Below, in pieces: positions 1-42,080 of a stretch of DNA of 42,080 nt. How positions within the stretch are numbered: the stretch's first letter is position 1; every line of letters starts with the position of its first letter. The position numbers and the translations under genes were made by a program. The notes under the pieces were generated by a model, which made no database searches, was not told the origin of the DNA, and was given only the letters and a program-made list of their open reading frames with translations. The DNA lies in the IMG/VR virus record IMGVR_UViG_3300024265_000021, positions 1 to 42,080 of that record. One strand, 5' to 3'. The stretch comes from a virus.

Positions 1-127
1 TCATTTAGGCATTCCTAGTCCAGTAGACATCTCTTATATAGAAGGTGGCGATGGAGTAGAAAGGTCTTACGTCGAATATATAATGACTGATAGGAAAGTT
101 AAGGGAGAGACATATACGTACGGCGAA
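1..127. repeat. Terminal direct repeat, left copy (circular contig overlap)
   Basis: Bases 1-127 are identical to 41954-42080. An exact repeat of 127 bases at both ends is what a de Bruijn assembler leaves when a circular or circularly permuted genome is cut open with k = 127. It lies inside a gene whose reading frame continues across the join, which supports closing the contig. It is probably not a biological terminal repeat. Confidence 0.95.
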
Positions 128-490
128 AGGCTAGCGGGACATAACCAGATAGAAGATGTGATAAGAAGGTACAGAGATGATGGACACAGGACTAACCAGA
201 ATATATTACAAGTAGGCCAACCATCTGATCTTAAATTAGAAGATCCACCTTGCTTAAGACACATAGATACTCGTATACAAGACAATAAGCTTCACTTTTT
301 TATATACTTTAGGTCTTGGGAATTATGGGCTGGTTTACCTGCTAACCTTGCTGGAATACAATATCTTAAAGAGTATATGTCTAGTGAGATAGGTGTATTA
401 GACGGAGAGATGATAGTTGCTAGTAAAGGGCTACATATATATGGACATACAGAAGAAATAGCTAAAATAAGAGTGGGGAGGGGAACATGA
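1..490 (+). CDS. Thymidylate synthase family protein (3' part; gene begins at 41760)
   Basis: This is the C-terminal part of a 227-residue protein that starts at 41760 and crosses the contig junction; here the frame starts at base 2. ThyA-family landmarks are clear. YTYGERL is at about 103-109, the PPC nucleophile (Cys149) is followed by LRHID, YFRSW holds the phosphate-binding Arg, GLPANLAG carries Asn180, and GLHIYGH is at 208-214. The wording is closest to the archaeal/methanogen-type synthase rather than E. coli ThyA. Asn in GLPAN is the residue that reads dUMP; dCMP hydroxymethylases carry Asp there, so a dUMP methylase or dUMP hydroxymethylase is likelier. It would supply dTMP, or a modified dUMP, for phage DNA. 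The 487 gene overlaps its stop by ATGA. Confidence 0.85.
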   Translation, partial: HLGIPSPVDISYIEGGDGVERSYVEYIMTDRKVKGETYTYGERLAGHNQIEDVIRRYRDDGHRTNQNILQVGQPSDLKLEDPPCLRHIDTRIQDNKLHFFIYFRSWELWAGLPANLAGIQYLKEYMSSEIGVLDGEMIVASKGLHIYGHTEEIAKIRVGRGT

Positions 491-714
491 ATAAGAATAA
501 CAGAATGGTAGATGTGTTGGTGCAATGTATTTGTTGCGGAGATATTTTAGGTAGAATTGGTATGCTTGTAAACAGTGGACATAACGAAACTGGAAAACTG
601 AGCAAAATAGAAACTCTATGTGACGAATGCAGTAGGAAAGAGAGAAAGCTGAGTTACGTTGACGCTGCTGAAGAAAGATACTTAGGAAGACGTCTTGGAG
701 ATCACAGAAAATAA
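487..714 (+). CDS. Small zinc-ribbon-like protein
   Basis: This 75-residue protein starts inside the stop of the thymidylate synthase gene (ATGA), so translation is probably coupled. It has two Cys pairs, C14-x2-C17 (with an extra Cys16) and C45-x2-C48, about 28 residues apart, as expected for one treble-clef or ribbon zinc site. The C-terminus is charged and helical. I do not recognise a specific family. A nucleic-acid-binding or adaptor role is only an inference from the Cys pattern. Confidence 0.7.
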   Translation: MNKNNRMVDVLVQCICCGDILGRIGMLVNSGHNETGKLSKIETLCDECSRKERKLSYVDAAEERYLGRRLGDHRK

Positions 715-741
715 CAACAACTAATCAACAGGAGGCACGAA

Positions 742-957
742 ATGGATTGGCTTGTAGGAAGATTTTTCGATAATTTTTTCACTAATGTATTAACTGGTAA
801 TTTCGCTGAAGCTGTGGCTAACGATGTAACTTACTTTGCCCAAAACCCAGGATTCGCACATACAACAGCTCATATTGAGAATTTGTTTCTTAGGGTGGGA
901 AATTTAGTAGGTGGTGAACAGTCTATCCTTGACTTAGTAAATCTTTGTGGAGGTTAG
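742..957 (+). CDS. Hypothetical protein, 71 aa
   Basis: It starts at ATG after a good AGGAGG ribosome site. The N-terminus is aromatic and hydrophobic (WLVGRFFDNFF), the rest mixed, with no convincing membrane span and no motif I recognise. Its stop codon lies just after a GGAGG that serves the next gene. It belongs to the small-gene cluster that runs from 39547 across the contig junction to 1280. Confidence 0.65.
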   Translation: MDWLVGRFFDNFFTNVLTGNFAEAVANDVTYFAQNPGFAHTTAHIENLFLRVGNLVGGEQSILDLVNLCGG

Positions 958-958
958 T

Positions 959-1117
959 TTGGGCTTAATATTAGATATAATGTACGTACTGGTATATGTT
1001 GCTGTAGCAATAGTGTTTCTTTCTGTATCTGGACTACTTTTTGCCGTATTCTTTCCGTATCTAAGCAAGGATATGCTAGAGAAAGAAGATGATAAGAGGA
1101 TAGAGCATGAAGATTAA
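959..1117 (+). CDS. Small single-span membrane protein with TTG start
   Basis: This 52-residue protein has one strongly hydrophobic segment at about residues 7-32 and then a charged tail (KDMLEKEDDKR). I chose TTG at 959 because GGAGG at 949-953 is five bases upstream; the in-frame ATG at 980 has no ribosome site and would remove only six residues. One span plus a charged cytoplasmic tail is compatible with a holin or antiholin, but many phage membrane peptides look like this. It overlaps the next gene by 11 bases. Confidence 0.6.
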   Translation: MGLILDIMYVLVYVAVAIVFLSVSGLLFAVFFPYLSKDMLEKEDDKRIEHED

Positions 1118-1280
1118 TATGAAACTGCTCGTAATGCTCTCTTTATTTGCTGCCTCTTTGTTCATTTTGTCTGACGTTACTTGTCACACTGAATGCACTA
1201 CCAAACGAACTCTTTCATCTATATGCATACTATTTAACATCACACAGATGTTCATGCTTGTATCGAATAAGGGTAGATAA
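1107..1280 (+). CDS. Small two-segment membrane protein, 57 aa
   Basis: It starts inside the end of the 959 gene with GAGG about seven bases upstream. Residues 5-22 are hydrophobic and could be a signal or membrane segment. A Cys-containing loop follows (Cys26, Cys30, Cys40), then a second hydrophobic stretch at about 38-52. It is the last gene before the 600-base control region. No family is recognised. Lysis or envelope roles are possible but unsupported. Confidence 0.55.
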   Translation: MKINMKLLVMLSLFAASLFILSDVTCHTECTTKRTLSSICILFNITQMFMLVSNKGR

Positions 1281-1322
1281 ACAGAGCTTTTAAGAGTTCT
1301 TATAAGGGGCAATTGCAATATT

Positions 1323-1356
1323 TACTTGTAATCGTCCCTTTCTACTTGTAATCGTC
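1323..1356 (+). repeat. Two 14-base direct repeats, 20-base period
   Basis: TACTTGTAATCGTC occurs at 1323-1336 and again at 1343-1356, exactly 20 bases apart, which is about two helical turns. It sits 70 bases before the GTTACA array. Two identical sites on one DNA face suggest binding of a dimer or two adjacent protomers. Confidence 0.75.
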
Positions 1357-1428
1357 TAATACTGGAAACACGCTCTTTTATGGATTTACCGATTAAAGTA
1401 TAAGCATTACACATACTTACAGTTGTTT

Positions 1429-1527
1429 GTTACATTAGCGTTACATCCTTGTTACATTCGTGTTACATTACCGTTACAATGTTGTTACAAACTTGTTACA
1501 ATCATGTTTCAAGTACGTTTCTTTTCT
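1429..1527 (+). repeat. 11-base iteron array, GTTACA orientation (7 exact plus 2 degenerate)
   Basis: GTTACA begins at 1429, 1440, 1451, 1462, 1473, 1484 and 1495. GTTTCA follows at 1506 and GTTTCT at 1517. The period is exactly 11 bases, so each hexamer meets the protein on nearly the same helical face, while the five bases between them vary. That pattern marks protein-binding iterons rather than simple tandem duplication. The opposite-strand version is at 1700-1749. Confidence 0.9.
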
Positions 1528-1551
1528 CTTTTTAACAGTAAAAACAACTAA

Positions 1552-1594
1552 AACGCTACATCTGGTGTCATGGTCAAGTACTATATGTAGTGTT
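1552..1594. promoter_or_regulatory. Inverted repeat with CTACAT half-sites (operator-like)
   Basis: AACGCTACAT at 1552-1561 and ATGTAGTGTT at 1585-1594 are inverted copies matching at nine of ten positions. Related CTACATGT sequences lie in the promoter before terS (31467-31475) and in the putative promoter of the micro-ORF cassette (39838-39845), and a CTACAGATAG variant lies in the leftward early promoter. A shared regulator is a reasonable inference. Confidence 0.45.
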
Positions 1595-1699
1595 TTGGTG
1601 TATATTTGTTATATTTAATTGTAAATTAACACAGTATTTGTACAGAATCTGAGTTGCAAATATGCAGTTTATACAGTTAGTTATGAAGAATAGAACCTA

Positions 1700-1749
1700 T
1701 GTAACGCAAATGTAACGGCGATGTAACAGAAATGTAACAGCGATGTAAC
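1700..1749 (+). repeat. 11-base iteron array, TGTAAC orientation (5 copies)
   Basis: TGTAAC starts at 1700, 1711, 1722, 1733 and 1744, exactly 11 bases apart. It is the reverse complement of the GTTACA hexamer at 1429-1505, so the two arrays face each other across an AT-rich core of about 170 bases. The same orientation and period recur at 31022-31060. Confidence 0.9.
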
Positions 1750-1751
1750 AC

Positions 1752-1800
1752 GTAGAAGAAAGAAGAAAGAATATATATATAATACTACGTATTCTATATA
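1752..1800. other. Purine tract and AT-rich imperfect palindrome after the iterons
   Basis: The last iteron is followed by GTAGAAGAAAGAAG and then an AT-rich segment containing AATAC-TAC-GTATT at 1781-1793. The 31056-31116 region has the same order: purine tract, AT-rich inverted repeat, TATAGCG. An unwinding element or a promoter-proximal regulatory block would fit; I see no clear -35/-10 pair here. Confidence 0.55.
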
Positions 1801-1887
1801 GCGTGCGCGAGTATAGTAAATAAACTCTTTCTAATATTTTTATACTATGTTATACATTAATAAATTTAATTTTTATAAGGAGATGGC

Positions 1888-3270
1888 ATGAAAGCGAAGT
1901 CAGAGTTAAGGAGTGTTCTTATCACTTGTGATTTCCTTGATGACCAAGTAATTATCAATGATGGTAGTTTCGCTGGTAAGAATTATTATATAGTTCCATC
2001 TATAATGTTAGTAGAAGGAGCGTTCACCCCGGCTGTTAGTTCTTTCGAAGAGCCTGTATCTCTATACTTCAATGGAGACGATATCTTTGAGAGCGTACAT
2101 ACATGGAACGGAAGACCAGTATCGTTGTATCACCCTATCGGTAATACATCTTGTAATGTTCCTCATGTTCTTGATGGTCAGCTTATTGGATATGTATTTA
2201 ATGCCATGTATGACCAAGAAGGCAACAAGTTACGAGCTGATCTATGGCTGGATAAGGACCGAGGTGAATTTATTGTTGACAAAATTCGCCTAGGAGATAA
2301 AATAGAGTTGAGCGTTGGTGCGTTCGGAGATATAGTCCAAGAAAGCGGAAGCTTTAATGGTACCGATTACACACAACGTATGACTAACATTGTAGGTGAC
2401 CATTTAGCTGTATTACCTGATGTTCCAGGTGCATGCAGTTGGTCTGACGGATGTGGAATAAGAATGAATGGAGAAAAAGAGTTAGTTGTTGCTGCTAGAG
2501 TAGTTTCTAGGAGACCGTCTTATTCGGGCGTAGAGAGTATTTCATGGGATGGTGTTAGTAAAGACCTTCGTGAATATATAAAAGCTTACTACAGCCAAGA
2601 TAAGGCCGCTAAGACAGATACCTTTCCGTCCTTTACAACTGAGTTATCGTCATCTGCTAAGAATTGGATTGCGTCAAAGACATTATTAGGCGATTCCAGA
2701 TCTAAGACAGGAGATGGTCTAATCTTTTTTCCTGTTGTTAACCCATCCACTAACAAACTAAACGAAGGTGCATTGAGAGCTGTACTATCTGGTAGAGGCG
2801 AACAAGCCAAAATATCAGAAGGTGCTAGGTCTTCTTCTCGAAAGATGGCCGAAAGACTCTTAAAATCTGAATTTGCTAAAAAGGAAACCAAGATGGAAGA
2901 AAAGAAAGATAAAGCTGAAGTTCAGGCTTGTAATGTTGTAGAAGCTAAAGAAGTAAAGCCACAAGCTCCAGTAACGATGCAAGATGTTCTAGCTACAGCT
3001 CCTGAAGAGTTCAGAGGCGCTATTGCTGATGCTATGAGAGAAAGAGAAGAGCAACGTAAAGCTTTAGTAGTTGCAATCAATGGCTATGAGAAAGTTAAAT
3101 TCTGTCCAAACTTCTTAGAAAAAACAGAAACAAAAGAACTCAAAGCCATTGCCTCTTTAGTTGATGAAGCCTCTAAAGAAAAAGCAGTAGAACGCAAAGT
3201 TGACTATAGTCTTCAAGCTGGTGCAGAAGTATCAGACAAGAAACGTTGTGAAGCTCCCTCTTTGTTCTAG
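1888..3270 (+). CDS. Putative head maturation protease / scaffold-like protein (DUF2213-like)
   Basis: This 460-residue protein opens the virion operon and is preceded by AAGGAGAT. The N-terminal 170 residues resemble DUF2213-type phage proteins: WNGRPVSLYHP, then QLIGYVFNAMYD, then GDHLAVLPDVPGACS. A middle segment (about 225-335) has an FFPVVNP...ALRAVLSG pattern like the DUF6582-type region often found on these proteins. The last 120 residues are highly charged and probably coiled-coil, as in scaffolds. Its place just before the decoration and capsid genes fits a fused protease and scaffold acting in prohead assembly. I cannot point with confidence to catalytic residues, so protease activity comes from family and position. 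Confidence 0.6.
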   Translation: MKAKSELRSVLITCDFLDDQVIINDGSFAGKNYYIVPSIMLVEGAFTPAVSSFEEPVSLYFNGDDIFESVHTWNGRPVSLYHPIGNTSCNVPHVLDGQLIGYVFNAMYDQEGNKLRADLWLDKDRGEFIVDKIRLGDKIELSVGAFGDIVQESGSFNGTDYTQRMTNIVGDHLAVLPDVPGACSWSDGCGIRMNGEKELVVAARVVSRRPSYSGVESISWDGVSKDLREYIKAYYSQDKAAKTDTFPSFTTELSSSAKNWIASKTLLGDSRSKTGDGLIFFPVVNPSTNKLNEGALRAVLSGRGEQAKISEGARSSSRKMAERLLKSEFAKKETKMEEKKDKAEVQACNVVEAKEVKPQAPVTMQDVLATAPEEFRGAIADAMREREEQRKALVVAINGYEKVKFCPNFLEKTETKELKAIASLVDEASKEKAVERKVDYSLQAGAEVSDKKRCEAPSLF

Positions 3271-3279
3271 GAGATGATC

Positions 3280-3756
3280 ATGGCATATAACACAATAATA
3301 TTAAGTGCTAATAGCAGTTCTCCCCTTGTAGAAGGACCAGCATCAGATGAAGAAGCTGCTGGAGAAATTATATGGCCTGGTAGTTTGTGTGATATAAAGC
3401 GTGGACTTGTTCTTACAGTTCTTACAGACTCTTCTATACATACGTGTGGTCAGCCTGGTGGAGCGATGAGTCCTTTGATCATAGCGTTAGAAGATATAGA
3501 CAATGGTAAGACAATAAACGATAGATATTACCCTGGAGAGCGAGTTCCTGTTAGACATTTAAGACCAGGTGATGTTTTTCTATGTAGGTTTGATCCTGTC
3601 GGTGCTTATGACCAAGGTACACAGCTTAAGGCGACTGGTCCAACAGGCCTAGGAACGTTTAACACCACTACCCAATGGAATCAAGCACTGTGCTACGCAA
3701 GCGAGCCAATAGAGGCTGGTGCTTCTGGCAGGTTGATAGTGGCGGCAGCTAAATAA
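3280..3756 (+). CDS. Head decoration-like protein, paralog 1
   Basis: I use the ATG at 3280 because the GGAG ribosome site touches the earlier in-frame ATG at 3274. The protein has about 158 residues. It shares with the next two genes a core of the form IALE(D/N), DxxYxxGExV, RxLRPGDV. Here the core reads IIALEDIDNGKTINDRYYPG and then RHLRPGDVFLCR. Proteins with this beta-rich core just upstream of the capsid gene are usually capsid decoration or cement proteins. The assignment rests on the shared core, size and position. Confidence 0.55.
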   Translation: MAYNTIILSANSSSPLVEGPASDEEAAGEIIWPGSLCDIKRGLVLTVLTDSSIHTCGQPGGAMSPLIIALEDIDNGKTINDRYYPGERVPVRHLRPGDVFLCRFDPVGAYDQGTQLKATGPTGLGTFNTTTQWNQALCYASEPIEAGASGRLIVAAAK

Positions 3757-3791
3757 ATGCAATAATCATTGATAAATAATGGAGAAAAATA

Positions 3792-4244
3792 ATGGCTTTA
3801 ACTAATAACAGTCCTAACACTATCATGCTAGATGTTAGCAGTTGTTCTAAATCATTGGAAGGTATAGTATCAGCAGGTGAGACTATTATTCCTGGAGAGG
3901 TGGTACAATATCTTGCTAGTGCTGGCACAATAGAACGGTATCATGGTGTTACTTTGAATCTTGCTGCTTTGCTGATAGCAGTAGAAAACACAGCACAGGG
4001 ATTGGGAGTAGACGACGCCTACACTGCAGGGCAAAGAATATACTTTAGACATATGCGACCTGGTGACTTGTTCCTTGGAAGAATGACAGGTATTGCATAC
4101 AATGTTGGAGCAACTGTTGGCCCAGAGGCAGACACTGGTTTGTTTACGGTCTCTATTAGTGGTTTCAACGATGCAATAGCCATTGTCGCAAAGACAGACG
4201 CTCTTACTGCATCAGGAAGGTTAGTTCAGTTAATGGCAAAATAA
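3792..4244 (+). CDS. Head decoration-like protein, paralog 2
   Basis: It has 150 residues, with GGAG eight to nine bases before the ATG. The core LLIAVENTAQG, DDAYTAGQRI, RHMRPGDLFLGR aligns with the flanking genes. The N-terminus (SSCSKSLEGIVSAGETIIPG) matches the ESGILPG region of paralog 3. Three diverged tandem copies suggest the capsid lattice has more than one decoration site, or that the copies are displayed at different vertices. Confidence 0.55.
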   Translation: MALTNNSPNTIMLDVSSCSKSLEGIVSAGETIIPGEVVQYLASAGTIERYHGVTLNLAALLIAVENTAQGLGVDDAYTAGQRIYFRHMRPGDLFLGRMTGIAYNVGATVGPEADTGLFTVSISGFNDAIAIVAKTDALTASGRLVQLMAK

Positions 4245-4278
4245 GTGAATCGGTAAGGCATCGAACAGGGGCCCTGAT

Positions 4279-4725
4279 ATGGCTATTTCGAGTGTAATAT
4301 CTTTCATCAAGAGTACGTCTAATCTTGAGGAGTTTGTTGCTGGCGAATCTGGAATTCTGCCTGGACATTTAATAACAATGAGCGAATGGAAGTGCTATAG
4401 GAATACGTCAAACGAAGAGGATATCACAGCGTTTGTTGCTATAGAAAACTTCCATGCTGGAAAAGAGTTTGTAGATCCGTATGAAATGGGAGAGACTGTC
4501 TATTGTCGCAGATTGAGAACTGGTGATGTTGTCTATCTGAGATTCGGATCTATGTCACAACAAGAAGTAGAGGTCGGAGAGCCAGTAGGACTTGTATCTG
4601 GTGCTGTTATGCCAGGCAATATATCTGCTGGAACATGGCATCATCATATAGGGATATCCCTTGACTATTGCTTCTGCGGACCTGGACAAGAACTTCCTTT
4701 ATTAGTACAAATAAAGTTTCTGTAA
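4279..4725 (+). CDS. Head decoration-like protein, paralog 3
   Basis: This 148-residue protein is the most diverged of the three. The shared core is VAIENFHAGKE, DPYEMGETVY, RRLRTGDVVYLR, with Thr in place of the Pro found in RPGD. It lies 22 bases before the major capsid gene. The upstream context has only a weak AGGGG ribosome site. A structural role in the head is inferred from the family and position. Confidence 0.5.
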   Translation: MAISSVISFIKSTSNLEEFVAGESGILPGHLITMSEWKCYRNTSNEEDITAFVAIENFHAGKEFVDPYEMGETVYCRRLRTGDVVYLRFGSMSQQEVEVGEPVGLVSGAVMPGNISAGTWHHHIGISLDYCFCGPGQELPLLVQIKFL

Positions 4726-4747
4726 ATAAAAACCATAAGGTGATAAT

Positions 4748-5710
4748 ATGAGTGACAACGCAAGGATGGAAATGCTAGGCGGTAAGGCTTTTGCTAATAT
4801 GGCTCAATACCGTAAACTTTCCACACTACCAGAACGAGCTTGGAAATATATTGACGATAGAATGTTAGCTGTTGCTAAGGCAGAACTTGTTGGTATTGCT
4901 GATTTGGCAAGTAGCCCAGACACGAACATCAACTTTGATGGAACTTCATCAAGTGTTTACTTAAGAGATAGAGTCTCAGAAGTTAACGAAGCAAAGATGG
5001 CAATGTCTCCTGATACACGAGGAGAATCAGGCGCCCTCTTATTCGATGAGATTGGCGTACCTCTTCCTGTTACCTACAAAGATTTTCCTGTAGAGAAACG
5101 ACAGATTGAGTCTGCTGCTAGAACTGGCATTCCTTTCCGTACAACCCTTATTGAAGAGTCAACAAGAGCAGTATCAAGAATGCTAGAAGAAACGTTGTTT
5201 AATGGTTCTTATACAGCAGCTGGTCAAACTCTTTGGGGATATACTACTTTCCCAGATCGTAATACCGACACTATTTCTGATTGGGCTAATGTTGCAACCA
5301 CTCCTGAGACCATCATTAACGAAATTATAGCAATGATATCTCTTAGTGTTACTGCTAACCATTATGGCCCTTGGAATCTTTACATCCCAAGTGGTTACAG
5401 AGCAAGATTCAGTGAAGATTATGCTGTTGGCACATACCCAACTGGTCTAACTATAGAGCAACGTGCCCTACAGATAGATGGACTGAATGCAATTAGAACA
5501 AGTCGTAATTTAGCTACTGACAATGTTGTTTTAGTAGAAATGAATTCTACTACAGTTCAGATGATTAATGGTCTTCCAATGCAGGTAATAGACTGGGAAC
5601 CTGCAAATTCACCAAACTGGAGACACACCTGGAAAGTTCTAACAATAATGGTTCCATTTGTTTATTCAGATTATGATGGACAATGTGGTGTAGTACACGG
5701 TTCTGTATAA
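4748..5710 (+). CDS. Major capsid protein, linocin/encapsulin-type HK97 fold
   Basis: The protein has 320 residues. The central part follows the bacteriocin/encapsulin-like capsid family: LPVTYKDFPVEKRQIESA, ARTGIPFRTTLIEEST, RAVSRMLEETLFNG, WGYTTFPDRNT, then YGPWNLYIPSGY, and a C-terminal VVLVEMNSTTVQMINGLP. The length is normal for this family, which builds capsids without an obvious long delta domain. It sits between decoration and connector genes, as expected for the most abundant virion protein. Confidence 0.88.
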   Translation: MSDNARMEMLGGKAFANMAQYRKLSTLPERAWKYIDDRMLAVAKAELVGIADLASSPDTNINFDGTSSSVYLRDRVSEVNEAKMAMSPDTRGESGALLFDEIGVPLPVTYKDFPVEKRQIESAARTGIPFRTTLIEESTRAVSRMLEETLFNGSYTAAGQTLWGYTTFPDRNTDTISDWANVATTPETIINEIIAMISLSVTANHYGPWNLYIPSGYRARFSEDYAVGTYPTGLTIEQRALQIDGLNAIRTSRNLATDNVVLVEMNSTTVQMINGLPMQVIDWEPANSPNWRHTWKVLTIMVPFVYSDYDGQCGVVHGSV

Positions 5711-5717
5711 GGTTAAT

Positions 5718-6155
5718 ATGACTTTTAAAGCACTCATAACACCAGATTACGTCAGGGAGGTCATAAACACCTCCCTTGAAGACGTTGAGATTAATGGACT
5801 TATAGCCGCTGCTGCTACGTTGATAAAGTCTAAAGTTGTTGGCCACGATATAGATCCTGACGTTCAAGTAGAGATGACTCGATGGACCGCTGCTCATTTT
5901 GTTGCTGTAAAGTGTTCTATGACTTCTGCAACGAGTTCTGCGACATCACAGACATTCACTACATCAGTAACGAAAGAGAAGGTCGGTGATGCTTCTATTG
6001 AGTATGGCAACTCTTCTACTGTATCTACATCTGCGTCTATGAGAAATTTAAGAAGTACCATGTGGGGACAAACTGCAATAATGTTTGATCCTACTGGCGA
6101 ACTAGACAATCTAGGAGGGAAACCACCTAGAATTGTCGCATTAACGGATGTTTAA
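5718..6155 (+). CDS. Head-tail connector / adaptor protein (gp6-gp15-like)
   Basis: This 145-residue protein starts with a helical PDYVREVINTSLEDVEINGL segment and continues with a helix rich in AAATLIKSKV. A later KEKVGDASIEYG motif is common in HK97 gp6/SPP1 gp15-type adaptors, where it precedes an S/T-rich flexible loop. It follows the capsid gene directly and precedes three more neck genes. It probably forms the dodecameric ring under the portal. Confidence 0.65.
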   Translation: MTFKALITPDYVREVINTSLEDVEINGLIAAAATLIKSKVVGHDIDPDVQVEMTRWTAAHFVAVKCSMTSATSSATSQTFTTSVTKEKVGDASIEYGNSSTVSTSASMRNLRSTMWGQTAIMFDPTGELDNLGGKPPRIVALTDV

Positions 6156-6157
6156 CT

Positions 6158-6487
6158 ATGTCTTGGTATTCAGAACTTCTTAGGGAAACAGCTACATACT
6201 GGACTCCACCTTTAAGAGATGGGTCTGGTGGGTATATCTGGAGCGCTCCATTTACTATGCTTTCTAAATGGGAAGCAGTTAGCAATCTTGTGTATGCTTC
6301 AGACGGTTCTCATATAGTATCTGGAACTGTTGTTTATTTGTCTAGTGTAATAGAGCCAGGAGGATATTTGTACGAAGGCTCTGCTCTTCTTAGTCCTCCA
6401 GATGAAGCAAGACAGATAATCTCTATTGATACTGTTAAATCTTTACGTGAACAAACAATAATTTGTTATAAGGCTTTTTTGAGATAA
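6158..6487 (+). CDS. Putative head closure protein (gp16-like)
   Basis: It has 109 residues and is predicted beta-rich. It begins MSWYSELLRETATYWTPPLRDGSGGYIW, a form typical of SPP1 gp16-like stoppers, where a substrate-like loop is followed by small beta strands. The start follows the previous stop by two bases with no clear ribosome site, so coupled translation is likely. It is named mainly from size, position and this N-terminus. Confidence 0.55.
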   Translation: MSWYSELLRETATYWTPPLRDGSGGYIWSAPFTMLSKWEAVSNLVYASDGSHIVSGTVVYLSSVIEPGGYLYEGSALLSPPDEARQIISIDTVKSLREQTIICYKAFLR

Positions 6488-6906
6488 TGGTAAAAATTCT
6501 AGGCGTAGAAAATTTCTTTTCTAATATTAACATATTGACCAAAATCAAGATGCCTAATCTATATAGAAGTTTTATGGAAGAGGTTATGACAATGGTATTA
6601 AGAGAATCTCTTACAAAGACTCCGGTAGATACTGGGTTTTTAAGAGCTTCGGCTAGAAAGGTAGTAAGAAACAGTGGAGAGGAGGGTGCGTTTGGAGAGA
6701 TAAGCTATAATGCTCCTTATTCAATCCCAGTCCACGAGATACTTACTAGTAGGCATCCAATAGGAGAAGCTAAATTCCTAGAAAATGCTGTTAGATTCAT
6801 TATTCCTCTATTTCCTAAGATGCTTACAAGAAAAATAGGTGCAGTGTTTAGTAGAAGGGTAATGAGAGACGCTAGAGTAGCAAGGATGACAGATGGCTCT
6901 AATTGA
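6487..6906 (+). CDS. Tail completion / neck protein, HK97 gp10-like
   Basis: The start overlaps the previous stop (TAATG). The 139-residue protein has the usual gp10 landmarks: TPVDTGFLRASARK, an ISYNAPYSIPVHE segment, then a basic H-P-I-G-E-A-K-F-L-E-N-A motif before the C-terminal helix. These proteins help attach or complete the tail at the connector. The C-terminus overlaps the next gene by 14 bases. Confidence 0.82.
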   Translation: MVKILGVENFFSNINILTKIKMPNLYRSFMEEVMTMVLRESLTKTPVDTGFLRASARKVVRNSGEEGAFGEISYNAPYSIPVHEILTSRHPIGEAKFLENAVRFIIPLFPKMLTRKIGAVFSRRVMRDARVARMTDGSN

Positions 6907-7291
6907 TATTGATATAGCTGGTATCTTACAAAACTTCGGAGCAGGTACAATAGGAGTTGATATATTTGCTGGACTTGACCAACCGTCTTCTCCCTCTGAT
7001 ATAATATTCGTTGTGAATACAGGTACTTATCAGCCTAATGTCGCTAACTTGGACTATTCTTACCCAAGCTGTCAAGTAACAATTAGGAGTGATAAGGGAA
7101 GCCGATCAGCATGTGACGATAGAACAGAAGAGGTGATAAACATTTTACACGGACTCACTAATTATTCTATCAATGAAAATAGGTACGTACAGATATTTCA
7201 GAACTCAGGTCCTATAAGCTTATTAGAAGATGGTACTATGAGACCGAAGAATATTGTTAACTTTAATTCAATGAGAACTACAATAACATAG
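6893..7291 (+). CDS. Tail terminator-like minor protein
   Basis: This 132-residue protein begins within the preceding gene. YPSCQVTIRSDKGSR, then EEVINILHGL, YVQIFQNSGPISLLEDG and RPKNIVNFNSMR follow the pattern of phage tail terminator/minor capsid proteins. These are small alpha-beta proteins that cap the tail tube and contain an RP-x-x-VNF strand near the C-terminus. Position between gp10-like and tail tube genes agrees. Confidence 0.7.
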   Translation: MALIDIDIAGILQNFGAGTIGVDIFAGLDQPSSPSDIIFVVNTGTYQPNVANLDYSYPSCQVTIRSDKGSRSACDDRTEEVINILHGLTNYSINENRYVQIFQNSGPISLLEDGTMRPKNIVNFNSMRTTIT

Positions 7292-7300
7292 AGGTGATAT

Positions 7301-7735
7301 ATGGCGACAGCAGCATTAGCTGGTAAACAAGCTCTTGTTCAGATTGGTAGTGGTGGACCACCACCTACTGCTTGGGCCGAAATAGTAGAAGTATATGATA
7401 TAGGAGAGCTTCCTGTAGAACGTGCAATTTATGATGTAACTGGACATAGTTCTAGTTTTTATAGAGAAACTATATCTGGCCTGTACGTTATATCTAGTCT
7501 TACTATGGGCGCAAACTATGTTAAAGCACAGTATGAGACTCTTTTTTCTAAAATAGGAGAGGATGATCCCGCCTTAGCTATAGATTATTACAGATTGTTG
7601 TATCCAGATGATTTTTATCATGAATTTCAAGCAAGTGTTACCAATGTTACTCCTGTAACTCCTTTAGATGATAGGTTGACTTACAACTTAACATTAACTA
7701 TAAGTGGAGCAATAGTAACAGGAACATTGCCTTAA
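7301..7735 (+). CDS. Major tail tube protein
   Basis: It has 144 residues, with GAGGTG before the ATG. The sequence ALVQIGSGGPPPTAWAEI, a long loop, then LTYNLTLTISGAIVTG at the C-terminus fits the beta-barrel tube fold of siphovirus tail proteins. It lies immediately before the two-frame tail chaperone, the usual place for the tube gene. There is no extra C-terminal Ig-like domain. Confidence 0.75.
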   Translation: MATAALAGKQALVQIGSGGPPPTAWAEIVEVYDIGELPVERAIYDVTGHSSSFYRETISGLYVISSLTMGANYVKAQYETLFSKIGEDDPALAIDYYRLLYPDDFYHEFQASVTNVTPVTPLDDRLTYNLTLTISGAIVTGTLP

Positions 7736-7756
7736 CTAATATAACGTGGGGTTTAT

Positions 7757-8122
7757 ATGGAAGAAAGAAAGATATTAAACAAAAATGACATTCTTAGGGT
7801 GGACGACTCATCTTTCGTAGAGGTTTTTGTAAAAGAATGGGACGGACATGTTAGGCTTCATGTAATAAGTGCTAAGGATCGTTTAGAATTTGAAGGTAAA
7901 TATACCGGTGAGAGTGGAGTTATTAACTTTAAACATAATGATGCTCCTCTCGACCTGTTAGTTTCTTCTTTAAGGACTGATAGTGGTTCTCCTATGTTTA
8001 CAAGAGATGAGATAGCAATATTGGGCAATAAGAATGGAAGAGTAGTACATGAGTTGTTTCATAAATCTCTTGAAATAAACTGGATGACTAGAGAAACAGA
8101 AGAAGAAGTTAAAAAAAAATAG
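7757..8122 (+). CDS. Tail assembly chaperone, upstream frame (G-like)
   Basis: This 121-residue acidic protein lies between the tube and tape-measure genes. It contains KEWDGHVRLHVISAKDRLEFE, similar to gpG-like chaperones, and ends in a charged EEEVKKK. Its last sense codons are nine consecutive A's followed directly by TAG, so a -1 slip yields a longer G-T fusion of about 242 residues. The chaperone binds the tape measure during tail assembly and is not usually in the virion. Confidence 0.8.
   Translation: MEERKILNKNDILRVDDSSFVEVFVKEWDGHVRLHVISAKDRLEFEGKYTGESGVINFKHNDAPLDLLVSSLRTDSGSPMFTRDEIAILGNKNGRVVHELFHKSLEINWMTRETEEEVKKK
8111..8119 (+). promoter_or_regulatory. -1 ribosomal frameshift slippery site (A9)
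   Basis: Nine A's read as AAA AAA AAA in frame, with the stop TAG next at 8120. Slipping back one base on A-AAA-AAA continues with ATA GAA AAG and joins the frame of the downstream chaperone ORF without a stop. This matches the conserved lambda G/GT arrangement. I could not identify a clear stimulatory pseudoknot downstream. Confidence 0.85.
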
Positions 8123-8484
8123 AAAAGTCACCGACTCGCTTGTTCATGTTTAGGCTTGCGTTGTCTCTTGGGTGTACTGTTAAAGAGTTGTCTGATAGGA
8201 TTGACTCTAGGGAGCTAACTGAATGGATTGTATATTATTCAATAGAGCCTTTTGGAAACTCTGTAGAAGGTTACAGGGACGCATTAACTTGTGCAACAAT
8301 AGCTAATGCTGGCCTTTTGTCTTCTGCACCTAAGCTTTTGAAAACAAAACCTTTCCATCCTAAAGACTTTATGGTGGGTGGACGAAAAGATACTCAAACA
8401 CAGACATGGGAACAACAGAGGTTATTAATGGATAAGAACATGATAACCCACAATACTTGTTTAAGAAATAAAAAGAGTGTGTAG
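8119..8484 (+). CDS. Tail assembly chaperone, frameshift extension (T-like)
   Basis: This is the second half of the chaperone, read after the -1 slip at 8111-8119. It adds about 121 residues beginning IEKSPTRLFMFRLALSLG, with helical ELSDRIDSRELTEWIVYYSIEPFG typical of T-like partners. The only independent start in frame is a TTG at 8140 with no ribosome site, so expression by frameshift is much more likely. It ends two bases before the tape-measure gene. Confidence 0.8.
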   Translation: MEKSPTRLFMFRLALSLGCTVKELSDRIDSRELTEWIVYYSIEPFGNSVEGYRDALTCATIANAGLLSSAPKLLKTKPFHPKDFMVGGRKDTQTQTWEQQRLLMDKNMITHNTCLRNKKSV

Positions 8485-8486
8485 CT

Positions 8487-10100
8487 ATGATAGTAGGTGT
8501 TTTAAAAGCATTATTCACAATTGACGCAACCAAGTTTGTATCTGGAATGGAAGATGTGAAGTCAGCTACTAAACAAGCAGAGAAAAGCATTAAGAGTACT
8601 TCAAGTTCGCTTCTTGGGCTAAAAAGTAAGCTTATGATAACTGGAGCTGCAGCGATAGCAACAGCAGTTAAGTTGACTAGGATAGCTAGGGAAGTGGAGT
8701 CGATAGACAAAAAACTTCTATTCGCTACGGGTAGTATAGGAGCAGCTGAAGACGCATTCTCATATCTCAGAAAAGAGTCAGAAAGATTGGGTGTATCTCT
8801 AAAGGTACTATCTAAAGAGTACGGAACATTTGTTGCTGCCTCTAAGAGCAGTAAAATGACAGTAGATGAAGTAAGAGCTGTATTTACTGCTGTAGCAGAA
8901 GCAGCTGCTGTTTTAAGAATGGATACAGAAGCCACTAAGTTATCATTTTTGGCACTTAGCCAGATGATGAGTAAGGGCGTTGTCCAATCAGAAGAGCTAA
9001 AAAGACAACTGGGTGACCACTTACCAGGTGCAGCACAGATAATGGCTAAGGCTCTAGGCGTAAGCATTAGAGAGATGAACAAGATGATGCAGACTGGTGG
9101 TTTGCTAGCATCTGAAGTTCTTCCTATGTTTGCCAAGACGTTGCATGAAGAGGTTGTTCCTGGGCTAGAAGAATTAGACGAATCATTGGCTGCTGCTGTT
9201 GGAAGAATGCAATCAGCATGGTTTGAGTTTAACAGACTATTCTTGGGTGAAGAGTCTCTTATTACTCAATCTCTAAAGCTAATGGCTAATACTGCGACAG
9301 GATTATTAGACGCTGTAACACATGGCTTTGACACTGGATCTTTGTTGGCTGGCACTGTACAAGAGCTGGATAGACTCTCGGATTTATACAATAATGTTGG
9401 AAAAGAGATAATTGAGATAGAAGAAGAAGTACAGAAGAAACTATACGAAGTAGACTACGATGGCTTGCAGAAAAGAATAAAGATTCAACAGGCAGCTTTC
9501 AATGAAGAGAAACGTCTGTTCGAAGAGAGAAATAAAGATATAATAGACTTTTTCGAGAATACTTTAGATTCTACTCTTAGTGCAATGCAAGAATGGGCTA
9601 CCGGTGGTAAGGTTTCTTTCAAAGACTTCACAGATTCTATCTTAAAAGATATGATGCGAATAGTTCATCAAGCATTAGTTGTAAAACCACTTATGGAATC
9701 CTTACGAGCTTTCTTAGACGTTAAAGAACAAGGCGGAGATTACGGTGGTGGATTTTTCACTACTCTATTCTCTTTCTTAGGAAGTGCTTTTAAGGGAGGG
9801 ACGAAAGCTTTTGCTGATGGTGGAATGATAACTGAACCAATAGCTGGGATAGGCCTTTCTTCTGGCACTAGATATACATTTGGTGAAGAAGGAAAAGAAG
9901 CTGTAATCCCTGCAAAAGATATGAAGCAAACAGAGTCAGCTGGAGCTGGCAATGTAGTAAACGTTAATATTAATGCTCTGGATAGTAGATCTGTCGCAGA
10001 GTTGATGAGAGATAACCCAAACGCTGTGATAGCTCCTATTTCTGATGCGTTACAGGGCGGCGATAGAGGACTTATGGCTGCTTTAAGAGGTGCTGTATGA
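8487..10100 (+). CDS. Tape measure protein (short, 537 aa)
   Basis: It is the longest helical protein after the chaperone. The N-terminus, including FTIDATKFVSGMEDVKSATKQ, is typical of tape-measure N-termini. Hydrophobic helices follow, then a lambda gpH-like QSEELKRQLGDHLPGAAQIM, and a C-terminal ADGGMITEPIAGIG...FGEEGKEAVIP motif seen in many tape measures. By the usual 0.15 nm per residue, a tail near 80 nm would be expected. No lysozyme or peptidase insert is seen. Its end overlaps the next start (ATGA). Confidence 0.88.
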   Translation: MIVGVLKALFTIDATKFVSGMEDVKSATKQAEKSIKSTSSSLLGLKSKLMITGAAAIATAVKLTRIAREVESIDKKLLFATGSIGAAEDAFSYLRKESERLGVSLKVLSKEYGTFVAASKSSKMTVDEVRAVFTAVAEAAAVLRMDTEATKLSFLALSQMMSKGVVQSEELKRQLGDHLPGAAQIMAKALGVSIREMNKMMQTGGLLASEVLPMFAKTLHEEVVPGLEELDESLAAAVGRMQSAWFEFNRLFLGEESLITQSLKLMANTATGLLDAVTHGFDTGSLLAGTVQELDRLSDLYNNVGKEIIEIEEEVQKKLYEVDYDGLQKRIKIQQAAFNEEKRLFEERNKDIIDFFENTLDSTLSAMQEWATGGKVSFKDFTDSILKDMMRIVHQALVVKPLMESLRAFLDVKEQGGDYGGGFFTTLFSFLGSAFKGGTKAFADGGMITEPIAGIGLSSGTRYTFGEEGKEAVIPAKDMKQTESAGAGNVVNVNINALDSRSVAELMRDNPNAVIAPISDALQGGDRGLMAALRGAV

Positions 10101-10711
10101 GTTACCCATCGTTACCAATTTACCCAGACATAATAACAGGTATCCCAGGCACTATACCTTTTGATTATACTGCACTTCAACCTGTCTTAAAGACTGATTT
10201 TGCATCTGGAAGAGAGGTTAGGAGACAGATTTGGAGTTCTCCAAGAAGAACAATAGTTGTATACTACAAGAGACTTACATATGATCAAGCCCAATCTTTC
10301 TGGGAATTTTATAGATCAATGGATGGTCCTCTTACTTCATTTGTTTTCTTTTTTCCAGAACAACGTGCTTACTTCGACGAGTCGTTCGGAACAAGCGATG
10401 GAACAGAGAATATAATCAATCTTCCTTGCAAAGGACTTCAAACTGGAGAATCTTTTGTTTTAAGAAGAGGAAATGTAGTATTAAACTACCCGGCTGACTT
10501 TACTCTTTCCTTAGGTACTGGACCAAATGGAGAGGATCAGGCTGATCTTGATGTGCCTGGATCAATAGGCCAAACATATTTCTTCTCATTCACTGGAAGA
10601 TTAAAAATGAAGGGTAGATTTGAAGATAAACCTTTAAGATTTAATGAAGAAAAAGGCTTATCATCAGATATGACTGTAAGGATAATAGGTCTTCAATTGG
10701 AGATTGCTTAA
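10097..10711 (+). CDS. Distal tail-like protein (DUF2460/GTA gp12-like)
   Basis: This 204-residue protein contains TYDQAQSFWEFYRSMDGPLTSFVFFFPEQ, the recognisable part of DUF2460-type tail proteins, which sit at the tube end in GTA and lambda-like tails. It lies between the tape measure and the DUF2163-like gene, the conserved order in this tail type. Starts and stops overlap on both sides, so it is translated as part of the block. Confidence 0.75.
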   Translation: MSYPSLPIYPDIITGIPGTIPFDYTALQPVLKTDFASGREVRRQIWSSPRRTIVVYYKRLTYDQAQSFWEFYRSMDGPLTSFVFFFPEQRAYFDESFGTSDGTENIINLPCKGLQTGESFVLRRGNVVLNYPADFTLSLGTGPNGEDQADLDVPGSIGQTYFFSFTGRLKMKGRFEDKPLRFNEEKGLSSDMTVRIIGLQLEIA

Positions 10712-11358
10712 TGAGAAATATCAACCAAGATCTTATATCAGGACTTGCTTCTGAGACGTACAGACCTTGTGTCCTTATAAAGTTGGATGACGGAGACGAA
10801 CAGATATACTACACCACATGGGATTGCGCTATAGAAAACGGTGGAAATGTCTATTACCCTAGGGGAATGGAATTTAATACTGTTAAATATGGTACATCAT
10901 CTGTTGTAGACAACATTTCAATGAAGCTAGACGATACAAATAGAGCTATTTATTCATTTCTGTCAGCTCAACCTCCAGGTGGAATAAATGCTACTCTTAC
11001 TTTAGCTGTTTTAGATAAGTACTGCGATGTACTAGGTGCAACTGACATCTTTTTAGGAAGCGTTAGCGAATGGTCATATAGTCCAACAATATTGTCTTGT
11101 AGGATAACTTCTATTTTTGTACAATGGACTAATGTAACAACGCATGTGTTTTCTGGTAGTTGTAGGTGGACAATATTTAAAGGAACTGAATGTAAATACG
11201 TAGGCGATGCTACTGAATGCGACAGAAAGTACGATACGTGTGAAGCTTTCGAGAATGTACACAACTTTGGTGGGTTTAGATGGACACAGAGCTTAGAAGA
11301 TAAAGAAGAAACCAAAACATACAAGAATCCAATGAGGTGGCCATATGGTAGGCGGTAG
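10711..11358 (+). CDS. Tail tip hub protein with Cys cluster (DUF2163/lambda gpL-like)
   Basis: The protein has 215 residues. The C-terminal region carries GSCRW, FKGTECKY, ATECDR and YDTCEAF, giving Cys151, 161, 170 and 177 in the spacing of DUF2163/gpL proteins, where four Cys hold an iron-sulfur cluster. NFGGFRW follows, also typical. The N-terminal half is the beta-rich tip domain. It pairs with the next NlpC/P60-like gene, as in GTA gp13-gp14. A virion iron-sulfur cluster is expected from the family; the sequence shows the ligands. Confidence 0.82.
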   Translation: MRNINQDLISGLASETYRPCVLIKLDDGDEQIYYTTWDCAIENGGNVYYPRGMEFNTVKYGTSSVVDNISMKLDDTNRAIYSFLSAQPPGGINATLTLAVLDKYCDVLGATDIFLGSVSEWSYSPTILSCRITSIFVQWTNVTTHVFSGSCRWTIFKGTECKYVGDATECDRKYDTCEAFENVHNFGGFRWTQSLEDKEETKTYKNPMRWPYGRR

Positions 11359-11785
11359 TCGATTATTATCAAGCTTTGTTTACTCACAAATAGGCAAAAA
11401 GTATAATATTGGTTCTAGCGATCCTAACCATACAGATTGTTTTAAGATGTTAGAGGAATATGTATCTTTTCATGACATACAATTCCCAGAAGAGTACGAT
11501 GGGCTGTCTAAAGATAACTACGGTGAAAAATACACAGAAGACCCAGAAGGAACTATGGGCAAACTTCAAAAGTTTATGTCTACTTTTCTTATTAAGGATG
11601 ATGAAAACAAGAGTTTACCTGGATGTGTAATTATTCTTAAGTGTATTAACGATAGAATCGCACTCGGAATAGATTGTGGAAACGGATATGTTCTTACTGT
11701 AAGCGACACCAATGGTTGTGTCGTAGAAAGAAAAATAAACTTTAAGATAGTGGAGGTTTACAAATGCCAGCTGCAATCCCTATAG
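11345..11785 (+). CDS. NlpC/P60-like tail protein, probably catalytically degenerate
   Basis: Size (146 aa) and position after the gpL-like gene fit the GTA gp14/lambda gpK-type peptidase that opens the cell wall during DNA entry. HTDCFKMLEEYV gives the candidate Cys32 in the right context. The usual HVGI strand, which holds the catalytic His, reads ALGI here (Ala106), and the later position often His is Thr118. So the peptidase may be inactive or may use another residue. It overlaps the next gene by 22 bases. Confidence 0.65.
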   Translation: MVGGSRLLSSFVYSQIGKKYNIGSSDPNHTDCFKMLEEYVSFHDIQFPEEYDGLSKDNYGEKYTEDPEGTMGKLQKFMSTFLIKDDENKSLPGCVIILKCINDRIALGIDCGNGYVLTVSDTNGCVVERKINFKIVEVYKCQLQSL

Positions 11786-14337
11786 CGGCTCAGATTGCTG
11801 CTGCAAGTATTGCTGGTGCTGTTGGGCTTGGAGGCTTAACAAGCGCAGCTATAGTAGCTGGAGCTGGAATGCTCGGAGCATATGTAGCTTCTAAGATAAT
11901 GGGTAGCGATGCAGGGAATCATATAGATGCTTTGGCTAATATAAAGCTGAATACTAGCACTACTCAAAGGACTGTTCCTCTTATATACGGCGAACACAAA
12001 GTAGGTAGTAATGATGTGTTCATAGAAGTATCTAAAACAGGAACAAAGTACTTATACATCGTTCACTGTCTTGGTGAAGGAGAATGCGAAGGAATATCAC
12101 AAGACAAGAATGGCGTAGACCAAGTATTCGTAAATGAGAAACTAGCATCGACATATAAATCAGGTGTGATACAATATTGGTTTCATTCAGGCACAAACAC
12201 TCAAGAAGTAGATACTAATATATCATTAGCCCTCGGTGGAAAGTTCACCGACCCTATGATAAACACTTCTTACGTACTATTTAAAATAAAGTATGATAGA
12301 AAAACATTTTCAGGAATTCCATCAAGAACGGTAATTCTTAAAGGTATAAAGATATACGACTACAGAACGTCGACAACCGCTTGGAGTCAGAACCCCGCAC
12401 TAATTTTATATGACTACATGACTAATGATAGATACGGCCTTGGGTGGGATACTTCTATATTCGATACTGGCTCAGGCTCTACTTGGGAATCTGCTGCTAA
12501 TTATTGCGATATAAATGAAGCATGCGCTGGTAAGCCTATGTACTACATAGATTATTATGTTGGTTCTCAGATGCGATCACAATCGATCATAGATACAATA
12601 CTTAGTCATTTTCGTGGCTCTCTTTCGTGGTTTGCTGGTACAATATATTTAACGTACACTGATCTTAGATATGAAGCTCCAATATTTGCTATAACAGACG
12701 ACGATATAGCCAGAACGCCTGCTCAACATGATATAATATCTGTATCTCAACCTAGTTCTTTCGGTATTCCAGACGGAGTGCTAGTAAAATACTATAATAA
12801 AAGAAATAACTGGACTTTAGATGATATCCCAATAGGGGATACAAAAGGAAATATACAGCAGATAGTGTTCAATGCTTTCACTGATAGAGGGTTAGCACTT
12901 GATCTTGGAAGATATACACTTGAAAGAAACAGACTCAACAAGGTAATATCACTTACTGCTAGAGCTGATTTAATAGAGCTTGATATAAATGATGTTGGAG
13001 TTTTACAGTCTTCTGAGCTTGGATTAACTAATCAGTTGGTAAGAGTTAAAGAGAGTAGCATAACTCCTGATGGACTAATGGTGCTTTCTCTAATACTTGA
13101 AGACTACAATCTATACGATTCTATATATGACAAAGACTTAACTAAATCATATGAGGTTGATCTTCCTAATGTAACTGATCCTCCTCCAGCTGTTTGGAAT
13201 ATATCTTTTGATGAAGAGCGTTATTTTAATAAGGGAACAGAATTTACAAGACTTAGTATCTTTTTCGACCAACCTATAGACTATCCTTGGTTTGACTATA
13301 TAGAGGTATATTACAAGCTAGACCCTGCTGATGATTTTGTTAAGATATTCAACGCTGCTGATGACTTTAGTATAGACCCTGCAGAGGAAAGAGCTACTTA
13401 TTACTTTATGTTTGTATCAGTCAATACTATAGGCGTCAGGCAAGACGATGAAGATGCAGCATATGTACAATATCAGATTGGTAGTAGTACTCTAGAAGAT
13501 AGACCTCCAAGTCCGACTGATGTTGTTATTGTCGGAAAAGATTTCCTAATAACAGGACCAGAAAATGATGAAGGCCTAGAGTACGAGATACGAATAGGAA
13601 CTACGGCTGTAGGTGAAGACGACATTTTTGGTGAAGCAATGACATTGTTTGTCATTAGGAGCAAATCTACAAGAATACCAATTGGATCACTTAGACCAGG
13701 AACATTCAATGTATGGGCAGCTACGTATAAAGATAACAATACTGTTGACGGAATTTATTGTTCTACTCCAGTAAAAAAAGAAATAACTTCTGAGACAGAA
13801 ATTCTATCACTACAAACATTTTTAATTAGCTATGCTCCTCTTTCGTTTGCCTCAGGAACTAATATAGGAACTGAGGTATATTCTGGGACAGCGCTAAGAC
13901 TATTAAAAGATGCTTCTTATCCAATGAGTGGTACATGGGCTTCGTATGAATACAATACTGGCTATTCTGGAACGAAAATGTCAAAGATTTACGTTGCATT
14001 TGTTGTCAGTAGATTAGGAGGTCCTAACAGAACTTGGCAAGGCATATCTGGATATAATTCTACTATTGGTAGCAGCTCATGGAACACATGTTTTACAACA
14101 GAGAGTGATAAGACTTGGAACGCATCAACACTTAACGCTGACAAGGCAGCTGGAGTTAATCTCAGGATTATGACTTCTACTACTCCAGGCGGACCTTACT
14201 CTGTATTTAATAGCGTAGAGGTAAACTATGTATTTACTAGATTCCAGTATTTCAGATTACAAGTCGATATAGTTGACGACTCTTTTGGATATAGAACATA
14301 TGTAGGTCCAATTAGTGTATACGTTTATACAACATAA
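11764..14337 (+). CDS. Tail tip central protein, gpJ-like
   Basis: This 857-residue protein begins with an Ala/Gly-rich hydrophobic segment (about 1-48), typical of the gpI/gpJ junction in lambda-like tips. It carries TTQRTVPLIYGEHKVG and the diagnostic NPALILYDYMTNDRYGLG, then a phage-tail_3-like hub domain, Fn3-like beta segments around 500-700, and a C-terminal adhesive-looking region of about 150 residues. GGAGG lies seven bases before ATG. It should form the tip and host-contact platform to which the next fibres attach. Confidence 0.85.
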   Translation: MPAAIPIAAQIAAASIAGAVGLGGLTSAAIVAGAGMLGAYVASKIMGSDAGNHIDALANIKLNTSTTQRTVPLIYGEHKVGSNDVFIEVSKTGTKYLYIVHCLGEGECEGISQDKNGVDQVFVNEKLASTYKSGVIQYWFHSGTNTQEVDTNISLALGGKFTDPMINTSYVLFKIKYDRKTFSGIPSRTVILKGIKIYDYRTSTTAWSQNPALILYDYMTNDRYGLGWDTSIFDTGSGSTWESAANYCDINEACAGKPMYYIDYYVGSQMRSQSIIDTILSHFRGSLSWFAGTIYLTYTDLRYEAPIFAITDDDIARTPAQHDIISVSQPSSFGIPDGVLVKYYNKRNNWTLDDIPIGDTKGNIQQIVFNAFTDRGLALDLGRYTLERNRLNKVISLTARADLIELDINDVGVLQSSELGLTNQLVRVKESSITPDGLMVLSLILEDYNLYDSIYDKDLTKSYEVDLPNVTDPPPAVWNISFDEERYFNKGTEFTRLSIFFDQPIDYPWFDYIEVYYKLDPADDFVKIFNAADDFSIDPAEERATYYFMFVSVNTIGVRQDDEDAAYVQYQIGSSTLEDRPPSPTDVVIVGKDFLITGPENDEGLEYEIRIGTTAVGEDDIFGEAMTLFVIRSKSTRIPIGSLRPGTFNVWAATYKDNNTVDGIYCSTPVKKEITSETEILSLQTFLISYAPLSFASGTNIGTEVYSGTALRLLKDASYPMSGTWASYEYNTGYSGTKMSKIYVAFVVSRLGGPNRTWQGISGYNSTIGSSSWNTCFTTESDKTWNASTLNADKAAGVNLRIMTSTTPGGPYSVFNSVEVNYVFTRFQYFRLQVDIVDDSFGYRTYVGPISVYVYTT

Positions 14338-14348
14338 CAGGAGAAAAA

Positions 14349-15053
14349 GTGTCTAATACATATTACCCAGATCCATATCAACCAACTAATTTAGTGTTAA
14401 GTGATATGGACAAGATAAACGATAACTTTGAGGCTCTAAGGACAGTTTTCTCAAGTTCTAGTGGACCTGCTATACCTGTAGCTTTTCAATTTTGGGCTGA
14501 TAGTCTTAACAACCTTATAAAAGTCAGAGACCAATTGAACTCTAATTGGCTGCCGATGTTTAATGTTGAAGACAATGAAATTATTATTCAAGACACTGTC
14601 AGAAAAGGATCTATAGTAGAAGGTGAAGATATTGATCCAGCTTCATGTACACTTAATACATGCAGTGGTGGTGGCAGCTCAGGAATGAACCTACCAAGCG
14701 AGGTCATAGGTAGCGGTGTTTACTCTATATCTATTTCAGCACCTAGTGGTGGATTTGTAGATATTCCCTCACTTGAAGGTCTATTCTATGTTTATGATGG
14801 AATACCTGTCAGAGGAAGGATAAGGGTAGATACAGATTTCCCGCAAACAGTTACAGTAAGATATGAGATAGGGATTGAAACATCTACTGAGTCTGTACCT
14901 TTCGTAGCTCAAGGTGGTGCATGGAGTTCAGAAGTATTACTTACAACATCAGGGCTAGGTTGGCAAACTGTAAAGTGGCAAATAGATTGGGGTACGGTAT
15001 CCAGTGGAACGATAAATGTAAGAGGTCATTCGTTGAGTGAGGTAATAACTTAA
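14349..15053 (+). CDS. Tail fibre-like protein with C-terminal beta-sandwich module
   Basis: GTG start with AGGAG. The N-terminus, SDMDKINDNFEALRTVFSSS, is the short helical motif found at the start of many fibre proteins. After a Gly/Ser hinge (SGGGSSG), about 110 C-terminal residues form a module ending in INVRGHSLSEV. The whole of the next gene is a second copy of that module, and a third lies inside the 15458 gene. A trimeric fibre with carbohydrate-binding modules is the likely role. Confidence 0.6.
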   Translation: MSNTYYPDPYQPTNLVLSDMDKINDNFEALRTVFSSSSGPAIPVAFQFWADSLNNLIKVRDQLNSNWLPMFNVEDNEIIIQDTVRKGSIVEGEDIDPASCTLNTCSGGGSSGMNLPSEVIGSGVYSISISAPSGGFVDIPSLEGLFYVYDGIPVRGRIRVDTDFPQTVTVRYEIGIETSTESVPFVAQGGAWSSEVLLTTSGLGWQTVKWQIDWGTVSSGTINVRGHSLSEVIT

Positions 15054-15071
15054 TTATAACGGAGGTGTCTT

Positions 15072-15455
15072 GTGGCTAAAGCTTCTAATTTTCCTTGTGA
15101 TCTAGAGGGCGGACAAGCCTATCTAAGATCGTTGTCTGCCCCTACAGCTCAATATGAGACTCAACCTGGAATGGAAGGTGTTGTTTTTGTCTATAATGGC
15201 ATGAACTTGAGAGGAAGAGTACACGTTGACACTGACTTTTCTGATTCTATACAGGTTAGGCTAGTAGTAGGGTTAGTAGTGTCATCAGAGTCAGGATTTT
15301 TTTCTGCTATTGGTGGTGTATGGAGTCCAGAAATAAACTTAACAGGTGTATCTGCTACTGGATGGCAAAGTATTGAATGGCAAGTGAATTGGTATGCTAG
15401 ACCAAGCGGTACTATTACCGTAAGGGGTCACAACGTCAATCAAGTGGAAGTTTAA
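15072..15455 (+). CDS. Stand-alone beta-sandwich module, paralog of the 14349 C-terminus
   Basis: GTG start with a strong GGAGGTG. Nearly all of its 127 residues align with the C-terminal half of the previous protein. MEGVVFVYNGMNLRGRVHVD matches LEGLFYVYDGIPVRGRIRVD, GWQSIEWQVNW matches GWQTVKWQIDW, and TVRGHNVNQV matches NVRGHSLSEV. It looks like a duplicated adhesin or decoration module of the fibre. No N-terminal attachment region is present, so it may bind as a separate subunit. Confidence 0.6.
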   Translation: MAKASNFPCDLEGGQAYLRSLSAPTAQYETQPGMEGVVFVYNGMNLRGRVHVDTDFSDSIQVRLVVGLVVSSESGFFSAIGGVWSPEINLTGVSATGWQSIEWQVNWYARPSGTITVRGHNVNQVEV

Positions 15456-15457
15456 TC

Positions 15458-18400
15458 ATGGCTGTTATAGTATTGGCAGTACAACCTGCTAACATAATAT
15501 TCTATGGTGGCTATGTACAATATTATATTGTCTCAAACGAGATAGATATTGGTGTTAGTACATCACAGAAGACTAGTTACAGCGGTGCTATTATAAAAGG
15601 CGAAGGCGTTCCTATTGGAAACACAACCTTAGTAACTACAGCACAGATTGATTTTGCAACTAATGTTCAAAAGAACGCTGCATTGCAAGTAGGTCAAAAA
15701 AGTCGTCTAAACAGTGCATCTCTTAGTTTTCTAGTACAACCCGCAGTATATTGTAGGAATCTTATTGTTACGGCAGAAGTATCATATGTAATAACAATAG
15801 CTAGATCATCAGTAATTACTGCTAGCCAAGGTACATCTAAATCAATATCTTTGACGTATGCAGTAGATACGGAAGTTCCAATTAATCTTTATGTAACTGC
15901 TGAAGTAGACCACCAAGAGACTGTGCTTGGATCTGCTTTGTTAAGCAGTAGATCTTGGCTGCAGAGAAGTGACTCTGTTCAGTCCATAACGTCCCCAGAA
16001 CTATCGCCTGCTATCTTGGTTGCATATGTTAAAAGTATAGTAAGTTTTGAATATTTAATCCAGACTACAGCTAAACTTACTCTGGTTGCACGGAATACTA
16101 CGTCTGTTTATTCTAGTATGGAAAAGTTAGGAACTTCAAGCGCTAGTTCCGATATGTATGTTACTAGTGAAGTTGAGTTTGTTCCTTTTATAGAATACAG
16201 GATAGGAATTGTAGCCTCTCATGGCAGTGGGTCATCTATAGCCGTAGATAGAAAGATAGACGGTGGAGAAGTTGTTGACTGGAATCAGGTAGTTACTAGT
16301 GAAATATATTACAATCCTATAGTAGAAAATACAACAGTAATTACAGGTGGAAATTATACTGCTTCTTTTGCAGAGCTAGATGAAGCAATACCTCCATCAG
16401 TTTCTACTGGATTTTATGTTACGGCTAAGCTCTATAGGAATATGATGGTTGATTCTGGCATGCTTTGCGCAACAAGTCAGAATACAATATCAGCAGTAGC
16501 TATAGAAATAGAAGGCTCTACTGATGCTTGGGTTCAGCAGAAATACTATGTAACTTCAACTGTGGAGTCTATTCCATCCGTACAGCGTTTTATGGAAGTA
16601 GGTACAGGTCAGAAAAACGAAGTTCCACCCCCAGACTTGTTTGATATTGTCCCTTTCACAAGATGTATTAACGCTCCATCTGATTTTGTAGGTGGACCAA
16701 CATTCTATTACAACAGTCTTACTCAGTTTATGTTCCCGATAGTCGGAATGAAAACGCTTATTTATCTGGACGTTACTACGATAGAACTATCAGCTCTATT
16801 GTTCGTATCTGTAGGTCCAACAGATGTAAATAAGTATATAAATCTAAGGATGAGAGTAGGGTCTACGTATTCTAATATTTCAGGATTTTTTCTCCCTGGT
16901 CCATCAGGTTCTTTTTGCCCTCCGATATATTTTGGGGGCGGTGAGTCGGGATGGGTTGAAATAGAAATAGAAGCTCAATCAGAGGCTCTGGTTACTGTAA
17001 ACGAAGTTGAATTTAAAGGTTTGAGTGTAAGTGTCGCAGCAGCTGATCCATATATGAATACTTCTCTGTATTATGTTACGTCTGAAGTTGATCATTCAGA
17101 GAGTTTAGCTCGTGGAATGATTGTAGCGGCAGAAAACACTACAAGCACTATTATTACTTTTGATGAGACTGCATATGTTGACGTTTCAGTAGGGCAATAT
17201 ACTTCTACGGTAGCTTCTGTAAACCAGCCCAGAGTAATACCAGATTTATTATCTTACGACGAAATAGCATACTCAATATTTATTCACTATATGACTTTAG
17301 ATGCTAGCCAATATACTGATTCTGATATTGATCTGTTGTTAAAAATAAATGCAATGTTCTTGGATGCAAATCAGTTTACAGATGCTACAGTTTCTGTATA
17401 CTCTGTTGCAAGATCAGAACTTTCTGTAGGACAGTATAGTGTTGGTGATATAACATTAGTTACTAGGGAAGGCACTCAGGAGCTGATACAGCTTGTTGCT
17501 GAACAGGTTAATGGCATTGATATTGAACTATCTGTTCCTTTTGATTTTCAGATGATAGCTAATCAATCTACCGTTTCTCCTCTTTCTCTTGGATTAACAG
17601 AGCCTTTAGCTTTCGTACTCAATCAGCTTACTGGTTTTTATGGACATCTAGTTTCTAGACTTATATCTAGTGGAGAACAAAAGACTGATGCAACTGCTGA
17701 TATAGTTATAGGTAAAAATCAGATAGATTCTTCTGTATCTCAGTATACTAGTGCAACGCAGAGTTTGTCTGCTGACGATGCTTCTATTATAGCAAATATC
17801 ACAGAGTCGATAGCAAGTATATTTACTCCAGTAATATTTGTTACTATATCTCAAGAGTCATCAAATTATACTAACTCTACTACTAGTACATTCGAGTTAT
17901 TGGTCAAGCCAGAATTGGTAGGATTGCAAGCGACATATACAGAAATAATACTAGACTTGATAGAATACCCAGACTTCTCTGCTAGCCAGAACACTGACTC
18001 CCCTGTTGCTTTAGGGTCAGAAGAGCCTATAGAAACTGTTGCTGTTCAATCTACAGGTGTAACTTGTGACATAGAAGATGGATGGGGAACTATATCTAAT
18101 CAATTAAGTAGTTCCGACTTGTCTTTGTTCTTTACTCAAGTTGCTTTTCAGTGTACATGTGTACAGTCAAGCTATGCACCTATAGCATTGGGAAGTGTAG
18201 AGCCTTTGGTATCAAATGGATACCAATACACTATAGTCTACGCAGATATATTTGTAACTATGCCAATTCTAGTTTCTAGTCAAAATACTAGCTCTACTAT
18301 AGGCATGAGACTAAGAGCTTTTTCTGAGTTGTTGTCTTCTCAGTTTAATTCTGCTAGTTCAGATTTGGAAGTAAGGAAATACTTTCCTATGGATATTGAT

Positions 18401-18628
18401 TGCAAACAAGTAAACGGGTCATCGGTAGACATAGACCCTATTGCTTATTCTAATATTGTTGCTTCTCAAACTACTTCTACCGATATTGGTTTGTACAGAG
18501 ATGGCGATGAAGCTATTATTGTTGAGGGTAAACAGAATACAGCTTTTGAAGCTAATTTAGTACGAACAACAGTAGGAGTTATTGACAAGCCAGATGTAAT
18601 ATACTATGATATGTGTGAAATTAATTAG
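15458..18628 (+). CDS. Large repetitive virion protein (1056 aa), fibre or tail-surface protein
   Basis: Three zones are visible. Residues about 1-400 and 545-575 contain repeats starting (F/Y)YVT(A/S)(E/K)V followed by about 50 residues. About 403-530 is a third copy of the beta-sandwich module of the two preceding genes, with SGFFLPGPSG and EVEFKGLSV. From about 580 to the end runs a short repeat of roughly 20 residues with the pattern (A/S)xQ(N/Y/S)T-x-(S/T)-x-x-x-L. The protein is low in charge and rich in Ser, Thr, Val and Ile. A beta-solenoid or stacked beta-strand rod is likely. It is not a known enzyme and no catalytic motif is seen. Confidence 0.55.
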   Translation: MAVIVLAVQPANIIFYGGYVQYYIVSNEIDIGVSTSQKTSYSGAIIKGEGVPIGNTTLVTTAQIDFATNVQKNAALQVGQKSRLNSASLSFLVQPAVYCRNLIVTAEVSYVITIARSSVITASQGTSKSISLTYAVDTEVPINLYVTAEVDHQETVLGSALLSSRSWLQRSDSVQSITSPELSPAILVAYVKSIVSFEYLIQTTAKLTLVARNTTSVYSSMEKLGTSSASSDMYVTSEVEFVPFIEYRIGIVASHGSGSSIAVDRKIDGGEVVDWNQVVTSEIYYNPIVENTTVITGGNYTASFAELDEAIPPSVSTGFYVTAKLYRNMMVDSGMLCATSQNTISAVAIEIEGSTDAWVQQKYYVTSTVESIPSVQRFMEVGTGQKNEVPPPDLFDIVPFTRCINAPSDFVGGPTFYYNSLTQFMFPIVGMKTLIYLDVTTIELSALLFVSVGPTDVNKYINLRMRVGSTYSNISGFFLPGPSGSFCPPIYFGGGESGWVEIEIEAQSEALVTVNEVEFKGLSVSVAAADPYMNTSLYYVTSEVDHSESLARGMIVAAENTTSTIITFDETAYVDVSVGQYTSTVASVNQPRVIPDLLSYDEIAYSIFIHYMTLDASQYTDSDIDLLLKINAMFLDANQFTDATVSVYSVARSELSVGQYSVGDITLVTREGTQELIQLVAEQVNGIDIELSVPFDFQMIANQSTVSPLSLGLTEPLAFVLNQLTGFYGHLVSRLISSGEQKTDATADIVIGKNQIDSSVSQYTSATQSLSADDASIIANITESIASIFTPVIFVTISQESSNYTNSTTSTFELLVKPELVGLQATYTEIILDLIEYPDFSASQNTDSPVALGSEEPIETVAVQSTGVTCDIEDGWGTISNQLSSSDLSLFFTQVAFQCTCVQSSYAPIALGSVEPLVSNGYQYTIVYADIFVTMPILVSSQNTSSTIGMRLRAFSELLSSQFNSASSDLEVRKYFPMDIDCKQVNGSSVDIDPIAYSNIVASQTTSTDIGLYRDGDEAIIVEGKQNTAFEANLVRTTVGVIDKPDVIYYDMCEIN

Positions 18629-18648
18629 TAATAAAAGGAGATATATAT

Positions 18649-19116
18649 ATGGCTGCTATAAACGGATACTCTGACGTTGTATCATCAGGAGTTCAAACTC
18701 TTATAACTGGTGGTATTTACTCTGACCCAACACTTTGGTATGTGGGATTATACACAGGAACTGTTTTTTCTGATGGTTCGATTGGACTTGATACAGAGGT
18801 TGAGTTTAATCCAGCCCCTGACAATAACTATGCAAGATTACAAATAAATGCTGTTGGCGGTGCTTCACCTGCTTGGTCAGTGCCAGAAAGCGCACCTAAC
18901 TCTTTCAAGGTTTCCAATGGTTCTCAAGCTGAATATCCTGTTGCATCTGAGGATTGGGGCACGATAACTTTTGCAGTTGTTATGAAAAGCGCACAGAACC
19001 AATTAGCCGCTGACATGATATTCGGTGGAGCGTTGTCTACATCTAAAGCAATAGGTGTTGGTACTACTGCTGTATTCTTGACTGGTGCATTATCTGTTAC
19101 CACTAGCAATAATTAA
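18649..19116 (+). CDS. Receptor-binding-like protein, NGYS family member 1
   Basis: This 155-residue protein has a strong AAGGAG site. It has the pattern of a common phage fibre domain: LWYVGLYTGTVFSDG, then YARLQINAVGG, a YPVASEDWGTITFAVVM strand pair, a GG turn, and a final strand. It opens a set of six related genes up to 23650 that share an NGYS-like start and a D/E-W-G/E central strand. The set probably makes alternative or stacked adhesin subunits at the tail tip. Confidence 0.55.
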   Translation: MAAINGYSDVVSSGVQTLITGGIYSDPTLWYVGLYTGTVFSDGSIGLDTEVEFNPAPDNNYARLQINAVGGASPAWSVPESAPNSFKVSNGSQAEYPVASEDWGTITFAVVMKSAQNQLAADMIFGGALSTSKAIGVGTTAVFLTGALSVTTSNN

Positions 19117-19121
19117 GAATA

Positions 19122-19457
19122 ATGAATAAATTAGCCAACGTCGAAATATATGTGAACTCCAGCAACAGAAATGCAGTCTGTGTGCTGGAGTGTAGCACTC
19201 CAGCTAGCTTAGAATCCATCAGTAATGTATCAATAGAACTCTTAAATGGTACAATAATAGACTCAGCTACATATCCCGATTGTTTCACTTGGAACATAAT
19301 GGACGGAACTAAATGTGTGATACATTTGTATCTTGGCAGAGCTTCATTAGGATTGGAGAACGGCGTTTATAATGCCGACTTGTTTCTCTTTGATGAATAT
19401 AATTATCAAGGGGCACATTTTGGAAAATTAAGATTATTTGTTTATAATAGAGGTTAA
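19122..19457 (+). CDS. Small beta-rich virion protein inside the adhesin array
   Basis: It has 111 residues. It is not clearly one of the NGYS family, but its beta-rich form (SIELLNGTIIDS, FTWNIMDGTKCVIHLYLG, GVYNADLFLFDEYNYQGAHFG) resembles short upper-baseplate or linker domains. It starts with no strong ribosome site and ends by TAATG overlap with the next gene. A role as a docking subunit for the neighbouring adhesins is an inference. Confidence 0.45.
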   Translation: MNKLANVEIYVNSSNRNAVCVLECSTPASLESISNVSIELLNGTIIDSATYPDCFTWNIMDGTKCVIHLYLGRASLGLENGVYNADLFLFDEYNYQGAHFGKLRLFVYNRG

Positions 19458-20488
19458 TGATGAACGGATATTCCGACGTAATTAAAGATTTGCACGTTAG
19501 ATACTATTGCAACTACCTTCAACAAACCCCCCCTACTAATTATCAGAGGGGTGATTACTGGCTTAGGCTTTCTAAACAAAAATGTTTGAGCGGTGGGCAA
19601 CAATGGTCTGAGTTGAGTGCTGGCCCTGCTCCTCCATCTGCTGGATATGAGCCTATCCATCTGCCTCAATATTTGTGGAAATCGAATGTGATAGCTCCTC
19701 CGGCTGGTCCAGGATGTCTAACTATTCACTTCGGTAGCGTTGATGCTGTTTTCCCTACAGCTCTAGACAACTGGGAGACCATACAGCAAGTAGGTATATG
19801 GGGACACGAGACTTCTACTGATCCAAATTACTTTTTTGGAGGATTTGAGATTTCTCCTGGACTTAACTTAACTGCTGGTGAAAGATTATCATTTAAGAAT
19901 AATGGTGTTGCAGATACCGAAAAAGCTATACGTATTAACCACACATCTTCTGGTGGTGCTGAAACAGCGAGTGGAGTTAATACATATGCTGAAACATCAG
20001 GAACAACAAGTGGATTTACACATACTTGGATTGAATTATTAAATGATGGTGCATCTACATATCCAACCCTTAGGACAGATTCTACCTATATTCCAATGGC
20101 TAGGATTAAAATGGCACTGTCTAATAGTTTGTGGGTCAGTTGGGTAGAGCCAGACCCTGCTATTTCTGGTAGTTATATCCAAAACTGGGTGTATTCACAG
20201 GATATGGATACTACTAATTTTTCTCTTACTGACTATAATCTTCCAGACCCAGGAGGACATAGACTTTTATTCAGAAACGAAAAGGTAATAGTTTATTCCC
20301 CTGCAACAGAAATTAGATATGTCAATACAATAGGTCTGTCTATGACTGACTCATCATCTGGTAATACTAGAGGATGGGGTGGAGGTTTGGTTGACAATGC
20401 TCCTGTAACTGTATTAACTGGAGAAACTCCAATTATTGAAATTCATGGCTTTTCTAGTACTTTTATAACACAAGGCCAAACGCCGTGA
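19457..20488 (+). CDS. Receptor-binding-like protein, NGYS family member 2
   Basis: The protein has 343 residues. A second ATG three bases on would give MNGYSD, the N-terminus shared in this array. Features shared with the next gene include VRYYCNYL, WLRLSKQKC...WSELS, the central NWETIQQVGIWG strand and a GFEIS...LTAGERLSFKNNGVAD segment. The C-terminal half is variable, as expected for a receptor-contact domain. It overlaps the next gene by the GTGA junction. Confidence 0.55.
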   Translation: MMNGYSDVIKDLHVRYYCNYLQQTPPTNYQRGDYWLRLSKQKCLSGGQQWSELSAGPAPPSAGYEPIHLPQYLWKSNVIAPPAGPGCLTIHFGSVDAVFPTALDNWETIQQVGIWGHETSTDPNYFFGGFEISPGLNLTAGERLSFKNNGVADTEKAIRINHTSSGGAETASGVNTYAETSGTTSGFTHTWIELLNDGASTYPTLRTDSTYIPMARIKMALSNSLWVSWVEPDPAISGSYIQNWVYSQDMDTTNFSLTDYNLPDPGGHRLLFRNEKVIVYSPATEIRYVNTIGLSMTDSSSGNTRGWGGGLVDNAPVTVLTGETPIIEIHGFSSTFITQGQTP

Positions 20489-21471
20489 ACGGAATTTCTA
20501 GATTTTCATCTGAATTATACGTTGAGTATTTTTGTAATTATCTCGGTGGTGACATTCCTTCTGTCGCATGGAGTGGAAGATGGGTTAGACTGTCTTCTAC
20601 TATATGTGATGTTGATGGGTTTGGTTGGACCGAGCTTTCTTCTTCTCCTGGGTATGCTCCATATGGTGGAGAAACTCTTTATTTCGACCAACTTGTGTCA
20701 TCGTCAATCGGTTATTATATGAGCGTTTTGGACAATGATAACGGTGCGTTAACAGATATAGTGTTTGATGCTACAGGAGATTGGGAAGACGTTGTTCAAG
20801 TAGGTGTTTGGGGTGATGAATTTTCTACTGATGCAGAGTATTTTATACTTGGATTTGAGATACCTCTTACGATATTATCAGCAGGCGAAGATATAACGTT
20901 TAAAAACGTTGGTGTTGCTGATGATAGACGTGGGATACGTAGCTTTGTACGGTCTTATTTGCCTCAGTATGCTTCTGGAGTAAATGCTTTCGGACAATCA
21001 TCTGCTTTCATTGATAGTTGGAGTAAGATATTTAATAAGACTTTTCCAGCTGACCCAACACTACCAGCTCTTAGAATATCTCAAGATCCTGGAAGTATAA
21101 TTTATTGCCTTAGGTTTGGATTAAGAGACTCAGATCACATTGGTTGGCTTGAGACGAGTCCAGCAACTACTAGTCTAGTCGGAAGTTGCATTGGTGATGC
21201 AAATCTTGATACATTAACATTTGAGTATTTCAACAACCAAGCGTATAACAATGCTTTCATGATGAGAAGTATTAATCATATTGTTTTTTCTGCTGCTGAT
21301 GCAAATGTTACAGCATATTCAGTTGGTATAAATGCAGTAAGTGTTGATTTACAAAGTACTGGATGGGGTGGTGGGCAACTCGAAAACGCACCTGTTGACA
21401 TTGAGCTTGGCGACCTACCTGTTATTTTGGCTGGAGATTTAGTTTTTGGACTTATACCAGATACAATGTGA
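20485..21471 (+). CDS. Receptor-binding-like protein, NGYS family member 3
   Basis: GTG start overlaps the preceding stop. It has 328 residues and is the closest relative of member 2: VEYFCNYLGG, WVRLSSTICDVDGFGWTELS, DWEDVVQVGVWGDEFSTDAEYF, then LSAGEDITFKNVGVADD. The two genes clearly arose by duplication. The C-terminal thirds differ more than the cores, which suggests divergence of binding specificity. Confidence 0.55.
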   Translation: MNGISRFSSELYVEYFCNYLGGDIPSVAWSGRWVRLSSTICDVDGFGWTELSSSPGYAPYGGETLYFDQLVSSSIGYYMSVLDNDNGALTDIVFDATGDWEDVVQVGVWGDEFSTDAEYFILGFEIPLTILSAGEDITFKNVGVADDRRGIRSFVRSYLPQYASGVNAFGQSSAFIDSWSKIFNKTFPADPTLPALRISQDPGSIIYCLRFGLRDSDHIGWLETSPATTSLVGSCIGDANLDTLTFEYFNNQAYNNAFMMRSINHIVFSAADANVTAYSVGINAVSVDLQSTGWGGGQLENAPVDIELGDLPVILAGDLVFGLIPDTM

Positions 21472-21477
21472 GGCTAA

Positions 21478-22683
21478 ATGAACGGATTATCAACAGCAGG
21501 CACTGGGGTTGTTCTTAATTATGTTGGCGGATGGATGGGGCATCTAGGAATAGGTACTACTACTGGACACGACGACAGATTCGGTTGTGGAATATATTTC
21601 GCCAGACTGTCTAGTGAATCATGTGATGCTAGAGCTAGAGGTTGGTTAGAGATAGACCATGAGTTAGGTCCAATAGGATATGTACCTTTTCTTATGGGTG
21701 AACAAGAGGGAGCAGACTTAAAGTGGGGTAGGTCTTTTGCTATGGACCTAGAGAGCACTTTGCCTTCTATCTTAATTCATGCTATTGCAAACATAAAATT
21801 TGGGCCAGCGACTAAGGAATGGTTGCCAATAAATCAGGTAGGGCTTTGGACTGGTGTTCCTTCTTGGCTTCCTAGACATGATGTAACTAGATATGGAGAC
21901 ACAACAACTTACTGGAATCGTCTTCATTTTGGATTTCAATTGCCTTCACTTGTTATAAAAGAGGGAGAAATACTTAGATTTCATAAAGATACTGAAACAG
22001 AACTTGGAGGAATTTCTTTGCCTTATGCGGCTGGAGGGCCAAATAAAAGAGAAAGAGGCGCTACTAGTGCTTTACTTGTAAGAGGTAAGCTGGAAGATAG
22101 AGACGAAAATTCAGCTGAGATTGGTGCTTTTACCAGGTCAACAGATTACAGCCTTGCATCTATGCTTTCAAGAGATGCAAGTCAAGGTGAAAACCAGCAC
22201 AACTACAAACAACTTGGTAGTAGTGCTAGAAACAGTAGGTTAGACCGTAATTGGTTTCCTATCGAAGTATGTCCTCCTTACATGAGACTTACGTTGCATA
22301 ATGAGGGCATAGACGATACGTTCATGACCGATACTCCAGACTTAGACGATGTATGGGCCGGTGTGTCTTTTGGAATAGTATCAAATAATTATGCTGGTCC
22401 ATATAAATATTTTTGGGGTTTACGGTATCATTACGAAGACGAATACTATTTACTGTCTAACAATCCGTATATAACATGGATGGACTATTATCCTTATTTG
22501 GCTGGCAGCAGACCGCGGTCATTAGGTATGGCCTATTACTACCTAGCAGAAGTCCCAGGTGGATACGAGATTCAAGGTGAGGTTGGTGCGTTTATGTTCG
22601 ACATTCTCGCCACCCAATGGATTAACTACCTAGATGTTCCAGTAACATTGGATGGAGATATAACTATATCAAACCCATATTAG
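21478..22683 (+). CDS. Receptor-binding-like protein, NGYS family member 4
   Basis: This is the longest member, 401 residues, beginning MNGLST. It keeps the core YFARLSSESCDARARGWLEI, then KEWLPINQVGLWTG, then FGFQLPSLVIKEGEILRF. It adds insertions, including a charged linker around 185-230. The C-terminal region is rich in Tyr, Trp and Asp, as in sugar-binding surfaces. It follows member 3 by six bases. Confidence 0.52.
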   Translation: MNGLSTAGTGVVLNYVGGWMGHLGIGTTTGHDDRFGCGIYFARLSSESCDARARGWLEIDHELGPIGYVPFLMGEQEGADLKWGRSFAMDLESTLPSILIHAIANIKFGPATKEWLPINQVGLWTGVPSWLPRHDVTRYGDTTTYWNRLHFGFQLPSLVIKEGEILRFHKDTETELGGISLPYAAGGPNKRERGATSALLVRGKLEDRDENSAEIGAFTRSTDYSLASMLSRDASQGENQHNYKQLGSSARNSRLDRNWFPIEVCPPYMRLTLHNEGIDDTFMTDTPDLDDVWAGVSFGIVSNNYAGPYKYFWGLRYHYEDEYYLLSNNPYITWMDYYPYLAGSRPRSLGMAYYYLAEVPGGYEIQGEVGAFMFDILATQWINYLDVPVTLDGDITISNPY

Positions 22684-22703
22684 CCCAATGAAAGAAAATA
22701 TAT

Positions 22704-23159
22704 ATGATAGGATATAAGTACAATACATTGATGGGCAAGTTCTTGGTGAATGAGAATATATTTGCTAATGTAGGAGCTGGTGTAGGAACTGGGTTTCTAG
22801 TTCTATCTTCTGACATAATATATCCTTACACTGAAACAGTAAATAGACCGTCTGCTCCAGACTATCAAGACTTACAATGTGATCATTCTGATTGGGTCTT
22901 CTACTTAGCTGCGTCAACTGGAGATAGAAGCGATGCTATTGTAAGTTTAAAAACAACTAAAGAGTTTCCTATAGCAACTTCATCTTGGGGAAACATTAAT
23001 GCAATAGCACTAACAGATACTGCTGCTGGAACAGGACTAGGCATCTTCTTTTTCCATAATTTTAGCACTCCAGTGACCGTAGATATTGGTACTTCAATTG
23101 TATTTCTTGGCTCTACAACTCTAGGTGACGGTGATATAGTCATATATCCATATGCGTAA
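22704..23159 (+). CDS. Receptor-binding-like protein, NGYS family member 5 (short)
   Basis: It has 151 residues and begins MIGYKYN. It keeps the EFPIATSSWGNINAIALTD strand, the Gly turn and a final IVFLGSTTLGDG strand of member 1, so it is the compact version of the fold. The ribosome site is weak. Position between larger members suggests a subunit of the same tip complex. Confidence 0.5.
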   Translation: MIGYKYNTLMGKFLVNENIFANVGAGVGTGFLVLSSDIIYPYTETVNRPSAPDYQDLQCDHSDWVFYLAASTGDRSDAIVSLKTTKEFPIATSSWGNINAIALTDTAAGTGLGIFFFHNFSTPVTVDIGTSIVFLGSTTLGDGDIVIYPYA

Positions 23160-23170
23160 AGGGGTTAGAT

Positions 23171-23650
23171 ATGTCTGAAATGAATGGCTATAGTAGCTAT
23201 TTTTATAAATACGTATTCAATAATTTTATGTTTGGTGAGCCACCTAACGGATATTTTTATGGTAATAAAAGCAGGTACATAGACGTTTCCACTGCAACAT
23301 TTGACTTCGATGGGGCTGGATTAACTTATCCAAGCGACCCATCTTATTTAGCATATGAAGACAATGGAGATGATATCTTTGTGCATACTCCAACTGGTGT
23401 TCCTCTTGCTACAGACACTTACTCACGAGTAAGGAACTTCATTCCTATATCTTGGCCTATAGCTACAGTGGATTGGAATCCTTTGTGGAGTATAATGGTA
23501 AGTCATTATTTTTATGCTAATCCAGGCTACGGTAACCCTGCTGGTAAGTATCCTCTATTTGGAGGACGGCTTGACTCACCTTCTATAGTGTTATCTGGTC
23601 AGCAGTTGATATGTCTTAGCAACGATCTAATCTTTATTTATAACTGGTAA
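23171..23650 (+). CDS. Receptor-binding-like protein, NGYS family member 6; end of virion operon
   Basis: It has 159 residues with an internal MNGYSSYFYKYVF start region after MSE, a WPIATVDWNPLWSIMV strand and an LFGGRLDSPSIVLSGQQLICLS end. It is the last rightward virion gene and overlaps the convergent RusA-like gene by 17 bases. No terminator hairpin separates the two operons here. Confidence 0.5.
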   Translation: MSEMNGYSSYFYKYVFNNFMFGEPPNGYFYGNKSRYIDVSTATFDFDGAGLTYPSDPSYLAYEDNGDDIFVHTPTGVPLATDTYSRVRNFIPISWPIATVDWNPLWSIMVSHYFYANPGYGNPAGKYPLFGGRLDSPSIVLSGQQLICLSNDLIFIYNW

Positions 23651-24020
23651 TTGTTACATTTACTCCAGGATGTTCTCCAACATTAAATGAGTTGCCCCAT
23701 CCTTTGTTGTATTTCCAGTTGTCACCTTTAAATATCTTTGCTTCTACAAGTGCATCGAAAATGAACTTGACACCTACGGCTATGTTGTCTGGGTCTTTCC
23801 TTCTAGTCTTTTCTATCCAATCAAACATACAGGTGTAGGTGTTTTCAACAGGTTTTATTTTTTCAACAATAGCTATATCTGATATTATTTCTTGCCACTT
23901 CTTTTTCATTACTGAATATTTAGAGCCGAACCTTATTCCTCCCTTTAAAACTGTAGAGCTAGCCAATATGATTTCATTCATAGACGGTAGTGGTCCAGGT
24001 ATAAAGAATGTTTGTTCCAT
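23634..24020 (-). CDS. rusA: RusA-like Holliday junction resolvase
   Basis: This 128-residue protein is the last gene of the leftward operon. RKDPDNI, then FIFDALVEAKIFKGDNW, gives the conserved acidic residues of RusA (Asp of DPDN, FDAL and GDN). The N-terminal FIPGPLPSMNE is also typical. RusA cuts four-way junctions symmetrically, so here it would resolve recombination intermediates or branched DNA before packaging. Its start overlaps the stop of the loader gene (TAATG). Confidence 0.85.
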   Translation of the reverse strand: MEQTFFIPGPLPSMNEIILASSTVLKGGIRFGSKYSVMKKKWQEIISDIAIVEKIKPVENTYTCMFDWIEKTRRKDPDNIAVGVKFIFDALVEAKIFKGDNWKYNKGWGNSFNVGEHPGVNVTITSYK

Positions 24021-24781
24021 TACATTCCCAAATACTCGTATCTATCTTTTGTTCTTTGTATAGCTTTCTTAACCCTTATGTTTTCTTCTTTTATCTCTAT
24101 AGGTAAACACATCTCCATTATTCTGTCTCTTAAAGCAACGCAAGTCATATCATTTATCTTATCGTTGTCTTTGCTTAACTTATAAGTAAGCTCTTCAACA
24201 GAGAAGTTGCTTATAATCATGACTCCCATCTGGTTCATCAGCCTATGATTTATAATATTGTACAACATATTGATAGAGTATTGATTGGTATTATGGTGGC
24301 CTATGTCATCTAATACAAGCATCTGGCAAGACTGTATCAATGACTTATTAGTCTTATAGAACTCATTGTCTATCATTATATCTGGTACGTGTATGTATTT
24401 TACACTTGCGTTTCTTCTTTTTATGAACTCGATACAAGCAGCTATAGCTATCATAGTCTTTCCTGTGCCTGGAGATCCGTATAGATAAGGAAGCTGCCAA
24501 CTAGTTTCTGTACCATATGATTCTATTTGACTCGTTAAGAGCTTTATTGCTTTCTTTTGGCCATTGGTTGGTGAGAATGAGTCCAATCCTTTTTCTCTCA
24601 TCTTTCTAGGAATACCAGATGAAGAAAGTAACATTGATCTCTTTTGCATTCTTTCTTCTGAGTCTAATCGTTTCTGCTCTGACTCTAAGCATTCTTCACA
24701 ATATCTTAGTAGTTTTGACTCAGTCTCTGTTCCGCACTTACAACAAGATCCTTTTCCACCACTAAATATATCAAGCCTCAT
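24020..24781 (-). CDS. DnaC/IstB-like AAA+ helicase loader with N-terminal zinc finger
   Basis: ATG at 24781 is used; the longer TTG start four codons upstream has no ribosome site. The protein has 253 residues. A zinc-finger-like Cys set (C13/C14, C16, C28, C31) is followed by Walker A GSPGTGKT at 102-109, Walker B MLVLDDIG around 154-161, and a sensor ISNFS. This matches DnaC/DnaI-type loaders that place host DnaB-type helicase on phage DNA. It follows the DnaD-like gene by two bases, so both are made together. Confidence 0.85.
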   Translation of the reverse strand: MRLDIFSGGKGSCCKCGTETESKLLRYCEECLESEQKRLDSEERMQKRSMLLSSSGIPRKMREKGLDSFSPTNGQKKAIKLLTSQIESYGTETSWQLPYLYGSPGTGKTMIAIAACIEFIKRRNASVKYIHVPDIMIDNEFYKTNKSLIQSCQMLVLDDIGHHNTNQYSINMLYNIINHRLMNQMGVMIISNFSVEELTYKLSKDNDKINDMTCVALRDRIMEMCLPIEIKEENIRVKKAIQRTKDRYEYLGM

Positions 24782-24783
24782 AA

Positions 24784-25515
24784 TTACCCCCAAAGATTGT
24801 TAGTTTCGTGTTCTTTTATTTTCTTTATATCAGATTTTATAACATGACTTGTTTCCCAATGCCTAGACTTTAAGAAGTTGCCAAGTCCTGGAACGAACTT
24901 ACCATCTTCTTTAGTCCACTCACTGGTATCATTCATAACGCTTATGCGTGTCTGTATCTTCTTAAACAATGATAGTTCCGCTACTTCTTTATCGCTAGGT
25001 GCAAGATGTTTAGAACATTCAACCATTATCTTTTTGAATTCTTCTTTTTGAGTAGAGGGTTGCAGATGAGCTCTGTTTTGTGGATATGCTTCTCTAATTT
25101 TTTTAAGCATCTCTAATCTTCTTTCAGCGCTCTTATTGTTTGTAGCTTTTTTCTCTTTAACTTCTTTCTTTACTTCTACTTTCTTTGCTCTATGTTTTCT
25201 TACTCTATCTGCAGTGCTGTTTCTTTCTTCTTCATTTCTAATCATTCTTCTAGATGATATAGTTATATCATCATCAAATTCTACAGAAGCCAAATCATAT
25301 TTGTCTATATGTTTTATAAACTTATCTGCTTCTTCTTCTGAACAACCTATTATCATAGCCCAAGATTGCAGTGGCCTAGACAAAACCCCTGTTTCTTTAG
25401 ATGAGTGTAGTTGCTCTAGTACTCTCATCCAAGCGCCTTCCATCCACAAAGGATGACCTCTCCATTTCTTTGAATGTGCGTCCCAAAACCATTTTGACCA
25501 TACGAGTTTGCTCAT
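24784..25515 (-). CDS. DnaD-like replication initiation protein
   Basis: The ATG at 25515 follows GGGAGGAG, which decides it over an upstream TTG. The protein has 243 residues. The N-terminal 90 are a winged-helix-like domain of the phage replisome-organiser type (WSKWFWDAHSKKWRG, AWMRVLEQL, GVLSRPLQSWAMIIG). A basic linker TADRVRKHRAKK follows, and the C-terminal part includes VPGLGNFLKSRHW, as in DnaD/replication organiser C-termini. Next to a DnaC-like loader, it should bind the origin and recruit the loader-helicase complex. The origin is not identified inside this gene. Confidence 0.7.
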   Translation of the reverse strand: MSKLVWSKWFWDAHSKKWRGHPLWMEGAWMRVLEQLHSSKETGVLSRPLQSWAMIIGCSEEEADKFIKHIDKYDLASVEFDDDITISSRRMIRNEEERNSTADRVRKHRAKKVEVKKEVKEKKATNNKSAERRLEMLKKIREAYPQNRAHLQPSTQKEEFKKIMVECSKHLAPSDKEVAELSLFKKIQTRISVMNDTSEWTKEDGKFVPGLGNFLKSRHWETSHVIKSDIKKIKEHETNNLWG

Positions 25516-25554
25516 GTCTCCTCCCAAAGACTTGTTGTTTTTCTAACCAAATGA

Positions 25555-26442
25555 TTACTCCCCTGACGACCAATCTGAATAACTTGAATAGAAAGGTTCA
25601 AAGTTATTATTTGCTCTTTCTATTATATCCGATTTTTCTTTGTTTAATGTTTTTGCTAGGTGAGATACGTATTCTTCGATTCTTTCTTCTTTTTCTCTAC
25701 CACTACCTGTAGGATCAGTCAATATATTTTCTTTTTTAACAGTTATCTTTTTAGGTTTTGCTTTCGTAACTTGTTCTTTTGTTTCTACTATAACATCGTT
25801 AGGTGTACTGTCAGATACTGTATCATATTGTTGATGGATATCTCTTGCTTCCTCAACAGTAGAGAAGCCAGCTAGATGATCAGCAAATGTATCTCTTAGC
25901 GCCCATGACCTTGCTCTCATCTGTAGCATTCTTTTTGGATATTTATACCAAGGAGTGTATTGTTTGCCTTTAACATCGGTAGTAAAACACCATAAGTTGG
26001 CTATCTTTGCATCTGCAACTGAGAACTTATAAACCTTCTCATCATATCCTTTTCTCTTTATCTTGCAGATAGCACAAAAGTCATCTGTATAAACATCTGT
26101 TGATAATTGTTTCCTAGTCATCTTTGTTGAGTCGTAGTCACTGTTTGAATATGATTCTTTGAAAGACTCTAACTCACCAGAATCTCTAACAACTGCTATC
26201 ATCCCATCTCCCCATAAGACAGGCTTTCCATCTATAAGGCTTATGTTTTGAAGAGCTTGCATAGGTTTCATGCCTATTTCTAAACCCATTACCATTGTCA
26301 TGAACACGTATTCTTTTTTTGTAAGTTCGTCGGGTACTCTATCACCTCTTCTAGGTATCTTCTTTGCTATTGCATATCCCTTAGCTACGCCCTCTGCCAA
26401 TCTTTCTATATCTTCTATTCTAGTTATGCTTATAGATTTCAT
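25555..26442 (-). CDS. recT: RecT-family single-strand annealing protein
   Basis: I use the ATG at 26442 preceded by AGGAGG, giving 295 residues. The core follows the RecT phage family: MGLEIGMKPMQALQNI, then SLIDGKPVLWGDGMIAVVRDSG, then YPKRMLQMRARSWALRDTF and DHLAGFSTVEEARD. The C-terminal 80 residues are charged and variable. RecT binds single strands and anneals complementary DNA. It partners with the PD-(D/E)XK exonuclease upstream in the same operon. Confidence 0.82.
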   Translation of the reverse strand: MKSISITRIEDIERLAEGVAKGYAIAKKIPRRGDRVPDELTKKEYVFMTMVMGLEIGMKPMQALQNISLIDGKPVLWGDGMIAVVRDSGELESFKESYSNSDYDSTKMTRKQLSTDVYTDDFCAICKIKRKGYDEKVYKFSVADAKIANLWCFTTDVKGKQYTPWYKYPKRMLQMRARSWALRDTFADHLAGFSTVEEARDIHQQYDTVSDSTPNDVIVETKEQVTKAKPKKITVKKENILTDPTGSGREKEERIEEYVSHLAKTLNKEKSDIIERANNNFEPFYSSYSDWSSGE

Positions 26443-26460
26443 GTGTTCCTCCTGGTGTAA

Positions 26461-26479
26461 GCCCGTCATAAAGACGGGC
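26461..26479. other. Perfect hairpin between recT and the 85-aa gene
   Basis: GCCCGTC and GACGGGC are separated by ATAAA, a 7-base-pair stem with a 5-base loop. It lies upstream of the recT ribosome site on the leftward transcript. There is no U-run on either strand, so it is not a simple terminator. mRNA stability or processing is possible. Confidence 0.6.
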
Positions 26480-26486
26480 ATTAGAT

Positions 26487-26744
26487 TTAATTCTTTTTTT
26501 GTATAATTGGTGTAGGTGGTACGAATCCACCTTTATTGCCATCCTGTGACTGATTTAATGTTGCGCTGATGTATACATAATTGTTGCTTGCTAATTCTTC
26601 TGATGGTTTTTTGTCTGATAAGAAATTAAAAAGTTTCTTGTCTCTTGTAGGATCTCCGCCATCTTTTTTAATATGTTTCTTGATTTCTACTTTCTGTTGT
26701 TGACTTAATCCTTTTTCATTACACCAGTTTTCTAATTCTGACAT
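26487..26744 (-). CDS. Hypothetical protein, 85 aa
   Basis: This acidic-basic small protein lies between the exonuclease and RecT. The N-terminus is helical (LENWCNEKGLSQQQKVEIKKHIK) and the C-terminus is Pro/Asn-rich and probably disordered. No family recognised. Being inside the recombination pair suggests an accessory role, for example regulating the annealing protein. Confidence 0.6.
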   Translation of the reverse strand: MSELENWCNEKGLSQQQKVEIKKHIKKDGGDPTRDKKLFNFLSDKKPSEELASNNYVYISATLNQSQDGNKGGFVPPTPIIQKKN

Positions 26745-26745
26745 T

Positions 26746-27441
26746 CTAAGCTCCTTTTACTTTTTTAAAGCGTGATTTTTTGTGTTCTACATTATACCTA
26801 ACATAATTCGATAATAATTGCTTTGCAGATAATCCAAGTTTCTTTGTCATTAATCTTATGCTATTTGTGAAGTCGTTGTCTGCTACTCTGTCAAGAGTAT
26901 ACCACCTCGTGTAGAAATACAACATATTCATAAATTTACACATTGGCTCTTTGCTTATGTCTTCTATCAAATACTTATTAAATGTTACCTCTCCGTCTTT
27001 GTTAACACTCAGTGAAGCTACCCAAGACAATTTATCTATTCCAATTTCCTCTTTGTTGCATTCTGCTAAATTTGCATACGCTGCAAGTTGTAATTTCCAC
27101 CAAGGTTGAACAGCGTTCGATGTTTTAAAATCTATTAGCCCAATTCCATCTTCGTCTTTTATCGTTCCTACAAAATCAGGATGTCCTCTAAATCTAAGTT
27201 TGTTATTTATTAAGTTACCTTCTCCGAATATAATCTTAGCTTTGTTCTTTTCGAACCATTCTTTTAGTCCGTTTACGTAATTTGGATACTTTTCTTCTAT
27301 AAATGGACTCCAAGTACCGTTTAAAAAGTGATTTGCCCATAAGTGCACCATAGAGCCTCTCTCAGAGCATCCAGGTGGAAACCAATGCTTGTCTATGTGC
27401 AAGCAGCATATCTCTGTAACTGATGGAAGTGACGAGGCCAT
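26746..27441 (-). CDS. PD-(D/E)XK exonuclease, RecE/Cas4-like
   Basis: This 231-residue protein has the Cas4/RecB nuclease signature. RFRGHPDFVG carries the first Asp, GIGLIDFKTSN is the D-x-K, and WWKLQLAAYANLA is the QxxxY-like motif. An upstream Glu and the PPGCSERGSMVH N-terminus are typical of phage two-component recombination nucleases. It would trim one strand at ends to give the substrate for RecT. Cys pairs that would ligate a [4Fe-4S] cluster are not evident, unlike true Cas4. Confidence 0.8.
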   Translation of the reverse strand: MASSLPSVTEICCLHIDKHWFPPGCSERGSMVHLWANHFLNGTWSPFIEEKYPNYVNGLKEWFEKNKAKIIFGEGNLINNKLRFRGHPDFVGTIKDEDGIGLIDFKTSNAVQPWWKLQLAAYANLAECNKEEIGIDKLSWVASLSVNKDGEVTFNKYLIEDISKEPMCKFMNMLYFYTRWYTLDRVADNDFTNSIRLMTKKLGLSAKQLLSNYVRYNVEHKKSRFKKVKGA

Positions 27442-27451
27442 TTTTTAGCTC

Positions 27452-27727
27452 CTATTGAGTAAGACCATCTTTAACGACAAAATCAAGAGAATTTCCGTAT
27501 CCTCCCCTAATATCCATCTCAGTTCTCTCTATTGCACCACTTAGAATTTTATATCCAAAGTCATATGCCATAGTCATCTCTGTTTTTCCTGTATTACTAA
27601 CATCTGCTCTCTTAACTTTTACGAATGGAGCAAACTTTTTGCTTTCAACACTATATGAAAAACCAACAGTTCCAGAACTTACTATGATTCCTAGTGACAC
27701 AGCTGCCAAAGCCTTTTTCCATTCCAT
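27452..27727 (-). CDS. Secreted or membrane-anchored small protein, 91 aa
   Basis: A typical signal sequence is seen: positive MEWKK, hydrophobic ALAAVSLGIIVSSGTVGFS, then a polar mature region of about 65 residues with beta-strand character. The ribosome site GGAGGAG is strong. It lies between recombination and envelope genes in the early operon. An early protein that enters the envelope could act in superinfection exclusion; this is inference only. Confidence 0.6.
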   Translation of the reverse strand: MEWKKALAAVSLGIIVSSGTVGFSYSVESKKFAPFVKVKRADVSNTGKTEMTMAYDFGYKILSGAIERTEMDIRGGYGNSLDFVVKDGLTQ

Positions 27728-27757
27728 GTTCTCTCCTCCCCATTATTTTTACTACAT

Positions 27758-28531
27758 TTATATTATATCTAAATCAGCACATCTTCCCATTGCAAAATCT
27801 TTAAACGATTTGTCTACTAACGTATCTGTAGATATACTTTTAAATCCATTTCTTAGAGCCTCTTCAAGCAATGTCATAATAAATTTTGGGTCAATAAATA
27901 AAAGGTCTACATTCGGTAGCACTTTGTAGTACTTATCCCAACATCCTCCATCGTTGGGGCAAAAAGGAGATTCAGGATGCAAGTAGCTGTTAGGGTCAAC
28001 ATGAAGACCAGGCCCAACGCATTTCTTAATTATAAATTCGTCATCTAATGGAACAGTAGGCATATAAGGTTTGTCGTGTGTTCCATCTAAAATTCCACTT
28101 ACTAGATTTGTGTTACTAGGTGCAAAGAATATGTTGTATTCATACTGCACACCACAACTCTCTTGACCCAGTCCCGATGGAACAACATGTCCACATATTA
28201 AATCTCTGCATCCAGGATCCCATCTCATCCAATGTTCATATTGTATTCCACATGGATCGCACGGCACAGACATACCTATTGGTTTAAGCTCAGGTCCAGA
28301 TCCAGTTTCGTGCCAACCGAACTCACCAGTGATATCATTGTACCACATGTAGTGTTCAACCTGTATTCCAACATTTTGTACGTTTTGCCTCATAGGTTGA
28401 CGATGCCCTATTGTTCTTATTTCTGTTCCGTTGGAAGTTTTTGATAGACATAACAGTATAGCAACGACTACCAATGCTAATATTGCTAAATATATTATTA
28501 AAGATGCTATTGCTACTATTACTCCTTTCAT
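27758..28531 (-). CDS. Membrane-anchored Cys-rich protein with triple GIQ-E repeat
   Basis: It has 257 residues with one N-terminal span (VIVAIASLIIYLAILALVVV, residues about 4-28). Three repeats of about 40 residues start G(I/V)Q(V/Y)E(H/Y), at about 55, 93 and 126: GIQVEHYMWY, GIQYEHWMRW and GVQYEYNIFF. Several Cys are paired around them (PCDPCG, PGCRDLICG). The rest is an uncharacterised domain rich in Asp, Pro and Cys. It starts within the stop of the HTH gene (ATGA). A host-envelope role is likely; no specific function is claimed. Confidence 0.6.
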   Translation of the reverse strand: MKGVIVAIASLIIYLAILALVVVAILLCLSKTSNGTEIRTIGHRQPMRQNVQNVGIQVEHYMWYNDITGEFGWHETGSGPELKPIGMSVPCDPCGIQYEHWMRWDPGCRDLICGHVVPSGLGQESCGVQYEYNIFFAPSNTNLVSGILDGTHDKPYMPTVPLDDEFIIKKCVGPGLHVDPNSYLHPESPFCPNDGGCWDKYYKVLPNVDLLFIDPKFIMTLLEEALRNGFKSISTDTLVDKSFKDFAMGRCADLDII

Positions 28532-28707
28532 TTCTTCCTCCCTTTTTTTCTACTGAAAGCTTCTACAACTTTTAGATCGTATCTAATCAATCTACCTAGT
28601 GTTAGGAAAGATGGACCTCTGTCCTCTCTTCTCCATCTCCTAACTGTATCTAGTTTAACTCCTAATATTTCCGACACTTTTTCTTCTGTTATTATATTTA
28701 ATCCCAT
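28528..28707 (-). CDS. Excisionase/MerR-like HTH protein, 59 aa
   Basis: The pattern IITEEKVSEILGVKLDTVRR, then WRREDRGPSF and GRLIRYDLKVVEAF, is the HTH_17/excisionase DNA-binding fold. It is closely similar in plan to the 29143 protein. The stop overlaps the start of the membrane gene. As no integrase is present, it is more likely a transcription regulator or recombination accessory factor than a true Xis. Confidence 0.75.
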   Translation of the reverse strand: MGLNIITEEKVSEILGVKLDTVRRWRREDRGPSFLTLGRLIRYDLKVVEAFSRKKGRKK

Positions 28708-28714
28708 ATCACCT

Positions 28715-29158
28715 CTAAAAAGGAATTTCTTTGTCTAGTTTGTCTTCCCTAAGGAAAGTTGGTTCGACCATTTCTTTAGCGATTCTTTTGGAGAAGCCAG
28801 ATACGCTTTCCCCCTCTCTTGGTCCGTCGAGGTAAGTCTTATCAGAACTTTCTTTTTTAGTTGATAAGAACTTAACAGTATACCCAGTCACAGAATAGCT
28901 CGTTCTCTTAATTCCTTCGCCATCTTCCCATTCGTTGCTTCTAAGAGTTCCTTCTACAAATACCTTGTCTCCCTTTTTTAGATATTCGCTGCAAGCTACT
29001 CCTACTTTTCCGAACGCTACGACATTAAACCATTCTGTTTTGTCTTCGCTTCTATTTTGTGTTCCTACAGAGAATGTACAGAAGTCGTTCCCAGAGCCAC
29101 TTTTTTTTGTTTCTGGATCTCTTCCTAAATTACCTATTATTGTCATTTTGTTATACAC
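28715..29158 (-). CDS. ssb: Single-stranded DNA-binding protein
   Basis: Start is GTG at 29158 giving MYNKMTIIGNLGRDPE, which matches the SSB N-terminus better than the internal ATG at 29146. The protein has 147 residues with an OB-fold (FCTFSVGTQNR, TEWFNVVAFGKV, KGDKVFVEGTLRSNEW). It ends with a short acidic tip, LDKEIPF, like the DDDIPF tail that binds repair and replication partners. It coats single strands during replication and exonuclease/RecT recombination. Confidence 0.93.
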   Translation of the reverse strand: MYNKMTIIGNLGRDPETKKSGSGNDFCTFSVGTQNRSEDKTEWFNVVAFGKVGVACSEYLKKGDKVFVEGTLRSNEWEDGEGIKRTSYSVTGYTVKFLSTKKESSDKTYLDGPREGESVSGFSKRIAKEMVEPTFLREDKLDKEIPF

Positions 29159-29340
29159 GTTGTCCCCTTAGCTTTATTGTTTAGGTATTCATACAAATCG
29201 TCTTCGTCGTATCTTATTGTTTTTTGTATTTTTATAAAGGGAGGGCCGACCCTCTTAGCCCTCCATGATCTTAATGTTTCTTTTTTTATCCCTATGATGG
29301 AGGCAACCTCCGAAGCCTCCAAAAGGTTTTTGATTTCCAT
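29143..29340 (-). CDS. Excisionase/AlpA-like HTH protein, 65 aa
   Basis: LLEASEVASIIGIKKETLRSW with RAKRVGPPFIKIQKTIRYDEDDLYEYL is a full HTH_17 domain with the wing. It overlaps the SSB start. It is one of three similar small DNA-binding proteins in this operon. Likely role: regulator of early or late promoters, perhaps at the 11-base repeats. That target is a guess. Confidence 0.78.
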   Translation of the reverse strand: MEIKNLLEASEVASIIGIKKETLRSWRAKRVGPPFIKIQKTIRYDEDDLYEYLNNKAKGTTCITK

Positions 29341-29350
29341 TGTCCCTCTC

Positions 29351-29410
29351 TTACATTCCTACTATTGCTATCATCACTGCATAGAATAAAAAAGGTGCTA
29401 AAAATAACAT
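29351..29410 (-). CDS. 19-residue hydrophobic micropeptide
   Basis: The ORF is MLFLAPFLFYAVMIAIVGM with AGGGAGA seven bases before ATG. It is almost entirely one membrane segment. At 20 codons the ORF alone is weak evidence, but the ribosome site, the fit between neighbours and the many similar peptides elsewhere in this genome support translation. Confidence 0.4.
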   Translation of the reverse strand: MLFLAPFLFYAVMIAIVGM

Positions 29411-29420
29411 TGTATTCTCC

Positions 29421-29612
29421 CTATTTGATTATATTGTACATGTTAGGACTATTTAATGATAAAACAAGATTTGCAACTTCTGTTATGGCGTCAAGATCAT
29501 CTGCTATTTCATAAACTGGATTGCTTGATTCTTTTGTTATGTCTTGTTCAGATACTGATATTACAATGTGGTGTTCATTTTCTCCAACTGTTGCTTCATA
29601 TCTTCTTGACAT
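29421..29612 (-). CDS. Hypothetical protein, 63 aa
   Basis: This acidic protein starts MSRRYEATVGENEHHIVISV and has GGGAGGTG before the start. It has a probable alpha-beta form and no motif I recognise. It lies between an RHH protein and the 19-residue peptide and is part of the first, regulatory portion of the early operon. Confidence 0.6.
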   Translation of the reverse strand: MSRRYEATVGENEHHIVISVSEQDITKESSNPVYEIADDLDAITEVANLVLSLNSPNMYNIIK

Positions 29613-29638
29613 CTCAACACCTCCCTGTAATGAATACT

Positions 29639-29806
29639 CTAAAACTTTTCCTGGTCTAGGTATGTACTAATAAGGTTTGAAGCTATTTTCTGCATCGAAG
29701 TCCTTTCCTCAAATGCTCTTATGCGAAAGTTCTCCCATACTTTAACAGGAACTCTGACCGACACAGATTTGTATACGTCTGGTTTTGCGTTGCTATCTTT
29801 GCACAT
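29639..29806 (-). CDS. Ribbon-helix-helix DNA-binding protein, 55 aa
   Basis: KSVSVRVPVKVWENFRIRAF then EERTSMQKIASNLISTYL is the strand-helix-helix pattern of Arc/CopG/ParD-type repressors, which bind DNA as dimers through the paired strand. The ribosome site is G-rich (GGGGGG), nine bases away. It probably regulates the early operon or the control regions nearby. No toxin partner is seen, so an antitoxin role is not supported. Confidence 0.72.
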   Translation of the reverse strand: MCKDSNAKPDVYKSVSVRVPVKVWENFRIRAFEERTSMQKIASNLISTYLDQEKF

Positions 29807-29840
29807 ATTATATGTCCCCCCACATTTTATCCATCTAGAT

Positions 29841-29978
29841 TTAAAAGATTGATCTTACTATATTTGTAAAGAAGTTAATTGTGTCTAGTATTAAGTTTGG
29901 ATTTAGCTGACTTATAATATCATATGTTGGTATTTCTGGTAGCATGTGTAAGTCTGGTACTATAGGTAAGTTAATCAT
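29841..29978 (-). CDS. Small hypothetical protein, 45 aa
   Basis: MINLPIVPDLHMLPEIPTYD then a hydrophobic helix LILDTINFFTNIVRSIF. Its start overlaps the stop of the preceding gene (TAATG) with AGGAGAAG upstream. The end could be an amphipathic membrane-binding helix. No family recognised. Confidence 0.55.
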   Translation of the reverse strand: MINLPIVPDLHMLPEIPTYDIISQLNPNLILDTINFFTNIVRSIF

Positions 29979-30247
29979 TATCTTCTCCTAGTCTTTTTAG
30001 CATGAGATCTTTTGCTGCATGTACATCCACCTGAACATCCTGAAGTATTTTCATGTGCACCTCTTTTTGCTTCTTCTATCAATTTTTCTAGTTCGTTCAT
30101 GTCCACTACTACTTTTCCGAATAATTTAAAAACTAAGTTAGTGTATCTTTTTTCTTGTATCCATCCGTATACTGTTCTTGGCCTTACTGGCATCAGTCCT
30201 TCTTCTAAAGCTTTAGTCAGAGATTTTAGTACTCGTTTCTTTGGCAT
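29978..30247 (-). CDS. Excisionase-like HTH protein with basic Cys-rich tail
   Basis: The 89-residue protein contains PVRPRTVYGWIQEKRYTNLV then FGKVVVDMNELEKLIEEAK, a helix-turn-helix with wing of the excisionase type. The tail has CSGGCTC and a KKTRRR end, suited to DNA contact and perhaps a metal. It is the third such HTH gene in the operon. AGGAG precedes the ATG. Confidence 0.65.
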   Translation of the reverse strand: MPKKRVLKSLTKALEEGLMPVRPRTVYGWIQEKRYTNLVFKLFGKVVVDMNELEKLIEEAKRGAHENTSGCSGGCTCSKRSHAKKTRRR

Positions 30248-30283
30248 TTTGTGCTCCTATAGATTCTATATTTCCGTGTTCGT

Positions 30284-30799
30284 TTATAATTGAACTGATT
30301 TGTCTCTTTCGTAGTAGCCAAGGTATACAGCGTCAAAGAATTCTCTTGCCTCGTCTAATTCAAAATAATACTCAAGTATATCGGCTATAGCGTATATACA
30401 TTTTTCTCTATCAGTAAATAATGTTCCGTCTATGTTCTCTATTTGTAATAGAAGATGCTCAGCTTCGTCTAGTGGTCCCTCAACGTAATCTATGTCTAGT
30501 CCGTTTACTTCATAATCGTGAATGGCTTCGTCTAATATTTTTGCTACTTCTATTATTCCTTTAACATCAGATATCCTAGATGAGATATAGCTAGTAGCTA
30601 CTTTTAGTTCAAAGGTACGATCCCTTAAGTTCTCTACTAGCCTGCCATATTTACTTGTAAGACATTCTTCGTTGATCACATCTCCTCTTTTTATCATCTG
30701 GCTTATCTTCTTAGAGTAGTCTTCTAAGTCATACTTGCCTACTAACAATCCGTATACATTTTCATTTGAGTTGGTTTCTTTTCTAGTAGTCTTTTCCAT
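30284..30799 (-). CDS. First early gene, hypothetical helical protein, 171 aa
   Basis: It lies directly after the leftward promoter at 30843-30871 and would be the first protein made. It is strongly acidic and helical (LEDYSKKISQMIKRGD, ADILEYYFELDEAREFFDAV). I do not recognise it. First genes of early phage operons often counter host functions, so an anti-host role deserves testing but cannot be read from the sequence. Confidence 0.65.
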   Translation of the reverse strand: MEKTTRKETNSNENVYGLLVGKYDLEDYSKKISQMIKRGDVINEECLTSKYGRLVENLRDRTFELKVATSYISSRISDVKGIIEVAKILDEAIHDYEVNGLDIDYVEGPLDEAEHLLLQIENIDGTLFTDREKCIYAIADILEYYFELDEAREFFDAVYLGYYERDKSVQL

Positions 30800-30842
30800 C
30801 TTTACCCCCTATTTGAAAGCGTTTTACGTTATGATTGATTAC

Positions 30843-30871
30843 AATATGCTACAGATAGCGTTCCATGTCAA
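30843..30871 (-). promoter_or_regulatory. Leftward early promoter
   Basis: On the minus strand, TTGACA (30871-30866) is 17 bases from CATATT (30848-30843). The -35 is perfect and the -10 matches four of six. The expected start is about 40 bases before the first early gene. The spacer contains CTATCTGTAG, related to the CTACAT sites elsewhere. Confidence 0.7.
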
Positions 30872-30904
30872 GTACTTTTTTAAAAAAAGTTTATTTTTAT
30901 TTAG

Positions 30905-30932
30905 TTGACTCTTAAAATGTTATTGATAAGAT
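30905..30932 (+). promoter_or_regulatory. Promoter of small RNA 1
   Basis: TTGACT (30905-30910), 16-base spacer, TAAGAT (30927-30932). No gene follows before the hairpin terminator, so the product would be a short RNA. It diverges from the leftward early promoter about 35 bases away. Confidence 0.6.
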
Positions 30933-30938
30933 GTCCAA

Positions 30939-31010
30939 GTGTTCTTTCTGTGCCTCGAAAGAGGCAACCCCACAAGCCCCGTATTCGCCTCAGATACGGG
31001 GCTTTCCTTA
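30939..31010 (+). ncRNA. Candidate small RNA 1 (two hairpins)
   Basis: The start is predicted seven bases after the -10. A first stem TGCCTC/GAGGCA with a GAAA tetraloop (30951-30966) is followed by the linker ACCCCACA, then a perfect 10-base-pair stem (30975-30984 with 30994-31003) and UUUCCUU. The length is about 70 bases. The C-rich linker and loop could contact G-rich ribosome sites. The U-run is weak. It could also be the leader of a longer transcript. Confidence 0.5.
30975..31010 (+). terminator. GC-rich hairpin, probable terminator
   Basis: AGCCCCGTAT pairs perfectly with ATACGGGGCT across a 9-base loop and is followed by TTTCCTTAT. The stem is strong but the U-run is interrupted, so read-through is possible. 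Confidence 0.6.
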
Positions 31011-31021
31011 TATAATAAGGA

Positions 31022-31060
31022 TGTAACAGAAATGTAACGGTAGTGTAACATCCATGTAAC
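31022..31060 (+). repeat. 11-base iteron array B, TGTAAC orientation (4 copies)
   Basis: TGTAAC begins at 31022, 31033, 31044 and 31055, exactly 11 bases apart, in the same orientation as 1700-1749. It is followed by the same GTAGAAGAAAGAAG purine tract. The array lies 12 bases after the small RNA 1 terminator and about 430 bases before terS. Confidence 0.9.
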
Positions 31061-31091
31061 GTGTAGAAGAAAGAAGAGAGAAGAAAGAATA

Positions 31092-31113
31092 TATAGAATA
31101 TAAATATTCTATA
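31092..31113. repeat. Perfect AT-rich inverted repeat
   Basis: TATAGAATAT and ATATTCTATA are separated by AA, giving a 22-base near-perfect palindrome. TATAGCG follows, as after the similar palindrome in region A. A dimer-binding site or unwinding element is possible. Confidence 0.8.
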
Positions 31114-31303
31114 GCGAAAACTGGATTGATGTTTTCTTATTTATAAATAAAAAGACTTGTATTTGGTGTAGGGCAATAGTAGCATGCAAGACATACGATA
31201 CTTATTCCCCTACAAAGCCCTGTCTTCTTTGTTCTACTAACCTAGCAAAGTCGATGGGGTTTTGTTTTCCATTAGTTTTTTCCTTAAATATAATAAATAG
31301 CTG

Positions 31304-31332
31304 TTGACAACACTATGTATATAGCGTATAGT
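31304..31332 (+). promoter_or_regulatory. Strong sigma70-type promoter of small RNA 2
   Basis: TTGACA (31304-31309), exactly 17 bases, then TATAGT (31327-31332). CACTAT and ATAGTG flank the spacer as inverted repeats and could be an operator. The next ORF is 160 bases away, beyond a strong terminator, so the main product should be a short RNA. Confidence 0.8.
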
Positions 31333-31338
31333 GCTATT

Positions 31339-31428
31339 TCAACTATGAGTTTGTTTGAAAAAAGTCTCTACCTCCTAAGAGAGTAAAAGTCCTCCCTTCT
31401 AGCGCATTAGTCGGGGGGATTTTTATTT
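31339..31428 (+). ncRNA. Candidate small RNA 2 with anti-Shine-Dalgarno loop
   Basis: Predicted start about 31339; end in the U-run near 31425. A stem TCTCT (31365-31369) with AGAGA (31378-31382) exposes an 8-base loop, ACCTCCTA. That loop contains CCTCCT, the sequence by which 16S rRNA binds ribosome sites. The terminator stem begins with a second CCTCCC. The RNA could pair with AGGAGG sites of phage or host mRNAs. No reading frame with a ribosome site is seen inside. Confidence 0.6.
31385..31428 (+). terminator. Strong intrinsic terminator of small RNA 2
   Basis: AAAAGTCCTCCC (31385-31396) pairs with GGGGGGATTTTT (31413-31424), a 12-pair stem with G-U pairs, and inner CTA/TAG pairs in the loop. 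Its 3' side is a T-run. The A-run on the other side may let it work in both directions. Confidence 0.85.
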
Positions 31429-31456
31429 CTACCCACCATTATTTGTCAATTTTTCC

Positions 31457-31485
31457 TTGACAACACGCTACATGTATAGTACAAG
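31457..31485 (+). promoter_or_regulatory. Promoter adjoining terS
   Basis: TTGACA (31457-31462), 17-base spacer, then TACAAG (31480-31485), which is weak. The spacer holds CTACATGTATAGTA, the operator-like motif also seen at 39838. Transcription would begin within a base or two of the terS ATG at 31492. Confidence 0.5.
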
Positions 31486-31491
31486 ATACAC

Positions 31492-32040
31492 ATGGCTTAT
31501 AGAAAAGGTTTTTGCGATATTTGTTTAAGTGATCATTGTGCCTCTATCAATGCTCTACTCAGAGATGGAAGAAGCGCTAGCAGTATTGCCAAGGAATTTG
31601 GCTTTGACAGAAGACTAGTAGCTAAACATCAAAGTGGATGCGGTATAACTAAAGGACAACTTGATAAGCTTAAGCGTAGATACAGAGAAGAGATGGGTAA
31701 ATCAATTCCTTCAGCTGAAAGAGCAAGCCTACCATCTACTATAGAAGCCAAGAGAGTTGAGCTAAACGTTTCTACCCTTTCAGAAAATATCAAGGTATTA
31801 TATATTAGTTGTTTACAAGTAATGGCGGAATGCGAAGAAACTGGTAAACACAAGCTAAGACTAGCTGCGATAAGAGAAGCTAGACAAATACTAGAGATGG
31901 TGTTAAAAGCCTCTGCAATCGTCTTAGATGATACTAACGATACAGACTGGAAAGATACATTGGCTATTATCTTAAAAGCATTAGATCCATATCCAGAAGC
32001 AAAGTTAGCAGTAGCTAAAGCACTAGACAATAACTTATAA
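31492..32040 (+). CDS. terS: Terminase small subunit
   Basis: This 182-residue protein has an N-terminal CDICLSDHCASINALLRDGR plus SASSIAKEFGFDRRLVAKHQ helix-turn-helix, the zinc/HTH head found on many phage small terminases. The C-terminal LRLAAIREARQILEMVLKAS helix is the oligomerisation-type segment. It opens the packaging operon and should select the packaging site on phage DNA. There is no ribosome site and the promoter lies directly upstream, so the mRNA may be leaderless. Confidence 0.72.
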   Translation: MAYRKGFCDICLSDHCASINALLRDGRSASSIAKEFGFDRRLVAKHQSGCGITKGQLDKLKRRYREEMGKSIPSAERASLPSTIEAKRVELNVSTLSENIKVLYISCLQVMAECEETGKHKLRLAAIREARQILEMVLKASAIVLDDTNDTDWKDTLAIILKALDPYPEAKLAVAKALDNNL

Positions 32041-32052
32041 CTGGAGGCGCAT

Positions 32053-32253
32053 ATGTTAGAAGTGAAGTGTGTTTTCTGTCCCGCCCGAAATGTGTTTACG
32101 GATGATTGTCTTAGAAGTTATGTGTTCAAGCAATATTATTCTTATGAATATCGCTTTCGAAGTTGCGAGGAAAGAATCAAAGACTGCATAGCAAGAGATT
32201 ACGAGCTTAAATCATACGATCGATTGGAATATGAACATAACTGTTATGACTGA
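32053..32253 (+). CDS. Small Cys-rich protein, VFC family copy 1
   Basis: It has 66 residues, with GGAGG before ATG. The N-terminus KCVFCPARN is shared with the 32718 protein (KCVFCQARN). Further Cys are spread to the C-terminus (DDC, RSC, KDC, HNC), seven in total or close to it. A small metal-binding or redox protein is likely; no family recognised. Confidence 0.6.
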   Translation: MLEVKCVFCPARNVFTDDCLRSYVFKQYYSYEYRFRSCEERIKDCIARDYELKSYDRLEYEHNCYD

Positions 32254-32270
32254 TAATGGAGGGTTGTATC

Positions 32271-32708
32271 ATGAAAGAGGAAAGAGTAAAGAAGCTAACT
32301 ATTGAAGCTTTATCGCACGTAGATGTAAAGACAGTAGACGACAAGAATAGACCTAAAGAGTTGTCAGTAGTATTAAGGCCAGATTGTAATAAAGATTTGT
32401 TATGTGGACTTGTATCTATAATGTCGAAGCAGTTAGAGCTATTAGTATTAGTTACTGCAGACCTTAACTCGGAAATGTCTTTAAAGCTAGACACTGATGC
32501 ACAACACAACAATACTTTTGCTAGTCTAAGAAAAGATCTAAAGGGTGTTTCTGTAGCAATGAACATTAGAGAACTATCGTTATCGAACTGGATTAACAGG
32601 CTATCGTATTCTTTTTGCTCCGAACAGCCATACAGTATAACTGATAAGAAATACTTTGTTGATGGAAGTCCTATACTAACTATATGTACTTACAATTGGA
32701 CATCATAG
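32271..32708 (+). CDS. Hypothetical protein, 145 aa
   Basis: ATG at 32271 follows GGAGGG by six bases; an earlier in-frame ATG at 32256 overlaps that ribosome site. The protein is mostly helical in the middle (LLCGLVSIMSKQLELLVLVTADLN) and ends in Tyr/Ser-rich strands. It lies between the two VFC-family genes. No family recognised. Confidence 0.6.
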   Translation: MKEERVKKLTIEALSHVDVKTVDDKNRPKELSVVLRPDCNKDLLCGLVSIMSKQLELLVLVTADLNSEMSLKLDTDAQHNNTFASLRKDLKGVSVAMNIRELSLSNWINRLSYSFCSEQPYSITDKKYFVDGSPILTICTYNWTS

Positions 32709-32717
32709 GAGGGTAAT

Positions 32718-32933
32718 ATGCTAGATTTTAAATGTGTGTTCTGCCAAGCTAGAAATCAAAATACCAACAAGTGCTACAAAGATATTATATTAGGGTTTAG
32801 AGATGCTATAGAGAAAGAATGTACTGATGTTAGTGAGAACTGTACTTATGATTACAAAGGTAAGGCTAGGGAGATGGACGAGATCATTATAGAGCTAATG
32901 ACTGACAGTGCTAATAAAGGTAGGGTTGGATAG
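32718..32933 (+). CDS. Small Cys-rich protein, VFC family copy 2
   Basis: The 71-residue protein begins LDFKCVFCQARNQNTNKC, the same plan as copy 1 (LEVKCVFCPARN). The rest has diverged and is acidic and helical. The conserved KCVFC-x-ARN start suggests one metal site kept in both copies. GGAGGG precedes the ATG. Confidence 0.6.
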   Translation: MLDFKCVFCQARNQNTNKCYKDIILGFRDAIEKECTDVSENCTYDYKGKAREMDEIIIELMTDSANKGRVG

Positions 32934-33398
32934 ATGCTAACGTTATTTCAAAGAGGTGTATCTCTAAAAGAGATAGAGAGAAAAGTTCTTTACACTGAAA
33001 CATATATTGCTTTCTTTAGAAATGAAGTTTCTGTTACTAGTAGAAAGAATGAGATTCTAACAAAAACTCATACAAGAGGGCCAATGAGGTCTACTATTGG
33101 CATATTAGAACCATCATGGACTCTTGAGAAAACAAGGAAAAGATTTACTTTGTTCAATAAACGTCAAGTATTTTTTAGAATGTTTGGCCATGTTTCACCG
33201 ATACCTAACGACTTTTTCGAAGTTGAAGTTGTTGGATTTGGCATTACGGATGAACCTCACAGAAAAGGTACGAGATGCCTGGTTGCTCAGTCATTTGTAA
33301 AACCGATTAAATCTACTTACCCAGACCCATTAGTTTTTGAACCGGGATCTTTAAGAATAAGCATAGGACAGGACAATGATTATAGGGGCAGATATTAA
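32934..33398 (+). CDS. Hypothetical protein with HTH-like start, 154 aa
   Basis: It directly follows the previous stop. The first 35 residues (LFQRGVSLKEIERKVLYTETYI) look like a resolvase-type or sigma-like helix-turn-helix; the rest is beta-rich (FFEVEVVGFGITDEP). It overlaps the next gene by 23 bases. Possibly a regulator or packaging accessory; no confident family. Confidence 0.55.
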   Translation: MLTLFQRGVSLKEIERKVLYTETYIAFFRNEVSVTSRKNEILTKTHTRGPMRSTIGILEPSWTLEKTRKRFTLFNKRQVFFRMFGHVSPIPNDFFEVEVVGFGITDEPHRKGTRCLVAQSFVKPIKSTYPDPLVFEPGSLRISIGQDNDYRGRY

Positions 33399-33819
33399 AA
33401 CGAACACTTGGTTAGACCTAATAGAGTCCGGAGGCTACAAGGACTCTCTGCTTAGTATTTATAAAAATGAACCTCCTAAGATAACTGCGTTTGATCTAAT
33501 TGGATTCAGTGACTTGCTAAGAAACAACAGCATTACAATGTCTCTACTAACAAAAGATGTTCCAGCTACTGCGGCACAGTTTTGGGGCGGAGCTAATGTA
33601 ACTGGAGTAAGAGTAGAGCTACGACTAATGGGTATAGAGTTCTACACTTCTAACTTCTGGTACAGCCCAGATGAAGCTACAGATACTAGGAGAATGAAAC
33701 ATGTTACTGAACATATATCTGAACCAGGCAAAAAGAGGACTGTAATAATGGATGGGGCATTTACTGCGATGGCGGCTACTATATCAATTATAGGCGTCTC
33801 TCCAACTATAGGACGATAA
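33376..33819 (+). CDS. Hypothetical protein, 147 aa
   Basis: The start has GGA before ATG and overlaps the previous gene. It has mixed alpha-beta composition and a Gly/Ala-rich hydrophobic end (AMAATISIIGVSPTIG). No motif recognised. Together with its two neighbours it forms a conserved-looking block of unknown genes between terS and the kinase-like gene. Confidence 0.55.
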   Translation: MIIGADIKTNTWLDLIESGGYKDSLLSIYKNEPPKITAFDLIGFSDLLRNNSITMSLLTKDVPATAAQFWGGANVTGVRVELRLMGIEFYTSNFWYSPDEATDTRRMKHVTEHISEPGKKRTVIMDGAFTAMAATISIIGVSPTIGR

Positions 33820-33837
33820 ACAACAGGGAAGGAACAC

Positions 33838-34293
33838 ATGGGGCTAACAGCACGGGGAATAAGGGTATGCTTAGACAAAATTAGAAGAGACACTAAGTGG
33901 ATTACTCTAATACACAAAGAAGGCAATGGTTCATTCTACGAAGTTCCCAAGTATAGAACTTCTGTTTCATCAGATGTATTTGATATTGTACCTAGGAATG
34001 ATACATTAGTGATGGATAGCGTCTCACTTACCAATAAAAAAATAATAACTTTCGTGGAAGACCAGGTCGATATGTCTGTTCTTGGTCCTTGTCTGAGGAG
34101 AGGAGTTCTGTATGTTGCAGCGTCAGCGTACAAGATAAAGAAAAGCTTCTTGTTCCTGGGGCTTGCAGAAGGAATTCAAAAAGAAGATCATTCCGATGAT
34201 GGAGTAGTTGCGCATCTTGGAAAACATGACCTCAACCTGTCTTTTGGGCTAAGTGACCCTGCAAAGGAGTATAGTCTGGGGGGTATGAAATAA
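33838..34293 (+). CDS. Hypothetical protein, 151 aa
   Basis: GGGAAGGAAC precedes ATG. It is beta-rich with VPRNDTLVMDSVSLTNKKII and a compact SVLGPCLRRGVLYVAASAYK segment, ending KEYSLGGMK. No family recognised. It is followed after one base by the kinase-like gene. Confidence 0.55.
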   Translation: MGLTARGIRVCLDKIRRDTKWITLIHKEGNGSFYEVPKYRTSVSSDVFDIVPRNDTLVMDSVSLTNKKIITFVEDQVDMSVLGPCLRRGVLYVAASAYKIKKSFLFLGLAEGIQKEDHSDDGVVAHLGKHDLNLSFGLSDPAKEYSLGGMK

Positions 34294-34294
34294 C

Positions 34295-35047
34295 ATGATA
34301 ATTACTATAGATGGTAAAGCAGCGACCAAGAAGTCTCCAGTAGCTTATATATTATCAAATAAGTTGGGGTACAAACATATAAACAGTGGGTTAGTATACA
34401 GAGCGCTAGCAGTAGAAGTATTAGAAAGAAAGAAGAATGGTAATCCACCAAGACTTTCTAAGATGGCATGGATAGTATCAGACATGAGGTTTACATCTGA
34501 TAAGATGGAATGGTTGGGATCATCTATAGAAAGACATGCTCACGGAGACACCACGAGAGTTACAAAGTACGTAGAGCAAGAATTAACAAGCCCAGCTACG
34601 ACGCTATGCGCTTCTAAGCTCTCAGTCTATCCAATTGTAAGGGAAGCAGTAGAAAAGTGTCTTAGAGATCAAATTATAGAGTCTGACGTTGTAACTGATG
34701 GAAGGGACATGGGAACTGTAGTATTCCCAGATGCAGATGTTAAGTTCTTCTTTGAATCTGACTTTGAGTCAAGAGTTGGATGGAGACACAAGTATGAAGG
34801 ATCTGAATACGGAGAAAGTAAAGATAGTGTATCTAAAGCTCTAAAAGATAGAGATTCTGACTCTAGTTGGGTTGTTCCAGCTGATAACGCTAATATAATA
34901 GATGTTAGTAAAATGGACGTATATCAGATAGCAGACAAACTATGTGATTGTTTCGTTACTCCCACCAAGGTTTATAGGTCTGGAATAGTAATGACTAGCG
35001 TTCCACCATGTTCTAATTGCAATCAAGTTTGTGGGATGGCTAGATGA
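34295..35047 (+). CDS. Cytidylate kinase-like protein with altered P-loop
   Basis: The 250-residue protein follows the Cmk fold: IITIDGKAATKKSPVAYILS, INSGLVYRALA, VVTDGRDMGTVVFPDADVKF, then KDRDSDSSW and NIIDVSKMDVYQIA. In active CMP kinases the P-loop reads GxxxxGK(S/T); here it is GKAATKKS, with Lys replacing the second Gly. The usual Arg after RDxxDS is Trp. So phosphoryl transfer may be weak, changed or absent. The C-terminal 25 residues add PPCSNCNQVC, a Cys motif not usual in Cmk. It is next to the terminase ATPase (ATGA overlap). Confidence 0.75.
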   Translation: MIITIDGKAATKKSPVAYILSNKLGYKHINSGLVYRALAVEVLERKKNGNPPRLSKMAWIVSDMRFTSDKMEWLGSSIERHAHGDTTRVTKYVEQELTSPATTLCASKLSVYPIVREAVEKCLRDQIIESDVVTDGRDMGTVVFPDADVKFFFESDFESRVGWRHKYEGSEYGESKDSVSKALKDRDSDSSWVVPADNANIIDVSKMDVYQIADKLCDCFVTPTKVYRSGIVMTSVPPCSNCNQVCGMAR

Positions 35048-35796
35048 AAACTAAGATGGTAGATTTCGTTGCATCATCCATGAGTCCATCGTTGTTCATG
35101 TACAAGGCTTTCAATATGAAGCCTGATGAATGGCAATCGAGTCTATTAGATAATTTCCCTCAAGAGTCTTTGTTATTATGTTCGAGGCAGTCTGGTAAGT
35201 CTACAGTTAGTGCAACTCTTGCATTACATCAAGCTGCTTTCAAGAAAGATTCTTTAGTATTAATCGTATCAAAAGCATATCGTCAAGCAGAGGAGCTACT
35301 AAGGAAAGTAAAGGTAGGAATACCCTTTGTCTCCTCTATCTTGGCAGTAGTAAAAGAAAACCAATCAGAGATAGAGTTGGATAATGGTAGCAGAATATTA
35401 AGTCTACCTGGCAGAGAGGACACGATTCGTGCTTATTCAGCTGTATCTCTTATTATAATAGATGAAGCTTCTAGAGTAGGAGAGGAATTATACAACTCAG
35501 TACGTCCTATGTTAGCTATATCAAGAGGTAAGGTCCTAGCCCTTACTACCCCATTCGGAAAGCAAGGATGGTTCCATAAGGCTTGGGTAGAGGATGATGA
35601 CTGGTTCAAGATAAAGATAACTGCTAGCGACTGTCCTAGGATCTCAGATGACTTTATAAACACTGAAATGAAGAGAATGGGTGAATGGTGGGTTAAGCAA
35701 GAATACTTTTGTGAGTTTGTTGATAATGAGACTCAGCTGTTCTCTTATGATGACATAATTAAATGTATAACTGATGAGGTAGAAGTATGGGTTTAG
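35044..35796 (+). CDS. terL: Terminase large subunit, ATPase domain only
   Basis: This 250-residue protein is the packaging motor half of a large terminase. Walker A is SRQSGKST (47-54), Walker B LIIIDEA (136-142), and the coupling motif ALTTPFG is near 166-172. It stops at LFSYDDIIKC, the linker to the nuclease in ordinary TerL. The nuclease domain is encoded separately at 37401-37991, about 1.6 kb downstream. The ATPase ring would translocate DNA through the portal with the nuclease as a separate subunit. Confidence 0.9.
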   Translation: MKTKMVDFVASSMSPSLFMYKAFNMKPDEWQSSLLDNFPQESLLLCSRQSGKSTVSATLALHQAAFKKDSLVLIVSKAYRQAEELLRKVKVGIPFVSSILAVVKENQSEIELDNGSRILSLPGREDTIRAYSAVSLIIIDEASRVGEELYNSVRPMLAISRGKVLALTTPFGKQGWFHKAWVEDDDWFKIKITASDCPRISDDFINTEMKRMGEWWVKQEYFCEFVDNETQLFSYDDIIKCITDEVEVWV

Positions 35797-36203
35797 AGGG
35801 TTGGAAGAATGGACATCCATTTGTTACATTTGGAAAGAGGACAACTTATGTCTTCAATACTGTATCGGCTAAAGAATACGACTTATATGACTACGAAGGC
35901 GTACGTTTCACTGTCTTAGCAAAGGAGAGCATAGTTAAGTTTGATTTTGTAGATGAAATGGAACCTATCTTTCGTAACATTGGATTTACAAGGCTATCTT
36001 CTAGGAAGAGAACGAATGCTATAGCATCAGGTGGCGTAAGGCTGGTTAAAGAGTTATATCCAATACTTAGGCCACATGAAGAAAAGGATGAGTTTATTAT
36101 TTATAGATGTCCTTTATACGTACATAAAGATTCTTCTACAGATAGTGTAGTTATATATTGTGATTTGAATAAGAGTGAAGAACATAGTATAATGAACAGA
36201 TAA
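35787..36203 (+). CDS. Hypothetical protein between the terminase halves, 138 aa
   Basis: Its ATG overlaps the end of the ATPase gene. The sequence is alpha-beta with many Lys/Glu (HEEKDEFIIYRCPLYVHK) and no recognised motif. A promoter for the following envelope genes lies in its last 40 bases. It may be a packaging accessory or the first gene of the inserted block. Confidence 0.55.
   Translation: MGLEGWKNGHPFVTFGKRTTYVFNTVSAKEYDLYDYEGVRFTVLAKESIVKFDFVDEMEPIFRNIGFTRLSSRKRTNAIASGGVRLVKELYPILRPHEEKDEFIIYRCPLYVHKDSSTDSVVIYCDLNKSEEHSIMNR
36165..36193 (+). promoter_or_regulatory. Promoter of the envelope cassette
   Basis: TTGAAT (36165-36170), 17-base spacer, then a perfect TATAAT (36188-36193). 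It lies inside the end of the 35787 gene and directly before three envelope genes that end at a terminator, as expected for an independently expressed moron. Confidence 0.65.
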
Positions 36204-36220
36204 AGCAATGGGAGGTGAGT

Positions 36221-36313
36221 ATGAATATTACCTTTAGGGACTGGCTGTGGCCTATTGTTATTTTTGTCATATCATCTTTCATTGGCTGTCTTGTAGGTAA
36301 ATACTTATATTAA
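36221..36313 (+). CDS. 30-residue membrane peptide
   Basis: GGAGGTGAG five bases before ATG. MNITFRDWLWPIVIFVISSF then IGCLVGKYLY: a short polar start and one span of about 20 residues. It is the first gene after the 36165 promoter. Holin-like or envelope-modifying roles are possible. Confidence 0.6.
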   Translation: MNITFRDWLWPIVIFVISSFIGCLVGKYLY

Positions 36314-36324
36314 GAAGGAGGAGT

Positions 36325-36552
36325 ATGAAGAGGAAGATTGCTTTAGGAGTTACTATTTTAGTTCTAATGTTGTTCGGGTTCTATGTCGGTGTGATTCAGG
36401 CCTCTCCAACTTTGACTCCAGGTTTTGGAGCTAGTGGTGACTGGGGCTGTACGGGTGGTGGACCTACCACTGCTCCTGTAATACAACCACCAACAGTAAT
36501 CGTTCAGATACCTGCTGGCTCACCTACTGTAGGCTTTGGAATAACGGGATAG
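36325..36552 (+). CDS. Secreted small Gly/Pro-rich protein, 75 aa
   Basis: AAGGAGGAG precedes ATG. The signal sequence (MKRKIALGVTILVLMLFGFYV) ends near QAS-P, a good cleavage context. The mature part is about 48 residues, rich in Gly, Pro and Thr. No domain is recognised. It is co-expressed with a lipoprotein and a membrane peptide, so export to the envelope is likely. Confidence 0.65.
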   Translation: MKRKIALGVTILVLMLFGFYVGVIQASPTLTPGFGASGDWGCTGGGPTTAPVIQPPTVIVQIPAGSPTVGFGITG

Positions 36553-36562
36553 GGGGATAAAT

Positions 36563-37279
36563 ATGGATAAGTTTTTTAATGCTGTTTATATAGCAAGGAA
36601 AGAGATAGCATGGGTGCTTGTATTAATTATGGTTGGAGTTATAGCATGCTGCGCTCTCACGGGATGCACAAAAGAAGACGTTGATAAGTATAGAGATATG
36701 ACAGACACTGTTATAGATCTCGTAGACGAGATTGATGAGCTAGAGAAGAAGATAGAGGATATAATTGGTGAAGAAGCTCCATGCGCTCCAGACGAAGAAG
36801 CATCTGGTATCATGATGGCTGATCCACCTAGCCAGGGAGGCTATGCTGCTCCACCGTCTAGTCCTAATAATATTAGAAGGTTTGACATTCAAGCAGTGGG
36901 TAATTCCGCACCTGTTAGGATAATAATAGATCCTCAAGGTTCGGTAAACCCATTAAATATGCCTACTTATGTTGAAGGGCTTGGTATTAAGCCAGTTAGT
37001 ACGAACCCACCACCAGTGGAAGTAAGTCCAACACCATCTGTACGACCACTTCCTAGGCCACCGTCACCACCTAGTCCAACTCCAGACATGGAACGACCTT
37101 GTTTGCCTTGTATCACACCTGTATCAGAGATCATTGGCTTTCCATACGTAATAACAGAACCAATCATAGTGCCTACAGCATATGATTGGGGAGACTTCGA
37201 AGGTACTTTATTGTCCCCTGAGTTTGATACTTCACCAGGATGCCTATTCGAGAATGCTTGTTGGAACGGCTGTGCTTGA
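36563..37279 (+). CDS. Putative lipoprotein with coiled coil and Pro-rich stalk, 238 aa
   Basis: N-terminal IAWVLVLIMVGVIACCALTGC ends in LTGC, a lipobox for signal peptidase II, with Cys about residue 35 as the lipidated residue. A short coiled coil (VDEIDELEKKIEDI) follows, then a long Pro-rich region (PSVRPLPRPPSPPSP) and a Cys-containing end. This plan fits surface-exposed phage lipoproteins that block superinfection, or a Pro-rich outer-membrane spanin; I see no i-spanin partner. The 37352 terminator follows. Confidence 0.62.
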   Translation: MDKFFNAVYIARKEIAWVLVLIMVGVIACCALTGCTKEDVDKYRDMTDTVIDLVDEIDELEKKIEDIIGEEAPCAPDEEASGIMMADPPSQGGYAAPPSSPNNIRRFDIQAVGNSAPVRIIIDPQGSVNPLNMPTYVEGLGIKPVSTNPPPVEVSPTPSVRPLPRPPSPPSPTPDMERPCLPCITPVSEIIGFPYVITEPIIVPTAYDWGDFEGTLLSPEFDTSPGCLFENACWNGCA

Positions 37280-37297
37280 AATATAGGCGGAGATTGT

Positions 37298-37320
37298 TAC
37301 CCTGGTTCTAGCGAAGGGTA
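37298..37320 (+). other. Hairpin upstream of the terminator
   Basis: TACCCT and AGGGTA pair across an 11-base loop. It has no U-run of its own and may stabilise the 3' end of the cassette mRNA. Confidence 0.4.
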
Positions 37321-37351
37321 TCTATTGTAGTCACTGGATGTGATTATTTAA

Positions 37352-37380
37352 AAGCCCCCTCCGAAAGGTTGGGGCTTCTT
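37352..37380 (+). terminator. Intrinsic terminator ending the envelope cassette
   Basis: AAGCCCC (37352-37358) pairs with GGGGCTT (37371-37377), with an inner CC-GAAA-GG tetraloop stem, followed by CTTTGTT. It lies 20 bases before the nuclease start, so nuclease and portal transcription must come from read-through or an unseen promoter. Confidence 0.75.
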
Positions 37381-37400
37381 TGTTGGGAGTTGCAACACGA

Positions 37401-37991
37401 ATGTTTGTAAAATACACATTAGGCCTTGATCTAGGGCAGCAAAACGACTATACTGTTTTAACGGTGGCTGAGCCAGTATTTCTTCTCGACGGTTCTCTTG
37501 TAATAAAGATACCTTATATATACAGGTTTCCACTTAGAATGAGCTATGTCTATGTAGTTGAGTATTTAGAAAAGTTCATAATAAACAGAGAGTTAGATGA
37601 ATATGTACTAATAGTAGATCATACTGGAGTAGGAAGACCAGTGGTTGATTTACTTAATGATTACAATATAAATACAATAGGATTGACGATAACAGGTGGT
37701 CATAAATCTAACTGGTCAACAGGAAGATCAGTCACAGTTCCTAAGATAGAATTGATATCAAGGTTGCAAGTTGCAATACAATGTTGCAAGCTCCAACTAG
37801 CAAAGGGAGTTAAGTGTCTAGACGTATTAATAAAGGAATTGATCAACTTTACTATAACTTCTGGTAGAGGAATAAAGATGGAAGCTGCTAGTGGTCATCA
37901 TGATGATACTGTAATGTCTTTAGCTATGGTAGTCTGGTACATAGAAGATAAGTTAAACAGAAGTAAGAAGCTTAGAGTAATAGGAAACTAA
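37401..37991 (+). CDS. terL: Terminase large subunit, nuclease domain as a separate protein
   Basis: ATG at 37401 is used (GGGAG 11 bases upstream; TTG at 37380 would add seven residues). The 196-residue protein is the RNase H-fold nuclease of TerL. TLGLDLGQQNDYTVLTV carries Asp10, LIVDHTGVGRP carries Asp73, and ASGHHDDTVMSLAM carries Asp168/169, the usual metal-binding triad. It cuts concatemers during packaging. No ATPase motifs are present; these are in the 35044 gene. It joins the portal gene without a gap. Confidence 0.9.
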   Translation: MFVKYTLGLDLGQQNDYTVLTVAEPVFLLDGSLVIKIPYIYRFPLRMSYVYVVEYLEKFIINRELDEYVLIVDHTGVGRPVVDLLNDYNINTIGLTITGGHKSNWSTGRSVTVPKIELISRLQVAIQCCKLQLAKGVKCLDVLIKELINFTITSGRGIKMEAASGHHDDTVMSLAMVVWYIEDKLNRSKKLRVIGN

Positions 37992-39557
37992 ATGAATGAT
38001 TTAGCAAAAACTTTAAAGGATGCAAGATCTTCAAGTAAGCAAACTATAAAGGAAGTGTCTGATAAAACCGGTATCTCTAGGTATTGTATTCATGCTATTG
38101 AGAACGGTAAGAACGCTAACCCACCTACTCAGGGAAGACTAAGGAAGCTTGCTGAACATTATAGTATGGATAAGAGTGAACTCTTCAATATGGCTGGATA
38201 TGAGTCCAACAATGACACAGATGAAGTTAAACAACTAATGGTTAAGGCCAGCAGCCTGCAGAGCCAGTTGTCTAATAGGTTTGCATCGTCCAATGAGTCT
38301 ACTCTATACCAAGCTCTGGATTACCCCTCCAACATAACATATGATGACTACAGACAGAGATACAAGAGGCAAGACATAGCCAATAGGGTTGTATCTGCTC
38401 CTGTTCAAGCAACATGGAGTACAGAGCCTTATGTATCTGAGACGGCTGCAGAAGAGACAGCATTTGAGAGAGAGTATGAAGAGTTTGCAGATAGTACAAA
38501 CTTATACCTCTATTTAAGAAAAGTAGATCTATTAGCTTCACTTGGTAGATTTGCTGTTTTATTTCTAGGGTTAGATGATTCAGCTGAGAATGTTTCTATG
38601 CAAGCTGAGAATGTAAAGTCTGTAAACTATCTCAGTGCTATACCAGAAAATAGAGTTACTATAAACTTATGGGATATAGATCCGAAGTCTCCAAGATTTG
38701 GTCTTCCATTAGTTTACCAGATACAGTTTAATGTTGGTGAGGCCAATACTTCTACTAGGCAAGTGCATTGGTCTAGAGTAATACATGTAGCAGAGAATAC
38801 CCTCGAGAGCGAAGTATACGGCATTCCTTTCCTAGAACCTATATATAATAGATTGCTCGGACTAGACAAGCTATGTGGTGGCTCACCAGAAATGTATTGG
38901 AGAGGGGCAAGGCCTGGTTATACTGCACAAGCTCTACAAGACAGCATAGTCAATCAATCTCAACTAAATTCCATAAAGACTGAGTTAACTAACTATATTA
39001 ATGATATGCAACGCTTCTTATTCGTTGAGGGTGTTGATATTAAACCTTTAGCCCCTCAAGTAGTATCTCCTAGTGATCATGTAGAAGTTCAGTTACAGAT
39101 GATTGCAGCTGCAACAGGAATGCCTATAAGGATGCTTACTGGATCTGAGAGAGGAGAATTAGCCTCTACACAGGATGAGAGAGCATGGCTTAAGCTGATA
39201 GAGCAGAGAAGAGAAGCAGTAGCTAAAGAGATAATACTAGTTCCTCTTATAGATAGGTTGATAAGTTTAGATATTATTGCTGAACCAAATTCTGATTATA
39301 CAGTGACATGGGATCCGTTGGTTGTGTTAGAAGAAAAGGATAAGGCAGAGATAGGAAGAATGAGGACTGAGTCTCTTGCTAAGTATGTTAGTACTGCTGG
39401 AGCTAGTGATGTTGTTCCTGTAGACTTGTTCTTGAAAAGAGAGTTGAGCTATTCTGATGAAGAAATAGAGTTAGCCAGTGAGATGACAGATGACAACACA
39501 GAAGAAGAAAATATAGAAGAAGAAACAATAGAAGGAGTTGACACCGATGCGGTGTGA
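37992..39557 (+). CDS. Portal protein (DUF1073-like) with N-terminal XRE-type HTH
   Basis: The protein has 521 residues in one frame. Residues about 4-68 (LAKTLKDARSSSKQTIKEVS, TGISRYCIHAIENGKNANPP, LRKLAEHYSMDKSELF) are a Cro/CI-like helix-turn-helix. From about 95 on, the DUF1073 portal core follows: YRQRYKRQDIANRVVSAP, then TGMPIRMLTGSERGELASTQ and DERAWLKLIEQRR. The end is acidic. The portal forms the vertex channel for DNA. No internal start with a ribosome site separates the HTH from the portal, so they look truly fused. DUF1073 entries are sometimes labelled Acb1-like, but no Acb1 phosphodiesterase domain is visible. Confidence 0.82.
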   Translation: MNDLAKTLKDARSSSKQTIKEVSDKTGISRYCIHAIENGKNANPPTQGRLRKLAEHYSMDKSELFNMAGYESNNDTDEVKQLMVKASSLQSQLSNRFASSNESTLYQALDYPSNITYDDYRQRYKRQDIANRVVSAPVQATWSTEPYVSETAAEETAFEREYEEFADSTNLYLYLRKVDLLASLGRFAVLFLGLDDSAENVSMQAENVKSVNYLSAIPENRVTINLWDIDPKSPRFGLPLVYQIQFNVGEANTSTRQVHWSRVIHVAENTLESEVYGIPFLEPIYNRLLGLDKLCGGSPEMYWRGARPGYTAQALQDSIVNQSQLNSIKTELTNYINDMQRFLFVEGVDIKPLAPQVVSPSDHVEVQLQMIAAATGMPIRMLTGSERGELASTQDERAWLKLIEQRREAVAKEIILVPLIDRLISLDIIAEPNSDYTVTWDPLVVLEEKDKAEIGRMRTESLAKYVSTAGASDVVPVDLFLKRELSYSDEEIELASEMTDDNTEEENIEEETIEGVDTDAV

Positions 39558-39714
39558 GATCTGTAATAGTTGGAACGATATGGTGAAAGAAACACGGCAC
39601 GCAATGGGTGGAAGAACTACACGACGTAGACGTGTTTGTTTAAGCTGTGGCAGTAGGTTTACCACATATGAAATAAGAAAGAGCGAGTATATCAATAGGT
39701 TCGTGGTGAAATAA
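39547..39714 (+). CDS. NrdR-like zinc-ribbon protein, 55 aa
   Basis: It overlaps the portal end by 11 bases. MRCEICNSWNDMVKETRHAM then RTTRRRRVCLSCGSRFTTYE is the zinc ribbon of NrdR, including the RRRR-x-C-x-x-CG-x-RFTTYE block. NrdR is the repressor of ribonucleotide reductase genes. The ATP-cone that NrdR uses to sense nucleotides is absent, since the protein ends about 10 residues after the ribbon. It may bind NrdR boxes of the host without control by nucleotides. Confidence 0.8.
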   Translation: MRCEICNSWNDMVKETRHAMGGRTTRRRRVCLSCGSRFTTYEIRKSEYINRFVVK

Positions 39715-39821
39715 TGTGTGAAATGTTCTGGAGTACTTGTATAATGACTGGAGAGATTGCACTTGTTGGATGGGCTGCCTTTGAATGGTGTCTATACAAT
39801 ACTTTGTCCTTTTGTATATAA
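39714..39821 (+). CDS. Micro-ORF 1, 35 aa membrane-associated peptide
   Basis: Starts by TAATG overlap with the NrdR-like gene. MCEMFWSTCIMTGEIALVGWAAFEWCLYN is aromatic and hydrophobic with several Cys. No strong ribosome site; coupled translation is assumed. Confidence 0.5.
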   Translation: MCEMFWSTCIMTGEIALVGWAAFEWCLYNTLSFCI

Positions 39822-39826
39822 ATTCC

Positions 39827-39855
39827 TTGCTTAAACACTACATGTGTGGTATTAA
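39827..39855 (+). promoter_or_regulatory. Possible promoter of the micro-ORF cassette
   Basis: TTGCTT, 17-base spacer, TATTAA. Both boxes are imperfect. The spacer contains CTACATGTGTGGTA, nearly the same as CTACATGTATAGTA in the terS promoter, which suggests shared control. Confidence 0.4.
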
Positions 39856-39895
39856 CTTAGTTATTGATGATAAATAATACTTTTAGGAGGAACAG

Positions 39896-40009
39896 ATGTT
39901 AGACATAGGTTCAACATTACAAGGAGTACAGCAGTTGATTGTTACTGGTTATATTGTTGTCAATGACTTTATCAATTGGAGTTTATTCGGAAGTTCCATA
40001 TTCTTTTAA
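39896..40009 (+). CDS. Micro-ORF 2, 37 aa
   Basis: AGGAGG five bases before ATG. MLDIGSTLQGVQQLIVTGYI then VVNDFINWSLFGSSIFF, amphipathic to hydrophobic. First member of the strong-ribosome-site series. Confidence 0.6.
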   Translation: MLDIGSTLQGVQQLIVTGYIVVNDFINWSLFGSSIFF

Positions 40010-40021
40010 CAGGAGGTTATT

Positions 40022-40117
40022 ATGGGGACAGCTGTAATTGCTTTATCAGCCTTAGTTGGTTCTGCCTTGGGAATGTCTATCGGTGCTGCTTTTGGCTTAC
40101 TTGTATTACCATTCTAA
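40022..40117 (+). CDS. Micro-ORF 3, 31 aa Gly/Ala-rich membrane peptide
   Basis: AGGAGG five bases before ATG. MGTAVIALSALVGSALGMSI then GAAFGLLVLPF; GxxxG-type spacing in one span suggests helix-helix packing. Confidence 0.6.
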   Translation: MGTAVIALSALVGSALGMSIGAAFGLLVLPF

Positions 40118-40136
40118 TTTATATGGAGGAGAGATC

Positions 40137-40283
40137 ATGTACAGAGGACTCGTAGCATCTAGTACTTTATTAGGTATTACTGGAATGATGATTGCATCTG
40201 GAATAGGTGGAAGCTTTGGTGGGACTGTTGGCTCATTGATTGGATGGTCAGTAGCTTCGTTTTGTGGACTATTAGGAGGATAA
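40137..40283 (+). CDS. Micro-ORF 4, 48 aa two-helix membrane peptide
   Basis: GGAGGAG before ATG; longer in-frame starts upstream lack a ribosome site. MYRGLVASSTLLGITGMMIA, then a Gly-rich turn GIGGSFGGTVG and LIGWSVASFCGLLGG. The final Leu-Gly-Gly codons and stop (GGAGGATAA) form the next ribosome site. Confidence 0.65.
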   Translation: MYRGLVASSTLLGITGMMIASGIGGSFGGTVGSLIGWSVASFCGLLGG

Positions 40284-40287
40284 TGCA

Positions 40288-40407
40288 ATGGCTACAGTTA
40301 TTGGAGTTGCTATAGGTTGTATCGCTGGCGGAGCAGGTTGCTTTGCTGCTGGGATGGGAACTGCATTAATCACTCAGTTTGTCATTAGTTCAATTGGAGG
40401 TATGTAA
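40288..40407 (+). CDS. Micro-ORF 5, 39 aa Gly/Ala-rich peptide
   Basis: Uses the AGGAGGA at the end of micro-ORF 4. MATVIGVAIGCIAGGAGCFA then AGMGTALITQFVISSIGGM; Cys and Gly in a helical span. Stop overlaps the next ATG (TAATG). Confidence 0.6.
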   Translation: MATVIGVAIGCIAGGAGCFAAGMGTALITQFVISSIGGM

Positions 40408-40583
40408 TGATTGGATTTGTAATAGGTGCAGCTTGTTTTAGTTTCTTATCCGTTGCAACACCGTTAGCCGTTGGCATTGCTGGAACTGCTGCTTGTTCAG
40501 CTATTGGTGGTGCTGCAGTTGCTGTTGTGACAGGAGCTTCGTGTGCTATGTTGACTGTAGTTCCTATGGTACTAGGAGGATAA
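40407..40583 (+). CDS. Micro-ORF 6, 58 aa two-span membrane protein
   Basis: GGAGG six bases upstream inside the previous ORF. Two Ala/Gly-rich hydrophobic stretches (about 2-30 and 34-56) with four Cys, ending MVLGG from GGAGGATAA. Its composition resembles bacteriocin-like hydrophobic peptides, without any leader or modification genes. Confidence 0.62.
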   Translation: MIGFVIGAACFSFLSVATPLAVGIAGTAACSAIGGAAVAVVTGASCAMLTVVPMVLGG

Positions 40584-40584
40584 G

Positions 40585-40710
40585 ATGAGTTGTTTAGATA
40601 TCATGGCTTGTAATGCTTGTATCGCTTTGATAGATTGTATCGAGGGAAGCGCTTTATTAACGTCAATTCTAGAATGTTTCGGATCAAGTCTGATGCCAAT
40701 AGGAGGATAA
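40585..40710 (+). CDS. Micro-ORF 7, 41 aa Cys-rich peptide
   Basis: AGGAGGA before ATG. MSCLDIMACNACIALIDCIE then GSALLTSILECFGSSLMPIGG, with five Cys at regular spacing and an acidic-hydrophobic helix. Ends IGG from GGAGGATAA. Confidence 0.6.
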   Translation: MSCLDIMACNACIALIDCIEGSALLTSILECFGSSLMPIGG

Positions 40711-40712
40711 TA

Positions 40713-40856
40713 ATGCCACCTGTAATGGTCGCGGTTTCTGATTATTTTATAAGCAATGCATATGGCCAACCTGTTATTGATTGTTGGCCAGTGTGTGATC
40801 TTATTCAAGCTGGGATTGAAGCTATCCATCTAGTGTGGCTTCCTTTCTTGCCTTAG
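40713..40856 (+). CDS. Micro-ORF 8, 47 aa
   Basis: AGGAGGA precedes ATG, which decides this start over in-frame upstream codons. MPPVMVAVSDYFISNAYGQP then DCWPVCDLIQAGIEAIHLVW. It has a hydrophobic C-terminal helix and two Cys. Confidence 0.6.
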   Translation: MPPVMVAVSDYFISNAYGQPVIDCWPVCDLIQAGIEAIHLVWLPFLP

Positions 40857-40877
40857 AACAAATAGGGGAGACGACGT

Positions 40878-40970
40878 ATGGGATGTCTTCAAGTATTTCA
40901 AGGTGTAGTAATTTTTGGAGTAGACTTAGCTGTGTATATTTCTGATGCAATTTATCTTATAACACATTAA
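40878..40970 (+). CDS. Micro-ORF 9, 30 aa
   Basis: AGGGGAG seven bases upstream. MGCLQVFQGVVIFGVDLAVY then ISDAIYLITH, one amphipathic or membrane helix. Confidence 0.55.
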   Translation: MGCLQVFQGVVIFGVDLAVYISDAIYLITH

Positions 40971-40983
40971 TGGATGATTAAAC

Positions 40984-41103
40984 ATGTCGATCGATGGAGT
41001 TTTATATGGGATTAATAGTGTTGCGGCTGAGATAATAGGATCGTATTCTTGTGGCATGATCTATTGTTGCCTTGCCTGCTTTGGGTTTAATGACTTGCGA
41101 TAA
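40984..41103 (+). CDS. Micro-ORF 10, 39 aa
   Basis: Weak GGATGA upstream. MSIDGVLYGINSVAAEIIGS then YSCGMIYCCLACFGFNDLR, with a Cys-rich hydrophobic end (four Cys). Confidence 0.48.
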   Translation: MSIDGVLYGINSVAAEIIGSYSCGMIYCCLACFGFNDLR

Positions 41104-41114
41104 AGGAGTTAAAT

Positions 41115-41258
41115 GTGTGTGGGCTTTTGCCTAATATTTGCTTGCAAACCAATACAGCCATATTCGCACAGGAATTCTGGTTTAAAGTAGCCGACTTTCT
41201 TAAAGTAGGCCCTGAATTAACGATGTGGTGTGACTTGGCTTGGTTGTTTGGAGGATAG
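41115..41258 (+). CDS. Micro-ORF 11, 47 aa, GTG start
   Basis: AAAGGAG six bases before GTG. The GTG frame gives 47 residues ending DLAWLFGG, with the stop in GGAGGATAG as in its neighbours. An overlapping ATG at 41113 gives only 25 residues, so GTG is preferred. Confidence 0.48.
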   Translation: MCGLLPNICLQTNTAIFAQEFWFKVADFLKVGPELTMWCDLAWLFGG

Positions 41259-41263
41259 GAACA

Positions 41264-41347
41264 ATGTTAAATTATATTGTGGGTATTAATAACTATGGGG
41301 GTAATATAATGGAAGTGGAATTTGGCTATTGTTCTCGTTTTTGGTAG
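41264..41347 (+). CDS. Micro-ORF 12, 27 aa
   Basis: GGAGGA before ATG. MLNYIVGINNYGGNIMEVEF then GYCSRFW. It is more polar than its neighbours. It may mainly carry translation into the overlapping next frame. Confidence 0.4.
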   Translation: MLNYIVGINNYGGNIMEVEFGYCSRFW

Positions 41348-41420
41348 TGTTTCTGTTGTTGCTACTTGTGTGGCAGCAGTGTCTAGTCTCGCTGCTGCTT
41401 ACATATATCTAGGCTTATAG
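41322..41420 (+). CDS. Micro-ORF 13, 32 aa membrane peptide, TTG start
   Basis: It lies in another frame overlapping micro-ORF 12. MAIVLVFGSVSVVATCVAAV then SSLAAAYIYLGL is clearly a membrane span. The TTG start has only GGAAGTGG upstream; a single-base assembly error joining it to the ATG at 41309 is the alternative. Confidence 0.42.
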   Translation: MAIVLVFGSVSVVATCVAAVSSLAAAYIYLGL

Positions 41421-41430
41421 GGTTCTTAAT

Positions 41431-41562
41431 ATGGATAGTGAACAACTAATAGGTGTTTTACTTGGAATATCTACAGCAGCCTCAATTACAGCCTCTCTAG
41501 CTAGTCTTGTCTGTGCAGGTGTAGTTGTAGTAGGATGCGTACTTGGTTGTATGCTCATTTAG
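41431..41562 (+). CDS. Micro-ORF 14, 43 aa membrane peptide
   Basis: Weak AGGG upstream. MDSEQLIGVLLGISTAASIT then ASLASLVCAGVVVVGCVLGC: short polar start and a long Ala/Gly/Val span with three Cys. Confidence 0.52.
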   Translation: MDSEQLIGVLLGISTAASITASLASLVCAGVVVVGCVLGCMLI

Positions 41563-41579
41563 GGAATAGGAGTATTGTT

Positions 41580-41696
41580 ATGGAATTTATTGCAGGGTTC
41601 TTTCTAGGTGGGTGTCTTGGTTGTGGTGCGGCAGCGATAGCGACTGCGGCTACTTATTGTTCACTTATTGTATACCACCTAGTAGATGGAGTTTAA
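41580..41696 (+). CDS. Micro-ORF 15, 38 aa membrane peptide
   Basis: AGGAG seven bases before ATG. MEFIAGFFLGGCLGCGAAAI then ATAATYCSLIVYHLVDGV; GG and Cys motif similar to micro-ORF 5. Confidence 0.55.
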   Translation: MEFIAGFFLGGCLGCGAAAIATAATYCSLIVYHLVDGV

Positions 41697-41763
41697 CCAA
41701 GAGAGTATAGAGGAGTTTGTATACTTGGTTGCTTCTGCCAATATAACAAGAGGATACAGATGA
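41686..41763 (+). CDS. 25-residue ORF leading into the thymidylate synthase gene
   Basis: MEFNQESIEEFVYLVASANI then TRGYR. Starts inside micro-ORF 15 and its stop overlaps the next ATG (ATGA), so it may be a coupling peptide. It is polar, unlike the others. Confidence 0.4.
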   Translation: MEFNQESIEEFVYLVASANITRGYR

Positions 41764-42080
41764 ACATAGTAAATATTGAGGCTAACGATTTATCAGACCT
41801 TTGGTTTCAGAGCCTTTATGAACTCATGGACAAAGGTCGAAGGTTTAAAATAGATTCTGGTTCGTATGCTGGAGAAGATAGAATAGAACTTGATTACTTT
41901 ACGGCCAGAATCAAGTACCCTGGAACTATGCCTTTAGTTCCTTATATACCAGATCATTTAGGCATTCCTAGTCCAGTAGACATCTCTTATATAGAAGGTG
42001 GCGATGGAGTAGAAAGGTCTTACGTCGAATATATAATGACTGATAGGAAAGTTAAGGGAGAGACATATACGTACGGCGAA
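41760..42080 (+). CDS. Thymidylate synthase family protein (5' part; continues at base 1)
   Basis: First 107 codons of the 227-residue enzyme described at 1-490. ATG at 41760 follows AGAGGA and overlaps the preceding stop. RRFKIDSGSYAGEDRIELDY then YTYGERL near the end agree with the methanogen-type thymidylate synthase N-terminal half. The frame continues unbroken from 41953 into base 1. Confidence 0.85.
   Translation, partial: MNIVNIEANDLSDLWFQSLYELMDKGRRFKIDSGSYAGEDRIELDYFTARIKYPGTMPLVPYIPDHLGIPSPVDISYIEGGDGVERSYVEYIMTDRKVKGETYTYGE
41954..42080. repeat. Terminal direct repeat, right copy
   Basis: Identical to bases 1-127. Removing one copy closes the genome to 41,953 bases and restores the thymidylate synthase gene. 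Confidence 0.95.

Follow-up and report, generated by a model that had tools for sequence, protein, structure and literature searches.

Classical holins (classes I-III), which tailed phages produce late, are small membrane proteins generally described with basic tails. In Gordonia phages, lysis cassettes comprise up to four consecutive, non-duplicated small membrane proteins with 1-4 helices (PMC9671378). Other small hydrophobic or transmembrane proteins are described as well: CdzC and CdzD of Caulobacter, of 86 and 84 aa, are exported by type I secretion and have an immunity protein (PMC5380434), and cluster AU Arthrobacter phages encode about 20 small transmembrane proteins of unknown function per genome, averaging 137 aa (PMC5679793). 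Here we describe a cassette of very small ORFs, located on the + strand at positions 39714-41696 of an IMG/VR virus record (IMGVR_UViG_3300024265_000021; the whole stretch of 42,080 nucleotides is referred to as the window). It follows the portal and a zinc-ribbon gene and precedes a thymidylate synthase-like gene, and lies between the portal and the head protease, on the same strand (Table 1).

Layout of the cassette and its genome

A 127-base direct repeat is present at both ends of the window, from which we conclude that the genome is circularised, measures about 41,950 bp and is probably complete. Its genes form a tailed-phage set: split terminase, portal, head protease, capsid, tape measure and lambda J-like fibre. 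Genes for SSB, RecT and DnaC/IstB-like proteins point to a bacterial host, and no integrase was recognised in the phage. In the search for a host, scanning genomes with only the portal as query gave no match, and the scan with a wide portal alignment returned 19 loci of 31-42% identity, scattered over unrelated groups.

The cassette is a real, tightly spaced microprotein operon within the head-gene region, with gaps of -1 to 21 bases from ORF b to k. The original prediction of a chain of tiny ORFs held in its coordinates and in the Gly-Gly ends, where GGAGGATA[AG] closes d, f, g and k; its figure of about fifteen members is better given as 13-15, since the 27-aa l is doubtful, l2 needs a TTG and k a GTG start. 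Shine-Dalgarno (SD) pairing energies of b-h range from -9.3 to -11.0 kcal/mol, whereas the median over 51 other phage genes is -6.4; for all 15 ORFs the difference from other phage genes is not significant (P 0.09). A promoter may be located in the gap between a and b, which is 61/70 identical to the related contig L002 (87%), whereas the adjoining ORFs a and b reach about 70%, and is absent in the second related contig, L003. The motif TTGCTT-17-TATTAA was read there by eye; a consensus scan did not report it.

Table 1. Coordinates of the cassette ORFs and of other features, numbered by position in the window.
Feature	Coordinates	Strand	Product	Remarks
Cytidylate kinase gene	34295-35047			PF02224, E 4.1e-34
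Portal	37992-39557			upstream of cassette; N-terminal helix-turn-helix domain
NrdR-like zinc ribbon protein	39538..39714	+		not a cassette member; MRCEIC... from ATG at 39547; Pfam PF22811, E 6.6e-14; L002 orthologue 80% identical
ORF a	39714..39821	+	35 aa	three conserved Glu, 4 Cys; weak SD; L002 orthologue 66%, absent in L003
Noncoding gap before b	39822..39895	+		conserved; possible promoter
ORF b	39896..40009	+	37 aa	invariant Q13, N23, D24; orthologues in L002, L003
ORF c	40022..40117	+	31 aa	Gly-zipper membrane span
ORF d	40137..40283	+	48 aa	Gly-zipper helical hairpin (predicted); best conserved member, 77-83% identity
ORF e	40288..40407	+	39 aa	Gly/Ala-rich; AIGC.AGGAGCFAAGMGT nearly invariant
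ORF f	40407..40583	+	58 aa	two hydrophobic stretches; start overlaps e stop
ORF g	40585..40710	+	41 aa	acidic, 5 Cys; window only
ORF h	40713..40856	+	47 aa	acidic helix within the C-terminal half (predicted); 59% identity; invariant D10, D23, C24, D29, Q32, E36, H39, W42
ORF i	40878..40970	+	30 aa	invariant D16 and D23
ORF j	40984..41103	+	39 aa	L003 orthologue 44%, shuffle z 10.9
ORF k	41115..41258	+	47 aa	GTG start; L003 orthologue, shuffle z 12.5
ORF l	41264..41347	+	27 aa	doubtful; good SD; without orthologue
ORF l2	41322..41420	+	32 aa	TTG start, hydrophobic; window only
ORF m	41431..41562	+	43 aa	strongest membrane span; weak SD; window only
ORF n	41580..41696	+	38 aa	Gly/Ala/Cys-rich; window only
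Thymidylate synthase-like gene	41760 to 490, across record ends			L014 orthologue matches PF00303, E 2.2e-10

Several other features of the genome were observed. The large terminase is split into ATPase and nuclease genes (35044-35796 and 37380-37991) with other genes between them; the terminase of L016, L038 and L039 looks split too, and in L038 a glutamate dehydrogenase-like gene lies between the halves (L122:8081-9427, presumably of this member). The gene at 36563-37279 encodes a putative lipoprotein, possibly spanin-like, whose start looks coiled-coil-like and which includes a Pro-rich part, as judged by eye. The helix-turn-helix domain of the portal is also found in L002, L003, L004 and, by sequence, in L038, and a similar helix-turn-helix protein is encoded by a separate gene in L016 (3356-3757). 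Outside the cassette, a 71-aa ORF (742-957) also has a Gly-Gly end, on GGAGGTTAG; it weakly resembles the L003 version of ORF k (shuffle z 4.8) and is absent from L014. Two inverted GTTACA arrays of seven and five copies with exact 11-base spacing (1429-1500 and 1700-1749) sit within a 600-base noncoding stretch, with identical copy numbers in L014 (2106 and 2367), and four further copies of TGTAAC occur at 31022, between divergent operons. In layout they resemble phased operators, iterons or centromere sites.

Conservation and history of the cassette

To score the chain of ORFs, ATG-started frames of at least 25 codons with an SD site were counted within 39701-41700. The count was 12, compared with a mean of 1.00 (sd 0.91, maximum 5) in 500 dinucleotide shuffles and with one on the antisense strand. 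The same cassette with unchanged gene order was found in two contigs from IMG/VR, L002 (84-86% identity in the portal) and L003 (72%). Rather than being broken by stops in these relatives, the frames of seven ORFs (b, c, d, e, f, h and i) are open in all three phages, while a is common to the window and L002, and j and k to the window and L003. Nine ORFs thus have orthologues in one or two related phages, and a tenth, k, is conserved by similarity, its identity being supported by the L003 orthologue. Pooled pN/pS was 0.46, 0.45 and 0.36 for the three pairs and dN/dS 0.30-0.33 (calculated with k left out). Substitutions are in excess at third positions (P below 1e-7, with sites treated as independent), numbering 90/56/135 at codon positions 1/2/3 between the window and L002. 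Together, the ORF chain beyond shuffles, the orthologues, the purifying selection and the third-position excess show that these are real proteins: at least nine cassette ORFs encode conserved proteins under purifying selection, which are hydrophobic, poor in Lys and Arg and mostly led by strong ribosome sites, and the original view that the cassette is selected and not random was borne out. For g, l, l2, m and n no orthologue was found and the evidence consists of ribosome sites and composition.

Recoding into one long protein was ruled out, as the ORFs change frame and the intervening stops are kept in the relatives. Duplication among members was also considered as an origin and yielded weak pair scores only.

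The cassette differs from its neighbours in divergence. Amino acid identity to L002 is 62% for the cassette, 86% for the portal and 98% for the major capsid protein. At the DNA level, L002 and L003 are 86% identical in the cassette and 99% at the start of the next gene versus 70.5% in the portal stretch; the cassette and the following gene therefore appear to have been exchanged. In L002 this next gene encodes a repeat-rich protein (its end is L014:2-883), and both contigs stop inside it; the window carries ORFs l to n in its place. A C1q-like assignment of the repeat-rich gene was not supported by Pfam.

The position of the cassette, a feature that the original prediction had missed, is that of another gene. 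In six outgroup phages (L005, L007, L016, L038, L039 and L040) this slot, after the portal directly or one gene later, is occupied by a MuF-like minor head gene. A MuF-like profile built from the six outgroup proteins had no match in the whole window or in the 39-kb L002 record, which is possibly incomplete, and a MuF gene remnant was accordingly rejected. The cassette marks a phage clade without the MuF-like gene that usually lies beside the portal. The same slot also holds other inserted genes, namely a ThyX-like gene in L039 (by eye) and the thymidylate synthase-like gene in the window.

Composition and hydropathy of the products

Also missed initially were the near-absence of Lys and Arg and the excess of Cys. 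The 15 products, 592 residues in total, contain 28 Asp+Glu, 33 Cys (5.6%) and only 5 Lys+Arg (0.8%), a scarcity partly expected of hydrophobic peptides and matched by 8% of spurious short ORFs of the window. In six larger proteins of this phage, Lys+Arg make up 10.1% and Cys 0.7%, the Cys content of the cassette thus being eight times higher. Eleven of the 15 ORFs are without any Lys or Arg, and the orthologues contain 4 among 317 and 2 among 323 residues. The two small membrane ORFs 959-1117 and 1107-1280, by comparison, contain 4 and 6 Lys/Arg.

Hydropathy agreed with small membrane-type proteins, but the original description of mostly membrane spans holds for part of the set. The test was passed by c, d, e, f, l2, m and n (KD19 at least 1.66); g, i and j also pass on KD19 (at least 1.64 in c-g, i, j, l2, m and n) yet carry acidic residues, whereas in a, b, h and k hydrophobic sequence is mixed with acidic residues and the span scores are poor, and l fails as well. 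By eye, the products fall into two kinds: Gly/Ala-rich spans with no acids inside (c, d, e, f, l2, m and n) and hydrophobic helices with acids, some of them invariant (a, b, g, h, i, j and k). The claimed GxxxG spacing was enriched when pooled over the Gly-rich six (15 versus 7.6 in shuffles, P 0.002), though individually only in c. When b, g, h, i, j and k were examined for an amphipathic stripe of acids, the values lay above shuffle means, mostly not significantly. The AlphaFold2 model predicts with modest confidence that d is a helical hairpin (helices 3-24 and 27-47, mean pLDDT 69). The model of h was set aside because its confidence was too low. By eye, e and i look like ATP-synthase c subunit.

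Possible functions and relation to known systems

No meaningful match was obtained for the cassette ORFs in Pfam, PHROGs (searched with a-i) or PDB sequences, nor for d in phage records by tblastn. Viral-contig scans with d, e, b and h returned at most the two known relatives, L002 and L003, and runs of three or more such ORFs were confined to this clade (2.67 Mb of loci, both strands counted). The sole PHROGs holin match among a-i was d at E 0.49, which is chance level, and no exclusion family was matched in the PHROGs and Pfam scans. The charged, usually basic C-terminal tail expected of holins is missing in the cassette ORFs. Among the larger window ORFs no endolysin family was found, and a tail-region gene (11345-11785) weakly matched Peptidase_C92 (E 0.018). 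The original prediction had taken the lack of a recognisable lysis gene elsewhere as a pointer to lysis. The lack is true of the window, but the argument fails: in outgroup phages without the cassette (L119-L124), a scan of the unassigned proteins, with clearly structural ones left out, gave only an NlpC/P60 match and no endolysin or holin family, which makes the absence a weak argument for a lysis role. The lysis genes of this lineage seem simply to be unrecognised. Furthermore, the ORFs at 959-1117 and 1107-1280 encode two small membrane proteins with charged tails, kept in L014 (1646-1804 and 1794-1967), which are more ordinary holin candidates outside the cassette. With these candidates and with the basic tails missing, the lysis reading is weaker than first claimed.

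Action on the membrane is the likeliest and simplest reading of the sequences. We tentatively propose, as a possibility somewhat short of even odds, that the cassette is a late multi-component set permeabilising or remodelling the host cytoplasmic membrane. The proteins would be made late together with the head proteins, as their position suggests, and would enter the cytoplasmic membrane, where Gly-zipper hairpins (c, d, e, f, perhaps l2, m and n) could pack with the acidic helices (a, b, g, h, i, j and k). One or more hetero-oligomers might thereby form and permeabilise or remodel the membrane, holin-like in a broad sense, with lysis timing as one possible outcome among others. This proposal is based on the purifying selection, the hydropathy of c, d, e, f, g, i, j, l2, m and n, the pooled GxxxG enrichment, the hairpin model of d, the position between portal and protease, the tight gaps and the conserved acids in b, h and i. 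Against it stand the near-absence of Lys and Arg, unlike basic-tailed holins, the poor span scores of a, b, h and k, the more ordinary holin candidates elsewhere, and the outgroup phages that manage without the cassette.

The faster evolution of the cassette relative to portal and capsid, and its separate history in L002 and L003, as expected of an exchanged host-interaction module, would also suit superinfection exclusion or host-envelope alteration, by which the membrane of the infected cell is changed so that related phages cannot inject or the cell survives through late infection. We regard this as rather unlikely, given the location in the head-gene run and not with early genes, the lack of a matched exclusion family and the lack of a recognised integrase. 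Less probable still is a virion or ejection component, in which the proteins stand in for the MuF-like minor head protein, become packaged and subsequently make a path across the membrane at DNA entry: the cassette does sit in the MuF slot of the six outgroup phages and the MuF-like gene is missing from the window and L002 records, but the other genes inserted in this slot mean that the replacement may be coincidence, and nothing ties these hydrophobic products to the capsid.

In their small size and their hydrophobic sequences rich in GxxxG, the products recall Gly-zipper bacteriocin-like peptides that kill competitors, such as two-peptide bacteriocins or CdzC/CdzD, which are similar in look (PMC5380434). 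No secretion system, leader or immunity gene was recognised in the phage, the set comprises many different members rather than one to three, and no sequence matched, which makes such a role very improbable. That the frames are not expressed as proteins, and merely accompany a conserved RNA or result from base composition, would fit the lack of orthologues for g, l, l2, m and n; the codon-position bias, the dN/dS, the 12 ORFs against one expected and the absence of any Rfam match in the window leave this reading hardly credible.

If the products do form one membrane assembly, it would be unusually complex and built of microproteins only. It is conceivable, if doubtful, that about ten different, nearly Lys/Arg-free microproteins from separate genes, Gly-zipper hairpins and acidic helices together, constitute a phage membrane machine to which no known lysis, exclusion or ejection system corresponds. 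For mutagenesis, clear targets are given by the conserved acids and by the near-absence of Lys and Arg. Moreover, as gene finders often drop genes of 30-58 codons, such operons can be missed in phage annotation.

From classical holins the cassette differs in its missing basic tail and in its far larger number of genes. Cluster AU phages likewise carry many small, mostly single-span proteins in one siphovirus, but these are larger and not described as one tightly spaced cassette (PMC5679793). The products share with CdzC/CdzD the character of small hydrophobic proteins with repeated GxxxG (PMC5380434); type I secretion and immunity genes were, however, not found here, the neighbours being zinc ribbon, thymidylate synthase-like and structural genes, and window scans detected no ABC exporter family. 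The Gordonia genes adjoin lysA or are linked to lysA by homologues, whereas here no endolysin is nearby and Lys and Arg are almost absent; there are three to four genes in Gordonia and 9-14 here, and the likeness to these multi-holin cassettes lies in the consecutive small membrane proteins encoded in one operon-like phage region (PMC9671378).
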